Assembly (NCBI RefSeq): GCF_041320605.1
Contig: NZ_CP166679.1
Location: 1,984,001 to 2,048,000 of the forward strand
From: Arenibacter antarcticus
GTDB lineage: Bacteria; Bacteroidota; Bacteroidia; Flavobacteriales; Flavobacteriaceae
Length of the DNA stretch: 64,000 bases
Direction of reading: 5' to 3'
Shown here piece by piece: positions 1 to 64,000 of the stretch (the stretch's first letter is position 1; each line of letters opens with the position of its first letter). Made by a program: the position numbers and the translations under genes. The notes under the pieces were generated by a model. It saw only the letters and a list, made by a program, of their open reading frames with translations, had not been told where the DNA came from and ran no database searches.

Positions 1-178
1 CTAAGGACTACCGAGAAATAAGAGGAAATTAGCTTTCTTTTTTGAAAACGTTCAAAAGATGTGCTCATAGTTGAAAATCAATGTGTAAAAATAACAAAGT
101 AAATTGAATTTAAAATGTCTGATTTATTTTCATTTTTTTGAGACCCCTACTATTCCTTTTGAGATTATAAATAAGTGA

Positions 179-2056
179 TTATCTTTTTAGGGTAAAATGG
201 CCTCGTTTTTCTATATGGTCCAGTTTTAGACTGTACCAATAGTCCGATGCTGGTAAGGCCTTGTTCTTAAAAGTACCGTTCCATTCAAAAGGAGCATTTC
301 TAATGTTTCTCAATAAGTTTCCATATCGGTCATAAATATTCAACTCAGAATTTTGAAAGTTATCAGTGCCGTGAATAATGAACAGATCATTGTGGTTGTC
401 GCCGTTTGGCGTAAAGAATTTGGGGATTACCAAGTGCAGGTATTCCATAGTGGTTAACCCACATCCGGATTTCTCCCTTACATAGATCGTATAAAGGCCG
501 CCTTCCCTATTTTTAAAACTATTTTGATCCTGATAATTGATACCGTCTAAGGAATATTCAAAGGACCCAAGGTTTTTTGCAAGAACTTTGATCGTATATT
601 CTTCCGAGCTAACGGATCTAATTATGGGGCGGTCTATTTGCGATACGGTAATGGACTTGGTGCTTTGGCAACCGTTGGGGTTGGTAACAATAAGGGTATA
701 AGTCCCTGCTGTATCCACAATAATATTAGAGGTAGTTTCCCCGGTACTCCAATTATAAGTTACATTACTGATATTTGCGTATAGAATAATATCTTCTCCT
801 TCACAAAAAGAATGGGTTTCGTCTGTTACCACAGGGAGCTCATAAAGGGTCAGGCTAAGCGCGGTTCTGCTATCGGCATAGCAATCTGCCAAAGTAGATA
901 CGGCCTCGGCATAATAGGTGCCATCACTAGGTGCCAAGTATGAGGTGCTATTCTCTAGTAAAAGATTTCCTCCAAAGGGGGCGTCGTACCAGTTTACCAG
1001 TATATCCGCAGGGACACTTACAGTTAGTGGTATGTTGTCATTGACACAAGTAGCTATGTCTCCATTGCTGGTTGGGGGTAGTGGTTTTGGAACAATAATT
1101 ACCTTGAAAACATCTGATATTGTACTGCAAAGGGGGTTAGCTAGATTAATGACATCCTCTGCCAATTTTACCCGAAAGAACGTATCGTTCGTAAGCAGAG
1201 GAGAGGTATATGTTTCGTTATCTTCGCCTAGAATATCCGTCCATACTACTCCATCGGAACTATCTTGCCATTGAAAAGCATGACTTTTGTAAATGGATTC
1301 ATCTGGTGTTGCCGTAATCGTTACACTGCTTGCAGGGGCGGTTTCGCAAAAAGCCAGGTCTAAATTATCTAGTCCGTCTGCAATGGTAATGGCATCTCCA
1401 CAGGTCCTAAAGACAATATCATCTATGGCCAAATCGTTTCCACATCCGCCCTCCCCGTTATTCAGCATTTTTAGGATAACCGAGGTTTGTCCAGGGAGAG
1501 TTTGGAATACTAGGCCATATTGCCGCCAAAGCGATGAAGCTGTGCCGGGAATGTTTCCGGTATCGCCCCACGCTAATCTTTGGGTGTCGGTATCGTCCCA
1601 AATTTCAAATCGTACATTTATGGGAATGCCATTGTTGTTGCAGCCCGATGCCGGCAATAAGTTTAGGACCCAAGATGAGAATTCATAAGAGGTGTTCTCA
1701 CAAAGGCCGTTGACCGGTCGTTTAAAAAATTCCCCCGCAGTATAATCGGCATTTACGATAAAGGCTTTCCCATTGGTATCGTTGGGGGTATGATCTGTAA
1801 TCCTGTGCCAATTATAGAATGGCGTAGCGCTAGAGATAGTGTAACTGCCATCACTCGGAACCCCGTCTACATATTGGTAAGTGGTGATGCCCGCTGCTAA
1901 CGGTGGTCCGTTAGACACTCCATTCCCAAAATCTTCCGTAAAAATAGGTTGGCCCGTATTGCCGGGGCAGAATCCTAATTGTCCCAGCAGACTGTTGGTA
2001 AATAGTAGAAGGATAGGAAGAAGCGATGCTGGGAGGTTTCTAAATTTTTTTATCAC
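179..2056 (-). CDS. Secreted T9SS type B (gliding motility-associated C-terminal domain) protein
   Basis: A 625-residue exported protein. The N-terminus has a signal peptide with a Leu-rich core (SLLPILLLF), read from a GTG start at 2056. The first 200 residues form a jelly-roll-like region of the sort found in flavobacterial adhesins (ending near CGNDLAIDDIVFRTCGD). Then come Ig/PKD-like segments (ITVSQ, TAGTYTLIVTNPNGC) and, at the end, the CHU_C sorting domain with PNGDNHNDLF, YDRYGNLL and WNGT. That domain sends cargo through the type IX secretion system to the surface. Ligand unknown; probably adhesion or matrix. No partner gene lies next to it. The family call is firm, the role is inference. 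Confidence 0.85.
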   Translation of the reverse strand: MIKKFRNLPASLLPILLLFTNSLLGQLGFCPGNTGQPIFTEDFGNGVSNGPPLAAGITTYQYVDGVPSDGSYTISSATPFYNWHRITDHTPNDTNGKAFIVNADYTAGEFFKRPVNGLCENTSYEFSSWVLNLLPASGCNNNGIPINVRFEIWDDTDTQRLAWGDTGNIPGTASSLWRQYGLVFQTLPGQTSVILKMLNNGEGGCGNDLAIDDIVFRTCGDAITIADGLDNLDLAFCETAPASSVTITATPDESIYKSHAFQWQDSSDGVVWTDILGEDNETYTSPLLTNDTFFRVKLAEDVINLANPLCSTISDVFKVIIVPKPLPPTSNGDIATCVNDNIPLTVSVPADILVNWYDAPFGGNLLLENSTSYLAPSDGTYYAEAVSTLADCYADSRTALSLTLYELPVVTDETHSFCEGEDIILYANISNVTYNWSTGETTSNIIVDTAGTYTLIVTNPNGCQSTKSITVSQIDRPIIRSVSSEEYTIKVLAKNLGSFEYSLDGINYQDQNSFKNREGGLYTIYVREKSGCGLTTMEYLHLVIPKFFTPNGDNHNDLFIIHGTDNFQNSELNIYDRYGNLLRNIRNAPFEWNGTFKNKALPASDYWYSLKLDHIEKRGHFTLKR

Positions 2057-2221
2057 TTTTTAAAGATATAGGATTTAGGGCATTAATCTAAACTTCTTTG
2101 GGGGATTAATCTAAACTTGAATAAAATTGTTGTAAAATTTAAATATAATCAACTAAGGAACGATGGCTTAGTGCTTGGGTGTTAAGTTGATAATATCTTT
2201 TCGCCTTTCATAGATTAGACC

Positions 2222-2229
2222 TATTTTTG
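2222..2229 (+). promoter_or_regulatory. Candidate -7 element for leuS
   Basis: TATTTTTG fits the Bacteroidota TAnnTTTG -7 consensus and lies 57 bases before the leuS ATG. No convincing TTTG -33 element is seen at the usual 17-23 base spacing, so this is a partial promoter match. Confidence 0.4.
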
Positions 2230-2285
2230 CGGTCGATAAATCCTGCTTGGTATTTAATGCCAAGTAGGCGATACAATTTTGGTAC

Positions 2286-5219
2286 ATGAATTACGATTTT
2301 AAGAAGATTGAGGAAAAGTGGCAAAGGTATTGGGCAGAAAACCAAACCTTTAAGGCGGAAAACAATTCCGAAAAGGAAAAATTTTATGTGTTAGATATGT
2401 TTCCCTATCCCTCAGGGGCGGGACTGCATGTGGGCCATCCATTGGGCTATATTGCCAGTGATATCTATGCACGGTATAAAAGGCATAAAGGATTTAATGT
2501 TTTACATCCTATGGGATACGATTCGTTCGGACTTCCTGCAGAGCAATATGCCATACAGACGGGACAGCACCCCGCCATTACTACGGAAACTAATATTAAT
2601 AGGTACCGAGAGCAATTGGATAAGATCGGGTTTTCTTTCGACTGGAGCCGGGAAGTACGTACCTCCGATTCCAATTATTACAAATGGACGCAATGGATTT
2701 TTATACAGCTCTTTAATTCCTGGTATGATAGGGATGCCGATAAGGCCATGGACGTTGCCGAACTTGTTTCTATTTTTGAGAACGAAGGAAATAAATCGGT
2801 AAATGCAATCTGTGATGATGACGTTACGTCATTTACCGCTTCTGACTGGAATGCCTATTCCAATACTCAAAAACAACAGGTATTACTACAATATAGATTG
2901 ACCTATTTGGCGGAAACTGAGGTAAACTGGTGTCCGGTATTAGGAACAGTATTGGCCAATGATGAAATGGTCAATGGAGTTTCGGAACGTGGTGGCCACC
3001 CCGTTATCCGTAAAAAAATGACCCAATGGAGCATGCGTATATCTGCCTATGCCCAAAGATTGTTGGACGATTTGACCATGTTGGATTGGCCGCAGCCGTT
3101 AAAAGATTCCCAAGTCAATTGGATTGGAAGGTCCGAGGGTGCAAGTGTAAGCTTTAAGATCCTCCCTTTAGCTCACTCCCTAGGAGGGGACAAAGGGGGA
3201 GATATTTCCGTCTTCACTACCCGTCCTGATACAATTTTTGGGGTAAGTTTTATGACCCTAGCCCCAGAACACGATCTGGTTGCAAAAATTACCACCCCAG
3301 AACAAAAATCTGAGGTGATGAACTATATAGAGGCTACAGCAAAACGCAGTGAGCGCGACCGGATGGCTGATGTGAAAACCATTACAGGAGCTTTTACAGG
3401 TGCCTATGCCGAACATCCATTTACCAAGAAGCCCATTCCGATTTGGATAGGCGACTATGTTTTGGCGGGCTATGGTACGGGGGCGGTGATGTCCGTTCCT
3501 TGTGGGGACCAGCGTGATCACGATTTTGCTCGACATTTTAATATCCCTATTCCCAATATATTTGAGGGCGTGGATGTTAGCGAGGAAGCCTTTTCCGATA
3601 AAGAAAATACCATTATTGCCAATTCCGATTTCCTAAACGGAATGCCCTATAAAACGGCGGTCAAACGTGCCATTTTTGAGTTGGAGCAATTGGAACAGGG
3701 CCAAGGAAAAATAAACTATAGGTTGCGGGATGCCGTTTTTAGTAGACAACGCTACTGGGGTGAACCATTTCCCGTATATTATGTAGACGGTATGCCACAA
3801 ATGATTGCGGCCGAACAGCTGCCCATAGTATTGCCGGAAGTAGAAAAATACTTACCTACAGAGACCGGGGAACCTCCTTTGGGGAACGCTACCGACTGGG
3901 CTTGGGACGTAGCGAAGTCGGCAGTAGTCAGCAATACATTAATAGACAATAAGACGGTTTTTCCGTTGGAATTGAATACCATGCCGGGATGGGCAGGAAG
4001 TTCGTTCTACTTTAATCGCTATATGGATCCCAATAATTCCGATGAGGTATTCTCAAAGGATGCCATTAATTATTGGCAAGATGTGGATCTGTATATTGGA
4101 GGGAGTGAGCATGCTACAGGACATTTGTTGTACTCCCGTTTCTGGCAAAAGTTTTTGTTCGATAAAGGAATTGTTCCTAAACCAGAATTTGCAAAGAAAC
4201 TGATCAATCAAGGGATGATCACCGGGACAAGTGCCCTAGCAAAAAGGCTGCAGTTTGAGGTAGATGACCGTCCATTTTTTGTTTTTTGCGATACAGATAT
4301 ACTAGATGATTACTTGAAGCCTTCTGAGAAGTCCGTTGCTGAAAGTCCGTTGATGGGGTATGTAGAAAAATATGGTGAATATGTTATTCAGGAAATACAT
4401 GCAGATGTGACTATGGTAGATGCGTCTGATAACTTAGATGTTGATGCTTTTGTAAAATGGCAGTCGGAATACGCAGAAATCGATTTTATTAAGAAATCTG
4501 ACGGTACATTTAAAGTTTCCCGAGAAGTGGAAAAAATGTCCAAATCCAAATACAATGTGGTAAGTCCGGATAGTATCTGTGAGGAGTATGGGGCAGATTC
4601 CCTACGCTTATACGAGATGTTCCTAGGGCCTTTGGAGCAGTCCAAGCCATGGAATACGGCAGGGATAAGCGGGGTGTATAGCTTCCTTAAAAAAATATGG
4701 CGTTTGTGCCACAGTGGTCCAGAAGGAAGCTTTGCGGTTACCGAAGGAGTGCCTACCGCCGATAATTTAAAAACACTGCATAAAACCATTAAAAAGGTAG
4801 AAGAAGATATTGAAAATTTTTCCTTCAATACCTCTGTGGCAACCTTTATGATCTGTGTAAATGAATTGGCGGCCCAAAAATGTACCAATAGGGAAGTATT
4901 GGAGTCCTTAGTAGTTGTGCTAGCCCCCTATGCTCCCCATATAGCCGAGGAACTCTGGAGTAGGTTAGGACATAGTACGTCCATTGCTACGGCATCCTTT
5001 CCAAAATTTGAACCAAAATATCTAGTGGAAAGCAGTAAGGAATATCCTATCTCTTTCAATGGTAAGGTGCGGTTTAAATTGGAATTGTCGGCAGACCTTT
5101 CTAAAGAGGAGATAGAAACGGCGGTTTTAGGACATGCTAAGACCCAAGAACAATTACAGGGGCGTACTCCAAAAAAGATAATTGTAGTACCCGGGAAAAT
5201 CGTGAATATAGTCGGATAA
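2286..5219 (+). CDS. leuS: Leucyl-tRNA synthetase
   Basis: Charges tRNA-Leu with leucine in the cytoplasm. The class I HIGH signature is HVGH at residues 48-51 and KMSKS is at 750-754. The CP1 editing domain lies between them, with the conserved TTRPDTIFG threonine-rich motif and the GTGAVMSVPCGDQRDHDFA segment. The anticodon-binding domain (VVLAPYAPHIAEELW) is near the C-terminus. At 977 residues it is longer than typical bacterial LeuRS; part of this is the insertion before KMSKS usual in Bacteroidota. A Gly-rich stretch at residues ~293-306 (LAHSLGGDKGGD) sits just before TTRPDTIFG and is encoded by a quasi-palindrome; it looks like an added element. Confidence 0.98.
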   Translation: MNYDFKKIEEKWQRYWAENQTFKAENNSEKEKFYVLDMFPYPSGAGLHVGHPLGYIASDIYARYKRHKGFNVLHPMGYDSFGLPAEQYAIQTGQHPAITTETNINRYREQLDKIGFSFDWSREVRTSDSNYYKWTQWIFIQLFNSWYDRDADKAMDVAELVSIFENEGNKSVNAICDDDVTSFTASDWNAYSNTQKQQVLLQYRLTYLAETEVNWCPVLGTVLANDEMVNGVSERGGHPVIRKKMTQWSMRISAYAQRLLDDLTMLDWPQPLKDSQVNWIGRSEGASVSFKILPLAHSLGGDKGGDISVFTTRPDTIFGVSFMTLAPEHDLVAKITTPEQKSEVMNYIEATAKRSERDRMADVKTITGAFTGAYAEHPFTKKPIPIWIGDYVLAGYGTGAVMSVPCGDQRDHDFARHFNIPIPNIFEGVDVSEEAFSDKENTIIANSDFLNGMPYKTAVKRAIFELEQLEQGQGKINYRLRDAVFSRQRYWGEPFPVYYVDGMPQMIAAEQLPIVLPEVEKYLPTETGEPPLGNATDWAWDVAKSAVVSNTLIDNKTVFPLELNTMPGWAGSSFYFNRYMDPNNSDEVFSKDAINYWQDVDLYIGGSEHATGHLLYSRFWQKFLFDKGIVPKPEFAKKLINQGMITGTSALAKRLQFEVDDRPFFVFCDTDILDDYLKPSEKSVAESPLMGYVEKYGEYVIQEIHADVTMVDASDNLDVDAFVKWQSEYAEIDFIKKSDGTFKVSREVEKMSKSKYNVVSPDSICEEYGADSLRLYEMFLGPLEQSKPWNTAGISGVYSFLKKIWRLCHSGPEGSFAVTEGVPTADNLKTLHKTIKKVEEDIENFSFNTSVATFMICVNELAAQKCTNREVLESLVVVLAPYAPHIAEELWSRLGHSTSIATASFPKFEPKYLVESSKEYPISFNGKVRFKLELSADLSKEEIETAVLGHAKTQEQLQGRTPKKIIVVPGKIVNIVG
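3162..3201. repeat. In-frame quasi-palindromic insertion within leuS
   Basis: A 40-base quasi-palindrome centred on CCTAGG (3179-3184), with outer arms CTCCCTTT and AAAGGGGGAG. It codes for LAHSLGGDKGGD in the CP1 editing domain, where most LeuRS have only a short polar link before the TTRPDT motif. It looks like a short palindromic element tolerated in frame. Confidence 0.45.
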
Positions 5220-5394
5220 CCAAGGGGAAGTAGTTGACGCTTTAGAAGGGTGTAGTGCGGTGTGCGCGAGACATTTTGTCAGCTGAGGTATCCTTATTAA
5301 TGAAATGTTTTGTATTGATAATTTTGGCGAGCTTTTTGCTATTGCTAATAGAAATTGTTAGCTTATATTAGGTTAATTATAAAAGAATATTGTT

Positions 5395-6090
5395 ATGATG
5401 ATGTATTATATATTGTTGGGTGCCATTGCTTTAGTAAGCTGGTTGGTGAGCAATAAGTTGAAAAGTAAATTTAAACATTATTCCAAGGTGCATTTGCGTA
5501 ATGGAATGAGTGGCGCCGAGATTGCGGAGAAAATGTTGGCGGATCACGGGATTCGGGATGTTAAGGTTATCTCTACCCCGGGAAAATTAACCGATCACTA
5601 CAATCCAGTGAACAAGACCGTAAATTTAAGCGAAAGTGTCTACAATCAGCGTAATGCTTCGTCCGCCGCAGTAGCTGCCCACGAGGTAGGGCATGCGGTG
5701 CAGCACGCAACGGCATATGAATGGCTTACCATGCGTTCCAAATTGGTGCCTATTGTGAGTGTAACCTCGGGCATGTCTATGTGGGTTGTATTTGGTGGAA
5801 TTATGCTAGGTGCAGCAGCTGGAGTGGGGTTTGGGTATTGGGTTGCCGTAGCGGGATTAGTGATGATGGGCTTTGCTACATTATTTAGTTTTATTACGCT
5901 CCCCGTAGAATATGATGCCAGTAACAGGGCGTTGGCTTGGTTGAAAAATAAGAACATAGTAACGCAGGAGGAATATGCAGGCTCTGAAGATGCTTTAAAG
6001 TGGGCTGCAAGAACATATCTGGTGGCGGCCATTGGATCTTTAGCTTCCCTAGTCTACTGGGCCATGCAGGTCTTTGGTGGAAGGGATTAA
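5395..6090 (+). CDS. Zinc metallopeptidase, YugP family (membrane)
   Basis: A 231-residue membrane protein of the neutral zinc metallopeptidase (YugP/Zn_peptidase_2) family. An N-terminal membrane segment (residues 3-19) is followed by a soluble part with HEVGH at 96-100, the metal-binding and catalytic HExxH motif, and then two or three hydrophobic helices (about 118-170 and 210-225). The length is normal for the family. The substrate is unknown. Two ATG codons lie in tandem (5395, 5398), and either could be the start. It stands alone between leuS and a bidirectional terminator. Confidence 0.88.
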   Translation: MMMYYILLGAIALVSWLVSNKLKSKFKHYSKVHLRNGMSGAEIAEKMLADHGIRDVKVISTPGKLTDHYNPVNKTVNLSESVYNQRNASSAAVAAHEVGHAVQHATAYEWLTMRSKLVPIVSVTSGMSMWVVFGGIMLGAAAGVGFGYWVAVAGLVMMGFATLFSFITLPVEYDASNRALAWLKNKNIVTQEEYAGSEDALKWAARTYLVAAIGSLASLVYWAMQVFGGRD

Positions 6091-6231
6091 ATGAAAGGTA
6101 CTCACTAAGCGAGATTTCAAAGCTCTAAGCTTGCCTGCCCGTTCCGTTCAGGCGGGCGTTGAAATGTTATCGGTAGTTTTGTGCCTAGCCCCATGGGATT
6201 GCCCTGAGGTAATGGACGTTAAACAGGAAAT

Positions 6232-6264
6232 AAAAAAAGGAGATGGTTCACATCTCCTTTTTTT
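6232..6264. terminator. Bidirectional rho-independent terminator
   Basis: The hairpin GGAGATG/CATCTCC with a 5-base loop is flanked by a run of seven A and a run of seven T, so it can stop transcription from both sides. It lies between the convergent YugP-family peptidase and ferritin genes. Confidence 0.85.
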
Positions 6265-6337
6265 ATTGACATTTTATTTTGTAAACTTTTTGACCTTCTA
6301 AATAGAAAAGGGTAGGCAGTGATTATACGTTGTAGTA

Positions 6338-6853
6338 CTACGCTCCTATTTTAATACGTTCGTCAATAAATTTAAGAGCAATACCATCTCTACCCATTAA
6401 TTCGAACATATCCAAAATATCTCTAAGTGCTTTCTCTTCTTCTAGTTGTTCTGCAACAAACCACTGAAGGAAATTTTCCACTACATAGTCCTGATCCTTT
6501 CTGGCTGTGGCCAAAAGTTCATGAATGGATTTAGTCACCATGATCTCGTGATCCAAAGCATTCTCAAAGACTTCTTCTAGACTTGAAAAGTCATGGTTGA
6601 TATTCTCTACAGTTGGCGAGATAGCAATTCCCCCACAATCTGTTATAAATCTGAATATTTTCATCATATGCTCCCGCTCCTCTGCGGATTGCGCATAGAA
6701 GAAATCTGCACTATTTGCAAATGCATTTTGGTCACACCAAGAGGCCATGGCCAAATACGTGGCAGAAGCATGGGCCTCCAATTTTATCTGTTTGTTGAGA
6801 AGGTCCATAGTACTGACCTTTATACTCATCTGTTGTCTTGCAATATTTTTCAT
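6338..6853 (-). CDS. Ferritin (non-haem, bacterial type)
   Basis: Iron-storage protein with ferroxidase activity that forms a 24-subunit shell in the cytoplasm. The four-helix bundle is clear. Ferroxidase ligands are visible as the Glu of KLEAHASATYLAMASWC and the ExxxH of SAEEREHMMKIFRFI in helices A and B, with FVAEQLEEEKALRDIL in helix D. At 171 residues it has the family length. ATG 6853 gives a short N-terminal tail; a Met 8 residues later (MSIKVSTMDLL) is an alternative start. The gene is monocistronic, with a good -7 element about 60 bases upstream. Confidence 0.93.
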   Translation of the reverse strand: MKNIARQQMSIKVSTMDLLNKQIKLEAHASATYLAMASWCDQNAFANSADFFYAQSAEEREHMMKIFRFITDCGGIAISPTVENINHDFSSLEEVFENALDHEIMVTKSIHELLATARKDQDYVVENFLQWFVAEQLEEEKALRDILDMFELMGRDGIALKFIDERIKIGA

Positions 6854-6913
6854 ATTCCTATATTTTATTAATTAAGAGTTGTGTTTTGATGGGAACCTAA
6901 TGATAAAGTGGTC

Positions 6914-6921
6914 CAAAACTA
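6914..6921 (-). promoter_or_regulatory. Candidate -7 element for ferritin
   Basis: Read on the minus strand this is TAGTTTTG, matching TAnnTTTG, about 60 bases upstream of the ferritin ATG. That leaves a 5' leader of roughly 50-55 bases. Confidence 0.4.
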
Positions 6922-7036
6922 ATTATCGGACCTCCGAAATTCCCCTTATTTCGTATAAAGATATCAAAATTGAAATTGAAAAGAGAATGGAATACCTTAA
7001 AAGTAATTAGACTGAAATTGTTTAAGGATAACGGGT

Positions 7037-7357
7037 TCAGGAAACTGCCATTATATTTTCTGAAGATATACCCAACCGTGCAAACCCATGGCAAACCAAG
7101 TGTTTTAGGTCCAATATCTCAAGAGTATTGAGTAGAAACAAATGCTCCTTATTGCACAGAACAAGTATTTCAAATCCATGTTTGTTGAGGTCCGCATCAA
7201 AGTGAGCTTCTATGGAAATGGAATTTACTTTTTGTCGCAATGCCAACAATTGGCAAAAAGTGAGTTTAACAACTTTCTGGCCAAAATCTATATAAAAACA
7301 TCGATCCACATCGGATTGAAAAAGGGTATAGAATTTAGATTGACAAACTGTGCTCAT
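7037..7357 (-). CDS. Small conserved-looking hypothetical protein
   Basis: A 106-residue protein starting MSTVCQSKFYTLF. I do not recognise the family with confidence. It has no signal peptide or membrane segment, and looks like a small alpha/beta cytosolic protein with an amphipathic central part (VVKLTFCQLLALRQKV) and four cysteines. The ATG at 7357 is chosen over a TTG three codons earlier, because a near-perfect promoter (TTTG-N20-TATTTTTG on the minus strand) ends 6 bases before it. That promoter is the best evidence that the gene is real and predicts an almost leaderless mRNA. It lies downstream of the Lrp-family gene on the same strand but has its own promoter. Confidence 0.6.
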   Translation of the reverse strand: MSTVCQSKFYTLFQSDVDRCFYIDFGQKVVKLTFCQLLALRQKVNSISIEAHFDADLNKHGFEILVLCNKEHLFLLNTLEILDLKHLVCHGFARLGISSENIMAVS

Positions 7358-7363
7358 TGAGTG

Positions 7364-7395
7364 CAAAAATAATACTTATTTAGACTCAATCCAAA
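7364..7395 (-). promoter_or_regulatory. Bacteroidota-type promoter (TTTG-N20-TAnnTTTG)
   Basis: On the minus strand TTTG (7395-7392), 20 bases, then TATTTTTG (7371-7364). Both elements and the spacing match the Flavobacterium consensus. The downstream ATG begins 6 bases after the -7 element, so transcription should start at or next to the start codon. Confidence 0.65.
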
Positions 7396-7397
7396 TA

Positions 7398-7868
7398 TTA
7401 CACCGTAATTTGACGGTCTATCTGTTGATCTAAGGAAATAAAGGTTTCTGTACGAGAAACGCCTTCTATTTGTTGTATATCCTTATTGAGTACTTGCATT
7501 AAATGTTCGTTGTCCCTACAGAGTACCTTTATTAAGATAGACCAATTCCCCGTAGTGTAATGACATTCCAATACTTCAGGAATTTTCTCCAATTCTTTTA
7601 CTGCCAATGGGTTGCTCATGGCCTTGTCCAAATAGATGCCAATATAGGCCATTGTGGTGTATCCTAATGCCTTAGGATTTATAATAAACTTTGATCCCGC
7701 GATTAAGCCAGAAGCTTCTAGTTTTCGCAAGCGCTGATGTATGGCTGCGCCAGATATCCCTATTTTTCGGGCTATTTCAAGGATTGGTTTTCTGGCATCC
7801 AGCATTAGAAAATTTAGAATTTTCTTGTCAATTCCATCTATTTTAACTTTTTCATCAGAAGATCTCAT
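7398..7868 (-). CDS. Lrp/AsnC family transcriptional regulator
   Basis: A 156-residue DNA-binding regulator. The N-terminal winged helix-turn-helix shows the family pattern: IDKKILNFLMLDARKPILEIARKIGISG followed by HQRLRKLEASGLI at about residues 12-56. The C-terminal half is the RAM/AsnC ligand-binding domain (AYIGIYLD, VLECHYTTGNWSILIKV, RTETFISL). Members sense amino acids and assemble as dimers to octamers. A saccharopine-dehydrogenase-like gene, an amino-acid enzyme, lies upstream on the same strand and could be a target. That link is inferred from position only. Confidence 0.92.
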   Translation of the reverse strand: MRSSDEKVKIDGIDKKILNFLMLDARKPILEIARKIGISGAAIHQRLRKLEASGLIAGSKFIINPKALGYTTMAYIGIYLDKAMSNPLAVKELEKIPEVLECHYTTGNWSILIKVLCRDNEHLMQVLNKDIQQIEGVSRTETFISLDQQIDRQITV

Positions 7869-7930
7869 TTTTTAATTTCAAATTTCATCATAAATATATT
7901 AAAATAGTTTCAAACTGTAAATTTACTTTA

Positions 7931-8041
7931 ATGCGTTCGCAACTTAGTCTGGGGCAGCTAGGTTGTACCAGTCACTTTACAGGAAAATACGGCGAATTCG
8001 TAAAAGGCCGTGGTGAGGAAGGTATTCTTAAAATATTTTAA
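7931..8041 (+). other. Possible 36-codon ORF or gene remnant
   Basis: This reading frame starts MRSQLSLGQL, continues GCTSHFTGKYGEF and ends GILKIF; its stop abuts the convergent saccharopine-dehydrogenase-like gene. The composition looks protein-like (Gly-rich, balanced), unlike a random AT-rich frame, but I cannot assign it. It may be a small gene or the degraded end of a larger one. Confidence 0.25.
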
Positions 8042-9418
8042 TTATTGACCTGAAACAAAATCTGGATTATAACCCAAATATGGGACCTTGTATTCTTTAA
8101 AATGGATGCCAAACTTTTTAAGTTCTTCTAATATTGGCCCGTATACCTCCTTTTTAATCGGGATCTGTACTCCTGGAGTGGTTATTTTTTTATTCAATAT
8201 AAATAATGTGGCAATCGCTACCGGTAACCCAACTGTTTTGGCCATGGCAGTGTGAGTTCTGTCTTCTCCAAGCACCACCATATTAGAATCTATCTGCTCT
8301 TTTTTTCCGTTAAGCTTGTAGCCAAATTTGTGGTACATAACAATCATATCCTTGTCTTGGTCCCCAAGGGTCCAGCTGTCTTCCAGTATTTTTTGTAATA
8401 CCTGGGCAGGAGTAGCATTTTTTAGAAATATTTTTTTATTTGCGTCAAATAAGTTTAACTCTTTAAGTTTATCCCACATAATATCGTCTTGGTCGATCTT
8501 AAGGTAGTGGCGCATTTTTAATTCAACACTATCGGTTGGGGAATAGGGAAGAAATAGATTGGCAAATTCCCTATACGACATACCTTCAGAATGCTCTATG
8601 GTATAGCTGTCATCGGTCATTCCCATTTGCACGAACATGTTCCACGCTTTGGAGAAACCCACTCTCCTCATGGTTCCCCTATAAAGGGTAAGGGCATTCT
8701 GTAATCCGTAGGCTTCCCTGTATTTTAAGGAGTCCCTGTTGGCATAGACTTCAAATTTGCCATATCCCTCGACATCCAAAAACTCTGTACGACGGAATAA
8801 TTTGTGATATGGGATATATTTATAGGTGCCTTCTTGAAAGAACATCGCTGCCCCACCCTGTCCGGCAAGGACAACGTTTCTGGGATTCCAGGTGAATTTA
8901 TAGTTCCAAAGATTATTGTCGCTTTCAGGCGCTACAAGTCCGCCAGTAAAGGATTCGAACAGGATCATTTTGCCGCCCTTTTCCCTAATTTGATCTATAG
9001 CCTGCATGGCACTCATATGGTCTATTCCCGGATCCAATCCAATTTCATTCATAAAAATCAGTCCATTTTCTTTGGCTTGAGTATCTAGGGCTTGGATTTG
9101 GTCACTAACATAGGATGCGGTTACCAAGTGCTTTTTGTGTGCAATGCAATCTTTGGCAACTATAATATGTAGGTGTGCAGGTAACATAGAAATAACAATA
9201 TCAGAAGCCTTAATTGCATTGCTTCTATCGGCTTCATTAAATATATCTAGCTTCAATATGCTGCAAGCCTTGTGCTTTTTTATCTTGTCTGGTAACGTTT
9301 CAGGTAATAAATCACAAATGGTGAGATGAAGGTTTTCTTCCACTGATTTTTCTAACAAATAATCAAGCATATATGAGGTCGATTTTCCGGCACCTAGGAT
9401 CACTATTTTTCGCAACAT
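8042..9418 (-). CDS. Saccharopine dehydrogenase-like oxidoreductase
   Basis: A 458-residue NAD(P)-dependent enzyme. The Rossmann fold starts at residue 4 (IVILGAGKSTSYMLDYLLE), and the substrate domain contains NEIGLDPGIDHMSAM, a hallmark of the saccharopine dehydrogenase/Lys9 family. FAD-like motifs are absent. The family forms or splits saccharopine in lysine metabolism; in Bacteroidota a degradative role or a related amino-acid reductase role is likely. No lysine-ketoglutarate reductase partner is adjacent. The nearby Lrp/AsnC regulator on the same strand fits amino-acid-responsive control (inference). Confidence 0.88.
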   Translation of the reverse strand: MLRKIVILGAGKSTSYMLDYLLEKSVEENLHLTICDLLPETLPDKIKKHKACSILKLDIFNEADRSNAIKASDIVISMLPAHLHIIVAKDCIAHKKHLVTASYVSDQIQALDTQAKENGLIFMNEIGLDPGIDHMSAMQAIDQIREKGGKMILFESFTGGLVAPESDNNLWNYKFTWNPRNVVLAGQGGAAMFFQEGTYKYIPYHKLFRRTEFLDVEGYGKFEVYANRDSLKYREAYGLQNALTLYRGTMRRVGFSKAWNMFVQMGMTDDSYTIEHSEGMSYREFANLFLPYSPTDSVELKMRHYLKIDQDDIMWDKLKELNLFDANKKIFLKNATPAQVLQKILEDSWTLGDQDKDMIVMYHKFGYKLNGKKEQIDSNMVVLGEDRTHTAMAKTVGLPVAIATLFILNKKITTPGVQIPIKKEVYGPILEELKKFGIHFKEYKVPYLGYNPDFVSGQ

Positions 9419-9465
9419 ACGTAATTTTACTTTCGAGTTAAACGATTACTAAGATATCAAAATGT

Positions 9466-9473
9466 TATATTTG
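9466..9473 (+). promoter_or_regulatory. Candidate -7 element for the DUF423 gene
   Basis: TATATTTG matches TAnnTTTG and lies 23 bases before the ATG at 9497. No clear TTG -33 element is present. Confidence 0.4.
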
Positions 9474-9496
9474 TAAAGAATTTGATGAAATAAGTT

Positions 9497-9889
9497 ATGA
9501 ACAAAACAATTCTGGGCTTGGGAATATTTTTCGGCCTAACTGCCGTAATGCTCGGTGCCTTTGGAGCTCACGGACTGACCAATCTGGTAGATTCCAAGTC
9601 CTTAGATACATTTGGTACTGGGGTGCAATACCAAATGTACCATGCATTTTTTCTGATGATATTAAGCACATTGAATCCGTTATCTACCAAGAAAAGGAAA
9701 TTAATTTCGTATTTTATTGTACTAGGAATTATTTGTTTTTCGTTTTCCATATATTTTCTTGCAACCAATGAATTAACAAGTTTCGACTTTAAACGAATTG
9801 CGCTCATCACCCCATTGGGAGGTGTTTTTCTTATCGTTGGTTGGGTTCTTCTGGGAGTCGGGGTAATGAAAACGGAAAATCCAAAATAA
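9497..9889 (+). CDS. DUF423 membrane protein
   Basis: A 130-residue integral membrane protein of the DUF423 (YgdD-like) family. It has the conserved start GLTAVMLGAFGAHGL followed by GVQYQMYHAFFLM. Four membrane helices are evident (about residues 4-24, 45-60, 68-90 and 100-122), and the loop ALITPLGGVFLIVGW is typical. The function is unknown for the whole family. It lies between the divergent saccharopine-dehydrogenase-like gene and pckA, with its own -7 element. Confidence 0.92.
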   Translation: MNKTILGLGIFFGLTAVMLGAFGAHGLTNLVDSKSLDTFGTGVQYQMYHAFFLMILSTLNPLSTKKRKLISYFIVLGIICFSFSIYFLATNELTSFDFKRIALITPLGGVFLIVGWVLLGVGVMKTENPK

Positions 9890-9921
9890 ATTTAATTACC
9901 GTCTAAAACCTTATTTTTTTC

Positions 9922-9929
9922 TAATTTTG
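9922..9929 (+). promoter_or_regulatory. Candidate -7 element for pckA
   Basis: TAATTTTG matches TAnnTTTG and lies 20 bases before the pckA ATG, predicting a leader of roughly 15 bases. Confidence 0.45.
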
Positions 9930-9949
9930 ACAAATAAAACCAAGTTATT

Positions 9950-11566
9950 ATGGATTCATCTACTTCATCTACGAAATCGATTTCGTTAAAACAGTATGGT
10001 TTAATAAACAGTAATATCCATTATCAATTACCACCTACCAAGTTGCACCAGATTAGCATTGAGAAGGGAATGGGTGTTGCCTCATCTACAGGTGCACTTG
10101 CTATAAATACCGGGGAATTTACCGGAAGATCTCCACTAGATAGATTTATAGTTAGGGATCAAATAACCGAGGATAAGGTTTGGTGGGGCAATGTAAATAT
10201 TCCTTTTGCTAGCGATAATTTTGATGCCCTTTATGATAAGGTGATAAACTATCTTGATGAGAAAGAACTCTATGTTAGGGATTGTTTTGCCTGTGCAGAC
10301 GAGGACTATAAAATGAACATTAGGGTGATTAACGAATATCCTTGGTCCAATATGTTTGCCTATAATATGTTTTTGAGGCCAACTGCGGAAGAATTGGTTG
10401 GTTTTGAGGCCGAATGGACGGTAATCAACGCCCCGGGTTTTATGGCCGATAGCGCTACTGATGGAACAAGGCAACACAATTTTGCAATCTTAAATTTTAG
10501 TAGAAAAATTGCCCTTATCGGAGGTACTGGATATACGGGTGAAATAAAAAAGGGGATATTTTCTGCCCTAAATTTTATTCTTCCGGTGTATAAAAATTGT
10601 CTTCCAATGCACTGCTCCTCCAATGTTGGGGAAGACGGGGATACAGCTATCTTTTTTGGACTTTCTGGTACCGGAAAAACTACTTTGTCTGCTGATCCGA
10701 ATAGAAAATTGATTGGGGATGATGAGCATGGTTGGACCAAGGACAACACGGTATTTAATTTTGAGGGCGGATGTTATGCGAAGGTAATCCACCTCTGTGA
10801 AGATAATGAGCCTGAAATTTTTGGTGCCATTAAAAAAGGAGCGCTTTTGGAAAATGTGATTTTGGATGCCAATGGGGTAGTGGACTATGAAGATACCTCC
10901 ATAACACAGAATACAAGGGTAAGCTATCCAATTTACAATATAGAAAACATACAGGTGCCCTCTATAGGCAAAAATCCAAAGAATATATTTTTCTTAACAG
11001 CCGATGCCTTTGGGGTACTACCTCCAATCTCTAAACTTACCCCTAGTCAGGCAGCGTACCATTTTATTTCTGGATATACGGCTAAAGTGGCCGGAACCGA
11101 AGCAGGGGTAGTGGAGCCAGTGCCTAATTTTTCCGCTTGTTTTGGGGCGCCGTTTATGCCATTGCATCCAGCGAAATACGCTGAGATGTTGAGTGAGAAA
11201 ATGAAAGATGCCGGAGTAAATGTTTGGTTGGTGAATACTGGATGGACAGGAGGGCCCTACGGTGTGGGAACACGAATGAAACTAAAATACACACGGGCAA
11301 TGATTAATGCTGTGCTCAACGGTGATTTGGGATTGTACTGCTATGACAAATACCATATCCATTCCGTATTTGGTGTGGCGCAACCTAGGGAGTGTCCAGG
11401 TGTACCCACTAGTGTCTTAAGTCCGAGGGCCACGTGGAACGATGATAAGGCTTACTATACAACGGCTTTTAAACTTACCAATGCCTTTAGAGAGAATTTT
11501 AAGAAGTTCGAATCTTTTGCCAGTGAGGAAATAAGACGTGGAGGACCACAACGTTACGCGTTCTAA
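9950..11566 (+). CDS. pckA: Phosphoenolpyruvate carboxykinase (ATP)
   Basis: Converts oxaloacetate and ATP to phosphoenolpyruvate, ADP and CO2, the entry step of gluconeogenesis. The 538 residues match the ATP-dependent family. The P-loop (kinase-1a) is GLSGTGKT at 237-244, the kinase-2/metal motif IGDDEHGW follows, and the signature FNFEGGCYAKVI is intact. The oxaloacetate-binding part near the N-terminus reads TGEFTGRSPLDRF. The gene is monocistronic with a -7 element 20 bases upstream and a strong terminator right after the stop. Confidence 0.98.
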   Translation: MDSSTSSTKSISLKQYGLINSNIHYQLPPTKLHQISIEKGMGVASSTGALAINTGEFTGRSPLDRFIVRDQITEDKVWWGNVNIPFASDNFDALYDKVINYLDEKELYVRDCFACADEDYKMNIRVINEYPWSNMFAYNMFLRPTAEELVGFEAEWTVINAPGFMADSATDGTRQHNFAILNFSRKIALIGGTGYTGEIKKGIFSALNFILPVYKNCLPMHCSSNVGEDGDTAIFFGLSGTGKTTLSADPNRKLIGDDEHGWTKDNTVFNFEGGCYAKVIHLCEDNEPEIFGAIKKGALLENVILDANGVVDYEDTSITQNTRVSYPIYNIENIQVPSIGKNPKNIFFLTADAFGVLPPISKLTPSQAAYHFISGYTAKVAGTEAGVVEPVPNFSACFGAPFMPLHPAKYAEMLSEKMKDAGVNVWLVNTGWTGGPYGVGTRMKLKYTRAMINAVLNGDLGLYCYDKYHIHSVFGVAQPRECPGVPTSVLSPRATWNDDKAYYTTAFKLTNAFRENFKKFESFASEEIRRGGPQRYAF

Positions 11567-11571
11567 TAATA

Positions 11572-11597
11572 AAACCCGAGGTTTCCCTCGGGTTTTT
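11572..11597. terminator. Rho-independent terminator after pckA
   Basis: A 10-bp stem AAACCCGAGG/CCTCGGGTTT with a short loop, followed by a T-rich tract, starts 5 bases after the pckA stop. The A-rich 5' side may also serve the convergent hemD gene. Confidence 0.85.
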
Positions 11598-11660
11598 ATT
11601 TAACTTTTTTAGACCTTTTACTGTGATTCCCAAAAAAATAATAGGGAGTTAAGCAGGACC

Positions 11661-12407
11661 TTATCTTTTGTTTACAGTGGTAATGTACTTTTGAAGTGCC
11701 ATGGTCATGGATGGAGTCTCTGGCGTAGGAGCTTGAATATCTATCCTTAAACCTGCATCAGTGGCCGCTTTTACCGTTGAATTCCCGAATACGGCAATTC
11801 TAGTGCCTTTCTGATCAAAATCAGGGAAATTCTTCAATAGCGATTCTATCCCGGAAGGACTAAAGAATACCAATACATCGTAGTATACATCCCTTAAATC
11901 GGAAAGATCGCTGATAACGGTTTTGTAAAAGATCCCTCTGGTCCAGTTTAGTCCTAAATTGGTTAAAGTTTCAGGAACTATTGGTTTTAGTACATCAGAA
12001 GATGGTAAAAGGAATTTCTCGTCCTTGTACTTCTTTAACAACACACTTAAATCAGGAAGATTCATTTTGCCTACGTAAATTTTACGCTTCCTATATACCA
12101 CATACTTTTGCAGGTAATAAGCCACGGCTTCAGACTGACAGAAGTATTTCATAGAATCTGGCACCTTAAACCTCATTTCATCGGCAATCCTAAAAAAGTG
12201 ATCCACAGCATTTCTGCTGGTAAGGATAATGGCTGTAAAATTATTAAGATCAATTTTTTGCTGCCTAACCATTTTGGCGTCAACCCCCTCTACATGAATA
12301 AAGGGCCTAAAGTCAACTTTTACTTTTTCCTTTTCTATGATTTTGGAATATGGAGAGTTCTCCATTTTAGGTTCTGGCTGAGAAACCAATATCGTTTTTA
12401 CTTTCAT
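11661..12407 (-). CDS. hemD: Uroporphyrinogen-III synthase
   Basis: Closes hydroxymethylbilane to uroporphyrinogen III in haem synthesis. The start MKVKTILVSQPEP at 12407 is chosen because its ATG overlaps the stop of the upstream DUF4271 gene (ATGA) and MKVKTILVSQPEP is the usual beginning of the family. The two-lobed HemD fold is visible: ILTSRNAVDHFF in lobe 1, and the C-terminal lobe with VLVFFSPSGIESLL and RIAVFGNSTVKAA. HemD proteins are weakly conserved; gene order with DUF4271 supports the call. Translational coupling to DUF4271 is likely. Confidence 0.88.
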   Translation of the reverse strand: MKVKTILVSQPEPKMENSPYSKIIEKEKVKVDFRPFIHVEGVDAKMVRQQKIDLNNFTAIILTSRNAVDHFFRIADEMRFKVPDSMKYFCQSEAVAYYLQKYVVYRKRKIYVGKMNLPDLSVLLKKYKDEKFLLPSSDVLKPIVPETLTNLGLNWTRGIFYKTVISDLSDLRDVYYDVLVFFSPSGIESLLKNFPDFDQKGTRIAVFGNSTVKAATDAGLRIDIQAPTPETPSMTMALQKYITTVNKR

Positions 12408-13069
12408 AGGCTTCGTTCTAACAAATAGCTGCCAATTAAAATTATTGGTGCTATTTCTAAAGCGCAAAGATACAAAATAAAATACATAAAATTACTGGCA
12501 ATGAAATTTTGATGATTTCTCAGGGCGGTAGCCCACCCCATAATATTAATCAAGAGAATCAATAGAATACTTGTGAAAACCACGGTTTTAGAACCTGGGA
12601 ATATAAAATTCAAGGCAAGATTGGCCAAAAGCATTATAATGCCGCTATAATTTAAATAAGAGAGTTTTTTAAAGACTATTTCGGAAATGGTGGACTTGGA
12701 ATTGAAGATAAAACCGTTGCTCAGTTGGAAAAACAGCTTTAACATAAGAAAAACGATCAGACCAAGGAGTATGGCCCCATAAGTTTCTACTGCATGCTTT
12801 TCCACGGGAGTGAAAAAAACCTCGTTTATAAAAAATAGAAAAAGTGACAAATTAAGTATTTGGAAACCAGTGATAAAAATATTGAACCAATTAAAAAGCT
12901 TGTCTTTTTTGTTGTACATAAAAATGTACTTGTTGTTAAAAGGCAGAATAATAAAATTGAGAAACCTGCTGTAAAATAAATTTTTGGCAAGTACCATAAA
13001 AAGTATGCTGGAGAATAGGATCAAAGTGATCCAATCTGCGGTAGTGGGGTTTCTTAGTATGGCTTCCAT
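12404..13069 (-). CDS. DUF4271 integral membrane protein
   Basis: A 221-residue protein with about five to six membrane helices and a start typical of the Bacteroidota DUF4271 family (ADWITLILFSSILFMVLAK). It is known mainly as the constant neighbour of hemD; the function is unknown. The gene begins inside the stop of the GT39 gene (TAATG) and ends inside the start of hemD (ATGA), so the three are one tightly coupled transcript. Confidence 0.87.
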   Translation of the reverse strand: MEAILRNPTTADWITLILFSSILFMVLAKNLFYSRFLNFIILPFNNKYIFMYNKKDKLFNWFNIFITGFQILNLSLFLFFINEVFFTPVEKHAVETYGAILLGLIVFLMLKLFFQLSNGFIFNSKSTISEIVFKKLSYLNYSGIIMLLANLALNFIFPGSKTVVFTSILLILLINIMGWATALRNHQNFIASNFMYFILYLCALEIAPIILIGSYLLERSL

Positions 13070-14736
13070 TATTCCAGCATTATGTTTTTACCGTTATATC
13101 CTAAATATAGCCCATTTTCAGAAATTCCCATTCTTAGGTAGGCAGTACCTTCTGTTTTTGGTTTCGGTATATTTATTTTAAAGTAGGTGGTGTCTTCCTG
13201 TTTAAGTTGTAACACACTAGGGTTTTCTGGCTTAACATCGATAAATGTGATTTCCGTTACCCGCTTGTATCGATTTAAAAAACTAACCCCAAACCTAAGC
13301 TTTTTTAGGTCTATATCCTCCAGATAGGGGTTATATACCTTTAAAATAACTGCGGCACTATCTTTTAAAGAGATAGATTTTTCGGGGATTATACACTGCA
13401 GTTTTCTATAAGATTCAAAATCATCCATATACTTTGCCCGGTACTCCTCCCCCTTTGCGCCAATAAATTGGAGGTCTCCCTTATTTAAATATCTAGAAAC
13501 GTACAATATGCGCCTATGTTGTACCGCTTCTTCCGAATTGTCTATGGAATATTGGTTTAGTCGGTATTGGGTATTGTTAAGGGAATAGGATTTATTGCCG
13601 GTATAAAAGGCGTAAATAGCCGCATTTCCATAAGAATTATCAAAGACCACAGGCATGTTCCCAACATGTTTTTGTATAAAACTCACCCATTTTTTATTAA
13701 AATGTGTTTCAAATGGAATAGGTAGAACGGATCCAGTAACCAACCATACCCTTAAAAAAAGCAAAATAGCAATATTTGCCAATCCCAAACCGAAAATCCA
13801 CCGCCTGTGCTTGGGGTGGTCCATCAGGTAATTAAAGCTGATTAATAGTAGCGGAATGCAGATGGCCACCAGCCATTGGGCTTGTACTTTTCTATTAAAA
13901 CTACTAATAAAAAAGAAAATAATAAATCCATAGGTCAAATACACTAATGCCTTTGTAAACAGCTCCTTAATCTTAGTCTTTAGAAGTGCATAGTATACTA
14001 ATGGAAAAATTAATCCGAAGAGTGCCATCAAGTTTAAGATATATCCAAGGGTGAAATTCACAAAATTATATGGACTGTTCGGTCTATCGGAAAGGTGATA
14101 ACCAAGACTTATAAAGTTGTGGTTAAACATCCATATCAAATGTGGAACGTAACAAATAAGTGCAATTGCTACGGAAAACCAGGCATATTTATTAAATATC
14201 AGTTGTGTATTTGAAAACAAGACAAAAATAATAACCAATACGCCATGGTACTTGCTGTACATCATGGCAGCCATCAATAGGCCTAAAAGCATGGAATTTA
14301 AAAGCGTATTTTTTTTTATAAAATGCTTATAGGCCAATAAAAATAGGGTGACAAAAAACAGCAGATAAGTGTCTGGCAAGCTAAGGAAACCATAGGCATG
14401 CATCAGAGTAACGGCCAAAACAAGAACGCAGAAATGAAGCGTATAGGTTTCCTTTTTTGGATGGTTTATCAACTGCCAAAGAAATACAAGGTTTAAGGAG
14501 TATAGGATACAGCTTAGGAACCGTACCCCTAGTTCTCCGGGAAAAATAGCACTCCCCAGCCAGGTCATCCATGCCACCATCGGGGGATGGTCAAAATAGC
14601 CCCAGGCTAAATTTTGGGCGTAGTACCAATAGTAGGCTTCATCCAATAACAACTCCGTAGTTGCACTCTGTACTATATTCAGCACAAAGGTCAACGCTAT
14701 AAATACTAGGAGAATTTTAGGTATTTTTTGTAGCAT
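13069..14736 (-). CDS. Glycosyltransferase family 39 (PMT-like) membrane protein
   Basis: Transfers sugar from a polyprenyl-phosphate donor at the outer face of the inner membrane. About ten membrane helices occupy residues 5-370, followed by a soluble C-terminal domain. The catalytic loop has LLLDEAYYWYY and GYFDHPPMVAW, the acidic and DHPP motifs of PMT_2 enzymes. The ATG at 14736 (MLQKIPKILLVF) is preferred to a TTG 21 bases earlier. The divergent neighbour at 15016 is a polyprenol-phosphate mannose synthase-like enzyme that could supply its donor (inference). First gene of the GT39-DUF4271-hemD operon. Confidence 0.87.
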   Translation of the reverse strand: MLQKIPKILLVFIALTFVLNIVQSATTELLLDEAYYWYYAQNLAWGYFDHPPMVAWMTWLGSAIFPGELGVRFLSCILYSLNLVFLWQLINHPKKETYTLHFCVLVLAVTLMHAYGFLSLPDTYLLFFVTLFLLAYKHFIKKNTLLNSMLLGLLMAAMMYSKYHGVLVIIFVLFSNTQLIFNKYAWFSVAIALICYVPHLIWMFNHNFISLGYHLSDRPNSPYNFVNFTLGYILNLMALFGLIFPLVYYALLKTKIKELFTKALVYLTYGFIIFFFISSFNRKVQAQWLVAICIPLLLISFNYLMDHPKHRRWIFGLGLANIAILLFLRVWLVTGSVLPIPFETHFNKKWVSFIQKHVGNMPVVFDNSYGNAAIYAFYTGNKSYSLNNTQYRLNQYSIDNSEEAVQHRRILYVSRYLNKGDLQFIGAKGEEYRAKYMDDFESYRKLQCIIPEKSISLKDSAAVILKVYNPYLEDIDLKKLRFGVSFLNRYKRVTEITFIDVKPENPSVLQLKQEDTTYFKINIPKPKTEGTAYLRMGISENGLYLGYNGKNIMLE

Positions 14737-14988
14737 TGGATATGGTTTCCACAGCAAAATTACACATTGCAGTGGTTTAAACTTTTTCTTTTACCTACAA
14801 AGATCATATTAATCATCATAGTTCACCCTCTTTTTTGACCACTTCACCCTTTTTAAAGTGCGGAAAAATAATTTTATTTCAGTATAATTCCTGCTATTTT
14901 AGATTCCGAACACTTCATTATAAAAAGAACCTAAAGTTTAAAAAAAGCATAAAAATGGTTCTATGTTTCACTACAGATTTTAAAATAC

Positions 14989-14996
14989 TATTTTTG
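14989..14996 (+). promoter_or_regulatory. Candidate -7 element for the mannose synthase-dihydroorotase operon
   Basis: TATTTTTG matches TAnnTTTG and lies 19 bases before the ATG at 15016. The -33 position shows only TTTC. Confidence 0.4.
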
Positions 14997-15015
14997 CTAA
15001 AATTGAAATATATAG

Positions 15016-15744
15016 ATGGCGGATAGCTTAGTCATTATTCCTACCTTCAATGAAATTGAGAACATTGAGCTTATTATTCACGCGGTCTTTGCATTGGAGA
15101 AGGATTTCAGCATTCTTATCGTTGACGATAATTCTCCAGATGGAACCGCTGAGGCGGTAAGGTCATTACAGGGGAAATTTGAAAATCGCCTATTTTTAGA
15201 GGTGAGACAGGAGAAATTTGGGTTGGGAACAGCCTATATCCATGGATTTAAATGGGCCATTGAAAGAAAATTCGACTATATTTTTGAAATGGATGCCGAT
15301 TTTTCACATGCTCCCACCGATCTAATAAAACTGTATCAAGGATGTTTAGACGGGGCAGATGTGGCCATAGGTTCTAGGTACAAAAAAGGGATCAATGTTG
15401 TTAATTGGCCTTTGCACAGGATTCTTTTATCTTATGGGGCATCGTTTTATGTAAAGTTGATTACCGGGATGAGGGTGCACGACCCAACAGCAGGCTTTGT
15501 CTGCTATAAAAGAAAAGTTTTGGAAACCATTGATCTGGATTCGGTTAAATTTATTGGATACGCATTTCAAATAGAAATGAAATTTAGGGCCTATCTTCAA
15601 AAATACAAGCTTGTAGAAGTACCTATAATTTTCACCGATAGGATCCGTGGTAAATCAAAAATGAGTACATCCATAGTTGGAGAGGCCGTATTTGGCGTAC
15701 TTCAAATGAAAATTAGGAGCTTGTTTCGAAAAAATAAATTTTAA
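15016..15744 (+). CDS. Polyprenol monophosphomannose synthase-like GT2
   Basis: A 242-residue GT-A glycosyltransferase of the Dpm1 type, making polyprenyl-phosphate sugar from a nucleotide sugar. The start VIIPTFNEIENIE, the nucleotide-binding VDDNSPDGT, the DxD-like metal site EMDADFSH and the RYKKG/NWPLHRILLS region are all family hallmarks. No C-terminal membrane domain is present, so it is the soluble short form. It diverges from a GT39 enzyme that needs such a donor and is followed after one base by the dihydroorotase gene. Confidence 0.92.
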   Translation: MADSLVIIPTFNEIENIELIIHAVFALEKDFSILIVDDNSPDGTAEAVRSLQGKFENRLFLEVRQEKFGLGTAYIHGFKWAIERKFDYIFEMDADFSHAPTDLIKLYQGCLDGADVAIGSRYKKGINVVNWPLHRILLSYGASFYVKLITGMRVHDPTAGFVCYKRKVLETIDLDSVKFIGYAFQIEMKFRAYLQKYKLVEVPIIFTDRIRGKSKMSTSIVGEAVFGVLQMKIRSLFRKNKF

Positions 15745-15745
15745 T

Positions 15746-17080
15746 ATGGGCAAAACGATACTAAAGAACGCTACCATTGTTAATGAAGGCCAAATCTTTA
15801 CCGGGGACATCTTATTGGAAAATAATAAGATCCAAAAGATTGATAACCATATAGCTTCCATTGGAGCTAAGGAGATTAATGTGGAAGGAAAATATGTTTT
15901 GCCAGGAGTTATAGATGACCAGGTGCATTTTAGGGAACCTGGACTTACCCATAAAGGGAACATTGCCACGGAAAGCAGGGCAGCTGTCGCTGGAGGGATC
16001 ACTACATTCATGGAACAGCCCAATACCAATCCGCAGACCACTACGATTGCAGCCTTGGAAGACAAATTTGAGATTGCCAGACAATCGGCTTTTGCCAATT
16101 ATTCCTTCCTGTTTGGGGGAACCAATGATAATCTGGAAGAACTTAAAAAATTGGACAAAAATGCCTGTTCAGGGGTCAAGCTTTTTTTAGGCTCATCTAC
16201 CGGAAATATGTTGGTAGACAACGAAGAGGTCATCGAAAAAATATTTAGGAATACCGAGATGGTGATTTCCACACATTGTGAGGATGAATCCACGATACGA
16301 AAAAATATGGCGTTCTATAAAGAGCGTTACGGGGAAGATATTCCTATGAAATACCACTCTATGATAAGGAGCGCGGAAGCCTGCTACCTGTCGTCGTCCA
16401 AAGCCGTTGCTCTAGCGAAAAAAACTGGAGCCCGACTCCATATTTTTCATGTTTCCACAGGGAAGGAGACAGGGCTTTTTAGGAATGACATTCCCCTAGA
16501 ACAAAAGAAAATAACCTCGGAGGTCTGTATTCACCACCTCTGGTTTTCCGAGGAGGATTATGAAACCAAAGGGACGCTAATTAAATGGAACCCTGCCGTG
16601 AAGACCGCCGCTGATCGTGACCAGCTATGGGAGGCATTGTTAGATGATCGTATAGACGTAATCGCAACTGACCACGCTCCTCATACCCTAGAAGAGAAAA
16701 ACAATTTGTATACCGTAGCCCCGTCTGGAGGGCCGTTGGTGCAACACGCCTTGCCCGCTATGCTAGAAAACTATCATTCCGGAAAAATAAGCTTAGAGAA
16801 GCTAGTGGAAAAAATGTGCCATAATCCCGCAAAGTTGTTTCAGGTAGAGAAACGGGGATATGTTAAGGAAGGGTATTTTGCAGACCTAGTAGTGGTAGAT
16901 CTAAACGATCCATGGAAAGTGACCAAGGACAATATCGCCTATAAGTGCGGTTGGTCTCCCTTTGAAGGGAATTCTTTCCGTTCAAAAATAAGTCACACTT
17001 TTGTAAATGGCCATTTGGCCTATGAAAATGGATTGTTTTCCAAGGAAAGAAACGCAATGAGGTTAACCTTTAATAGATAG
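15746..17080 (+). CDS. pyrC: Dihydroorotase (multifunctional-complex type)
   Basis: Third step of pyrimidine synthesis, converting carbamoyl-aspartate to dihydroorotate. A 444-residue amidohydrolase barrel with VHFREPGLTHKG, a candidate carbamylated Lys in SGVKLFLGSSTG, STHCEDE, LHIFHVSTG and IATDHAPHT. The usual first metal-binding His of the HxH motif is replaced: the sequence reads DDQVHFR, with Gln59 then His61. Bacteroidota members of this branch may share this. It lies one base after the mannose synthase stop and two bases before the DUF4296 gene, so it is part of a tight operon. Confidence 0.9.
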   Translation: MGKTILKNATIVNEGQIFTGDILLENNKIQKIDNHIASIGAKEINVEGKYVLPGVIDDQVHFREPGLTHKGNIATESRAAVAGGITTFMEQPNTNPQTTTIAALEDKFEIARQSAFANYSFLFGGTNDNLEELKKLDKNACSGVKLFLGSSTGNMLVDNEEVIEKIFRNTEMVISTHCEDESTIRKNMAFYKERYGEDIPMKYHSMIRSAEACYLSSSKAVALAKKTGARLHIFHVSTGKETGLFRNDIPLEQKKITSEVCIHHLWFSEEDYETKGTLIKWNPAVKTAADRDQLWEALLDDRIDVIATDHAPHTLEEKNNLYTVAPSGGPLVQHALPAMLENYHSGKISLEKLVEKMCHNPAKLFQVEKRGYVKEGYFADLVVVDLNDPWKVTKDNIAYKCGWSPFEGNSFRSKISHTFVNGHLAYENGLFSKERNAMRLTFNR

Positions 17081-17082
17081 TT

Positions 17083-17502
17083 ATGGTAAAATACCTGCTA
17101 GCCCTATTTCTTTTATTCTTAGTAGCCTGCAATGAGGAAGTGGTGAAAAAGCCAAACAACCTTATTCCACAGGAGGAGATGGTTTCTATTCTGTACGATA
17201 TCTCTTTGTTGAATGCCGGCCGATCCATCAATCAAAATATTTTAAATGAATACGAGATAGAGCCCATGGGTTATATCTATAAAAAATATGCTATTGATAG
17301 TCTTCAATTGGTAACTAGCGATGCTTTTTATGCATCCCTACCAACGGTTTATGAGACTATATATACCGAAGTGAAGGTGAAATTGGAAAGTGAAGAGGAG
17401 TTCCTGAAAGCCAAACAGGAAGAAGCTACCGAGAAAGCAGCAGAAAAAGCCAAGGAATTACTAAAGGCAAAATCAATAAAGTCTAAGGATTCTCTTCTAT
17501 AA
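17083..17502 (+). CDS. DUF4296 lipoprotein
   Basis: A 139-residue lipoprotein (lipobox LVAC, Cys16, then NEE). The central part, IPQEEMVSILYDISLLNAGR followed by YIYKKYAIDSLQL, is the Bacteroidota DUF4296 domain. The C-terminus is a Lys/Glu/Ala-rich helix. The function is unknown. It is the last gene of the mannose synthase-dihydroorotase operon, and its 3' end overlaps the convergent epimerase gene by 20 bases. Confidence 0.85.
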   Translation: MVKYLLALFLLFLVACNEEVVKKPNNLIPQEEMVSILYDISLLNAGRSINQNILNEYEIEPMGYIYKKYAIDSLQLVTSDAFYASLPTVYETIYTEVKVKLESEEEFLKAKQEEATEKAAEKAKELLKAKSIKSKDSLL

Positions 17503-18490
17503 ACTTGGCGCAGGAAAGGGTAATGATATTCTCCAAAGATTCATAGGAACGCCCTAGGAACTCTTTGGATTTACTGTTATTGAACCGCTGTGTTTTTCGT
17601 AAGGAACGAACCGAATTTTTGGTGAGCCTCCGGTCTCGGTTAGTCAACAGGACTGCCAACCAATCCAATCTCCAAAATAGTTCCAATTGCCAAAATTTAA
17701 GCTGAATTTTAGGGCCTGATCTGTTAAAGGCCTTGGTTAGCCGATCTAAAATTTCCTTATAACTTAGATTTTCCGCAACGGCAATGAATTTTTCGTTCTT
17801 AACGGCAGCATCCATCAATTGGGTCATTAAGGAAACCACATCCTGCACTGCAACAAAGGCAGTGCCTCCTGGAGGATAGAATTTTCTTGCTTTATAAGCG
17901 TTTTGAAAAAGGAGTCCGGTACCAGTATCCCAAAAGCCAGGTCCTATAATAACCCCTGGATTAACGATTACCACCGGCAGATTTTCCTGTGACCCACGCC
18001 AGACCTCAAGTTCGGCATCCATTTTGGACAGCGCGTATACATTGGCGTGGTGAGTGGTCCAATCCGTTTCCTCTGTGGCGGCCTGCTCGTCTAGCGTTCT
18101 CCCTATAGCTGCTATGGAGCTTACATAGCACAATTTTTTTATTTGGTGCGCTATACAAAGATTTACAATGTTTTTGGTTCCTTCTACATTAACGGTCCTC
18201 AGTAGTTCATAGTCGCTGGGATTAAATGAAATTAGGGCGGCACAATGGTATACTTGGGTAACGTTTTGAAACGCTATTTCCAAAGCAGGAATATCGTTAA
18301 GATCAGCCTCTACCCAATTAATTTTTTTAAATAAGGAGTTAGATGCCTCACTATAGTAGCTAAAAACTTTCTCTACTTCCTTTAAATTGCTGGTTGTTCT
18401 ATACGTGGCTTTTACTTCCTTGCCCAATTGCAATAAGTGCAAGAGAAGATGTGCTCCCACCAAACCCGTACCTCCTGTGACTAAAATCAT
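17483..18490 (-). CDS. NAD(P)-dependent epimerase/dehydratase (extended SDR)
   Basis: A 335-residue extended short-chain dehydrogenase. The N-terminal Rossmann motif is TGGTGLVGAH, the active site has SSIAAIG with the YALSK Tyr-Lys pair, and NPGVIIGPG is the usual substrate-side segment. Substrates in this family are nucleotide sugars, sterol-like or dihydroflavonol-like alcohols; which one applies cannot be told. Its C-terminal codons overlap the convergent DUF4296 gene. Confidence 0.88.
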   Translation of the reverse strand: MILVTGGTGLVGAHLLLHLLQLGKEVKATYRTTSNLKEVEKVFSYYSEASNSLFKKINWVEADLNDIPALEIAFQNVTQVYHCAALISFNPSDYELLRTVNVEGTKNIVNLCIAHQIKKLCYVSSIAAIGRTLDEQAATEETDWTTHHANVYALSKMDAELEVWRGSQENLPVVIVNPGVIIGPGFWDTGTGLLFQNAYKARKFYPPGGTAFVAVQDVVSLMTQLMDAAVKNEKFIAVAENLSYKEILDRLTKAFNRSGPKIQLKFWQLELFWRLDWLAVLLTNRDRRLTKNSVRSLRKTQRFNNSKSKEFLGRSYESLENIITLSCAKFIEENP

Positions 18491-18804
18491 GGCCCAAATT
18501 TACTCATTTACACGGATAAATCTAAAATTCATTGATGCTTAAAACTGGGTTTCAATATTTATCCCCCAGCCTATACCAGCAGGTACAAAATGGAGGGTTA
18601 GAAGCTATTTTTTTGGTCTCCTCATGGAGCCGCGATTTTAAAATTTTGGTTGTATTGTCTAAAATTACAAGGAAATGGATCAACTGTCTTCTTGTTCGCC
18701 ACATGAAATGGTGGTCCTTAGATTATTTTATTCTGTTTTTAGCAAGAAGAAAGCAAGCTATTTGCTTTATCTTTGCCGCTATTATAGAAAAGTAAATTTT
18801 AAGC
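18491..18804. other. Intergenic region upstream of tyrS
   Basis: A 314-base AT-rich gap between the divergent epimerase and tyrS. Frames in it are open by chance and look non-coding. The only supported element is a -7 box near the tyrS end. No T-box is seen. Confidence 0.5.
18768..18775 (+). promoter_or_regulatory. Candidate -7 element for tyrS
   Basis: TATCTTTG matches TAnnTTTG and lies 29 bases before the tyrS ATG at 18805. Confidence 0.45.
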
Positions 18805-20100
18805 ATGACTTCAAATTTTGTAGAAGAACTAAGATGGAGGGGTATGTTGCACGACGTGATGCCCGGAACAGAGGAACATTTATTAAGTGGTATGCAGTCT
18901 GCCTATGTAGGAATAGACCCTACAGCAGATTCACTTCATATCGGGCACTTGGTAGGGGTGATGATGCTGCGGCATTTTCAATTGGCAGGACATAAACCCT
19001 ATGCTCTGATTGGTGGAGCCACAGGGATGATCGGTGATCCTTCCGGGAAATCTTCAGAACGTAATTTGCTAGATGAAGCTACTTTGGCACATAACCAAGC
19101 AGGGATAAAAGGCCAACTTGCTCGCTTCTTAGACTTTAATAGTGGTAAGGATAATAGTGCGATCTTGGTTAATAATTACGACTGGATGAAGGATTTTTCC
19201 TTTTTAGAATTTATCCGTGATGTAGGTAAGCATATTACCGTGAATTATATGATGGCCAAGGATTCAGTTAAAAAAAGATTGACGGCTGAGGCAAGTGAAG
19301 GATTATCCTTTACCGAATTCACTTATCAATTGGTGCAGGGATACGATTTTCTACACCTATATAGAACCCATAATTGCACACTTCAAATGGGAGGTAGTGA
19401 TCAATGGGGGAATATTACCACTGGTGCCGAACTTGTTCGTAGGATCGACGGCGGTAAAGGGTACGCCCTTACTTGCCCTTTGATCACAAAGGCCGATGGC
19501 ACCAAATTTGGAAAATCTGAGGGTGGTAATATTTGGTTGGATTCCGAAAGGACATCACCCTATAAATTCTACCAGTATTGGTTGAATACTTCGGATGAGG
19601 ACGCTGAAAAATATATCAAAATATTCACCTTTTTAAGCAAGGATGAAATAATCGATTTGGTAAATACTCATAAGGAAGCACCACATCTAAGGGTGTTACA
19701 GAGGCGATTGGCAGATGAAATTACCGTAATGGTGCATTCCCAAGACGATTTGGACAATGCCATACAGGCTAGTAATATTCTTTTTGGGAAATCGACTTCC
19801 GAAGATCTTAAGAAATTGAACGAAAAAATATTTTTGGATGTTTTTGAAGGCGTACCACAAGCTGAGGTTGCTAGGGAAGATATTGAAAATGGTCTTGATA
19901 TGATCGGAGCCCTAGCTGCTAAAACAAACTTTTTGGGATCTAATGGAGAGGCTAGACGGGAATTAAAACAAAATTCGATTTCCGTGAACCAAGAAAAAGT
20001 AAAGGAAGATTATACCATAACTACTGTAGACCTGATCAATAATAAGTTTGTACTGTTACAACGTGGGAAAAAGAATTATTTTGTTCTTGTAGTGCAATAG
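18805..20100 (+). CDS. tyrS: Tyrosyl-tRNA synthetase
   Basis: Charges tRNA-Tyr. A 431-residue bacterial class I enzyme with HIGH at 45-48 ([11 protein letters not shown]), tyrosine-binding [13 protein letters not shown], the QWGN segment, and a KMSKS-type loop reading KFGKS at 234-238. The C-terminal S4-like RNA-binding domain ends [14 protein letters not shown]. Full length, monocistronic, with a terminator just downstream. Confidence 0.98.
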
Positions 20101-20128
20101 GTCGCATTCATTTGAGTTTAAATTTAAA

Positions 20129-20166
20129 CAATCCCTGATGGCTCTGCCTCAGGGATTGTTGTTTTA
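20129..20166 (+). terminator. Rho-independent terminator after tyrS
   Basis: A 10-bp perfect stem CAATCCCTGA/TCAGGGATTG with a 10-base loop is followed by TTGTTTT, 28 bases after the tyrS stop. Confidence 0.82.
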
Positions 20167-20284
20167 TCACTCCTTTGGGGGTGGATAGAAATGTTTTTAT
20201 GGTTTTGGCTCCAGAGGCAAGGGGACGAGCTGAGGCAAAATATAGTAGTCGTTTTTCCGTTAGGGTACTAGAATTATAGATTTT

Positions 20285-20815
20285 ATGAAGAAATATTTGA
20301 TGATTTTTGCCGTTATAGCTCGATTTAGTGCTTGTGATAAGTTGGATGAACTCACCAAATTTGAGATGGATTATAAGCAGCGTGTGGTTATACCCTCCAC
20401 TACAGGTATAGATTTGCCCTTTGATATTTATTCCCCGGAAAAGGAAACGAATGCTACTTCCGAGTTTGCTGTAAACGACACAAGAAAGGATCTTATAGAA
20501 GAAATTATATTGAGGCACCTTAGTCTAAACATAATCTCTCCGGAGGGGGAGGATTTTAGTTTTTTAGAATCCATTACCGTGTATATGTCAGCGGAGGATC
20601 TTCCCGAAATTCGTATTGCCTGGAATGAAGAGGTATCCGAAACTGCAGGTGGACTATTGGAATTGGAAACTTCCGTGGAAGACTTAAAGGAATATATTAA
20701 AAAAGACAGCTATTCTTTGCGGCTTAAAACAGTTATGGACGAATTTCTATCCTCGGATTATGAGATAGAGATAGTATCTGTATTCTTTGTGGATGCCAAG
20801 ATCCTAGGGCTATAG
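20285..20815 (+). CDS. Hypothetical exported protein (probable lipoprotein)
   Basis: A 176-residue protein with an N-terminal hydrophobic segment ending FSAC (Cys18), a weak lipobox. The mature part is acidic, with IDLPFDIYSP, a DTRKDLIEEIILRHLSLNI helix and a beta-rich C-terminus. It resembles small Bacteroidota lipoproteins with one beta-sandwich, but I do not recognise the family. Its last six bases overlap the convergent LuxE-like gene. It is separated from tyrS by a terminator, so it should have its own promoter. Confidence 0.7.
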   Translation: MKKYLMIFAVIARFSACDKLDELTKFEMDYKQRVVIPSTTGIDLPFDIYSPEKETNATSEFAVNDTRKDLIEEIILRHLSLNIISPEGEDFSFLESITVYMSAEDLPEIRIAWNEEVSETAGGLLELETSVEDLKEYIKKDSYSLRLKTVMDEFLSSDYEIEIVSVFFVDAKILGL

Positions 20816-21799
20816 GACCATTAAATTACAGCCTCGGACGTCCGAATGATCAAAACGTCCCAATATCTCAAAACTTCCATCTGGATGTACTTTGCCAAGG
20901 TCCTGGGTGGCTATAAACGCACAAGAATGTACATTGGCAAGGTCAATAATATTTATTCCCCCAGATTTTCCAGGTTCTTGTATAGATAAGGGGTCCTCCG
21001 TTTCCCTAGTTAATACTTTCATCCATTTTGGAGAATAAAAAATGCCGTTTCCATGGGAATACGCTTGGGATAACAGTTCTGTCATCCCGTATTCTGAGTG
21101 AATATGGGGCACCCCAAATCCGGTTTTTAACACCTGGTGTAGTTCTTCTCGAATCATTTCCTTTTTCCGGCCTTTCATTCCGCCGGTTTCCATGATTACC
21201 GTATTTTTTAGCTGTAAATTATATTTTTCCGCCATGTCTAACAGGGCAAAGGAAACCCCTAAGAGTAGTATTTTGGTATTGCTTTTCTCCAATTTTAGTA
21301 GCGTCCTTTGTAGATGTTCCAAGTCATCCAAGTAAAAACCACTATCGGGATGCTTGCTCTTTATTATCAGGTCATCGGCCATATAAATTAAAGAAGATCC
21401 TTCGCGTTCTAAATAGGAAGGGAGTAAGGCCAAGATGCAATGGTCGTTTATGGCGCCATAAAATTTTTCAAATGCGGTTAGGTAACTTTGTTCGTATATG
21501 GAAATATCCTTTACAAAGTGCTGGCTAACCTCACTGCCCGTTGTGCCACTACTCGTGAAAATAATCTCAGGCTGAAATGTGCCACAGATTACTTTATGAG
21601 ATTTAAAAAAGGAAATAGGAAGAAAAGGGATGTCTTCTATGCGTTTAACATTGGATTCGTTCCTTCCCAAATGCTGGCAAAATTCGCGATATAACGGATT
21701 GTGATGATATTGTGACCCAAAAGTTTCTAACGCTAAGGCATTAAACTCTTTATCACTATCAATGCTAAATATATTTGTATAGGGCTTGTTCCAATTCAC
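20810..21799 (-). CDS. LuxE/PaaK-family acyl-protein synthetase-like protein
   Basis: A 329-residue member of the ANL superfamily branch with LuxE and phenylacetate-CoA ligase. The adenylation motif is IIFTSSGTTGSEVSQH (about residue 85), with TGGMKGRKKEM and SEYGMTELLSQ later on, as in LuxE. Such enzymes activate a carboxylic acid with ATP and pass it to a thiol. The flavobacterial members are not linked to luminescence and their acid is unknown. The start codon is GTG (VNWNKPYTNIF). Confidence 0.82.
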   Translation of the reverse strand: MNWNKPYTNIFSIDSDKEFNALALETFGSQYHHNPLYREFCQHLGRNESNVKRIEDIPFLPISFFKSHKVICGTFQPEIIFTSSGTTGSEVSQHFVKDISIYEQSYLTAFEKFYGAINDHCILALLPSYLEREGSSLIYMADDLIIKSKHPDSGFYLDDLEHLQRTLLKLEKSNTKILLLGVSFALLDMAEKYNLQLKNTVIMETGGMKGRKKEMIREELHQVLKTGFGVPHIHSEYGMTELLSQAYSHGNGIFYSPKWMKVLTRETEDPLSIQEPGKSGGINIIDLANVHSCAFIATQDLGKVHPDGSFEILGRFDHSDVRGCNLMVL

Positions 21800-21975
21800 A
21801 GCTACAAAAGTAATAATATATGCAGTGGCTACGAGTCAAAATTAAATATTATTGAAGATAAATGGGTTTAATATGATGCTTCAATAAATTAGGTAGGAGG
21901 TGTTCCTATTTTCTAGGAATGTAGCGGTTTCAACTGGTTTAATATTGTGGAATAGCGTCGCGGTAGTTGATAATG

Positions 21976-22299
21976 TTATTTGATCACCAATTTTCTAGTC
22001 ATTACTTTTTGGTTTTCGGTAACTTGAAGCGCATAAATTCCCGGAGTTAGTTTTGAGACATTTAACAAGGTGCTGCTTATCTTATCCTGAAGCACAATCC
22101 CTCCAAAAATATCGTAAACAACAATATTTTTTATTGCATTGTCTTTTGTTGTTATGTGTACTGCGCCATCAAAGGTGGGGTTGGGGTATAACTTAAAGTT
22201 TGTCATGGCCAACTCTTTATTGTCGGAGAGTTGGGCTAATTCTTGAGCGTTTAGGGCCAAGGAAAATACAACGAACAGTAAGGTGTAAAATAGTTTCAT
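21976..22299 (-). CDS. Mini T9SS type A sorting-domain protein
   Basis: A 107-residue protein made of a signal peptide (MKLFYTLLFVVFSLALNAQ), a linker of only about 15 residues, and a complete T9SS type A C-terminal domain (KLYPNP, YDIFGGIVLQ, LTPGIYALQVTE, KLVIK). It has no separate cargo domain. ATG 22299 is preferred to a TTG two codons upstream. A paralogue follows at 22481 on the same strand; both lie downstream of the TonB receptor. Confidence 0.82.
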   Translation of the reverse strand: MKLFYTLLFVVFSLALNAQELAQLSDNKELAMTNFKLYPNPTFDGAVHITTKDNAIKNIVVYDIFGGIVLQDKISSTLLNVSKLTPGIYALQVTENQKVMTRKLVIK

Positions 22300-22480
22300 A
22301 GTCAATATTGATTTGGGATCAACATTTTAAATATAGGAAAAGACCTATCTGACAAAACTATTTTGTTGTAAACTGACCGAATTTGTAGGTAAAGAATGAT
22401 ATTGTAATCGATTAGTGTTGTTTATCGACTAAAAATGAGGTGGTTAAGGGCGATTGTAGTGGGTGGATTATTTTGAGAAT

Positions 22481-22792
22481 CTATTTGATTACCAGTTTTC
22501 TGGCGACTACTTTGTTATGTTCAGTGACCCTTAGCATATACACGCCCGAATCTAGATTTTCTAAATTCAATTCTTTTCCAATAATGGTAGTTTGTAGAAC
22601 CAAGGAGCCAAATATATCAAATATAAGTACCTTTTTGGGGGCGTTTAGGGTTGTGCTAATATATACCCTTCCATCGGTAGCAGGGTTGGGATATAATTTG
22701 AAGCCATCTATATCCCCACTGTTCCCTTTGGAATCTTGTCCATAGGAAAACGAAAGGAATAAGAATGTGACAATTAAGTAGAGTTGCTTCAT
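22481..22792 (-). CDS. Mini T9SS type A sorting-domain protein (paralogue)
   Basis: A 103-residue protein with a signal peptide (MKQLYLIVTFLFLSFSYGQ), a short linker DSKGNSGDID, then the T9SS type A domain (KLYPNPATDG, FDIFGSLVLQ, LDSGVYMLRVTE, KLVIK). The domain appears about half identical to that of the neighbouring mini-protein, with the same last five residues. This points to tandem duplication. No cargo domain is present. Confidence 0.82.
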   Translation of the reverse strand: MKQLYLIVTFLFLSFSYGQDSKGNSGDIDGFKLYPNPATDGRVYISTTLNAPKKVLIFDIFGSLVLQTTIIGKELNLENLDSGVYMLRVTEHNKVVARKLVIK

Positions 22793-23028
22793 TTAGACTA
22801 AACTACAATTTATTTTACACAAATGTAATAAAATTCAGGACAGAGCGTTGGTAGTCCTCAATGTTATGCAATTAAAATCGATGAAATGCAATGGAAGTAC
22901 GCCAATAAACTGAAGAATATTCATGATGTTATTGGAAATTGATACCACCTTTTTAGTATCTTCTTATAGTACTGGATTTGGTTTTCCTGTGACTGGGTTC
23001 ATTTTAGCATATAACCCCAATTTAAATA

Positions 23029-23050
23029 ACCACGGGCTTTAGCCCGTGGT
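23029..23050. repeat. REP-like palindrome
   Basis: A perfect 10-bp inverted repeat ACCACGGGCT/AGCCCGTGGT with a 2-base loop, GC-rich in an AT-rich gap. This is the look of REP elements mobilised by RAYT or IS200/IS605 transposases. Its sequence is unlike the palindrome of the RAYT locus at 48 kb, so it belongs to another family. Confidence 0.6.
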
Positions 23051-23073
23051 GGTTAGTCGGTTGTGTTATTGGC

Positions 23074-23136
23074 TTTAGTCAAATCTTCTGCTCTAAATGA
23101 AAATAATTTGAAATTTAGAGCAGAAACGTGACTAAA
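23074..23136. repeat. Long imperfect hairpin downstream of the TonB receptor gene
   Basis: Arms at 23074-23098 and 23113-23136 pair over 13 bases (ATTTAGAGCAGAA on the right arm) and 8 bases (TGACTAAA) around a small internal mismatch, with a 14-base loop. It may be a 3' UTR structure of the TonB receptor transcript, or part of the mobile element that brought the nearby palindrome. Confidence 0.6.
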
Positions 23137-23175
23137 ATCATGTATCATTTAATGAAAAAACTAGTATTGTTCAAA

Positions 23176-26004
23176 TTAGAATTTTATGCTATATCCCAAA
23201 GAAAAAGCCCTACCTGGATTTCTTTTTGAGAAGGTTTTGTTTTCCGCCCTATAGGACTCATATTCGCTTACGATTGCCTTATCCAACAAGTTTTCTATCT
23301 TAAAACTTATAGTTTGCTCCTTATTGATCCCAAAATTTTTAGCGAAATTGAAATTTAAATGGTTAAAGGGCATAGAGTACACGTCCGGGACAAAACCGTT
23401 GCCCACCACTTGAAGCGTTTTTCCTTGTACATTGTAATTAAGGCCTATATGTACGCCATTATGGATTCCCTCATAATTTAATCCGGTGTTGATTAAGAAT
23501 GGCGATTGCCCCTGAAGTTCCCTGTTATTCCCCAGACTTTCTCCCTCCCTTAATCCCAATTCTCTAAGATTGCGTTCACTTTCTCCATATACTTGGGTCG
23601 ATTTTATTAAAGAGGTATTGAGGTTAAGACTGAAGTTGGTTAGCATCGGGGCTATAAAACCTAAGTTTTTTCGCAATTCAAATTCCAGCCCTATCACCTC
23701 CGCATCGCCTAGGTTTTTGGGCGTAAAATTATCGGAGGAAGATTTAAAATAAGTGAGTTCTATTGGGTCTGTAAATCTTTTGTAAAAACTACTCAATGCG
23801 ATCATTTCGGCACTTTCCCCAAACCATTCCATCCTAAAATCAAAATTATTGATATAGGTGGGTTCTAACTCAATATTCCCGATAAAGGTATTGTTGGACA
23901 AGGGATCAAATATCTTGGCAATGGATGCCTCCTTAAAGGATGGTCTTGCGGTGGTCCGGGAATAGGAGCCCCTTAGATTGATATTTTCGTTTAATTCATA
24001 GATTAAATTGGCGGTTGGAAAAAAATCTAATTTATCTATGATTGGTTCGTTGTTGTAAATTACTTTTTGTGGATCGTTAATGTCCTTGTTGTCTTCTCCA
24101 GTGTATCTCGATACAAATTTCTCTACCCTAAGCCCTAGGATGGTCCGTAGTTTTTGACCTACCTTAAACTCATTGGATATATAACCGGCAATATTCTCCT
24201 GCTTGGCTTGGTAAGTATTAGCAGGCTCGGAAATGGAGATGTCTGGATCTATATAGGTGCCAGAATTAGTATTGACGGTCCATAGGTTTTCATCCAATAA
24301 AATATGATCTGCTATGCCGTTAAATTTGGTGGTTTGGGCATTGTTTTCCAATTCAAAGTTTAATATGCCGAAATCTCGATCTTTATAGGCACCATATGCT
24401 CCAAATTTTAACTTGGCATCTTTGTTGAAAAACTGGTATTTCTTAGTGAGGTCCAATTTCGCTACCGCATTCACCTCTTCTAAATCTCTCCATATCCGTT
24501 TGGGCTGATTGTTTTGTGGGATGCTATACACACCATCCTCTACCCGAAAAGAGGTTGTTCTAATATCCTTGTCCTGAATTCTGGAAAGAGTGGGGCTTAG
24601 CGTCCAATCCGTTGTCCAACTGGCGTCCGTGCTATTATGTGTGCCTGTTAGTTGTAGGTTGGATATAGCGCGCTGTGTATATTCCAAGTTGTCTTTTGAG
24701 AAATTTATATAATCTGAAAAATTCAAACTTTGTTGGAAATATCCAGCAGTAGACTCCCCATTTTGTATATGAAGCATATTAAGCTTGTAGTTAGATCTTT
24801 CTGTTTTAAAAGAAGTGCCAAAAAGTCCACTCAGTAATATATTGTGCTTGCCCAAATCTCCTTTTTGGGTCCTATCCGTTTCCAACTCGTATATGGAGGT
24901 GTCTGCATTTTTTCTATAAAAATTATTTTCCGCACCCTCGTAGAAAGTGGTTTTATTTTTATAGGAAATGGAGCCAAAAAATCCGATTCTATTTACGCCC
25001 TCTCCTACCTGATATTGATTTCCAGTGGTAAAACCCAAACTGTAATCCATTCCGCTTTTTTCCCTCATTGCAGACAGTGTTGGATTAAACTTTTTGGTGA
25101 TGGCTGTTAATAAAGGACTGTATTCAAAAGTGTTGGGGATATATTGATTGCGATTAATAGGAACGCTTCGGGTTCCATTATCAAACCCCAGAAAATCAGT
25201 GGAGCTTCCTTTGTAATCCAAATAATTCTCATTAAAGTGCATTTCAGGATTATAACTGCCGCTTAAAGAGAAGCTGTGTTCTTTTTTATTGGGATAGTCC
25301 TTGGTCATAATATTGACGATTCCTCCCGTGAAATCTGAGGGTAGATCTGCGGAGGCCGATTTAAGTACCAGGATATTGTCTATGATATTGGTGGGAAAAA
25401 TATCCAATTGGATGGTATTTCTGTCCGGATCAAGACCAGGTATATCTACCCCGTTCAAAATAGATTTGGTATACCGATCCCCGAGTCCCCTAACATATAC
25501 ATATTTCCCGCCTTGTACAGATACTCCCGGGACGCTTTTAATGGCACTTGCCACATCGTTGGCCCCCATTTTTTTGAAGGTCTCCGCAGAGAGTCCGTCC
25601 AACAGGTTCACCGCCCTTTTTTGAATGCCCAAAACTGACTTTTCGGTGTTTTTTTTAATACTTACCGATACCACAACCTCTTCCAGCCCCTCGGCAGAAG
25701 TTTCCATGGTGACGTCTAACTTAATAGACTCTTTCTGGGAAACCACAATGTCTGTAACTTCTACTGTTTTATAGCCGATGAAGGAAAACGCGAGGGAGTA
25801 GGTGCCTTCTTCCAACTCAAGCTTATAATTTCCATCGTAATCTGTGGTAGTCCCTACTGATGTTCCCTTAACAATGATGTTGGCAAATGGGACGGGATCC
25901 TGAAAGTCGGCATCTATTAGGGAGCCAATTACCTCCCCGCCTTGGGGATATAGGAGCTGAAATAGGAAGAATATAAAAATGGAGAGTCTAAGTTGATATT
26001 TCAT
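23176..26004 (-). CDS. TonB-dependent receptor with CarboxypepD_reg-like domain
   Basis: A 942-residue outer-membrane transporter. Signal peptide (residues 1-21), then a CarboxypepD_reg-like beta-sandwich (GSLIDADFQDPVPFANIIVKGTSVGTTTDYDG), the plug domain (about 115-225; KRAVNLLDGLSAE, GGKYVYVRGLGDRY) and a 22-strand barrel ending SLGYSIKF with a terminal Phe. The plug resembles receptors annotated as phosphate- or metal-related rather than SusC, and no SusD is present. A lipoprotein gene lies just upstream in the same direction, and a two-component system diverges from it. The substrate is unknown; phosphate or a phosphorylated compound is one possibility by analogy. Confidence 0.93.
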   Translation of the reverse strand: MKYQLRLSIFIFFLFQLLYPQGGEVIGSLIDADFQDPVPFANIIVKGTSVGTTTDYDGNYKLELEEGTYSLAFSFIGYKTVEVTDIVVSQKESIKLDVTMETSAEGLEEVVVSVSIKKNTEKSVLGIQKRAVNLLDGLSAETFKKMGANDVASAIKSVPGVSVQGGKYVYVRGLGDRYTKSILNGVDIPGLDPDRNTIQLDIFPTNIIDNILVLKSASADLPSDFTGGIVNIMTKDYPNKKEHSFSLSGSYNPEMHFNENYLDYKGSSTDFLGFDNGTRSVPINRNQYIPNTFEYSPLLTAITKKFNPTLSAMREKSGMDYSLGFTTGNQYQVGEGVNRIGFFGSISYKNKTTFYEGAENNFYRKNADTSIYELETDRTQKGDLGKHNILLSGLFGTSFKTERSNYKLNMLHIQNGESTAGYFQQSLNFSDYINFSKDNLEYTQRAISNLQLTGTHNSTDASWTTDWTLSPTLSRIQDKDIRTTSFRVEDGVYSIPQNNQPKRIWRDLEEVNAVAKLDLTKKYQFFNKDAKLKFGAYGAYKDRDFGILNFELENNAQTTKFNGIADHILLDENLWTVNTNSGTYIDPDISISEPANTYQAKQENIAGYISNEFKVGQKLRTILGLRVEKFVSRYTGEDNKDINDPQKVIYNNEPIIDKLDFFPTANLIYELNENINLRGSYSRTTARPSFKEASIAKIFDPLSNNTFIGNIELEPTYINNFDFRMEWFGESAEMIALSSFYKRFTDPIELTYFKSSSDNFTPKNLGDAEVIGLEFELRKNLGFIAPMLTNFSLNLNTSLIKSTQVYGESERNLRELGLREGESLGNNRELQGQSPFLINTGLNYEGIHNGVHIGLNYNVQGKTLQVVGNGFVPDVYSMPFNHLNFNFAKNFGINKEQTISFKIENLLDKAIVSEYESYRAENKTFSKRNPGRAFSLGYSIKF

Positions 26005-26030
26005 ATAAAAAGTTCGTTAACTATAAAAGG

Positions 26031-26075
26031 ACCAATTGCCCGCAATTAGGTGTTGGCGGGCAAATGATAAATTGG
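26031..26075 (-). promoter_or_regulatory. Intercistronic hairpin between lipoprotein and TonB receptor genes
   Basis: Nested inverted repeats: inner TTGCCCGC/GCGGGCAA (26036-26043 and 26056-26063) and outer ACCAAT/ATTGGT (26031-26036 and 26070-26075). It lies in the 89-base gap between two co-directional genes. It lacks a strong T run, so it may be a partial terminator or mRNA-stability structure that sets the ratio of the two products. Confidence 0.5.
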
Positions 26076-26093
26076 TGAGAAAATTATTTTGTC

Positions 26094-27539
26094 TTAGAAA
26101 GCAGAGGCTCCTTGGCTCATAGCGTAAAAGGTCCATGAAAAAACGGAGGTGTCCGCTCCAACGGTTTGTGCGTCTTTTTCCACTTGAGTAGTCCAAGCTG
26201 CCGCTCTTTCCGTAAAGGAGGGGGCTAGGATTATTTTAGACTGTACGTCGTTTCCGGTGGCATCTTTTTTTACTTTTTCCGAAAATATAGAGTTATCAAA
26301 ACCTACCACTTCCCAGGCTTCAAAAACCAATTTGCCGTCTAAAAAGTTTTGGGCCACATCGTTAGCGTCCAATTCCACATCCTTGCCCTCTGGAAATCCA
26401 TAGGCATAAATATTGGAGGTAGTCCCCATGGCGTTGCTGCGGTAATCTGCATATTCCCCGTCTGCGGCTGTAGCACTACCAATAATAGTAGCATTTTTTA
26501 AGGTAAAAGAGCCTTCAAGGGATCCCTCGGGCCCATCAATTTCAAAGGCGTGATCTGAAGACTCCTCTAATATGACTACTGCATTGTCTATGGTGCCAGA
26601 ATAAGCCTGATCTATGTCCAAAGCGTCATCTCCCTGTGCCCATACCAAAAGATTGGTCGCGTTTACGGTACCCCCAAAAAACTCGATCCCGTCGTCTACA
26701 TTGGCCACAATTTCAATATGGTCTATTTTAGTGCCACTTCCTACAGAGCCTAGGGTAAGTCCGTTTATTTCATTTCCTTCCCCTATCAATGCGCCCCCAT
26801 GTCTAATGGAGATATACTGTAAAACCCCGGAATTATCCTCATCGTTTAGTGCATCCCCTGGACCGTATAGTCCATAGGTGTCATCTGCAGGAATTCCTTC
26901 TATCTGTACTTCAGACACATCTCCTTTAAAGGATCCACTTGCCCTTCCTAGAATGATAAGTCCGCCCCAAAGCCCCCTTTGGGATTCGTCCAAGTTGGTT
27001 CCGGCTTTTTGGCCTACACCAATATTATCGGCTTCCGCAGTAAAAATAATGGGATTTCCTGCAGTTCCCTTGGCCATAATGGTAGCGCCTCTCTGTACAA
27101 TTAGTGCAGAAGCTAGGGATCCGCTACCAGACTTTCCTTTTATAATGGTACCCGGTTCTATGGTAAGGGTCTTTCCTACCCCCACTACCACTTTCCCCGC
27201 CAAATGATATATATTGTTGGCCGTCCATTTGGTGTCTGAACTTATTTCTCCCGAGATGGTAATTATTTCGGCACAGGCGCCTCCTATATCTATTCCGGTT
27301 TCATCCCCGTTCTGAATGCCGTCATTGCAAGTGGCTATGTCATCTATACAAGGCTGGCAATTGGGTCCGCCGCAATCTATTCCCTTTTCCCCTTGGTTGC
27401 GAATGCCGTCATTACAAGTGGCAATTGCATCGGAAACTGGTGGCTCGTCATCGTTACTGCAAGAGGTGAGTAAAATACTAAGGAATGCTATTGCAGCGAA
27501 TTGCAGTTGTTTGGATTGAAGTGTTTTTCTAAGATTCAT
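26094..27539 (-). CDS. Surface lipoprotein with beta-helix-like repeats
   Basis: A 481-residue lipoprotein: lipobox LTSC (Cys27) followed by SNDDE, the acidic signal that sends Bacteroidota lipoproteins to the surface. Next are two tandem Cys-rich motifs (CNDGIRNQGEKGIDCGG, then CNDGIQNGDETGIDIGG); the second has lost some cysteines. Residues ~95-400 are rich in Gly/Val turns (GKTLTIEPGTIIKGKSG, HIEIVANVDDGIEFFGGTV) as in right-handed parallel beta-helices. Homologues are often mislabelled as multidrug transporters. It precedes the TonB receptor gene and probably works with it, for example in capturing the ligand at the surface. Confidence 0.8.
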   Translation of the reverse strand: MNLRKTLQSKQLQFAAIAFLSILLTSCSNDDEPPVSDAIATCNDGIRNQGEKGIDCGGPNCQPCIDDIATCNDGIQNGDETGIDIGGACAEIITISGEISSDTKWTANNIYHLAGKVVVGVGKTLTIEPGTIIKGKSGSGSLASALIVQRGATIMAKGTAGNPIIFTAEADNIGVGQKAGTNLDESQRGLWGGLIILGRASGSFKGDVSEVQIEGIPADDTYGLYGPGDALNDEDNSGVLQYISIRHGGALIGEGNEINGLTLGSVGSGTKIDHIEIVANVDDGIEFFGGTVNATNLLVWAQGDDALDIDQAYSGTIDNAVVILEESSDHAFEIDGPEGSLEGSFTLKNATIIGSATAADGEYADYRSNAMGTTSNIYAYGFPEGKDVELDANDVAQNFLDGKLVFEAWEVVGFDNSIFSEKVKKDATGNDVQSKIILAPSFTERAAAWTTQVEKDAQTVGADTSVFSWTFYAMSQGASAF

Positions 27540-27624
27540 TTTTTTAATGTTTAGTTCGATTTATAAAACACTGCAAATAAATCACTCAATTGTAAAGCTG
27601 GGGTTAGCCCGATATTAACCATTT

Positions 27625-27651
27625 GTTGGCTAAAGGTTACCATATTGTTAC
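27625..27651. promoter_or_regulatory. Three 11-bp spaced direct repeats, candidate response-regulator box
   Basis: GTTGG at 27625, GTTAC at 27636 and GTTAC at 27647 lie exactly one helical turn (11 bases) apart in the divergent gap between the lipoprotein gene and the response regulator gene. OmpR/PhoB-type regulators bind tandem half-sites with this period. The site is 46 bases upstream of the RR promoter's -7 box. Confidence 0.5.
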
Positions 27652-27670
27652 TATATGAAATGATCGTTAA

Positions 27671-27704
27671 TTGGTTAGGGGTAATAGTATTATCTTTACT
27701 TTTG
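27671..27704 (+). promoter_or_regulatory. Promoter of the two-component system
   Basis: TTGG at 27671 and TACTTTTG at 27697-27704 (TAnnTTTG) are separated by a spacing compatible with the Flavobacterium consensus (23 bases after TTG). The leader to the ATG at 27820 would be about 110 bases. Confidence 0.5.
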
Positions 27705-27819
27705 AAATGGTAAATCAAGAGCATTAAGTGATGTAAATAGGGATGTCCCTTACCAATTAAAAGAAAGTTTGCAAACTGTTCCCAGGAATAGAAAATCGTA
27801 AAAAAAGCAAAAGAAATAG

Positions 27820-28506
27820 ATGAAAAAGAAAGATATTAAAATACTCCTAGTGGATGATGAGCCCGACATTCTAGAAATTGTGAGTTATAATTTATCTGCT
27901 GAGGGATATGATGTCTTTACTGCAAAAAATGGCGTTGAGGGCGTCGCCAAGGCAAAGAAAAAAAAGCCGCATTTAATCATTTTAGATGTAATGATGCCAG
28001 AAATGGACGGGATCGAAGCCTGCGAAATTCTTCGTAAAACTGCCGGTTTGGAAAATACTATAATTACCTTTCTTACCGCCAGAGGAGAAGACTATTCCCA
28101 GATGGCCGGGTTTGATGCCGGAGCGGACGATTATATCACCAAACCCATAAGACCCAAGGTTTTGGTGAGCAAGGTAAAAGCTTTGCTGAGAAGACTAAAG
28201 AATGATGGGATTGAGGAAGCGGACATCGTTAATGTAGGTGATATCACTATCAATAGAGAGGAATATAAAATTATTAATCTAGGGGAAGAGATAATTCTAC
28301 CCAGAAAAGAATTTGAGCTATTGGCGCTTTTGACTTCCAAGCCCAATAAGGTTTTTAAGAGGGACGTGATATTGGATAGGGTTTGGGGAAACGAAGTGGT
28401 TGTTGGAGGTAGGACTATAGATGTTCATATTCGGAAATTACGTGAAAAACTTGGAGACGATCATTTTAAAACCGTAAAGGGAGTAGGGTATAAGTTTGTA
28501 TTGTAA
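27820..28506 (+). CDS. OmpR/PhoB-family response regulator
   Basis: A 228-residue DNA-binding response regulator. The receiver domain covers residues 1-120 with the acidic pair in VDDEPD (residues 11-15), the phospho-acceptor Asp56 in LIILDVMMPEMDG, Thr in FLTARGE and Lys in YITKPIRP. The C-terminal winged helix (about 130-228) ends RKLREKLGDDHFKTVKGVGYKFV. The stop shares a base with the ATG of the histidine kinase gene (TAATG), so the pair is coupled. Likely targets are its own promoter and the divergent lipoprotein/TonB receptor genes, given the direct repeats between them (inference). Confidence 0.94.
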   Translation: MKKKDIKILLVDDEPDILEIVSYNLSAEGYDVFTAKNGVEGVAKAKKKKPHLIILDVMMPEMDGIEACEILRKTAGLENTIITFLTARGEDYSQMAGFDAGADDYITKPIRPKVLVSKVKALLRRLKNDGIEEADIVNVGDITINREEYKIINLGEEIILPRKEFELLALLTSKPNKVFKRDVILDRVWGNEVVVGGRTIDVHIRKLREKLGDDHFKTVKGVGYKFVL

Positions 28507-29561
28507 TGGCGACCATCATAAAAAAATCATATCGATTTGCACTGCGTTCTGGATTACTGATTTCGGTAGTATTATCCCTGTTACTTTGGGTAATACAGCT
28601 CCTTACGGGAAAAGAGGATTGGTGGCAATTAGTTGGATTTACAATTGCCGCTAGTGTCATTTCTTTTGTTATTCTTCAAGTTAGGGTAGAGAAATTTATT
28701 TATAGAAGGATAGAAAAAATATATAAGGATGTTACCCTCCTTCAATCCACTTCCCTGGCTTCTAGGACCGTGACTACTGATATGCGGACGTTGACTAACG
28801 AAATAGAAAAATTTGCAAAGGACAAGAAAATCGAAATCGACACCCTGAAAATAAGGGAAGAGTACAGGAAAGACTTTTTGGGCAACGTTTCTCACGAATT
28901 AAAAACCCCACTCTTTACGGTGCAGGGATATATCCTAACGCTGCTAGACGGCGCTATGGATGACAAGGAGTTGCGAAAAAGATATTTACAACGTGCCAAT
29001 AAAGGGGTAGAGCGGCTTATTTATATTGTCCAAGATTTGGATTTGATCACGAAATTGGAGGTAGAAGGCCAAAAAATGAATCTCGAGGATTTTGATATTT
29101 TGGAATTAGTACGAAATGTTTTTGAACTTTTGGAAATGAAAGCCGAGAAAAAAGACATAATCCTGACGTTCGATATGGAATACAAGAAGCCGATCTTTGT
29201 TAGGGCAGACAAAGAAAAGATACAACAGGTAATTACCAACCTTTTAGTGAATTCCATAAAATACGGACAAAGGAATGGTACCACGGAGGTAAGTGTGGAG
29301 AACTTGATAAAAAATAAGGTTATTGTAAGGGTAACCGATAACGGGGAGGGGATTTCTAAACAACATTTTGGAAGGATATTTGAACGCTTTTATAGAGTAG
29401 ATAAAAGCGGTAGCCGTACAGAAGGTGGTTCTGGGCTTGGTTTAGCAATAGTAAAACACATTATTGAGGCCCATGACGAAAAGATTTATGTGGAGAGTGT
29501 TCATGATATTGGCTCGGAATTTTCATTTACCTTAGAAAAATCCATTATTAAGAAGGCGTAA
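28506..29561 (+). CDS. PhoR-like sensor histidine kinase
   Basis: A 351-residue membrane kinase. Two membrane helices (residues ~13-33 and 41-58) are joined by a loop of only about 7 residues, so no periplasmic sensor domain exists, as in PhoR-type kinases. A linker leads to the H-box FLGNVSHELKTPLF (His130), then the N-box (VITNLLVNSIKYG), G1 (VTDNGEGI), F-box (IFERFYRVDKS) and G2 (GGSGLGLAIVK). All catalytic boxes are intact. It partners the response regulator directly upstream. Sensing must be cytoplasmic, intramembrane or through another protein. Confidence 0.94.
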   Translation: MATIIKKSYRFALRSGLLISVVLSLLLWVIQLLTGKEDWWQLVGFTIAASVISFVILQVRVEKFIYRRIEKIYKDVTLLQSTSLASRTVTTDMRTLTNEIEKFAKDKKIEIDTLKIREEYRKDFLGNVSHELKTPLFTVQGYILTLLDGAMDDKELRKRYLQRANKGVERLIYIVQDLDLITKLEVEGQKMNLEDFDILELVRNVFELLEMKAEKKDIILTFDMEYKKPIFVRADKEKIQQVITNLLVNSIKYGQRNGTTEVSVENLIKNKVIVRVTDNGEGISKQHFGRIFERFYRVDKSGSRTEGGSGLGLAIVKHIIEAHDEKIYVESVHDIGSEFSFTLEKSIIKKA

Positions 29562-29761
29562 TCTGGAACTGTAATTCCGCGGATTTCCCTCATGTTTCCA
29601 GCGTTTTAATCTATTTTTGGTAATGCCCGTTGCCGTAGTAGGTCGCTTTACATCCTTATTAAAACAGTTGTTTGGAGCTATTTTTAAGATGGTAATGGCA
29701 CACCCCTGAGAAACAAGTTAGATTTCCTTAGCTTTGCCAAATTATTAAATAGTTGAAATCT

Positions 29762-30433
29762 GTGGGAAGCAAGAACAAACTTAAAAGATTTAAGGAGAAC
29801 GAGACCTTTGGAAACGTAATACAACCTACCAGGGAGGAAATTGTAAACGAAGGGTTCCCACATAAAGGAAAATGGAATAAATTTTTCGGGAATGACAATC
29901 CTATAGTCCTGGAGCTTGGCTGTGGAAAGGGTGAATACACCATCGGTATGGCCCAGCAAAATGGGAATAAAAACTTTATTGGGATCGATATTAAGGGAGC
30001 TCGATTTTGGCGTGGTGCTAAAACTGCTATAGACGAAGGCATTAAGAATACCGCATTTATTAGAACGCAGATAGAATTAATTGATGAGCTGTTTGATGAA
30101 AATGAGGTTTCCGAAATTTGGATTACCTTTCCAGATCCGCAGATCAAATACAAACGAACTAAACACAGGCTTACCAATGCCCTGTTTCTAGAAAAATATA
30201 AAACGATACTAAAAGAAGAAGGTACCGTAAACCTAAAGACCGATAGTGAGTTTATGCATGGCTATACTTTAGGACTCTTACATGGAAGCGGTTTGGAAGT
30301 TATCTATGCCAATCACGATGTGTACAAGAACGAAGGAAGTCCTAAGGAAGTATTGGAAATTCAGACATTCTATGAAAAGCAGTATCTTGAAAAAGGAAAG
30401 CCCATTACATATATCAAGTTTAGAGTATATTAG
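29762..30433 (+). CDS. trmB: tRNA (guanine-N7)-methyltransferase
   Basis: Methylates G46 in the variable loop of tRNAs using S-adenosylmethionine. The GTG at 29762 gives the family N-terminus GSKNKLKRFKENETF; a TTG three codons earlier is also open but is not needed. The SAM site is VLELGCGKGEYTIG, and WITFPDPQIKYKRTKHRL is the TrmB signature with the catalytic Asp. The C-terminal part (FLEKYKTILKEEGTVNLKTDSE) is complete. It lies three bases before the LysE-family gene, with which it is probably co-transcribed. Confidence 0.95.
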   Translation: MGSKNKLKRFKENETFGNVIQPTREEIVNEGFPHKGKWNKFFGNDNPIVLELGCGKGEYTIGMAQQNGNKNFIGIDIKGARFWRGAKTAIDEGIKNTAFIRTQIELIDELFDENEVSEIWITFPDPQIKYKRTKHRLTNALFLEKYKTILKEEGTVNLKTDSEFMHGYTLGLLHGSGLEVIYANHDVYKNEGSPKEVLEIQTFYEKQYLEKGKPITYIKFRVY

Positions 30434-30436
30434 TCC

Positions 30437-31069
30437 ATGGAGCATATTATAGTTCTTTTTTTTGCCACCTTCTCTGCAGCCTTTATGGCTACGGTACCTC
30501 CTGGATTGTTAAATATGAACGCTGCCAAGATCAGCGTAGAAAAAGGGAAGACTAACGGAATAATTTTTAGTTTGGGGGTGGCATGCATGATCATGGTCCA
30601 AGCCTATATTTCCGTATTAATCTCTAAATACTTATTTAATAATCCCGGGGTAATAGATCTGTTGTTAAAGATAGCGCTGGTCATCTTTGCCTTTTTTGCA
30701 ATATATTTTTTTTTAAAAGCCGCAAAAATCAATGGGGAGGCCCCTCTAGAGATTGTTAAGGTAAGCAAGAGGAACAGTTTTTTTAAAGGGGTGTTATTAG
30801 CAGCCGTAAACTTACTTGCCATCCCTTATTACAGTGGGCTTAACGCAATGTGGAATGCCTCTGGTTGGATCAAATTTCAATTTAAGGACATAGCCACCTT
30901 TATTTTGGCCGCAGGTTGTGGAACCTTTACTGTGCTTTATTTGTACACTATTTATTTTACCAAGTTGGAAATAAAATCCGGCAGGTTTTCAAAAAATTCC
31001 AACTATATCCTAAGCGTTTTAATGATGCTTTTACTCGTAATTACTTTAATCCGGATTTTGTATACCTAA
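30437..31069 (+). CDS. LysE-family transporter
   Basis: A 210-residue inner-membrane exporter of the LysE/RhtB superfamily with six predicted helices. The family signature is the first segment, FFATFSAAFMATVPPGLLNMNAAKIS, including the PPG turn. Family members export amino acids or small metabolites; the substrate is not predictable here. The stop overlaps the start of the next gene (TAATG), so expression of the alkyltransferase-like protein is coupled to it. Confidence 0.86.
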   Translation: MEHIIVLFFATFSAAFMATVPPGLLNMNAAKISVEKGKTNGIIFSLGVACMIMVQAYISVLISKYLFNNPGVIDLLLKIALVIFAFFAIYFFLKAAKINGEAPLEIVKVSKRNSFFKGVLLAAVNLLAIPYYSGLNAMWNASGWIKFQFKDIATFILAAGCGTFTVLYLYTIYFTKLEIKSGRFSKNSNYILSVLMMLLLVITLIRILYT

Positions 31070-31404
31070 TGAATCCCGAAAACACCAACTTTTTCCAAAA
31101 AGTGTATGTCGTAGTCCGGGAGATACCCTATGGGCGCGTGACATCCTACGGCGCCATTGCCAAATATTTAGGTATGGCAAGGAGTGCACGGATGGTAGGT
31201 TGGGCTATGAACAGCGCCCATAATATGGAGGATGTCCCCGCACATCGGGTGGTAAACCGCAAGGGTCTATTAACTGGGAAACATCACTTTGATGGGACTA
31301 ATTTGATGCAGCAATTACTGGAAAATGAGGGGATTATAATAGTAGACAATCAAATTGTGGAGTTTGAAAAATTCTTCTGGGACCCCTGGAAGGAGTTGCA
31401 ATAG
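31069..31404 (+). CDS. Alkyltransferase-like (ATL) DNA repair protein
   Basis: A 111-residue protein of the MGMT C-terminal fold that binds O6-alkylguanine in DNA. The start at 31069 is set by the TAATG overlap with the LysE-family stop. The DNA-binding helix-turn-helix (TSYGAIAKYLGM) and Arg finger (ARSARMVGWAMNS) are present. The active-site motif, PCHR in methyltransferases, reads PAHR with Ala58. Without the acceptor Cys it cannot dealkylate DNA; it should act as an ATL protein that flags lesions for nucleotide excision repair, as shown for other PAHR/PWHR members. The small size, lacking an N-terminal domain, fits ATLs. Confidence 0.88.
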   Translation: MNPENTNFFQKVYVVVREIPYGRVTSYGAIAKYLGMARSARMVGWAMNSAHNMEDVPAHRVVNRKGLLTGKHHFDGTNLMQQLLENEGIIIVDNQIVEFEKFFWDPWKELQ

Positions 31405-31511
31405 AGATTATCGCCCCCCATTTTTTATTTACTTTTCTACGCTATAAAAATAATGGCCTCTTATAGGTGTTACTTTTTAATTCCATGCTTCTTATTCTCG
31501 GTCCTAAACCT

Positions 31512-31519
31512 TATCTTTG
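31512..31519 (+). promoter_or_regulatory. Candidate -7 element for the mrp operon
   Basis: TATCTTTG matches TAnnTTTG and lies 46 bases before the Mrp ATG at 31566. Confidence 0.4.
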
Positions 31520-31565
31520 TAATTTAGAATCAGTTTTAATAAAAACTGAATAAGAATGTATTAGG

Positions 31566-32711
31566 ATGAAATTAGACAAGAACGATATAAGGAAGGCACT
31601 GGAGAATATCACGGTTCCAGGAGAGGGCCAAAACATGGTTGAAAGTGGTGCATTAAAAAATATAATGGTGTTTGGTGATGAGGTGGTGGTAGATATTACT
31701 ATTGCCAACCCTAGCTTGCAGGCCCGAAAGAAAACGGAGGTGGAAATTTTAAAAATTATCCATTCCGAAGTTTACCAAAAGGCTAAAATAACCGTTAATG
31801 TAAAGGTTGAGACCCCTGCCAAAGCCAAAGCCGAGGTAAACGAAATTAAAGGGAAGGCTATTCCCGGGATCAAAAATATTATTGCCGTCGCATCTGGTAA
31901 AGGAGGGGTAGGTAAATCTACCATTACAGCAAACTTAGCGGTTACCTTGGCGAAAATGGGATTTAAGGTAGGTTTGTTGGATGCTGATATATATGGTCCT
32001 TCCATGCCTATCATGTTCGACGTTGCTTTGGAAAAGCCCCTATCAGTTAATATTGACGGGAAATCTAAGATGAAACCCGTGGAGAATTATGGGGTAAAAA
32101 TCCTTTCTATAGGATTCTTTACTCAACCTAACCAAGCGGTAATTTGGCGAGGCCCAATGGCGGCGAAAGCCCTTAATCAAATGATTTTTGATGCCCATTG
32201 GGGAGAGTTGGACTTTATGTTGCTCGATTTGCCTCCGGGTACAGGAGATATACATTTGAGTATAATGCAGTCGTTGCCCATCACGGGTGTGGTAGTAGTG
32301 AGCACTCCCCAAGAGGTGGCTTTGGCCGATGCTAGGAAAGGGGTTGCCATGTTCCAACAAGAGTCCATTAACGTTCCGGTTTTGGGGATAATAGAAAATA
32401 TGGCCTATTTCACTCCTGATGAATTGCCAAACAATAAATATTATATCTTTGGTAAGGAAGGTGCCAAGCATTTGGCAGAAGATCTAAAAGTGCCATTCTT
32501 GGGAGAAATTCCTTTGGTGCAGAGTGTTAGGGAAGCTGGGGATTTAGGAAGGCCAGCAGCAATGCAAACTGCTACACCGATAGAGAGCGCATTTGAGGAA
32601 ATCACCAAAAATGTGGTTAGGGAAGTAGTAGGAAGGAACAAGGGCTTACCGCCTACGGAAGCTATTAAAATAACTACAATGGCGGGTTGTTCGGCTGTTA
32701 AAAAGAAGTAA
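31566..32711 (+). CDS. Mrp/NBP35-family Fe-S carrier ATPase
   Basis: A 381-residue Fe-S cluster carrier. The N-terminal MIP18/DUF59 domain (residues 1-90) is followed by the P-loop ATPase with the deviant Walker A VASGKGGVGKST and DADIYGPS and LLDLPPGTGD switch motifs. The CxxC pair that binds a bridging cluster in E. coli Mrp is absent: after GIIENMA comes YFTPDELPNNKYYIFG. The only C-terminal Cys is in MAGCSAVKKK. The next gene, two bases on, is a NifU-like scaffold, which supports a role in cluster delivery. Confidence 0.92.
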   Translation: MKLDKNDIRKALENITVPGEGQNMVESGALKNIMVFGDEVVVDITIANPSLQARKKTEVEILKIIHSEVYQKAKITVNVKVETPAKAKAEVNEIKGKAIPGIKNIIAVASGKGGVGKSTITANLAVTLAKMGFKVGLLDADIYGPSMPIMFDVALEKPLSVNIDGKSKMKPVENYGVKILSIGFFTQPNQAVIWRGPMAAKALNQMIFDAHWGELDFMLLDLPPGTGDIHLSIMQSLPITGVVVVSTPQEVALADARKGVAMFQQESINVPVLGIIENMAYFTPDELPNNKYYIFGKEGAKHLAEDLKVPFLGEIPLVQSVREAGDLGRPAAMQTATPIESAFEEITKNVVREVVGRNKGLPPTEAIKITTMAGCSAVKKK

Positions 32712-32713
32712 CT

Positions 32714-32953
32714 ATGACATCTATTGAACTAAAGAATAATGTAGAAAAGGCCCTGGATGAAATCCGACCTTTTTTACAAAGTGATGGAGGGGATATTTCC
32801 CTTATTTCCATCGATAACGATACTTCTGTAAAAGTTAGATTGGAAGGGGCATGTGTGGGCTGTACAGTAAACCAAATGACCCTTAAAACCGGTGTAGAAA
32901 TGACCATAAAAAAATATGCGCCTCAGATACTAGAAGTGATTAATGTGGAGTGA
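32714..32953 (+). CDS. NifU-family Fe-S scaffold protein (C-terminal domain type)
   Basis: A 79-residue Nfu protein consisting of the single NifU C-terminal domain. The helix EIRPFLQSDGGDISLI and the cluster-binding CVGC (in GACVGCTVNQMTLKTGVE) are intact. It holds a labile 4Fe-4S cluster and hands it to target proteins. It is co-transcribed with mrp, and Fe-S and flavin redox genes follow. Confidence 0.95.
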   Translation: MTSIELKNNVEKALDEIRPFLQSDGGDISLISIDNDTSVKVRLEGACVGCTVNQMTLKTGVEMTIKKYAPQILEVINVE

Positions 32954-33025
32954 ATATCTGATTATTATCATAAACTGATACCATCTCCTTTTATAGCTTT
33001 ACGGCTATTTTAAGCTTACTTTTTC

Positions 33026-34084
33026 ATGATTAAAACAGATATTCTAATAATTGGTGCTGGTCCTACTGGCCTTTTTGCTGTTTTTGAAGCAGGCCTATTA
33101 CAGTTAAAGTGCCACCTTATAGACGCTCTGCCGCAGGCAGGGGGACAGTGTTCGGAGATTTATCCTAAAAAACCCATTTATGATATTCCTGGGTTTCCTG
33201 AAGTATTGGCAGGAGATCTCGTGAATAATTTAATGGAACAGATTAAGCCGTTTCAACCAGGTTTTACCCTTGGGGAACGCGCTAATACCATAGAGAAATT
33301 GGAAGATGGGACTTTTGTAGTTACTACTAATAAGGGGACCAAGCACAATGCACCAGTAATTGCCATAGCAGGTGGTTTGGGGAGCTTCGAGCCAAGAAAA
33401 CCCCTGATAAACAATTTAAATGCTTTTGAGGATAAGGGCGTTTCCTATTTTATAAAGGACCCAGAGGTTTTTCGCGATAAAAGAGTCCTGATCTCAGGGG
33501 GAGGAGATTCTGCCTTGGATTGGAGTATTTTTTTGGCCGATGTGGCTTCGGAGGTAACCTTGGTACATAGGAGAAATGAATTTAGGGGAGCTTTGGATTC
33601 CGTTGAGAAAGTCCAGACCCTTAAAAACCTTGGTCGTATTAAACTAATTACCCCTGCAGAAGTGGTAGGATTAAAGGGAACCGACACCCTAGAGGCGGTT
33701 GTGATTCAAAAATCGGGAGATATTGATGAGGAAATCATACACGAAGTAGACCATTTTATCCCCTTGTTCGGGCTTTCCCCAAAATTAGGTCCAATAGGAG
33801 ATTGGGGACTGGAAATCGAGAAAAATGCCATTAAAGTGGATACTTTTGATTATCAGACCAATATACCTGGCATATACGCCATCGGAGATGTAAATACCTA
33901 TCCTGGAAAATTAAAGTTGATCCTATGTGGTTTTCACGAGGCAACCTTAATGTGCCAAAGTGCCTATCAGCGTATTTTTCCAGATAAAAAATACGTTATG
34001 AAATATACAACTGTAGGCGGTGTTTCCGGTTTTGACGGAAGTAAGAAAGAAGCTCCCAAAGCGGTGGTAAAAACCATAATTTAA
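33026..34084 (+). CDS. Ferredoxin/flavodoxin-NADP reductase (TrxR-like type)
   Basis: A 352-residue FAD enzyme of the YumC class, moving electrons between NADPH and ferredoxin. The FAD site is IIGAGPTGLFAVFEAG, with DALPQAGGQCSEIYPKKPIYDIPGFP as in the family. The NADPH site is ISGGGDSALDW, and GIYAIGDVNTYPGKLKLI closes the FAD domain. The redox CxxC of thioredoxin reductase is missing. A 2Fe-2S ferredoxin gene 140 bases downstream is its natural partner. Confidence 0.93.
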   Translation: MIKTDILIIGAGPTGLFAVFEAGLLQLKCHLIDALPQAGGQCSEIYPKKPIYDIPGFPEVLAGDLVNNLMEQIKPFQPGFTLGERANTIEKLEDGTFVVTTNKGTKHNAPVIAIAGGLGSFEPRKPLINNLNAFEDKGVSYFIKDPEVFRDKRVLISGGGDSALDWSIFLADVASEVTLVHRRNEFRGALDSVEKVQTLKNLGRIKLITPAEVVGLKGTDTLEAVVIQKSGDIDEEIIHEVDHFIPLFGLSPKLGPIGDWGLEIEKNAIKVDTFDYQTNIPGIYAIGDVNTYPGKLKLILCGFHEATLMCQSAYQRIFPDKKYVMKYTTVGGVSGFDGSKKEAPKAVVKTII

Positions 34085-34224
34085 TAGATATTTAACGAAT
34101 ACCTAAACTTCTAAAACTGCATTTACAACGGTATTCACTTCAAAAATAAAAGAGATCCAGATTGGTTTCGCCCTTTTTGTATTTTGGGACTTTGTAGTGA
34201 GCTTTTGTCATTTTAACCAACATA

Positions 34225-34554
34225 ATGAGCGATATAAAAATAAAAATTAAGGATAGGGACGGAGTATTGCACGAAGTTGATGCCCCAACGGATATGAATA
34301 TGAACCTTATGGAGATCGTACGTTCTTACGAACTTGCTCCTGAGGGCACTATTGGGATATGTGGAGGAATGGCCATGTGTGCCTCTTGCCAGTGTTATGT
34401 GGAATCTGACCATCCGCTTCCGGAAATGTCCGATGATGAAGACGCTATGTTGGCGGAAGCATTTCACGTGAAGAATAACAGCCGTTTAGGCTGTCAAATT
34501 CAAATGACTGAAGATTTAGAGGGTCTAGAAGTTACTCTGGCACCGGAAAGCTAA
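34225..34554 (+). CDS. 2Fe-2S ferredoxin (adrenodoxin type)
   Basis: A 109-residue electron carrier. The cluster ligands are Cys46, Cys52, Cys55 and Cys90 in the vertebrate/adrenodoxin spacing (GICGGMAMCASCQC...RLGCQIQM); Cys57 is extra. The acidic interaction helix SDDEDAMLAEAF lies between them. It probably receives electrons from the reductase encoded upstream, and the group may feed Fe-S assembly or a monooxygenase. Confidence 0.95.
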   Translation: MSDIKIKIKDRDGVLHEVDAPTDMNMNLMEIVRSYELAPEGTIGICGGMAMCASCQCYVESDHPLPEMSDDEDAMLAEAFHVKNNSRLGCQIQMTEDLEGLEVTLAPES

Positions 34555-34580
34555 TAGGCTTTAAGATTTCATAATGCTTT

Positions 34581-36383
34581 TCATTCCTTTTTAGTCATAT
34601 TGGCCCAATGCGCCATCATGATGATAGATCCTGCGGTCCCATCCATAGTGGGTTCGTTGGTAGAATAATCCCCAATATCATCATGGTATACTACATAAGT
34701 ATTTTGAAAGGCTTTAAATTCATCAGGATTTGCGAGGTGAAGGCCTTTTAAGGAATTAAAGATGGAAGCGTACACTGGTCCGTCAACCAGTCCGCCAGGA
34801 ATCTCTTTTTGGGTCAGCGCCCAGGTACTAGTGTGTACATCCAAGGGATATTCCCCATTTTCCGGGAGTTTGGTGAACATAGAGGTGCCCCATGGGTTTC
34901 TGCCAAACAGCCAATCGCGTTGTGCTACAACAAACTGACTATAAGATTTGTCGCCCGTCATTCTTTCGTAAAGAATTCCCTGTGTAATGATGCTGGTAAG
35001 CAAATTATTGGAACACCAGACAAAAGGGACCCCAATATTATAAGGGTTTTTTAAGGCTCTTTTTACGTTGTCCTCCAATCCTGTTTTGTAATATCCCGCC
35101 AAGGTCTCCTTAAATTTGTCGTCCACCTGATCGTATAGCGCAAAATGCCCTAAGTTGATAAAGGGGTAGAATTCATAATGAGCAACAGAATCTTTTGCTG
35201 TCCAGGAAACGGTGTTGGCCTGTACCGCGTATTCCTTGGCTTCTACTAAATACTCCTTTTTTCCGGTGCTTTTGTAAAGTTCTGCTGCACCCCATTCCAT
35301 ATCATCTGCCCATGATTTTTCTGAATACCTATAGGGGGCGCCATAAGAATTTCCTTGCTGGAACCCTTCTTTCTCTTGGCCTAATTGGTAAAGTGTCTTT
35401 GCTGCATTTAGGCATATGGTAGCAAAAACGGTATCTTTTAATTCCGTTCTCCATATTCTGGATGCTAGGGCAAGAGCCGCAGCAGATCTCCCTGCCAAAT
35501 TGGATACGCCTGTGGCTTCGCTTTGATATTTGTTTAGGCCTTGTGGTGTGCCCGTAGCGAAATAGGCAACCCTATAACTGTTGGGTCCCCATCCGTAATC
35601 GGAGGTGTCCTCATCGGGCATTTTCCAGCCAATATGGTCGCGATCGTCCGCAATTTGATGGATCAGTTGGTCGGGACCTGGGTGTAGTTTTAATATCCAG
35701 TCCAATCCCCATTTCGCCTCGTCCAAAACATCGGCAATTCCATTGGGGATAGGCTGTCCCAAGTGGTTTACTCGATCTTCAAAGGTGTCCGGAAACAATT
35801 CATAGGCCATCAGCATATGGGCAGTGGCGTAACTTCCTGTAATTAGGTACTTAAGTTGATCCCCGGCGTCGTGCCATCCTCCAGTGGCGTCCACAAAGGT
35901 CCCCTCTGGCATAGGACCATAGGCCGATCGACCATCGCGTTGGTGACAGACCATATCAAAATAAGGATTGTAACCACAACGTTGTTGTCTCATAAATTCT
36001 AGCAGTATATCCGGCTTTTGATGGTAGGCATCGTTTCCAATGGAAAAGGAGTTGGATCTACTTTTAGAATTTTTACCCTGAATAAAATAAGTGCCCTTGG
36101 TTATGTAGTTGGAAAAATCGAGTTCATAATAATAGTCGAATGTACCCCATCCCTCTTTTTTGGATTTTTTTGGTCTTAGGGTAATTTCCGCTTTTTGGGT
36201 AGTTACATTGATCAGTTCAAAAGTTTCGGCTACTTTGGAATGGGAGAAAACAACGGCCGTTTTATGTTCCTCTAACATATATCCAATTTGATTGATCCGG
36301 ATAAAGGGGCCTTTTGGAGTATCGCTGGCCATGGAGTAATGGCCTAAAATAACGGTTAGGAATAGAATGATGGCACTTTTCAT
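34581..36383 (-). CDS. Glycoside hydrolase family 9 enzyme
   Basis: A 600-residue exported enzyme. Signal peptide (1-19), N-terminal cellulase Ig-like domain (about 25-115; IRINQIGYMLEEHKTAVVF), then the GH9 (alpha/alpha)6 barrel. The catalytic base region is DATGGWHDAGDQLKYL (Asp172, Asp175) and the acid is Glu577 in YSTNEPTMDGTAG. GH9 includes endoglucanases and exo-beta-glucosaminidases; the NodB-type deacetylase gene upstream on the same strand makes an amino-sugar substrate plausible (inference). No T9SS domain is present. Confidence 0.92.
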   Translation of the reverse strand: MKSAIILFLTVILGHYSMASDTPKGPFIRINQIGYMLEEHKTAVVFSHSKVAETFELINVTTQKAEITLRPKKSKKEGWGTFDYYYELDFSNYITKGTYFIQGKNSKSRSNSFSIGNDAYHQKPDILLEFMRQQRCGYNPYFDMVCHQRDGRSAYGPMPEGTFVDATGGWHDAGDQLKYLITGSYATAHMLMAYELFPDTFEDRVNHLGQPIPNGIADVLDEAKWGLDWILKLHPGPDQLIHQIADDRDHIGWKMPDEDTSDYGWGPNSYRVAYFATGTPQGLNKYQSEATGVSNLAGRSAAALALASRIWRTELKDTVFATICLNAAKTLYQLGQEKEGFQQGNSYGAPYRYSEKSWADDMEWGAAELYKSTGKKEYLVEAKEYAVQANTVSWTAKDSVAHYEFYPFINLGHFALYDQVDDKFKETLAGYYKTGLEDNVKRALKNPYNIGVPFVWCSNNLLTSIITQGILYERMTGDKSYSQFVVAQRDWLFGRNPWGTSMFTKLPENGEYPLDVHTSTWALTQKEIPGGLVDGPVYASIFNSLKGLHLANPDEFKAFQNTYVVYHDDIGDYSTNEPTMDGTAGSIIMMAHWANMTKKE

Positions 36384-36614
36384 GGTTGGTAAGTTATAAA
36401 TTTATGGAACTTAAATATAAGGATTATACTGCTTGCATTTAAACATCTCTCCTTTTTAAAGGTTGTGTTTTGATCCCTTGCGCCTGTTTCTATTGTTTTT
36501 GGGATGTATAATCTACTATTGCAAAGTGCAGTGTTGTATAGGTCGATTTTAGAGGTGGATAAGGAGATTGTAATAGAACATTGTTAGGCTAAACCACTTG
36601 CCGGGGAGCATTCG

Positions 36615-37400
36615 TTAATGTTGTGGAAGAAGTTGGGTAACAGTGGTGAATTGGTAGCCTTTATTCTTTAAATGAGCGATTAAGGAGGGTAAATAATGGT
36701 AGAATTTATCGGTCCTTGCAGGGTCGGTGCCAATGTGCACCAGCAATAGAAATCCATTTAAACCCCTGCAGTTTCTTTCTTCATAATCGATAATACTTTC
36801 CAATATAATTTTACTGGAACGATAATTATTGTGATTAGGGGTAGTGTAATCTGCATGGGACAAGGTCCCGTGGGTCATATTGACTAAGGTGAAACCTAGT
36901 TCTTGGGTCCATGTGGCTATGGTGTTATTATACCATTCATAAGGAGGGAGGAAATAAGGAGCATCCTTTCTTTCTATCCCATATTTAGCCATCTCCCAGT
37001 AATTTTCTAGGAGGTCTACACTAAATTCCTCTTGGGTAACCAAAAGGCTATCTCTCTGGGTCCAATCGCAATACAATAAGTGTTTATTAGAATGTGCCCC
37101 TAGATAATGTCCGTTACGGACCAGTTTTTTTATGAGTCGATTAAATTTAGGATTTCGGTAAAAATTACCCGTAAAAAAGAAGGAGGCGGAAATCTTTTCT
37201 TTCTTCAGAAGTTGATGGAGGTAGGACCCGCCATCGGCAAATTGATCTCCAGTAAAGACAAGGGAAATGTTTTTCTGGGTGCTATCGCCTCGGACCAAAG
37301 CCCTATGGATGGAAGTATAGTGCTCTGCCGATATTTCTTGGGCCTTACTTTGTATCGCTAAAAGAAATAACAACCAACATATGACTCCGATCCTCTCCAT
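36615..37400 (-). CDS. Exported polysaccharide deacetylase-like protein (NodB homology)
   Basis: A 261-residue protein with a signal peptide (MERIGVICWLLFLLAIQSKAQ). NodB-fold features are the metal-binding HSNKH motif in GHYLGAHSNKH, the FLPPYEWYN motif, and the closing FLLLVHIGTDP. The first motif, normally TFDDG with the catalytic Asp pair, reads LVFTGDQFADGG, so the active site differs. It lies 23 bases after the ABC exporter and 231 bases before the GH9 gene, all on one strand. The substrate is probably a beta-linked amino-sugar polymer or oligomer, by context. Confidence 0.82.
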   Translation of the reverse strand: MERIGVICWLLFLLAIQSKAQEISAEHYTSIHRALVRGDSTQKNISLVFTGDQFADGGSYLHQLLKKEKISASFFFTGNFYRNPKFNRLIKKLVRNGHYLGAHSNKHLLYCDWTQRDSLLVTQEEFSVDLLENYWEMAKYGIERKDAPYFLPPYEWYNNTIATWTQELGFTLVNMTHGTLSHADYTTPNHNNYRSSKIILESIIDYEERNCRGLNGFLLLVHIGTDPARTDKFYHYLPSLIAHLKNKGYQFTTVTQLLPQH

Positions 37401-37423
37401 AATCCTGTAAAAGTCTTAAAACA

Positions 37424-39160
37424 TTAAATCCTTGCCTGATAGGTAAATAGGTTGTAGTACCTACCTTCCTTGGCGATCAGTTCATCATGTGTTCCCCTTT
37501 CGGCAATCCTACCATTTTCTATGACCAGAATTTGGTGGGCTTTCCTAATGGTGCTTAAACGGTGGGCAATCACAAAGGTGGTCCTTCCTTCGGTAAGCGT
37601 CGCTAAACTTTTTTGGATTAAGGCTTCACTTTCGGTGTCCAAATTGGAAGTGGCCTCGTCCAAGATCAATACTTTGGGGTTAGCCAAAACGGCTCTAGCT
37701 ATAGCAATACGTTGCCTTTGTCCGCCTGATAGTTTTACGCCTCGTTCCCCGATCAGGGTATCTAGGCCTTTTTCAAACCTATCTGTAAATTCATCCACAT
37801 AGGCGGCTTTTACGGCTTTCTGTAATTCGGTTTCGGTTGAATTAGGTCTAGGGAACATAATATTTTCCCTAATAGTGCCTTCAAACAAAAACTCGTCCTG
37901 TAAGACCACACCAAGATTTTTTCGAAAGCTGTTGAGGTTTACTTTGGAAAGATCTTTATTGTCTACCGTTATGGTTCCCGATACGGGGTTGAGGAAACTA
38001 GCTGCCAATCCGGCAATGGTAGATTTACCTGAACCGGAACTTCCAACAAGAGCCACTACCTGCCCAGAATTGACAGTGAAACTTATATTGTGAAGCACCT
38101 CGTTGTCCTCTTCATAGGCAAAGGAAACATCGTTAAATGCTATATCGCCCTTTATATCTTCTAAAATGAGGGTCCTTTCCTCTTCTTGTGCCTCGGCGGT
38201 CATATTCATCAGCTCTTCGGTACGGTCCAATCCTGCGAGCGCTTCGGTAAGTTGACTCCCAATATTGCTCATTTGAACTATGGGTGCTACCATTAATGCC
38301 AATAAAAATGTGAATTCTAGGAATTCTCCAATGGTGAGCTGGTCCATCATAATCTTATAACCCCCTATTCCCATAATTCCGGTAGTGGCAATACCCAATA
38401 AAAAAGTGGCGGAGCTAGTCATAAAGGCCGTGGCCGTCAGACTCTTTTTTACATTTTGAAAAAGTCGATCTACCCCTTCCTCAAAAATTTTGTTTTCTTG
38501 TTCCTCTGCGTTAAATCCTTTTATGACTCTTATGCCTCCCAAGGTTTCCGTAAGCCTTCCGGTTACCTCGGCATTTATTTTACCCCTATTCCTGAAAATG
38601 GGTCTGATGATCTTAAAAGCTTTTAGGGCGATCAGCGCAAAAATTATGAGGGGAATCAATGTAAAAACCGTCATAGAGGGACTTATTCGCAACAAAAGAA
38701 TCAAGGAGACCACTGCTGTAATAGTACCGCCAACTAATTGGACTAATCCAGTGCCAATTAGGTTCCTAACACCTTCTACATCGGTCATGATCCTAGAGAC
38801 CAAAGCACCGGATTTTGTGTTGTCGAAAAATCGGATGGGAAGGGTCAAAATCTTTTTTTGTACTTGGGCACGCAGTTCAGATATAAGGAACTGAGCCTGA
38901 ACGCTAAGTATTTTGGTGAGTAAAAATGAGGTAACGGCCTGGACCAAGATGGACAATCCTACGACAAGTAATAGAAGTTTTAAGAATTCTAAGTCCTTGT
39001 TAGGGATTATATCATCCATTAAATATTGTAGAGACAAAGGGGCGACAAAACTGGCAGCCCTACTGATGACGATTAATAGCAACCCTATAAAAACCAATTT
39101 GCGCCTTGGCCAAATAATAGTTTTAAAAGCGGAAAGAATACTTACTTTTTTATCGGACAT
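37424..39160 (-). CDS. ABC exporter, fused permease-ATPase
   Basis: A 578-residue half-transporter. Six membrane helices (residues ~20-310) precede the nucleotide-binding domain with Walker A GSSGSGKST, Q-loop VVLQDEFLF, signature LSGGQRQRIAIARA, Walker B VLILDEATSNLD and the H-loop IAHRLSTI. It resembles MsbA/BmrA-type lipid or drug exporters and would work as a homodimer. The substrate is unknown. It is the first gene of a minus-strand run with the deacetylase-like and GH9 genes, but the functional link is uncertain. Confidence 0.93.
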   Translation of the reverse strand: MSDKKVSILSAFKTIIWPRRKLVFIGLLLIVISRAASFVAPLSLQYLMDDIIPNKDLEFLKLLLLVVGLSILVQAVTSFLLTKILSVQAQFLISELRAQVQKKILTLPIRFFDNTKSGALVSRIMTDVEGVRNLIGTGLVQLVGGTITAVVSLILLLRISPSMTVFTLIPLIIFALIALKAFKIIRPIFRNRGKINAEVTGRLTETLGGIRVIKGFNAEEQENKIFEEGVDRLFQNVKKSLTATAFMTSSATFLLGIATTGIMGIGGYKIMMDQLTIGEFLEFTFLLALMVAPIVQMSNIGSQLTEALAGLDRTEELMNMTAEAQEEERTLILEDIKGDIAFNDVSFAYEEDNEVLHNISFTVNSGQVVALVGSSGSGKSTIAGLAASFLNPVSGTITVDNKDLSKVNLNSFRKNLGVVLQDEFLFEGTIRENIMFPRPNSTETELQKAVKAAYVDEFTDRFEKGLDTLIGERGVKLSGGQRQRIAIARAVLANPKVLILDEATSNLDTESEALIQKSLATLTEGRTTFVIAHRLSTIRKAHQILVIENGRIAERGTHDELIAKEGRYYNLFTYQARI

Positions 39161-39505
39161 TTAATCTGTTTTTATTTTGAAAAATGAATGGAAAGTGTAA
39201 AAGTAACTAAAGTTATCCCCAGTTTACCTGAACTTCTGTCCTATTCATAAACACAATAATTTTGCTGGTTATTAATTGGTTATTAAAAAGTAGGAAAAAC
39301 TTTTTAATTAGGGATATTGTCGCCCAATTATTTACGAGTACCTTAGTCAACAGCCTATTGCCCGATCGAATTATGAATTGCGCATGACCGAAAGCTGATC
39401 GTAAAATACCAATTATAATATGCGATCCTGATCGTCAGGCAAGTTTACTTATCGTAGGTAGGAACAGTCGAAGTATGACCCTTAAAAAACTATAAATTTC
39501 CAGAC
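39161..39505. other. Intergenic region between divergent genes
   Basis: 345 bases between the divergent ABC exporter and penicillin-acylase-family genes. The only structure noted is an AT-rich hairpin, ATTAAAAAG/CTTTTTAAT at 39282-39308. No ORF, tRNA or riboswitch is recognised. Confidence 0.5.
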
Positions 39506-41686
39506 ATGAAACTGTTTTACTTTTTTCTTGCTCTTTCCTTATTCTCCCGTAAAATGGATCAGGCCAAGTCCGATATTGAGGGTTGGAAAGCACAGGCCGA
39601 GAGGGTGACCATTATTCGGGACGATTTTGGAATTCCGCATATTTATGGAAAAACGGATGCCGATGCAGTCTTTGGCTTGTTGTATGCACAATGTGAGGAC
39701 GATTTTAATAGGGTGGAACAAAACTATATATGGGCTACGGGTAGGTTGGCCGAGGTGGAAGGGGAAGAGGCTGTCTACAGTGATTTAAGGGCCAAGTTGT
39801 TTATGACACAAGAAGAGGCCGTGGCCAACTACGAGGCCAGTCCCACTTGGTTAAAAGAATTGTGCCGGGCATTTGCCGATGGTATAAATTATTACCTACA
39901 TACGCACCCTGAAGTAACGCCAAAACTATTGACCCGTTTTGAGCCTTGGATGCCCATGTATTTTAGTGAGGGATCTATTGGAGGGGATATTGAGCGAATT
40001 TCCACCAAAAAAATTAAGGCATTTTATGAAAGCGGGATGGCCATTCCTGAAATGGAAGCTTTTAAACTGAAGAAAGAACAAAAACAGGAAGAACCCCAGG
40101 GTTCCAATGGGATTGCGATATCGGGAAAATTGACGGAATCTGGCAATACCCTGCTTTTAATTAACCCACATACCTCCTTTTATTTTAGGGGTGAGGTGCA
40201 TATTGCCAGTGAAGAGGGACTAAACGCTTATGGGGCGGTTACATGGGGTCAGTTCTTTGTTTATCAAGGGTTTAATGAGAAGACTGGGTGGATGCATACC
40301 TCCACCTATACCGATATTATGGACGAATTTATAGAAACCATAGTACAACAGGATGAGGGGTTGTACTATGCCTATGGAGAGGAGCTTAGGCCAGTAAAAA
40401 GCTCGGAAATCACCCTGAAATATCAGGAAGATGGTGTAGTAAAGGAAAGGATATTCCCTGCCTACCGGACCCACCACGGACCCATTACGCATATGGCAGA
40501 GGATAGATGGGTAGCTACCGCAATGATGTGGGAACCTAAAAAAGCCCTGGAGCAATCCTTTATACGCACCAAACAGGAGGGATATAAGGGGTTTAGGAAA
40601 ATGATGGACATGCGCACCAATTCCTCCAATAATACCGTCTATGCCGATGCAGAGGGGAACATCGCCTATTTTCATGGTAATTTTGTGCCGAAAAGGGATT
40701 CGTCCTTCGACTATTCCCAACCAGTGGAGGGTAGTGACCCAAAAACCGATTGGCAGGGATTGCATACAGTGGAGGAAAATATCCTGTTGTTGAATCCCGA
40801 GAATGGATGGCTTCAGAACTGTAATTCCACCCCCTATACCGCAGCCTTGGAATTCAGTCCCAAAAAGGAAGCGTACCCCAATTATATGTCCATAGACCAA
40901 GAGAATTTTAGGGGAGTACACGCCATCAATTTGTTGAAGGACAAGAACAATTTCACCTTAGATAATTTAATCACCTTGGCACACGATCCTTATCTGCCCG
41001 CCTTTGAAAAACTGATTTCCGGTCTGGTAGAGGCCTATGATAGAATAGCTTCTGAAAATGTACAATTAAAGGCCCCAATAGAAGTATTGCGAAAATGGGA
41101 TTTGAGAACCTCTACCGAAGCGGTGGGGATGACCTTGGCCCATTATTATGGCACTCTTTATGGTAGAAAAGGGATATTACCTAAAGAAATGAGCGATATG
41201 GAAGCTATAAATTATTTTGGCACAAAATCCCCGTTTTCAGAGCGATTGGCCATTTTTGCCGAGGTGGTAGCACAGCTCGAAAGTGATTTTGGGACTTGGC
41301 ATATGCCCTGGGGTAAAGTAAATAGATTCCAACGTATAAATGGAGAAATTAGGCAACCGTTCAATGATAGCCTTCCCAGCATGCCTATTGGTTACGCTTC
41401 TGGCCGTTGGGGTGCCTTGGCGGCATACGGTACTAGTTATGATAACAATACCAAGAAAATTTACGGTACCCGTGGCAACAGTTTTGTGGCGGTAGTAGAA
41501 TTTGGGGAGAAGGTAAGGGCAAAAAGTATATTGGCAGGCGGACAGAGCAGTGACCCGACTTCCTCACATTTTGATGATCAGGCTCTGCCTTATGCTAAGG
41601 CTGAATTTAAGGAAGTGGCATTTTATAAGGAGGATGTGCTTAAGAGAGCAGAAGAAACTTATCGCCCTGGAGAGCGAAATCCGTAA
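39506..41686 (+). CDS. Penicillin acylase-family N-terminal nucleophile hydrolase
   Basis: A 726-residue precursor of an Ntn-hydrolase. A signal peptide is followed by the alpha subunit (VTIIRDDFGIPHIYGKTDADAVFGLLYAQCEDD), a spacer, and the autocleavage site at Gly199-Ser200 in QGSNGIAISG; Ser200 becomes the nucleophile of the beta subunit. The segment NPHTSFYFRGEVHIAS and the beta-subunit Asn region match acyl-homoserine-lactone acylases and related amidases. The substrate could be an N-acyl amino acid or lactone. It is divergent from the ABC exporter and convergent with the operon at 41.7-46.6 kb. Confidence 0.9.
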   Translation: MKLFYFFLALSLFSRKMDQAKSDIEGWKAQAERVTIIRDDFGIPHIYGKTDADAVFGLLYAQCEDDFNRVEQNYIWATGRLAEVEGEEAVYSDLRAKLFMTQEEAVANYEASPTWLKELCRAFADGINYYLHTHPEVTPKLLTRFEPWMPMYFSEGSIGGDIERISTKKIKAFYESGMAIPEMEAFKLKKEQKQEEPQGSNGIAISGKLTESGNTLLLINPHTSFYFRGEVHIASEEGLNAYGAVTWGQFFVYQGFNEKTGWMHTSTYTDIMDEFIETIVQQDEGLYYAYGEELRPVKSSEITLKYQEDGVVKERIFPAYRTHHGPITHMAEDRWVATAMMWEPKKALEQSFIRTKQEGYKGFRKMMDMRTNSSNNTVYADAEGNIAYFHGNFVPKRDSSFDYSQPVEGSDPKTDWQGLHTVEENILLLNPENGWLQNCNSTPYTAALEFSPKKEAYPNYMSIDQENFRGVHAINLLKDKNNFTLDNLITLAHDPYLPAFEKLISGLVEAYDRIASENVQLKAPIEVLRKWDLRTSTEAVGMTLAHYYGTLYGRKGILPKEMSDMEAINYFGTKSPFSERLAIFAEVVAQLESDFGTWHMPWGKVNRFQRINGEIRQPFNDSLPSMPIGYASGRWGALAAYGTSYDNNTKKIYGTRGNSFVAVVEFGEKVRAKSILAGGQSSDPTSSHFDDQALPYAKAEFKEVAFYKEDVLKRAEETYRPGERNP

Positions 41687-41728
41687 ATCTAAATATTTCC
41701 CGACTCTGCACGCTAAGAAGTTACTTAT

Positions 41729-42370
41729 CTATTCTTTGACTACAATAATAGTAGCCTTAGATCCAGTTGATAAATTCCACATATTGGAATGGATCATTTT
41801 GCCTTGGTCGTCATACACATTTACCTGAGCGGTGTTAGGACCAGAGGTTCCTTGGTTTAATGCCTCAAAATCTATTCTGTTAAACCCTTTTTCAAGGTCC
41901 AGATTAATGCCTTTAAATGCGGCGGTCAGAAAGACGTTGGGCTCTACAACCTTACCGTTTAGATAAACTTTGATACGATCGCCATCAACATATTCGTGAT
42001 CTCTGTAAACGATTCCAACAAATTTCCCATTACTTTTAATATCACCCAAGTACATATCTCCAAAGTATTGTGAGGAAGTCTTATCTTCTTTCTCCCGAAT
42101 TTTCGGATCTATTTTTAATCCGTGGCCTGCCTGTACTAAATTCCTAGTAGGTAACATATTTATTTGGCGAGCAGTTAAGGAATCCCTTAGATTGGTAGTT
42201 GGTTTTATATCGTAAATAGAGGGAATCTTTAAAGCTGTACCCTCATTTGGGTTATCCTTGGCTCCCCTATCCCCTTCAATTTTCAAAGGTTGGGTGGTAG
42301 GGAGATCGGTCTGTGCCATTCCCAAAGCGGAAACCAAAAATACGATATAACACAAATATACAATTCTCAT
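41729..42370 (-). CDS. Exported hypothetical protein
   Basis: A 213-residue protein with a clear signal peptide ending ALGMAQ. The mature N-terminal half is polar and low-complexity (PNEGTALKIPSIYDIKPTTNLRDSL), and the C-terminal half looks like one beta-sandwich (VGIVYRDHEYVDGDRIKVYLNGKVVEPNVFL, FNRIDFEALNQGTSGPNTAQVNVYDDQG). I do not recognise a named family. It has the same direction as the D-amino-acid operon but a 181-base gap, so it may be separate. Confidence 0.75.
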   Translation of the reverse strand: MRIVYLCYIVFLVSALGMAQTDLPTTQPLKIEGDRGAKDNPNEGTALKIPSIYDIKPTTNLRDSLTARQINMLPTRNLVQAGHGLKIDPKIREKEDKTSSQYFGDMYLGDIKSNGKFVGIVYRDHEYVDGDRIKVYLNGKVVEPNVFLTAAFKGINLDLEKGFNRIDFEALNQGTSGPNTAQVNVYDDQGKMIHSNMWNLSTGSKATIIVVKE

Positions 42371-42551
42371 AAGGCCATTTGTAGGTGCAGTTGACCTACA
42401 AAAATATCAAATACCTTGCCATTAATAATTTAAATTGATGTTAAATTAAAAGCTTCAGTATCATTGTAGTAGGCAATTTGTAATAGAACTACGCTTTCCT
42501 AGATTCCTGTAGTGATATTGGTATGTGATAATGGGATCCACTTTAGGTTGA

Positions 42552-43616
42552 TTATCCCCATGTTTTTTTAAGAAACCTTATAAAGTTTTTGCTCATTATA
42601 TTTTCTATATCATCAGGGGTGTATCCTTTTTCTGATAATAACTGTGGGACTTTTTGAAGGTCTGCAATGGTATCCAGATCTAGCGGAGATTGTTCTTTTC
42701 CAAAACCACCATCCAGATCGGTTCCTATTCCAACATGAAGGGTATTGCCTGCCAATTGACAAATATGATCAATGTTCTGTATCATATGACTTAGCGCGAC
42801 TCCCGTTTTTTGAGGGGTAGACACGCCCCTTATCCAGTTGGGGACCATCATCCAGGCATCCAAGGCAATTCCAATAACCCCTTCCCTTGCTATCAGTTCC
42901 TGGATCTGCGCATCCGAAAATTGACGGTTATGATCCACAAATTTCCGACAGTTGTTATGGCTTGCCCAAACCGGACCTTGGTATACTTTCATGGTTTCCC
43001 AAAAACTTTGGTCACATAAATGGGTTGCGTCCAAGATTAGGTTCAATCTTTCAATCTCTTTTAATAAGGCTTTCCCTTGGCTGCCAATTCCCCCTACAGA
43101 ATCGGTGCCATGGGCATAAGTACCCGGACCGTAATGTGCTGGTCCTATGGCCCTGAGTCCTTGTTCATAGGAACGTTCCAAATGGCCAATAGTGACAATG
43201 GAATCTGCCCCTTCCAAACTAAGAATATATCCTATGGGGGTTTTGTACGGATCCTGTTCCCAAATGACTAAATGGGCCTCCAACTCTTGGGTATTGGTAA
43301 TTTGAACCATTTTCCCCACTTCTTCCATGGCCCTATACCATGCCAGCTGGCCTTGGGTTTGTGCCCAAGCCTGTTGTGGCGAGTTCCAGCCCGGTAGATT
43401 GTTGTCCGGTTTTGTATATCTGGCGATTTGTGTGGCTACGCACAATCCTATATTCCCTTTTCGCATGGCGTCTAATGAAACCGTGTTTTTAGCTCGGTCC
43501 GGTTTATCGGTCTTCCCAAGTTCGCTTTCCCGGATAGCTGCTACGCTCCAAGTTAAGTCGCGGTTCCATTCCATGGCATTCATGGCTAAATCTAAATGTG
43601 CGTCAAATACAAACAT
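42552..43616 (-). CDS. Membrane dipeptidase-family (M19) peptidase
   Basis: A 354-residue zinc dipeptidase of the renal dipeptidase fold. The metal motif HLD is in FVFDAHLDLAMNA near the N-terminus; SLEGADSI carries the bridging Glu, and DATHLCDQSFWE and ASHNNCRK follow the family's later His ligands. GIGTDLDGGFG closes the barrel. M19 enzymes cleave dipeptides, including ones with a C-terminal D-residue, and related amides. It is the last gene of a run with the PLP enzyme, RidA and a permease, which suggests uptake and breakdown of D-amino-acid-containing compounds. Confidence 0.9.
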   Translation of the reverse strand: MFVFDAHLDLAMNAMEWNRDLTWSVAAIRESELGKTDKPDRAKNTVSLDAMRKGNIGLCVATQIARYTKPDNNLPGWNSPQQAWAQTQGQLAWYRAMEEVGKMVQITNTQELEAHLVIWEQDPYKTPIGYILSLEGADSIVTIGHLERSYEQGLRAIGPAHYGPGTYAHGTDSVGGIGSQGKALLKEIERLNLILDATHLCDQSFWETMKVYQGPVWASHNNCRKFVDHNRQFSDAQIQELIAREGVIGIALDAWMMVPNWIRGVSTPQKTGVALSHMIQNIDHICQLAGNTLHVGIGTDLDGGFGKEQSPLDLDTIADLQKVPQLLSEKGYTPDDIENIMSKNFIRFLKKTWG

Positions 43617-43650
43617 AATTTCCCGTCTCTTTTTTCTCTCCTCTAATTGT

Positions 43651-44763
43651 TCAAATTGTTATTTTTTTATCCCGTGCTGCCACTTTCCAAGAATCGGTTA
43701 TTATACCATCTACGGCGGTTAATACCCAATCGTATTTTGCTACGGTGGGGCAGATATGCTTAGGAATGGCGTAGGCCAGATGGCCTACTTTAAGTTCAGA
43801 TTCTTGTGGGTATTGCACTATAAAATGCTCTTCACTTTGTCCGATCTGTTCCCAGTTTTCAACACCTAAAAATTGTACCCGTGGGAAGTTCATTTCCGAG
43901 GCCAACCATTTATGTCCCAAATCGAAACACACCTTACCCGTATTGGGTTTGCTGATCACTCTGGTCAAAAGTACGGCGGCATGAAGAAATTCCAGATCCT
44001 TAAAGGAATCGCCATAGCCGGCATCCCATAGGAGTGTGGTTCCTGGACTGGTTTCCACTCCTTGTCGGATGGCATGAAAGGGAAATGTTGGGGAACCTCC
44101 AGCGACTATAGTAGGAACAGGTATTCCCGCATTTTCCAAGTCGTCCTTCAGCAACAGAACCGAAGCAAAATCCCGATCACACGCCTTTTTTCTTTCTGCG
44201 GGATCTTGAATCCGAATATGCCCATCGTACACATGTAATCCTGAGGCGATAAGGTTAGGGTGATGATGTATATATTTATAGAGTTCTTGTGCGGTCTTGT
44301 CCGGACATATCCCGGTTCTATCCATGCCATTGTTGATATCTAGCCAAAGCGATGCTTTTTGAAATTTTTCAGCAGCTATCTTGGCAATTTCCCCTGCAGT
44401 TTCCAAATTATCGGTCAGTGTAGAAAAATTAGAATCCGGAAACGTTTGGACCAGTGTGAAAAAACGCTCAATGTTTGCGGCAACCGGCTGCATGGCCATA
44501 AGGATGTCCTTGGCGCCGCATTTTCCTAAAAGTTCGGCCTCGGCAAGGGTAGCACATTTAAATTTTTCAATACCGTGCTTTATTTGCAGATGAACAATCT
44601 GGGCCATCTTATGAGTTTTAATATGTGGTCTTAGCCGCTGCACCCCGCCCGCCATCTTGATCATGGTCCTGATATTTTTTTCTATCCGATCTGGATAGAC
44701 TACTAGGGATGGGGTAATAATGTCTTTGGTGTCGGTTATGGTATACCAATTATGTGCTGTCAT
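43651..44763 (-). CDS. D-threonine aldolase/D-serine dehydratase-like PLP enzyme
   Basis: A 370-residue fold-type III PLP enzyme (alanine racemase-like barrel). The PLP Lys is Lys49 in LRPHIKTHKMAQI. The C-terminal part has His336 and Cys338 (PKHICPTV), the metal pair of DSD1-type D-serine dehydratases and D-threonine aldolases. Reactions known for the family are D-serine to pyruvate and ammonia, D-threonine to glycine and acetaldehyde, or 3-hydroxy-D-aspartate breakdown. RidA encoded next door would clear reactive enamine products, which favours a dehydratase-type reaction. Confidence 0.9.
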   Translation of the reverse strand: MTAHNWYTITDTKDIITPSLVVYPDRIEKNIRTMIKMAGGVQRLRPHIKTHKMAQIVHLQIKHGIEKFKCATLAEAELLGKCGAKDILMAMQPVAANIERFFTLVQTFPDSNFSTLTDNLETAGEIAKIAAEKFQKASLWLDINNGMDRTGICPDKTAQELYKYIHHHPNLIASGLHVYDGHIRIQDPAERKKACDRDFASVLLLKDDLENAGIPVPTIVAGGSPTFPFHAIRQGVETSPGTTLLWDAGYGDSFKDLEFLHAAVLLTRVISKPNTGKVCFDLGHKWLASEMNFPRVQFLGVENWEQIGQSEEHFIVQYPQESELKVGHLAYAIPKHICPTVAKYDWVLTAVDGIITDSWKVAARDKKITI

Positions 44764-44833
44764 TGGTTTTGTTGTTAAGTGTTCTATCGTTTTATGAATA
44801 AGATTAGGCTATTTGGAATTTACAGGGGAAGCC

Positions 44834-45304
44834 TCAATGCAATTGGAACATTGCTTCTACCTCCACGGCTATATTTCCTGGGAGCATCATTCCTACGGCG
44901 CTTCTGACCCCTATTCCATTTTCGTTTCCAAAAATATCGGCCATCAATTCGCTAAATCCATTAACCACATAGGGTTGTTTCCCAAATTCTGGGGTACAAT
45001 TTACCATTCCTAAAACCTTTACTACGCGCTTTATGTTGTCCAAACTCCCAAAGTGGGTCTGGATGGTGGAGAGCATGGTAAGTGCTACTTGCCTTGCTGC
45101 CAATTTCGCTTCTTCGGCAGTGATATCGTCACCTGCCCTACCTATCATAAGCGAGCCATCTTCCTTTACAGGACCTTGGCCCGAGACATATAAAAAGTTG
45201 TCCACTACCAATAAAGGCCTATAGACCCCGGCCGGTGGCGGTGCGGGAGGGAAAACTAATCCCAATTCCTTAATTCTTTCGGTGATACTGTTATTGTGTT
45301 TCAT
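44834..45304 (-). CDS. RidA-family enamine/imine deaminase
   Basis: A 156-residue member of the RidA/YjgF family; hydrolyses 2-aminoacrylate-like intermediates released by PLP dehydratases. Family features are the start LGLVFPPAPPPAGVYRPLLVVDNFLYVSGQGP, the Arg-containing NIKRVVKVLGMVNCTPEF and the closing VEVEAMF. It is longer than the classic 130-residue RidA and fits the YjgH/RutC-like branch. It starts three bases after the permease stop and is followed by the PLP enzyme gene. Confidence 0.92.
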   Translation of the reverse strand: MKHNNSITERIKELGLVFPPAPPPAGVYRPLLVVDNFLYVSGQGPVKEDGSLMIGRAGDDITAEEAKLAARQVALTMLSTIQTHFGSLDNIKRVVKVLGMVNCTPEFGKQPYVVNGFSELMADIFGNENGIGVRSAVGMMLPGNIAVEVEAMFQLH

Positions 45305-45307
45305 AGA

Positions 45308-46624
45308 TTAAATAAATAAACTTAAGATCAATACGCCAATTAGGCCCATTACTCCCACGGTGGTTTCCATTACGGTCCAGGTTCGTAAGGTATCGTTTAC
45401 CGATAGGTTAAAATACTCCTTGAACAACCAAAACCCACTATCGTTTACATGCGAGAGCATAAGGCTTCCCGATCCTATCGCCAATACCATTAGCTCTGCA
45501 CTTGTTCCCGTGGCAGCTACAAGGGGCAATACGATTCCTGCAGTGGTGAGTCCCGCTACGGTAGCAGAGCCTACACAGACCCTTATGACCGTTGCAACCA
45601 TCCAGGCTAAAATTAGGGGAGATAGGGCTGAATCTTTCAATATTTCGGCAATATATTGACTTACCCCACTATCTATAAGTACTTCTTTTAAAGCTCCTGC
45701 CCCTGCAATAATAAGTAATATCATGGTAATCCCAGAGATGCCGCTACTTACCGAGCCCATTATTTCGGGCATTTTTTTTCCCCTGGCCAAGCCTAGGGTG
45801 TAAATGGCGACCAATACTGAGATAAGCATGGCCACTGCCGGGTTCCCTATAAAACCGATGAAGGGCATTATGGGGTTGTCTGCTGGCAGCATCAGATCCG
45901 CAAGGGTAGACAGCATGATTAGGATGATGGGCAGCAAAGCTGTAAAAATACTGGTGGTAATCCCTGGCATTTCCGATTCTTCTAAAATACGGGGATTAAC
46001 AAATTCTTTTAAGGGAGTGGCCTCTATATTCTTTATAGTTCGGGAAAAAAGGGGGCCCGCTACAATGATGGCGGGAATAGCGATAATTATCCCGTACAAG
46101 AGTGTCTTTCCGATGTCGGCATTAAAGGTGGCGGCGATAGCGGTAGGGGCAGGGTGCGGGGGAAGATACCCATGAGTTACGGATAATGCGGCGATCATAG
46201 GAAGTCCTACGTATAATAATGGGAGCTTGGTAGATGCCGCAATGGTAAAGATCAAGGGGATCAGAATTACGAATCCTACGGAGTAGAACATGGGGATACC
46301 CACAATGAAACCAGTCAATACCAAAGCCCATTGTATGTTTTTAATGCCGAATTTGGCAACCAAACGGGTGGTGATCTGTTGTGCGGCGCCGCTATCGGCC
46401 ACCAACTTGCCCAGCATAGCGCCAAGGCCCAAGATCATGACAAGAAAGCCAAGAGTGTTTCCTATCCCGTCCTGAATAGATTGGACCACCGTTTCCAATT
46501 CCATACCCTCGGCAATTCCGACGGCAAGGGAAACAATGATAAAGGCTATAAAGGCGTTGAGTTTAAATCTGGCAATTAATATAAAGAGGAGTAGTATCCC
46601 AAGAATTACGATTAGTAATGGCAT
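45308..46624 (-). CDS. GntP-family permease
   Basis: A 438-residue inner-membrane symporter with about 12 helices. Signatures of the gluconate:H+ symporter (GntP) family include GFLVMILGLGAMLGKLVADSG, VTHGYLPPHPAPTAIA and LSHVNDSGFWLFKEYF. Members carry gluconate, D-serine (DsdX) or related hydroxy acids. Because the next genes encode RidA and a D-amino-acid PLP enzyme, a D-serine- or hydroxy-amino-acid substrate is likely here. It is the first gene of the four-gene run. Confidence 0.93.
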   Translation of the reverse strand: MPLLIVILGILLLFILIARFKLNAFIAFIIVSLAVGIAEGMELETVVQSIQDGIGNTLGFLVMILGLGAMLGKLVADSGAAQQITTRLVAKFGIKNIQWALVLTGFIVGIPMFYSVGFVILIPLIFTIAASTKLPLLYVGLPMIAALSVTHGYLPPHPAPTAIAATFNADIGKTLLYGIIIAIPAIIVAGPLFSRTIKNIEATPLKEFVNPRILEESEMPGITTSIFTALLPIILIMLSTLADLMLPADNPIMPFIGFIGNPAVAMLISVLVAIYTLGLARGKKMPEIMGSVSSGISGITMILLIIAGAGALKEVLIDSGVSQYIAEILKDSALSPLILAWMVATVIRVCVGSATVAGLTTAGIVLPLVAATGTSAELMVLAIGSGSLMLSHVNDSGFWLFKEYFNLSVNDTLRTWTVMETTVGVMGLIGVLILSLFI

Positions 46625-46762
46625 AAGGTTGGTTTATTGGTAGACAAAACTTTATTTCAATAAATATACTATTTATTAGGGTATCTATAATGAGTGCGAT
46701 CTACCTAAGTGCTTTTTAAAGGGAACACATTGATAATGTGTTAATTATATTGTTAAATTAAC

Positions 46763-47089
46763 CGCTCCGCAAAGTCTCACGACTTTGAGGTTATCATCTT
46801 GCTCGTGTAGGACGAGCCTTCTTTTATTTAGTTGAGTTTTTCGTAATGATAGTTCCGCAAACATCGCTCCGCAAAGTCTCACGACTTTGAGGCTATCATC
46901 TTGCTCACGAAGGACGAGCTTTCTTTTATTTAGTTGAGTTTTTCGTAATGGTAGTTCCGCAAAGACCGCTCCGCAAAGTCTCACGACTATGAGGCTATCA
47001 TCTTGCTCACGTAGGACGAACCTTCTTTTATTTAGTTGAGTTTTTCGTAATGGTAGTTCCGCAAAGTCAGGAGACTTTGCGGAGCGTGG
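46763..47089. repeat. Tandem array A: three 102-bp units ending in a REP palindrome
   Basis: Units start at 46763, 46865 and 46967 (each CGCTCCGCAAAGTC...), 102 bases apart, differing at only a few positions. The array ends with a full palindrome CCGCAAAGTC-AGGA-GACTTTGCGG at 47059-47082. Each unit holds a weaker palindrome AAAGTC-TCAC-GACTTT and a block resembling the 5' end of the RAYT gene at 48 kb. Because 102 is divisible by 3, one frame stays open through the array; it is not a gene. Confidence 0.92.
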
Positions 47090-47090
47090 T

Positions 47091-47669
47091 AAAATTGTAA
47101 ATAATGCAAGTTCACTAAAGTATACTAAAGAAATCAAGAAATTGCTTGCAAAGGAATTTCAAGAACCGTCTTATGAGTTTGTTAGACATTTTGCTAATCC
47201 AGTTTATTCCGGCAGATTAACGGAAAAGGTAATGGGCCAATTTTCAGACTTAGTACTTAAAGCTACAAATCAATTTATAAGTGAAAAAGTCAATGACAGA
47301 TTGACTTCGGCCTTGAACAAGGAACATGAAAAATAACATGAAGAGATTCAAGATGAAGAAGAACCACAAAGCAAAGTTGAAACAACCGAAGAGGAATTGG
47401 AAGGATTTCAAATCGTTGTGGCAATCTTAAGGCGTAAACTCCCGAAAGACAGAATTATCCACAGAGACACACAATCTTATTTTGGAATATTACTTGATGA
47501 CAATAACAGAAAGCCACTTTGTCGACTTCATTTGAACGGAGGGAAAAAATATATTAGCTTATTCCACGAAAACAAGAAAGAATCAAAGGAGGCAATTGAA
47601 TCAATCGATGAAATTTACAGATTTGAAAAAGAATTATTAAAAACCGTCCAGAATTACGAATCTGAATAG
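47091..47669 (+). pseudogene. 3' fragment of a restriction-endonuclease-like gene, stop-interrupted
   Basis: One frame runs KIVNNASSLKYTKEIKKLLAKEF from the edge of array A, through SGRLTEKVMGQFSDLV, to a TAA at 47334-47336, then on in the same frame (ETTEEELEGFQIVVAILRRKLP, HRDTQSYFGILLDDNNRKPLCRLH) to 47669. It matches my memory of the C-terminal half of Bacteroidota proteins with an HsdR-N-like nuclease domain (COG4748-like). The N-terminal nuclease half is missing and the frame begins exactly where the repeat palindrome ends. Truncation plus an in-frame stop make it a pseudogene. Confidence 0.7.
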
Positions 47670-47687
47670 GAAAATGATGTCAAACAT

Positions 47688-48116
47688 CGCTCCGGAAAGT
47701 CTCACGACTATGAGGCTCTCATCTTGCTCACGTAGGACGAGCCTTCTTTTATTTAGTTGAGTTTTTCGTAATGATAGTTCCGCAAACATCGCTCCGCAAA
47801 GTCTCACGACTTTGAGGTTATCATCTTGCTCGTGTAGGACGAGCCTTCTTTTATTTAGTTGAGTTTTTCGTAATGGTAGTTCCGCAAAGACCGCTCCGCA
47901 AAGTCTCACGACTTTGAGGCTATCATCTTGCTCACGAAGGACGAGCTTTCTTTTATTTAGTTGAGTTTTTCGTAATGGTAGTTCCGCAAAGACCGCTCCG
48001 CAAAGTCTCACGACTATGAGGCTATCATCTTGCTCACGTAGGACGAACCTTCTTTTATTTAGTTGAGTTTTTCGTAATGGTAGTTCCGCAAAGTCAGGAG
48101 ACTTTGCGGAGCGTGG
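47688..48116. repeat. Tandem array B: four 102-bp units ending in a REP palindrome
   Basis: Units start at 47688, 47790, 47892 and 47994. The third and fourth units are identical to the second and third units of array A as far as I can read, and the second differs from array A's first unit only near its end. The array closes with the same palindrome (48086-48109) and GAGCGTGG as array A. The RAYT stop codon lies 7 bases after the array. Confidence 0.92.
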
Positions 48117-48122
48117 ATCATT

Positions 48123-48722
48123 TTAACATTGATTATAATTTAAAAACGAATATGGTTTTAGAACGTCTGTTACAGGGTTGTCTACTAATTCAACATCGAC
48201 CAAGCCTTTGCTTTCTACATAATTGCTTGCACTTGAATACCTGTATTGACTCGCCCTTTCAACAATTCCTGCTCGAACGGGGTTCATGTGCACATAATTC
48301 AACTTGGACCACATGAATTTGCTAGAATATATTTCTTCTGCATGGTTGCCGTATTGCCAAAACTGATAGTTCTTATTTCGGCTATGTGTTGCTGTAGCTT
48401 TCTTGAAACTATCCAACATCCATTCCCGTCTGCTCTCTGGTTCGTTTTGGATGCTATCCAATATCTTATTTGCGGTATATTTTTTAAAATCGCGAACTAG
48501 ATTGGATAATTTTCCATCATTGGATTGAATGATCATATGTATATGGTTGCTCATAATTACATATCCATATAAGATCAAACCTTTATTTTCTATGCAATAT
48601 TTCAAAGAGTCAATGACTATATCACGATATAATTGCCTTGTAAACACATCTATCCAATCTACTACCGTAGCAGTAATGAAATGTGCTTTTTCTTGCTCGC
48701 GTATGATATAGCCTTCTTTCAT
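48123..48722 (-). mobile_element. REP-associated tyrosine transposase (RAYT)
   Basis: A 199-residue Y1 HUH transposase-like protein of the IS200/TnpA-REP group. The HUH motif is His60-Ile-His62 in VIMSNHIHMII; later come FWQYGNHAEEIYSSKFMWSKLNYVHMNPVRAGIV and YRYSSASNY, typical of RAYTs. It acts on single-stranded REP palindromes. The frame is intact. A 13-bp-stem palindrome stands upstream (48748-48777) and another downstream (48085-48110), the arrangement of a REPtron. The first 12 codons (MKEGYIIREQEK) recur in degenerate form in every 102-bp unit of arrays A and B, with the start ATG changed to ATA. Confidence 0.92.
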
Positions 48723-49025
48723 TTAGTTGAATTTGTCGTAATGCTAGGTTGCGCAAAGTCTCCCGACTTTGCGCAACGGGCATGTTTGTCTATGTAAGTT
48801 AATAAAAATATCTTGAGCATAAAAAATAGGCTGGCTATATCATAAGGTTTTAGAGTCTATAAGCCTTTGGTTATCATGGGTTTATTTTGTAACTTTAAAT
48901 GTATCCCCCTTTACAAATAGAAAGTTTTTTACTTACCCCCGTCGATGGAGAACTTTTAGAGCAATGACCTTGACTCTTCATCTTGCTTGTACGAATTTTT
49001 TTAATCTTCAACTAAAAGATACTCT
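48723..49025. other. Intergenic region between RAYT and slipin genes
   Basis: 303 bases. It begins with the RAYT upstream sequence and REP palindrome; a stretch near 48980 (TCATCTTGCT then T-GTACG) recalls part of the 102-bp unit and could be a decayed copy. No gene is seen. Confidence 0.5.
48748..48777. repeat. REP palindrome upstream of the RAYT gene
   Basis: Perfect 13-bp inverted repeat GTTGCGCAAAGTC/GACTTTGCGCAAC with loop TCCC, 26 bases upstream of the RAYT start. The core CGCAAAGTC is shared with the palindromes of the 102-bp arrays. Confidence 0.88.
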
Positions 49026-49763
49026 ATGGCACCACCGTTCATTTTTACCGTATTACTGATTTTGTTTCTCCTTTCTGGAATTCGAATTGTTTATGAATAC
49101 AAGCGAGCCTTAAAGTTTAGGTTTGGGAAGTATGTAAGAACCCTACAACCGGGTTTTAGGTGGATTATTCCCCTAGTAGAGACCATTCAAGTCGTAGATA
49201 TTCGGGTGATTACCATCAATATTATCTCCCAAGAGGTAATGACGGAAGACAATGTACCCTGTAGTATAGACGGCGTGGTCTTTTTTAGGATAAACAGTCC
49301 GGAAAAAGCCGTTTTGGAAGTAGAGGAATTCCGTTTTGCCATTACCCAATTATCCCAAGCCGCCCTAAGGGATGTCTGCGGAAAAGTGGAGCTAGATACT
49401 ATCTTATCCAAGCGAGAGGAGATGGGGAAAAATATAAAGGGCATTGTGGAGTTGGAAACCAAGGAATGGGGTATAGAAATTATAGATGTCAAGATAAAAG
49501 ACATCCAATTACCCGAAAACATGAAGCGTATGATGGCCAATCAGGCGGAAGCGGAACGCTCTAGAAGGGCCAGAATTATCCTTGCATTGGCTGAGGAGCA
49601 GGCTGCAGGGAAATTATTGGAAGCTGGGAAGCTCATTGATCAATCCCCATCTGCCATAAAGCTGCGACTCTATCAGACCCTTTCCAATATAGCCGCCGAA
49701 AAAAACTCTACCATCATCTTTCCTTTTCCTGAAGAAGTGCTGCCAAGGAATCAAAAAACTTAA
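49026..49763 (+). CDS. Slipin/stomatin-like SPFH protein
   Basis: A 245-residue membrane-anchored band 7 protein. An N-terminal hydrophobic hairpin (residues 3-20) leads to the SPFH domain: VYEYKRALKFRFGKYVRTLQPGFRWIIPLVE, then VVDIRVITINIISQEVMTEDNVPCSIDGVVFFRI, and AEAERSRRARIILALAEEQAAGKL in the C-terminal coiled coil. Slipins oligomerise in the inner membrane and act as scaffolds or with NfeD-like proteases; no NfeD gene is adjacent. It sits just beyond the REP island. Confidence 0.92.
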   Translation: MAPPFIFTVLLILFLLSGIRIVYEYKRALKFRFGKYVRTLQPGFRWIIPLVETIQVVDIRVITINIISQEVMTEDNVPCSIDGVVFFRINSPEKAVLEVEEFRFAITQLSQAALRDVCGKVELDTILSKREEMGKNIKGIVELETKEWGIEIIDVKIKDIQLPENMKRMMANQAEAERSRRARIILALAEEQAAGKLLEAGKLIDQSPSAIKLRLYQTLSNIAAEKNSTIIFPFPEEVLPRNQKT

Positions 49764-49846
49764 TAGTGGAACTCCAAATTTTTATACCTTAGGTGCAATT
49801 CACAAAAATTAGTAACCTACATACATATATAAAAACTTGAGTGGGA

Positions 49847-50710
49847 ATGGATTCACTACAAAAATTGGGGTTCTCGGAAAAAACTAAATTACTGATTATA
49901 CATGCAGATGACGCGGGACTTTCACATTCCGAGAATAGGGCGACAATAGAAGCGCTTAAGAACGGATTTATAAATTCATACAGCATTATGGTACCCTGTC
50001 CGTGGTATTATGAAATGGCTTTATTTGCAAAAAATAATCCCCAGTTTGATGCTGGGATACACTTAACGCTTACTTGCGAATGGGAGAACTATAAATTTGG
50101 GCCTATTCTGCCTATTTCCGAAGTGCCGAGTTTAGTGGACGAAAATGGATATTTTTATAAAAATAGAGATCAACTAAGAGAAAATGCTTCCCCAATAGAT
50201 GTCCAGAAGGAACTTGAAGCGCAAATAGAGAAAGCACTGAAATTTGGACTGGCACCTACTCATATTGATTCGCATATGTATAGTGTGGGGGCTAATCCAG
50301 CATTCTTTAAAATTTACAAGAACCTAGGCGAAAAATACAATCTTCCGGTTTTAATAAATGAACAATTAATGGAAATGGTTGGGCTAGATCCCAAATTGAA
50401 TATTGATAAAGAGGATCTTCTAATCGACAACGCTTTTGTTGCCGAATTTAAGTATTTCGAAACAGGCAAATTGGGCGATTTCTATAGTCGGATTTTGGAA
50501 AATTTATCAAGTGGCCTAAACCTCATTTTAATTCATCCGGCCTTTGATGATAGTGAAATGAAAGGAGTTACCGTTAACCATCCAAATTTCGGTTCTGAAT
50601 GGAGGCAAATCGATTTTGACTTTTTCACGAATGAAGAAAACAGGGCCAAACTTAAAGAAAATAATATCGAATTAATTACCTGGAAGGACATAACACGGAG
50701 GAAAGTATAA
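49847..50710 (+). CDS. ChbG/YdjC-family carbohydrate deacetylase
   Basis: A 287-residue YdjC-fold deacetylase acting on acetylated sugars such as chitooligosaccharides. Motifs are [16 protein letters not shown] (metal Asp and catalytic base), [11 protein letters not shown] (His ligand) and [11 protein letters not shown] (His ligand), with [10 protein letters not shown] near the end. All zinc ligands are present. There is no signal peptide, so it works in the cytoplasm. The ATG at 49847 is preferred over a GTG two codons upstream. It stands alone. Confidence 0.9.
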
Positions 50711-50833
50711 ATGATGTGCTTATAGCGAAAAGCGCGGTAAGTGCCTAAATTAAACAGGAAATCTCAGGAAACAAAGAGGGTAGGACGCCTGATTTTTATT
50801 CTTTTAAATGAGAGCCGCGCAATCCATCTATGA

Positions 50834-51943
50834 TTATACTCTCAAAAAGAGTTTTTGCTTGTACAAGAAATACAAGAACACCCATTTTACGGCAAGGAGA
50901 CAAATTACCATAACGACTGCGCCGTAGGGCTCTCCTGCTAGCTGGATGAGCCATTGAAAGATGGCGTTGGTAGTATATTTCCAATTAATAAATACCCCGG
51001 ACATATAAATCAGGATGGAGTTCATACCGATTACCTTAAAGAAAAAGGCCCATTTTTTATATCCCTTTATATCGATTATATAATAAAAGACAGCCATCAA
51101 CAAGGTGCTTATGCCTCCACATTGTAGCACAAAGGAGCTAGTCCATAGGTTTTTATTAATCGGGAAAACAAGGTTCCAGATCTGTGCAACAATAATCAAA
51201 ATCACTCCAATAATGGTCAAGCGAATAGCCGTGTTTATATTTTTATCCACTGTGGTGCCCTTTAGGAGATTCCCAACATAAATTCCTAACAATGCCGTAG
51301 AAATTGCCGGGATAGTTGCTATAAGCCCCTCTGGGTCGTGTACCCCTAAAAACAATCTACCTGGTAAAATCAAGGTGTCCAAATAGGAGACAAAATTTCC
51401 TTCCATAGTAAGATCCCCCATAGGATAACCTGGGGCCGAAAAGAATAGGAATAAGAACCAATAGCCTAGAAGGAGTCCGACAAACCAAACTATCTGTGCT
51501 CCCTGTTTGGTGTATAGGTAGATGATATTTGCAAACATATAGGCGAGTCCAATCCGGCCCAATACACTTCCAAAGCGAATATCCTGTATGGGATGTAATT
51601 CTAATCCATTGTTGTACACAATGCCCAATAGTACTAGGATAAGCCCTCTTTTCACCACTTTAAGCAATAGATTTTGTCTGCTGGCACCTTTTTCTATTTG
51701 TTTTCCGATAGAATAGGGGGTAGCCACTCCCGCTAGAAATAAAAATAGCGGAAATATGAGGTCGTAAAACGTAAACCCATGCCAAGCAGGATGATGAAAT
51801 TGGTGGGAGAGCGCATTCCAAAACGGGGAATGGGTAATGTTTGCCATATTGTGGAATATTCCTTCGGCTCCTATGATCCAGAACATATCAAATCCCCTAA
51901 GGGCATCAAGGGAATAAAGGCGTTGGGTAATGGTTGGTTTCAT
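50834..51943 (-). CDS. DUF5009/HGSNAT-like membrane acyltransferase
   Basis: A 369-residue integral membrane protein with about ten helices. The N-terminus QRLYSLDALRGFDMFWIIGAEGI and the following FTFYDLIFPLFLFLAGVATPYSIG are signatures of the heparan-alpha-glucosaminide N-acetyltransferase-like (DUF1624/DUF5009) family. These proteins are thought to transfer acyl groups across the membrane to sugars. The divergent TonB gene and convergent YdjC-type deacetylase gene give no operon context; the substrate is unknown. Confidence 0.87.
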   Translation of the reverse strand: MKPTITQRLYSLDALRGFDMFWIIGAEGIFHNMANITHSPFWNALSHQFHHPAWHGFTFYDLIFPLFLFLAGVATPYSIGKQIEKGASRQNLLLKVVKRGLILVLLGIVYNNGLELHPIQDIRFGSVLGRIGLAYMFANIIYLYTKQGAQIVWFVGLLLGYWFLFLFFSAPGYPMGDLTMEGNFVSYLDTLILPGRLFLGVHDPEGLIATIPAISTALLGIYVGNLLKGTTVDKNINTAIRLTIIGVILIIVAQIWNLVFPINKNLWTSSFVLQCGGISTLLMAVFYYIIDIKGYKKWAFFFKVIGMNSILIYMSGVFINWKYTTNAIFQWLIQLAGEPYGAVVMVICLLAVKWVFLYFLYKQKLFLRV

Positions 51944-52087
51944 GCTTGGTATTGGGTTGGTGATCGAAGTGGTTTAGTTAAGCCTCTAAAGGTATTTATT
52001 TTTCCCATACAAATATTGTATTCAACTGATATATATCATATGATAAGTGGAATTTATATGCGAAATTAAAGGTATAAATGTACGGTC

Positions 52088-52813
52088 ATGGAACTCAAAA
52101 AGAACCCAAAAGCGGATTTGAACAAAAAAAGCGGTCTTTTTTTTGTAATCGGACTTGTTTTGGTGCTTTTTGTGGTTTGGCGGGCCTTAGAGTTACGTAC
52201 ATACCCCAAAGAAAACGCGGTGGTCCAAATGCTTACGGAACCCGATAATTTAGATGAGGTTGTGCCAATTACAGAAGCCATGAAGTTACCGCCGCCAACT
52301 ATACCCCCTGCAGCGCCCGAGGTTATTGAAATAGTGGATGATGTAGATGAAATTGAGGAAACAGTTATTCAAAGTACCGAAACAGATCAAGAAGCAGTAG
52401 TGGAAGTGGCACCGCTAAAGGTAGAAGATATTGTTGTGGAGGAAGTGGAGGAAGATGATGTGGAAGTGCCATTTGCAGTAATTGAAAATGTCCCCATTTT
52501 TCCTGGGTGTAATGGTAAAAGTAATGAGTCTTTAAAAGCTTGTTTTCAAAAGAAAATTCAAGAGCATATACAAAAGCACTTCACCTATCCGGATGTGGCC
52601 GTGGAGTTGGGCATTGAAGGAAGGGTATATGTGCAATTTATTATAGATAACACTGGAAATATTACTCAGATAAAAACGAGGGGTCCAGATAAGTTACTAG
52701 AAAAAGAAGCTAACAGGATTATTGCGGCATTGCCACAAATGGTACCTGGAAAGCAGCGGGGAAGGTCCGTTAAAGTGTCTTATACCATCCCAATAACCTT
52801 TAGGTTGCAATAA
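52088..52813 (+). CDS. tonB: TonB energy transducer
   Basis: A 241-residue TonB. One N-terminal membrane helix (residues 17-35) is followed by a periplasmic linker that starts Pro-rich (PPPTIPPAAPE) and turns very acidic (VDDVDEIEE, VEEVEEDDVEV). The C-terminal TonB domain (about 150-241) has GRVYVQFIIDNTGNI and KVSYTIPITFRL. It passes inner-membrane proton-motive energy to outer-membrane receptors. No exbB/exbD gene is adjacent. Confidence 0.92.
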   Translation: MELKKNPKADLNKKSGLFFVIGLVLVLFVVWRALELRTYPKENAVVQMLTEPDNLDEVVPITEAMKLPPPTIPPAAPEVIEIVDDVDEIEETVIQSTETDQEAVVEVAPLKVEDIVVEEVEEDDVEVPFAVIENVPIFPGCNGKSNESLKACFQKKIQEHIQKHFTYPDVAVELGIEGRVYVQFIIDNTGNITQIKTRGPDKLLEKEANRIIAALPQMVPGKQRGRSVKVSYTIPITFRLQ

Positions 52814-52895
52814 AAGTCAATTGTGGCTTGGAAGTATACGTAAAGTGATTCCTTTTTAAACGTGAAAAACTAAGATTAGAATATTAGAGTATATG

Positions 52896-53072
52896 TCAGG
52901 AGTCAAAAATAAACCCCGTAATAATAATTCCCACTAAAATAAGGACCAAAATAACCGTGATAATAGAGGCTCCAATTTTTGTTTTCTTGTTTTTCTGTAG
53001 GATGTAGTTTCTGGTAGGGTCATTCTGGTTTTTTAGAAGCTCAGTGTTCTCTTCTCCTAGTTCCATCGACAT
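52896..53072 (-). CDS. Small membrane protein, hypothetical
   Basis: A 58-residue protein starting MSMELGEENTELLKNQ at the ATG at 53072; a TTG ten codons upstream is also in frame. It has a polar N-terminal half, a basic patch (KNKKTK) and a single membrane helix of about 20 residues (IITVILVLILVGIIITGFIF). No family recognised. Basic residues on the N-terminal side suggest a cytoplasmic N-terminus. Confidence 0.6.
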   Translation of the reverse strand: MSMELGEENTELLKNQNDPTRNYILQKNKKTKIGASIITVILVLILVGIIITGFIFDS

Positions 53073-53175
53073 AATTTTATAGTTTTCTATTGAAAAACTC
53101 AAAATTACAAGGCAACCATAACACTATTTAATGCAATCCGAGAAAATCTTAACTGGCTTACTGCTATACCAATGT

Positions 53176-54081
53176 TTAAAGGTTAACGGCTTTTTCGTAA
53201 TCTTCTAGTTGCTGGGGTCCCTCCAACAATATTCTTACAATCTGCAAGGTGCCATCATCTTTAGTAGCTATCTCCCATTTAATGAGTGAAATAGTGCCCT
53301 TTTGAATTTCTAATCCGGTAATACTTCGGGGATGCACACAGCTGCCGTCATTAAAAAAAGGAATATCTCCCGGAGTCGGAAATCGGGGTCTATGGGTATG
53401 GCCAACAATGGTCAGTATCCGGTTCTTAGCCAGAATCCATTTTTTTATTCTTTTCTCCATTTTAATAAGTTCCTTGTAATTTTTAGCGGGACTCGTAGGG
53501 TCTGCTATTCCCCATACTTGTAGGGGTTTCCATAACACCCTTACCATAAATCTTCCCCAACGCCAAAAATTGTAGTTCCACCAATCGGCCTGGTGGCCAT
53601 GAGTTAAAAAGAGTTCTTGTTGGGTGGTCTGATGTTTTAAAATAATTGCTTCATGGTAGACAAGACCCTTAAATAATTCTTTGTCACGGTTTTCTATAGG
53701 TTCAAAATAAGTGTAGAGATGCTTTTTAACGTAATCTGGATCTTTATAAACCATATCATGGTTTCCCCAGATCATATGCAACCTATTGTCCAAATGGAAC
53801 TGTTGTAGTAGCTTATACACATTTTTATGGGCGTTAAAAATTTCTTTAAAACTGGTGTTTTCCCACAATTCATCCCCATCTCCTAATTCGCAATAGGTAA
53901 AACCTTCATTAAAGTAGTGTTTTAAAGCATGGTAATAGATGTTTCGATTGTTGGCAAACTCATCTGCGAAACTACTATCGCCACGATGACAGTCGCTAAA
54001 AAGTATTATCTTTGACTGCTCGTTAAATGGGATTACCTTCGCATTTTTATACGCCTCGGTTAATCTAGAAAAGGAAGACAT
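53176..54081 (-). CDS. Metallophosphoesterase (LpxH-like/calcineurin-like)
   Basis: A 301-residue phosphoesterase. The dinuclear metal motifs are complete: FSDCHRGDSSF, ELGDGDELWEN, MIWGNHDMV, LFLTHGHQADWWN and IVGHTHRPRF. DxHRGD at the start and the GNHD motif resemble UDP-2,3-diacylglucosamine diphosphatases, but the sequence is a separate, longer Bacteroidota branch. No signal peptide, so it is cytoplasmic. Substrate uncertain: a nucleotide or phospholipid precursor is possible. Confidence 0.87.
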   Translation of the reverse strand: MSSFSRLTEAYKNAKVIPFNEQSKIILFSDCHRGDSSFADEFANNRNIYYHALKHYFNEGFTYCELGDGDELWENTSFKEIFNAHKNVYKLLQQFHLDNRLHMIWGNHDMVYKDPDYVKKHLYTYFEPIENRDKELFKGLVYHEAIILKHQTTQQELFLTHGHQADWWNYNFWRWGRFMVRVLWKPLQVWGIADPTSPAKNYKELIKMEKRIKKWILAKNRILTIVGHTHRPRFPTPGDIPFFNDGSCVHPRSITGLEIQKGTISLIKWEIATKDDGTLQIVRILLEGPQQLEDYEKAVNL

Positions 54082-54203
54082 ATTCTTTTTTTTATAAATA
54101 TCTAAAAAAAGAAGCTGCTCTTGGACTTAAGGTTTAATAAAGAGTACTATTTTTTGTAATTATTTACGGGCAAGTAGGACTAAATCTTTAATAAAAGAGA
54201 TTC

Positions 54204-56564
54204 ATGGAAAAGATATTGCCCATACAACATCTGATCAGCTTTAATAAGCTGTTGCAGCAGTATGAGGAAATGGCAAAGGGAGATGATGAATATTTGGCCA
54301 AAAAGGCGAAGTATATTCTAGAATTACAAGCGCCCTTCCCAGAACTTCGGGAGGGATTTTCCGATATTACCCTCTTGGAGAAACACCGTGAGATAATTAA
54401 TTTGCTATTGCAGGATTCATTTTCTCCCTTGTTGGGCAATAACGAAATTAAAACTGCCTCCCAGCCTTACAGCGATTTGATCTTTAATTCCAGTAGGCGG
54501 TTTAAGCGTATTTTGGAAGCCGCTGGCCCCAATTATAAACCAACTATAAATAATCTGGAGGGGGGGATGAGCTACATCATGGCTTGTGTGGTTATCCTTA
54601 ATTTTTATTATGGGTATAAACTAGACTTTAAACGGCCTTTCTTTTATAATATTCCGGATGCCGATGGGGTAATGAGATATTATCGCATCCTCTATAATGC
54701 AGATTTTGTAGAGATTATTCCCAATGGAACCCCTTTGGAAATTACCCAGGAAGATGTGGATCAATTATTGGGAAATATAGACGATCTAGCACTTTGGGAG
54801 CAGAAAATTCCACCCAATAGTTTTATTAGCAAGGGCTTTGTAATTTCTAATATGTTCGATGTTACTGCTGAACATACCATTTCTGAAATTAAATCGAACT
54901 TAATAGTAAAAGTCTATAATGAGGGGGATAACTTTTTGAACGAAGTGGAAGATTCCTTTAAATCGCTCTTTGGACTATCTGGTTTACAATTGGGTTTTGT
55001 CCGATACAATGAAAAACTTCAGCAGTTTGAAAGTGCTATTTTTGATGGAATAAATAGTTTTCTATTGAAAAATAAGGAACATGAAAATTGCAATACTTCC
55101 CTGTGTTTGGAAGCCTATGATAAATTGTTAGAACAGAGTAGTTTATTTATAATTTCTGATGTAGATAAAATATATAAACTTAGCGGAGGGAAAGCTCCTT
55201 ATAAAAATTTATACGATCAAAATATTAAAAGTGCCCTGTTTGCACCTATTGCCAAAAATGGTAGACTTATAGGAGTTTTGGAACTTGTTTCTGATAAAGT
55301 AAATGACCTTAATAGTGTAAATGGACAGAAATTAGAGGATATAATGCCCTATATTGTGTCCGCTGCACTGCGTTCTATAGAAGAGGAGGAAAATTTGATC
55401 GCTGCCGTAATCCAGAACGAATGTACCTCGGTACATCCATCGGTCTCTTGGAGATTTGAGGAAGAGGCAAAGCGCTTTATCAAAGAGAAATATTTGGGCA
55501 ACGAGCCCTCCTTTAAGGAAATTGTATTTAACGATGTACATCCCCTATATGGACAAATAGATATTAGGAATTCTTCTCAAGTAAGGAACGAAGCCATACA
55601 GCGTGATCTGATGATACAATTGTCAGAGATCCAAAGTGTTCTTACACAAGGATGGGAAAATCATAAACTCCCCATTTATGAGGAACTTATTTTTAGGGTG
55701 AATAACTATTTGGCAGATATAACGAAGTCGTTGCACACCAATAGCGAACAGGAAATTTTTGATTTTATTTCCAAGGATATAAATCCAGTCTTTGAGTTTT
55801 TGTCTAGGACCGATGAACGGTTAAATACGACTGTGGCATTATACCAATCGCATATTGATAAAGGCACGGGCTCTTACTACGATCACCGTCGTAATTACGA
55901 TGAGAGTGTTACGCTCATCAATAAAAAATTGGCATCGGTATTGGATAAGCGTCAAGAACAAGCCCAAAAAATGTTTCCGCATTACTTTGAGCGATACAAG
56001 ACCGATGGGATAGAGCACAATATGTATATTGGGAATGCTATATCGGCAGATCGAGAATTTGATCCCATCTATTTAAATAACTTGCGATTATGGCAGTTAC
56101 AAATGGCATGCGAATTGGAGAACGCCCACTATAGATGTAAACCAGACCTGCCCATGAAATTAGATGTTGCTTCTCTAATACTGGTTTATAACACTTCATT
56201 ATCCATTAGGTTTAGAATGGATGAAAAACGTTTTGATGTAGATGGTACCTATAATGCACGATATGAGATTATAAAAAAACGTATTGACAAATCCTTCATT
56301 AAAGGCACTAATGAAAGATTGACACAATCTGGAAAACTGGTTATTGTATACTCCCAAAAACAAGATGAACAGGAGTACCTTCGATACATTACCTTTCTAA
56401 GGTCTAAAGGGTGTTTTGATACCGATATTGAAATCGTGGAGTTAGAAGGATTACAAGGGGTTTCGGGTCTAAAAGCTATCCGCGCCAATATCTTATACAG
56501 ACCGGAAAAGAAAAGTGACAAGACCTATACTTACCAAGACCTGTTAAATGAACTTGAGTCCTAA
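54204..56564 (+). CDS. GAF-domain protein of unknown function
   Basis: A 786-residue cytoplasmic protein. Residues ~240-395 look like a GAF domain (LSGLQLGFVRYNEKLQQF, then SALFAPIAKNGRLIGVLELVS). The N-terminal 240 residues are alpha-helical with a beta segment, and the C-terminal half is mostly helical with YDHRRNYDESVTLINKKLASVLDKRQEQA, ending in a domain with LVIVYSQKQDEQEYLRYITF. I recognise no output enzyme (no GGDEF, cyclase, kinase or HTH). It is convergent with the HD-PycTM gene 14 bases away, which could be its signalling partner; that is only positional. Confidence 0.72.
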   Translation: MEKILPIQHLISFNKLLQQYEEMAKGDDEYLAKKAKYILELQAPFPELREGFSDITLLEKHREIINLLLQDSFSPLLGNNEIKTASQPYSDLIFNSSRRFKRILEAAGPNYKPTINNLEGGMSYIMACVVILNFYYGYKLDFKRPFFYNIPDADGVMRYYRILYNADFVEIIPNGTPLEITQEDVDQLLGNIDDLALWEQKIPPNSFISKGFVISNMFDVTAEHTISEIKSNLIVKVYNEGDNFLNEVEDSFKSLFGLSGLQLGFVRYNEKLQQFESAIFDGINSFLLKNKEHENCNTSLCLEAYDKLLEQSSLFIISDVDKIYKLSGGKAPYKNLYDQNIKSALFAPIAKNGRLIGVLELVSDKVNDLNSVNGQKLEDIMPYIVSAALRSIEEEENLIAAVIQNECTSVHPSVSWRFEEEAKRFIKEKYLGNEPSFKEIVFNDVHPLYGQIDIRNSSQVRNEAIQRDLMIQLSEIQSVLTQGWENHKLPIYEELIFRVNNYLADITKSLHTNSEQEIFDFISKDINPVFEFLSRTDERLNTTVALYQSHIDKGTGSYYDHRRNYDESVTLINKKLASVLDKRQEQAQKMFPHYFERYKTDGIEHNMYIGNAISADREFDPIYLNNLRLWQLQMACELENAHYRCKPDLPMKLDVASLILVYNTSLSIRFRMDEKRFDVDGTYNARYEIIKKRIDKSFIKGTNERLTQSGKLVIVYSQKQDEQEYLRYITFLRSKGCFDTDIEIVELEGLQGVSGLKAIRANILYRPEKKSDKTYTYQDLLNELES

Positions 56565-56578
56565 GGGGTATAACACTA

Positions 56579-57757
56579 CTACGATAGATAAAAATTAAAG
56601 GATATAAAAAAAGCTAATACCGATAAGACTATCCCGATCATAAATATGGTATAGGTCCATCGTAACAATTTGTACTTTCTATCCAATACCAAACCTAAAA
56701 AATAAAGGTCCTTGGTCAGGGAAGAATACACGTAGTCTTGATCTTTGATTAGTTCCTTAATGGCCCATTCATATTCCTGAAGCTCCATTTTATGAAAGTT
56801 CCCAAAAAACAGTAGGTTTACTTTTTTTTGCTTTACATCCTCCTTTGTAAATTCTCCAGTAGTAATATTGGGCCTTGTAGCCATAATGGACATAATCACC
56901 GAAACAACACTAAAGAGTACAAAGATGGCAGTGGGGTAAACCAAAAATTCGTTTTTGGGACTGTCTAATTTTGGGATCAGGTTGGTGAGCAAAAGAGAGA
57001 TGATAATAGCATTTACGGAAAGTAGGATATTGGCTTTGGTGTCGGCTATATCGCTCAATTTTAAATGGTTTTGCATAGAGACACGGAACAAAGTCTGGAT
57101 GCCCCGGTCTGGGTTTTCATTTTTCAGCTTAACCTTTAAGCGCTCTTTGGAAGTGCTATTTTTATTTTTTGTCTTGGTCTTGATCAATTTATTTAAATTC
57201 TTATCCTTGCCTTCTTGCCAGTTCTTTTTTGCATAATCCGTATAGAATCTGTGTTCCGTACTTAACATTTTTATATTTTCAATACACCAATCTTGACTGG
57301 AAAATTTAGCTACCCCCAAAGTGGATAATTCCTCCCGCAACAGTTCTGTAGTTTCCATATAACTTTGGCTGCCCAAATGTGCAGCGTCCGCATCCCTGAT
57401 GATTTTTTCGGAAAGGTTAATAGGAATATGATGATGTTTTGTGGCTTTTATTAAATTGACAATTGATTGTATTCCCTTTGCGTCATATTTTTTTCCCTCT
57501 AAATATTTAATGGCAATGGCAGCGCTCTTATCTTCGTGATCTTCATATCCTTCAGTGTATCCAGTATCGTGTAACCAAGCCGCAAGAATAAGAGCTTCAC
57601 TATCTTTTTCATCCAGGTCATTGGCATCTACTATTTCTTTAGTTCTGCTTACTACCCTTTGGGTATGACGAAGATTGTGGTACAAAAACTGTGAATCAAG
57701 TTTTGCAGACAACAATTCGGCAACAAATTCTTCCGTATCTTTAATGATATTTGGCAT
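56579..57757 (-). CDS. HD phosphohydrolase fused to a Pycsar-type TM effector domain (PycTM/DUF5706)
   Basis: A 392-residue protein. Residues 1-185 are an HD domain: YHNLRHTQRVV (His31), AAWLHDTGY (His63-Asp64), KHHHIP (108-112) and RDADAAHLG (Asp122-Asp124). After a Lys-rich linker (190-215), residues ~225-392 form the PycTM-like domain with LSDIADTKANILLSVNAIIISLLL, two central helices and a C-terminal helix (368-388). In Pycsar defence, PycTM binds cyclic nucleotides and damages the membrane; here it is joined to a predicted nucleotide hydrolase and no cyclase gene is adjacent. It diverges, with a 54-base gap, from the phosphoesterase-barrel gene. Confidence 0.82.
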   Translation of the reverse strand: MPNIIKDTEEFVAELLSAKLDSQFLYHNLRHTQRVVSRTKEIVDANDLDEKDSEALILAAWLHDTGYTEGYEDHEDKSAAIAIKYLEGKKYDAKGIQSIVNLIKATKHHHIPINLSEKIIRDADAAHLGSQSYMETTELLREELSTLGVAKFSSQDWCIENIKMLSTEHRFYTDYAKKNWQEGKDKNLNKLIKTKTKNKNSTSKERLKVKLKNENPDRGIQTLFRVSMQNHLKLSDIADTKANILLSVNAIIISLLLTNLIPKLDSPKNEFLVYPTAIFVLFSVVSVIMSIMATRPNITTGEFTKEDVKQKKVNLLFFGNFHKMELQEYEWAIKELIKDQDYVYSSLTKDLYFLGLVLDRKYKLLRWTYTIFMIGIVLSVLAFFISFNFYLS

Positions 57758-57798
57758 CTGTAGGTTTTATAGGCACCAATTTACGAAATTATATTTTC

Positions 57799-57806
57799 TA
57801 TTTTTG
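57799..57806 (+). promoter_or_regulatory. -7 element predicting a leaderless mRNA
   Basis: TATTTTTG (TAnnTTTG) ends 5 bases before the ATG at 57812. Transcription should begin at or next to the start codon. The upstream -33 match is weak. Confidence 0.45.
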
Positions 57807-57811
57807 TGGTT

Positions 57812-60800
57812 ATGAATAAACTTGTTGTACCGATAATATTACTCCTATTATTTTGGAGCTGTGCTACCACCAAGTCCAAATATCGAATTGGAGGAGACAA
57901 TTATGACGTTTCTACAACTAAAGAAATATCCCATACCTTTTATTTGATAGGAGACGCAGGTTTATCACCAATAAATGGGATGAACCCTGCCCTAAAAATT
58001 TTTAGAGACCAATTGAATAATGCCCCAAAAAACAGTACGGCAATTTTTTTGGGGGATAATATTTACCCTGCAGGACTGCCAGACCCCAAAGATTCTACCG
58101 TAGCCTATAGACAGGCAAAAAGCCATTTGGATGCTCAGTTAGCGACCTTGTCCGAATTTAAGGGAAATCCCATTTTTATTCCAGGAAACCACGATTGGTA
58201 CAACGACGGCTTAAAAGGGTTGGAACGACAACAAAAATACATCCAAGAAAAACTGGGGAGTAAGGAAGTTTTTTTCCCCGAGGATGGTTGCCCTATAGAG
58301 AAAGTGGAAATTGATGATAACATTGTACTGATCGCTATTGATACGGAATGGTACCTTACCAATTGGGACAGGCACCCGACCATAAATGATGAATGTGAAA
58401 TTAAGGATAGAGAAACTTTTTTCGAGGAACTGGAAAGTCTGATCAAAAAAAACAGGGACAAGACCACTATTTTGGCACTCCACCATCCTATGTTTAGTTA
58501 TGGCCCCCACGGTGGGCAGTTTTCCATGAAAATGAACTTAAATCCCTCAGGGGGAAAATACCCTTTTCCTATTTTGGGCTCGTTGGTTAATCTGTTAAGA
58601 AAAACAAGTGGCGCGTCTATTACAGACCTTCAGAATAAAAGGTATTTAGAACTTAAAAACCGATTGGTTACCCTAGCTCAATACTCGGAAAAAGTAATTT
58701 TCACTTCTGGCCATGAACATTCCCTTCAATATATTGTTGAGGACAACACACCCCAGATTGTAAGTGGCTCTGGGGGCAAAGAAGGTGCTACCAGATTATT
58801 GAACGGCGCTAAATTTTCCACGGGAAGAATAGGTTTTGCCAAATTGGAGGTATACACAGACGGCTCCTCCGAGGTAAGGTATTTTGGGGTTGACCAAAAT
58901 TATGAATCAGAGCTGCTTTTTGCGTCAGAGGTTTTGCCACCAGATCGAAATAAAAATTATGTGCTTAATGGTGAAGACTTTCCAAAGGAAGTTAGAGCTT
59001 CGGTGTATACCAAGGAGGATATTGACAAAAGTATTTTTTTCAAAACCATATGGGGCGAACGGTACAGGAAGTATTACGGTACCGAAGTCACTGCTCCTAC
59101 GCTTAAGTTAGATACCTTGTTTGGAGGATTAAAACCTGTTAGAAAGGGAGGAGGTAACCAATCCAAATCCCTGCGATTATCAGATAGCAATGGAAAGGAA
59201 TACGTTATTCGGGCGGTTAAAAAAAGTGCGGAGGTATATCTTCAAGCAATGGCCTTTAAGGATAAATATGTTATAGGGGAGTTTAAGGACACCTATACAG
59301 AAGCCTTTTTAATGGATTTTTATACTGGGGCATTACCTTATGGACTTCTTACCGTGGGCACCCTTTCCGATGCAATAGAACTGTACCATACCAATCCTAG
59401 ATTGTACTTTATTCCAAAGCAAATAGCCTTGGAGGAATTTAATGAGGAATTTGGCGATGAACTTTATTTTCTGGAAGAACATGTAGGGGATGGACACGGA
59501 GCACTAGAAAGTTTTGGCTATGCCAATAAAATTGAAAGCACTCTGGACATGCTCGATAAAATTAGACGAGATGAAAAGTATGAGGTAGATACAGATAGAT
59601 ATTTAAGAACACGTTTGTTTGATATGGTCTTAGGTGATTGGGACCGACATGACGATCAATGGCGTTGGGGGGAAGTTGCAAACAAGGAAACTGGGAAGAT
59701 TATTTTCGAAGCAATTCCTAGGGATCGCGACCAAGTGTATTCTATTTGGGGCGATGGAGCCCTTATGAATGTGGTAACAAGAATAGTTCCAGCCTTAAAA
59801 ATGATGGAGGGTTTTAATAGTGATATTAGAAACGTTGAAGCCTTTAACAAGAATGCCTATGGCCTAGACATGACCTTGCTGTCTCCAACAACAAAAGCGG
59901 ATTGGGAGCGTCAAGTGCAATTTATTCAAGAAAACCTTACCCCAGAAGTTATTGACGAAGCGTTTACATTTATGCCCAAAGAAATTTTGGATGAGGAAAT
60001 ATTAAATCTTAAAAGCATTCTTTTATCTCGGATACAAAACCTACCGAAAATTGCCGACGATTATTTTCTGGCACTCAATAAGTTTGTCATCATAAAAGGT
60101 ACCGATAAGGACGATTGGTTCGAAATTAATAACGTGTCTAAAAAAGAAATAGAAATCAAAGTTTTTCGGAATATAGGAGGTGAAAAGAAAAAGTTGTTTT
60201 ATCAGAAGACCTTTAATAGTGCGATAACAAAGGAAATATGGGTCTATGGATTGGATGATACCGATATTTTTGAAATTCGGGGCAGTGAAAATAATCAGAT
60301 TAAACTACGGCTCATTGGCGGGCAAAATAATGATATCTACGATATATCTGGAGGAGATAATATCTGGATTTATGACCACAAGGCCAAAAAAAACACCTTT
60401 AATAATATTGCTAGAGCTAAACTTAGGCTTACGAATGATTATGAGACCAATACGTTCCAACCTTTAAAAACAAGGAATAGTACACAACAAATTGTACCGT
60501 CCATAGGATATAATCCTGATGATGGGGTTAAGTTGGGCTTTAATGCTACAAATACCTTTTATGGGTTTAGGCAAAACCCTTTTACGCACCGGCAGACCTA
60601 CACTGCTGCGTATTACTTTGCCACCAATGGATTTGAACTAGGATACAATGGGGAGTTTGCTCATGTTTTTGAAAATTGGAACCTAGAATTGGCCGCCCGT
60701 TTTACCAGTCCTAACTTCAGTGTTAATTTTTATGGAATTGGGAACGATACCGATAATTTTGATGACACCTTGGGTATGGATTATAACAGGGTGAGAATTG

Positions 60801-61519
60801 AACAGCTTACTTTCTCACCTTCTTTGGTATGGAGAGGACAATTGGGGGCGAAATTTAAGACGGGTCTTTCCTTGGAAAGTTTAGAAGTTGAGGAAACGGA
60901 GAATAGGTTTATAAATACTTATTATCAAGCCAATGGTGAGGAAAATAGAAACAATTTTTTGGGTGTGAATGCTTCCTATTCTTATGAAAATCTGGACAAT
61001 AACGCCTTCCCAACTATGGGAATGTCTACAGAGTTACTAATAGGGTATAAAACCAGTTTAGAAAATGCGGAACAACATTATGGCTATATAGTGCCAAGTC
61101 TTGCTTTTGATTATAAATTGGTGTCGGACGGTAGGTTGGTCTTGGCTACCAAATGGAAGGCGCATTTTAATCTAGGTGAGGAGTACGAGTTTTATCAGGC
61201 TGCAAGTATTGGTGGAGTAGATGGCCTTAGGGGATATAGAAATCAACGATTTTCAGGAAAGACCAGTTATTATCAAAACACGGATCTTAGATACAGTCTT
61301 AAAAAATTAAAAACAGGATTATTGCCTGTTACGATGGGTATTTATGGTGGATTTGATTACGGTAGGGTTTGGACTTCTGGGGAATATTCCGATTTGTGGC
61401 ATACTTCCTATGGTGGAGGTCTTTTCTTTAATGGGGCAGACGTACTTACAGCAAGACTTGCCCTTTTCACCTCGGAGGAAGGAACCCGAATAACTTTTGG
61501 GGTAGGTTTTGGGTTTTAA
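57812..61519 (+). CDS. Lipoprotein: metallophosphoesterase + kinase-like region + outer-membrane barrel (D15-like)
   Basis: A 1235-residue protein numbered from ATG 57812 (a GTG six bases earlier overlaps the promoter). A hydrophobic leader ends WSC (Cys17). Residues ~40-330 are a calcineurin-like phosphoesterase: IGDAGLSP, FLGDNIYP, PGNHDWYND, ALHHPMFSYGPHGG, SGHEHS. Residues ~440-760 carry an unusual module with YVIRAVKK (464-471), GDWDRHDDQW (608-617) and PRDRDQVYS (Asp638, Asp640), resembling the Lys, catalytic loop and metal site of atypical kinases. Residues ~895-1235 look like an OMP85/BamA-type beta-barrel, ending GVGFGF. Such proteins occur in Bacteroidota under phosphoesterase names; the role is unknown. 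Confidence 0.8.
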   Translation: MNKLVVPIILLLLFWSCATTKSKYRIGGDNYDVSTTKEISHTFYLIGDAGLSPINGMNPALKIFRDQLNNAPKNSTAIFLGDNIYPAGLPDPKDSTVAYRQAKSHLDAQLATLSEFKGNPIFIPGNHDWYNDGLKGLERQQKYIQEKLGSKEVFFPEDGCPIEKVEIDDNIVLIAIDTEWYLTNWDRHPTINDECEIKDRETFFEELESLIKKNRDKTTILALHHPMFSYGPHGGQFSMKMNLNPSGGKYPFPILGSLVNLLRKTSGASITDLQNKRYLELKNRLVTLAQYSEKVIFTSGHEHSLQYIVEDNTPQIVSGSGGKEGATRLLNGAKFSTGRIGFAKLEVYTDGSSEVRYFGVDQNYESELLFASEVLPPDRNKNYVLNGEDFPKEVRASVYTKEDIDKSIFFKTIWGERYRKYYGTEVTAPTLKLDTLFGGLKPVRKGGGNQSKSLRLSDSNGKEYVIRAVKKSAEVYLQAMAFKDKYVIGEFKDTYTEAFLMDFYTGALPYGLLTVGTLSDAIELYHTNPRLYFIPKQIALEEFNEEFGDELYFLEEHVGDGHGALESFGYANKIESTLDMLDKIRRDEKYEVDTDRYLRTRLFDMVLGDWDRHDDQWRWGEVANKETGKIIFEAIPRDRDQVYSIWGDGALMNVVTRIVPALKMMEGFNSDIRNVEAFNKNAYGLDMTLLSPTTKADWERQVQFIQENLTPEVIDEAFTFMPKEILDEEILNLKSILLSRIQNLPKIADDYFLALNKFVIIKGTDKDDWFEINNVSKKEIEIKVFRNIGGEKKKLFYQKTFNSAITKEIWVYGLDDTDIFEIRGSENNQIKLRLIGGQNNDIYDISGGDNIWIYDHKAKKNTFNNIARAKLRLTNDYETNTFQPLKTRNSTQQIVPSIGYNPDDGVKLGFNATNTFYGFRQNPFTHRQTYTAAYYFATNGFELGYNGEFAHVFENWNLELAARFTSPNFSVNFYGIGNDTDNFDDTLGMDYNRVRIEQLTFSPSLVWRGQLGAKFKTGLSLESLEVEETENRFINTYYQANGEENRNNFLGVNASYSYENLDNNAFPTMGMSTELLIGYKTSLENAEQHYGYIVPSLAFDYKLVSDGRLVLATKWKAHFNLGEEYEFYQAASIGGVDGLRGYRNQRFSGKTSYYQNTDLRYSLKKLKTGLLPVTMGIYGGFDYGRVWTSGEYSDLWHTSYGGGLFFNGADVLTARLALFTSEEGTRITFGVGFGF

Positions 61520-61599
61520 TGAATTGTGAGGATATTTAGTGCCGTACATTTTTCATTAGACGAAGGCCTTTCTCCATACTGCTCATAGATATGTTGATT

Positions 61600-62943
61600 T
61601 TATTTTGACGCTAGTTCCTTGGTTTTGGTCATTGCAAGCTTGTTTACTACAAAATCCCCTAAGTCTACACCTTGCTTAACACCTAGTTCTATTGCGCTCC
61701 GATAGTGTATTCCACCATACAGCCTGCTTAAGGCAGCTTCTTCCGCCGCACTCCTGAAGGAACCAAAACTTCTAATGGGCAGGCCAAACGGTACTTCAGT
61801 ATCATCATCAAAAGAAAAATTATCTCCAAAAATTTGAGTTAGAGCAATGGATGCAGCTCCTGAAACGACTGAATGTCCGCTGGTATATTCCGGAAATGGT
61901 GGTGTTTGCAATATTGGCAGCCAATTCTCATCTACATATTGATTGATTACTGTTTCGGGACGGATTAGATTGCTGCGGTATTTTTCATCCCAACAGCTGA
62001 TAAAGGCATCGGCTATGGCGATGGATGTTTTGGTATAAGCGTAGATAGTTTTGGCAAAGTCGGACTCTGTTTTTTTACAGGCAATTTTGGTAATACCGAT
62101 CCAATGTGCCCCTGGAGATATTTTTTTTGTCGCAAACATTAGATGGCCTCTCGTAACCGATACATAAGGATTGCAGTCCCAAAATTTGGCCATGGCAACT
62201 TCGTCGGAATCGTCACCTTTTAAAGTTATTTCCTTACTTATGGTGTAGACTTCCATTACTTCCTTGTAAAAGTCCGAATCCTTTTCCATGGAGAAAGCCG
62301 GAGGCGGAGATGGGGTGAATTGGTTGGCAGAATCAAGGACAAAGGGCCTTATCTTGCCCCAATGTGGCTCAATCCCATCCATATAGCCCGGAGGTGTTGG
62401 TTGCCATCGGGTGGTATCGTCCGTGTCTACCGTAAATTTTTGCATGGTTCGTGTCTGATTGTAATTGTCTTTGCTCATCCACTGGGCAATATGCTCTGCT
62501 ACTTCAAGTCCATACGTTTTAGAAGAATTAAATACTTTAGGGTTTTTTTTGTTCCAGTTTTGATACAGACTGTCCCTAAAGGTAACCAAGACCTTTTCTG
62601 AAAAAATTAATCTTTTACAGAGCTCCATATGGGCTATTAAAGCAGACAGTTCATAATTTACAGGGGCCTCCAAAGAGGGTTTAGGAATGGCAGTCAAGTC
62701 CGTAACCTGTCCTGCCAAAGATATGTAGTCGTCGTTGTTGAGCGCTATAATTTCATATGCAGCAATATTGGGATATGCAAAGATCCTACTGGCCACTGGA
62801 GGAGAGAAGATATCATGTATCATTATGTCCGTCACCTTCTGTACGGATTGATGTAGCTCCTCGGCGCTTACTATTATGGGTTCTGAATTATCACTACAGC
62901 CATGGAGGTAAATTGCCATAACAATATAAATAAGCTTTCTCAT
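61600..62943 (-). CDS. Vanadium-dependent haloperoxidase/PAP2-like lipoprotein
   Basis: A 447-residue helical lipoprotein (lipobox LHGC, Cys16, then SDNSE). The active-site segments of the vanadate/phosphate-binding fold are RPETVINQYVDENW, PEYTSGHSVVSGAASIALT with the central His, and SRLYGGIHYRSAIELG with the Arg-His pair. Bacteroidota proteins with this layout are called vanadium haloperoxidases, but many may be acid phosphatases; halide oxidation cannot be read from sequence. It is convergent with the phosphoesterase-barrel gene. Confidence 0.85.
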   Translation of the reverse strand: MRKLIYIVMAIYLHGCSDNSEPIIVSAEELHQSVQKVTDIMIHDIFSPPVASRIFAYPNIAAYEIIALNNDDYISLAGQVTDLTAIPKPSLEAPVNYELSALIAHMELCKRLIFSEKVLVTFRDSLYQNWNKKNPKVFNSSKTYGLEVAEHIAQWMSKDNYNQTRTMQKFTVDTDDTTRWQPTPPGYMDGIEPHWGKIRPFVLDSANQFTPSPPPAFSMEKDSDFYKEVMEVYTISKEITLKGDDSDEVAMAKFWDCNPYVSVTRGHLMFATKKISPGAHWIGITKIACKKTESDFAKTIYAYTKTSIAIADAFISCWDEKYRSNLIRPETVINQYVDENWLPILQTPPFPEYTSGHSVVSGAASIALTQIFGDNFSFDDDTEVPFGLPIRSFGSFRSAAEEAALSRLYGGIHYRSAIELGVKQGVDLGDFVVNKLAMTKTKELASK

Positions 62944-63335
62944 AGATATATTTTTAACCCGACTTCTTGGGCGGTGCTATTTTACTGGGATTATGAAGTG
63001 GCCTCTAGATAGGCCGTGCCGTAATTCTATCCGAGCTCGCTTTTCAAAAATACATCATTTTTGCAAATAATAATAACAAGGGAGCCTATCCCTGTTATAT
63101 CAAAGCTCGCCCAAAAATAATTTAGAATTGCCCAGTTCCTACTACAGACATAGGAACGGGAAACATTTTTAGCCAGATATTCTAAAACCTTTCCAAATGA
63201 CCTTTAAAGTTAAGATGAGATATCAATAAAATATATTTTTCTGGAATTAAATGCGATAATTTCTAAAAAGCCACATACTATTTCTAAATAATCCAATATA
63301 TTTAGCCTATTCAATCCAATTAACCCTTAATAATC
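62944..63335. other. Intergenic region between haloperoxidase-like and symporter genes
   Basis: 392 bases between divergent genes. It holds a hairpin GTTCCTA/TAGGAAC (63135-63157) flanked by CCC and GGG, and an AT-rich inverted repeat near 63045. No ORF or RNA gene is seen; it probably carries both promoters. Confidence 0.5.
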
Positions 63336-64000
63336 ATGTTAGGAATCATTTCTTTTGTTGGCTTTACATTACTTGTAGCCATAATAGCTTATTTAGCAAC
63401 TAGAAAAACAGACGAAAATTCCTCAGATGGTTATTTTTTGGGAGGCAGAAGCCTTACTGCTGGGGTAATTGCGGGATCTTTGCTTTTAACCAATCTTTCC
63501 ACGGAACAAATTGTTGGTCTTAACGGTAGTGCTTATACGGATGGATTATCGGTTATGGCCTGGGAAACCTTAGCAGCCATTGCCATGGTAGTTACCGCAA
63601 TTTTTTTATTACCTAGATATTTAAAAGGGGGACTTACCACTATTCCCCAATTTTTGGCAAAACGTTTCGACGTGACTACCAAGACGATCACCTCTGGGTT
63701 ATTTTTAACAGGTTATGTGGTCGTATTGTTGCCGGTAATTCTGTATTCTGGTTCAGTGGCTATTAGTGGTATGTTTGATGTGCCTGGACTTTTAGGGGTT
63801 TCAGATAAGATGGCTTTGGTGATTTGTATCTGGGGAATTGGAATTATTGGTTCTATTTATGCCGTATTTGGGGGCTTAAAGGCAGTTGCGGTATCGGATA
63901 GTATTAATGCGATTGGACTATTAACAGGTGGTCTTTTGATTCCTATTTTTGGTTTGATGGCAATAGGGGATGGTAATGTGTTTACCGGTATGGAAAATTT
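63336..64000 (+). CDS. Sodium:solute symporter (SSS/SLC5 family), partial
   Basis: The first 221 residues of a symporter cut by the window end. The start MLGIISFVGFTLLVAIIAYLATRK is the first membrane helix; YFLGGRSLTAGVIAGSLLLTNLSTEQIVGLNGSAY is the core sodium-site helix of SSS transporters, and AVFGGLKAVAVSD is the typical helix-5 region. About six helices lie in the window. Family members carry sugars (SglT type), sialic acid or other small solutes; the substrate is unknown without the rest and its neighbours. Confidence 0.92.
   Translation, partial: MLGIISFVGFTLLVAIIAYLATRKTDENSSDGYFLGGRSLTAGVIAGSLLLTNLSTEQIVGLNGSAYTDGLSVMAWETLAAIAMVVTAIFLLPRYLKGGLTTIPQFLAKRFDVTTKTITSGLFLTGYVVVLLPVILYSGSVAISGMFDVPGLLGVSDKMALVICIWGIGIIGSIYAVFGGLKAVAVSDSINAIGLLTGGLLIPIFGLMAIGDGNVFTGMEN

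Follow-up and report, generated by a model that had tools for sequence, protein, structure and literature searches.

Several described systems join a REP-associated tyrosine transposase (RAYT) gene to short palindromic repeats, and they are characterized here as set out in passages of the respective papers. Subclass 2.6, which corresponds to Bertels RAYT group 5, has the motifs NH[LIV]H, WQ and SS, a median histidine-to-tyrosine distance of 82 and the tyrosine motif YIH[QN]NP, and it comes without a GT[AG]G tag (PMC6006769). In the TIRtrons (TIRYT) of Di Nocera et al. 2013 (PMC3733652), a RAYT-like gene lies between inverted TIRs that are unrelated to GTAG, and copies of the TIR occur singly, in dimers or in groups. 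REPINs of P. fluorescens SBW25 form large dispersed populations and also clusters of tandem, near-identical REP-flanked units, some of which are located beside RAYT genes (PMC3116915). The TnpAREP protein of E. coli is reported to cut mainly beside the REP sequence and, in addition, at discrete distant sites (PMC8266576). What these passages do not mention, and the locus described here shows, is that repeat units can include end pieces of the coding sequence of the RAYT itself; the element as such is of a known kind.

The locus lies in a 64,000-nt stretch of the Arenibacter antarcticus genome (the window), a genome of 4.694 Mb in a single contig. By profile search, it is flanked by a GntP permease gene (45308–46624, minus strand) and an SPFH/Band-7 gene (49026–49763, plus strand). 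In the sense of the RAYT gene, the island comprises a 5′ TIR, the RAYT gene, four 102-bp units, a gene fragment and another three 102-bp units. The RAYT gene (48123–48722, minus strand) encodes a transposase of 199 amino acids, and its 5′ TIR (48748–48782, minus strand) has a 13-bp stem, a 4-nt loop and the outer foot CCCGTTGCGC in RAYT sense. Tandem Repeats Finder delimits the four-unit array at 47681–48093 (4.0 copies) and the three-unit array at 46761–47066 (3.0 copies), both on the minus strand; a repeat search gave a spacing of 102 bp throughout both. Each array is closed by the same minus-strand full palindrome, located at 48086–48113 for the four-unit and, by repeat analysis and folding, at 47059–47086 for the three-unit array; on the plus strand, both copies follow a GTAG. 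The initial annotation, made from the letters alone, had described this intact RAYT gene with palindromes on either side and two downstream arrays of three and four units ending in the same palindrome after GTAG, and all its coordinates and counts held up. The two arrays are closely related, with 300 nt of the three-unit array (46763–47062) being 99% identical to 47790–48089 in the four-unit array.

The fragment between the arrays (47091–47663, plus strand) contains about 191 codons, interrupted by an in-frame stop, and represents the C-terminal half of a restriction-like gene of the HSDR_N type of about 355 amino acids (355 in the relative at locus L175). This identity came from scanning the full gene of that relative; the inter-array ORFs, present as two pieces, had given nothing useful against Pfam and NCBIfam. 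No second copy of the fragment was found elsewhere in the genome. In the syntenic locus L159 of genome G001, homology resumes at window position 48783, directly outside the 5′ TIR, which agrees with the use of the same TIR outer edge as in the array joints described below. In this genome and in G010 (L158), the position of the island (window 46675–48783) is occupied by an ORF of about 200 amino acids, which by its motif resembles a PAP2-type phosphatase; a third locus, L171, lacks this ORF.

The product of the RAYT gene matches both PF01797 (30.9 bits, cut-off 23) and NF047646, the profile of REP-associated tyrosine transposases (102.6 bits, cut-off 80), over an open reading frame. It contains the HuH residues H60 and H62 and the tyrosine Y143, which are retained in 74, 75 and 74, respectively, of 75 aligned proteins (the window RAYT, P0001, plus those from the 74 of 80 related loci that are free of stops over the matched stretch). 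By HuH motif, catalytic tyrosine and the Y1_Tnp/REP_Tyr_transpos profiles, the protein thus belongs to the HuH Y1 transposases. Its genome holds one other match to PF01797, which is interrupted by two internal stops, and the window protein used directly as a query found nothing in its own genome besides itself.

Based on the motifs and distances quoted in passages of PMC6006769, rather than on the HMMs of that paper, the window RAYT best fits subclass 2.6. It shares NHIH, WQ, YSSA for the SS motif, a distance of 81 between H62 and Y143 compared with the published median of 82, and relatives in the Bacteroidota; as in that subclass, hairpins without GTAG flank the gene and copies of the hairpin occur elsewhere in the genome. 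We say "best fits" rather than "is" because the tyrosine motif YVHMNP departs from YIH[QN]NP. The related proteins mostly read YIHLNP, with L at the variable position in 57 of 75 and N in five. By most tests, the element would therefore be a RAYT of subclass 2.6/group 5 with TIRs of the TIRtron kind and a differing tyrosine motif. The TIRs themselves differ from those of the TIRtrons, which have the motif GGGGWSAS, whereas here the core is GTCTCC[CT]GAC with GCT in the outer foot. The passages of PMC3733652 considered contain no description of inserts derived from a RAYT, nor do those of PMC6006769 mention units with RAYT coding sequence or tandem arrays of such units.

The window RAYT protein matches 36 of 119 genomes, its own included (E ≤ 0.001), and 80 loci, in Bacteroidota as far as titles tell, were kept out of 142 that encode a relative. 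Of these genes, 43 have a palindrome with the core GTC[TC]C..GAC no more than 160 bp upstream, and 45 have one no more than 110 bp downstream. The nearest upstream palindrome has the same orientation in 39 of 43 loci and the nearest downstream one is inverted in 44 of 45, and from this constancy we conclude that the RAYTs have TIRs. GCT is found in the outer foot of 69 of the 88 related TIRs. Extra palindromes within 1.5 kb of the RAYTs show the same bias (upstream 34 same versus 14 opposite, downstream 24 inverted versus five); since members of an array are not independent, we attach no binomial P value to this excess. The window RAYT is an exception among its relatives in two respects: the loop of its upstream palindrome is inverted relative to most of them, and the palindrome that adjoins its stop codon belongs to the array, being oriented in RAYT sense as the 5′ TIR of an array unit and not as a RAYT 3′ TIR. 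Two further observations concern the surroundings of related genes. At L070 (4600–4660, Arenibacter sp. 6A1), short direct repeats of half a TIR, TTTGCGGAACTAC, come next to the palindrome that lies behind the RAYT, on its far side. Five loci (L082, L085, L098, L115 and L121) carry a second full-length RAYT a few kb away on the same strand, which suggests local duplication.

In RAYT sense, the 102-bp unit consists of half a 5′ TIR, the RAYT leader, a degenerate version of the first 32 nt of the RAYT coding sequence and a TIR of the 3′ type. The first unit of each array opens with the full palindrome and later units with half of it, so that internal joints retain only half of the 5′ TIR. Aligned to the 5′ end of its own RAYT gene, the unit reaches a score of 67 in an alignment of 68 columns (500 shuffles gave at most 25), with about 84% identity to leader and coding start over 68 nt. 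The start codon is lost, ATG being replaced by ATA, and about 11 degenerate codons follow. The 3′ part aligns over 37 columns with the 3′ end of the nearest relative, the RAYT of L070 (83% identity), at a score of 45 compared with 24 for shuffles, although most of this match is the palindrome itself and only about 10 nt of the unit's 3′ leader part lie outside it; with the 5′ region of the L070 RAYT, the unit gave no alignment (21 versus 24 shuffled). Compared with shuffled sequences, two full palindromes fold with z scores of –7.6 and –6.7 and one degenerate unit palindrome with –3.5, and the first unit together with its full palindrome folds end to end into a single long hairpin (z = –4.3; all 200 shuffles folded less well). 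Two inverted REPs folding into one hairpin are the hallmark of a REPIN; the unit with the full terminal palindrome has this structure, and the internal joints have only half of the 5′ TIR.

Because it contains the element's own 5′ leader and coding start together with a 3′-type TIR, the unit can be read as a mini-element that has lost its interior and is lined up in head-to-tail repeats; judged by its sequence, it is derived from the RAYT gene's own element. MITEs of IS elements arise in this way, by internal deletion with both ends kept. The unit resembles them, as its parent's two ends are retained, its interior is deleted and coding remnants are held in common, and L118 offers a parallel: an isolated mini-element there joins a 5′ TIR, leader and some 25 nt of coding sequence to the 3′ TIR, the same plan as the window unit. 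Unlike MITEs, the window units are mostly tandem and local, have half TIRs at their joints and were not found as a dispersed family. They are closer to one another than to the RAYT and thus are not recent products of this RAYT copy.

A search for the full-length unit in its own genome and 118 relatives, with at most seven candidates scored per genome among relatives, gave matches at seven places, all in the window, so the unit does not constitute a dispersed 102-bp family, a candidate we rejected. The palindrome has spread further. The 20-mer core with up to two mismatches occurs at 22 places in the own genome, compared with none for the reversed control, nine of them in the window and 13 outside; three of the 13 look unrelated by eye and one was added from another search, leaving 11 palindromes at five sites outside the window. 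Palindrome copies elsewhere, as anticipated by the initial annotation, therefore exist, though they are few. Four of the six sites fall within 136 kb (simulated P = 0.0013, for a span picked after the sites were seen). One of the sites outside the window, L029, contains a row of three units of about 137–140 bp, in each of which a palindrome precedes the leader and some 22 codons of a RAYT other than that of the window; the match to the window RAYT is 75% over 110 nt (E = 1.2e-12). Another, L030, holds two 106-bp units and one unit of the L029 kind.

Within the genus, we counted core matches with up to one mismatch in 18 genomes. The five genomes with a close RAYT have 24, 5, 16, 5 and 6 palindromes and the 13 without one have 2, 0, 4, 2, 5, 21, 2, 11, 1, 5, 1, 0 and 6 (one-sided Mann–Whitney p = 0.02), some of the latter carrying more distant RAYTs. 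The control for the 24 matches in the own genome gave two. The genome with 21 palindromes, G006, has no RAYT at E ≤ 0.001, so that its repeats are either orphans or its RAYT was missed in the draft assembly. The expectation that copy number tracks RAYT presence is thus borne out only loosely, given the excess on the one hand and G006 on the other. The initial annotation had named as evidence against its reading a unit confined to this locus, no palindromes elsewhere and copy numbers unrelated to the RAYT; the first of these is what we found, whereas palindromes do occur elsewhere and their number is weakly related to RAYT presence.

Tandem Repeats Finder combined with BLAST against the 80 RAYTs and the window RAYT revealed repeat units with RAYT coding sequence, as arrays or duplications, at seven of the 80 loci. 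The units contain 5′ coding ends at L072, L077 and L081, and 3′ ends at L084, L118, L145 and L146. At L146 (4479–5664, Chitinophagaceae bacterium LY-5), nine tandem 132-bp copies each include a palindrome and the final ~50 nt of a RAYT gene. The other 73 loci have no Tandem Repeats Finder array with RAYT coding sequence; where arrays occur there, they contain flanking non-coding sequence only or nothing recognizable. We also compared the flanks of extra palindromes with RAYT genes, using 80 of 90 palindromes whose inner flank is clear of a RAYT (10 dropped). At a score of at least 40, inner flanks match the RAYT 5′ region in 14 cases, the 3′ region in 28 and the middle in none, and outer flanks in one, 11 and none, compared with none in 20-fold shuffles at score 40; these counts overstate the number of independent stubs because several are complete extra RAYTs (for example at L085, L115 and L121) or neighboring TIRs (L102). 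In six REPIN-like inverted pairs (at L119, L125 and L126), no match to a RAYT stood out clearly (highest score 26, shuffle maxima 25–28), and a general origin of REPIN pairs as RAYT remnants is thus unsupported in these six pairs, which come from loci that have a canonical TIR.

Inspection of the joints by eye revealed a common pattern. At 5′ stubs, the joint retains the outer foot with its C run (three joints at L077, two at L029, and also at L081 and L072), and its position on the gene side ranges between about 26 and 145 nt into the coding sequence. At L084 and L118, the 3′ joints are the mirror image, with a G run. In several genera, one side of the joint is located 0–5 nt outside the stem at the conserved C run. 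In the window, a 3′ TIR is joined to half a 5′ TIR; the same type of joint, made with another palindrome, is present at L145. Nested insertion of a whole element as the source of stubs is unsupported: the remaining part of the gene was not seen in the available flanks beside L077 or L084; at L072, the contig ends just past the RAYT. In open-licence PMC papers, we found no description of REP arrays with RAYT coding ends.

Based on the observed homology of the unit to the RAYT 5′ end, the orientation rule of TIRs in the relatives and the RAYT-end arrays found elsewhere in several genera, we propose that the island is a RAYT element of a Bacteroidota type whose units are probably tandem, internally deleted derivatives, with RAYT action at the TIR edge starting the arrays and host recombination extending them. 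One copy of the element would have lost its interior, after which terminal segments would have been duplicated in tandem, each joint having one constant side, at the outer foot of the TIR, and one variable side inside the gene. Two routes could lead to this duplication: in one, the TIR edge is nicked by the RAYT and joined by it to a secondary site of a sister copy; in the other, replication halts at this edge and changes template. A complete head-to-tail joint would produce a palindrome longer than 60 nt; since such a sequence is expected to be unstable in bacteria, complete joints would tend to be lost and half-TIR joints would remain. Unequal recombination could then even out the array and copy it across the gene fragment. 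A second cut by the RAYT, as the first of the two routes would require, is made plausible by the distant cuts of E. coli TnpAREP, as reported in the passages of PMC8266576 considered here.

The initial annotation had instead taken the system to be REPtron-like, with GTAG beside the palindrome as the recognition pattern known from E. coli TnpAREP. What stands of this reading is that a RAYT is accompanied by its own palindromes and that palindromes occur elsewhere in the genome. A classic E. coli-type system, in which the units would be large REPINs recognized via GTAG and spread by the RAYT, is most improbable. It draws on the GTAG that precedes the full palindromes and on GGTAG beside a full or half palindrome in five of the seven units (GATAG in the other two), on the long hairpin formed by unit plus full palindrome, and on the tandem REPIN arrays near RAYTs of SBW25, as described in passages of PMC3116915. 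Those REPINs, however, form large dispersed populations, compared with one locus here and units that include the 5′ end of the transposase gene; the full unit is not dispersed, and 24 core matches in 4.69 Mb, gathered in few clusters, do not amount to a high-copy dispersed REP family. Nor is GT[AG]G a feature of the palindrome foot: GTAG lies directly beside the stem in only four (outer side) and one (inner side) of the 88 related TIRs and anywhere within 25 nt in five and three. In the own genome, it accompanies four of 21 listed palindromes, is missing from the upstream TIR of the RAYT itself and is found on neither side of the palindrome at window position 47693. Three of the five GTAG-contact residues are not kept in the window RAYT, as judged from a weak alignment, and the published subclass 2.6 lacks the tag (passages of PMC6006769). 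We therefore reject GTAG as the tag of this RAYT family and do not regard the system as a GTAG REPtron.

Replication slippage or template switching at hairpins could also have produced the arrays with the RAYT uninvolved, by stalling of the fork at the hairpin base, duplication of RAYT-relic ends and subsequent unequal recombination. We consider this possible, though rather unlikely. It would account for arrays that persist where a RAYT is absent or distant, as at the L029 site and in G006 with its 21 palindromes, and for the close similarity of units within an array; a fork stalled at the base of the hairpin would likewise hold one side of the joint constant. The position of that side at the C run in several genera is, however, explained at least as well by a transposase edge, and the larger number of palindromes in genomes of the genus with a RAYT also argues against a RAYT-independent process. 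That the arrays are kept for a function, either as decoy sites titrating the RAYT or as RNA hairpins acting on neighboring transcripts, seems very unlikely: the units are well preserved among themselves and offer one palindrome every 102 bp, but their start codon and palindromes are degenerate, the GntP–SPFH region of the three relatives' loci L158, L159 and L171 is free of the array, and we found no conservation of arrays at fixed places.

Our proposal that internally deleted derivatives were piled up by RAYT action and host recombination has a stronger version, in which the Bacteroidota RAYT itself builds arrays from its own gene by cutting the outer edge of the TIR and joining it to a sloppy site inside a sister copy, and in which the resulting stub arrays, as they erode, would be the birthplace of REPs and REPINs. 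We put this forward as a speculative and, at present, unlikely extension.

The origin of REPs and REPINs from transposases is inferred and not seen because the repeats in well-studied genomes keep no trace of the parent gene. Some of the units described here carry 5′ or 3′ coding ends of RAYTs, so that the parent can be recognized, and breakpoints and joints can be located, in one genus after another and set side by side. Should the joints prove to depend on the RAYT, the origin of such repeats and their amplification would become testable in one simple assay, and stub arrays, if made by the RAYT, would be a readable record of the ends of the parent gene. The tandem piling-up of its own truncated ends is a little-described habit of a known kind of element, and the arrays in the window illustrate a way in which a transposase may give rise to small palindromic repeats.
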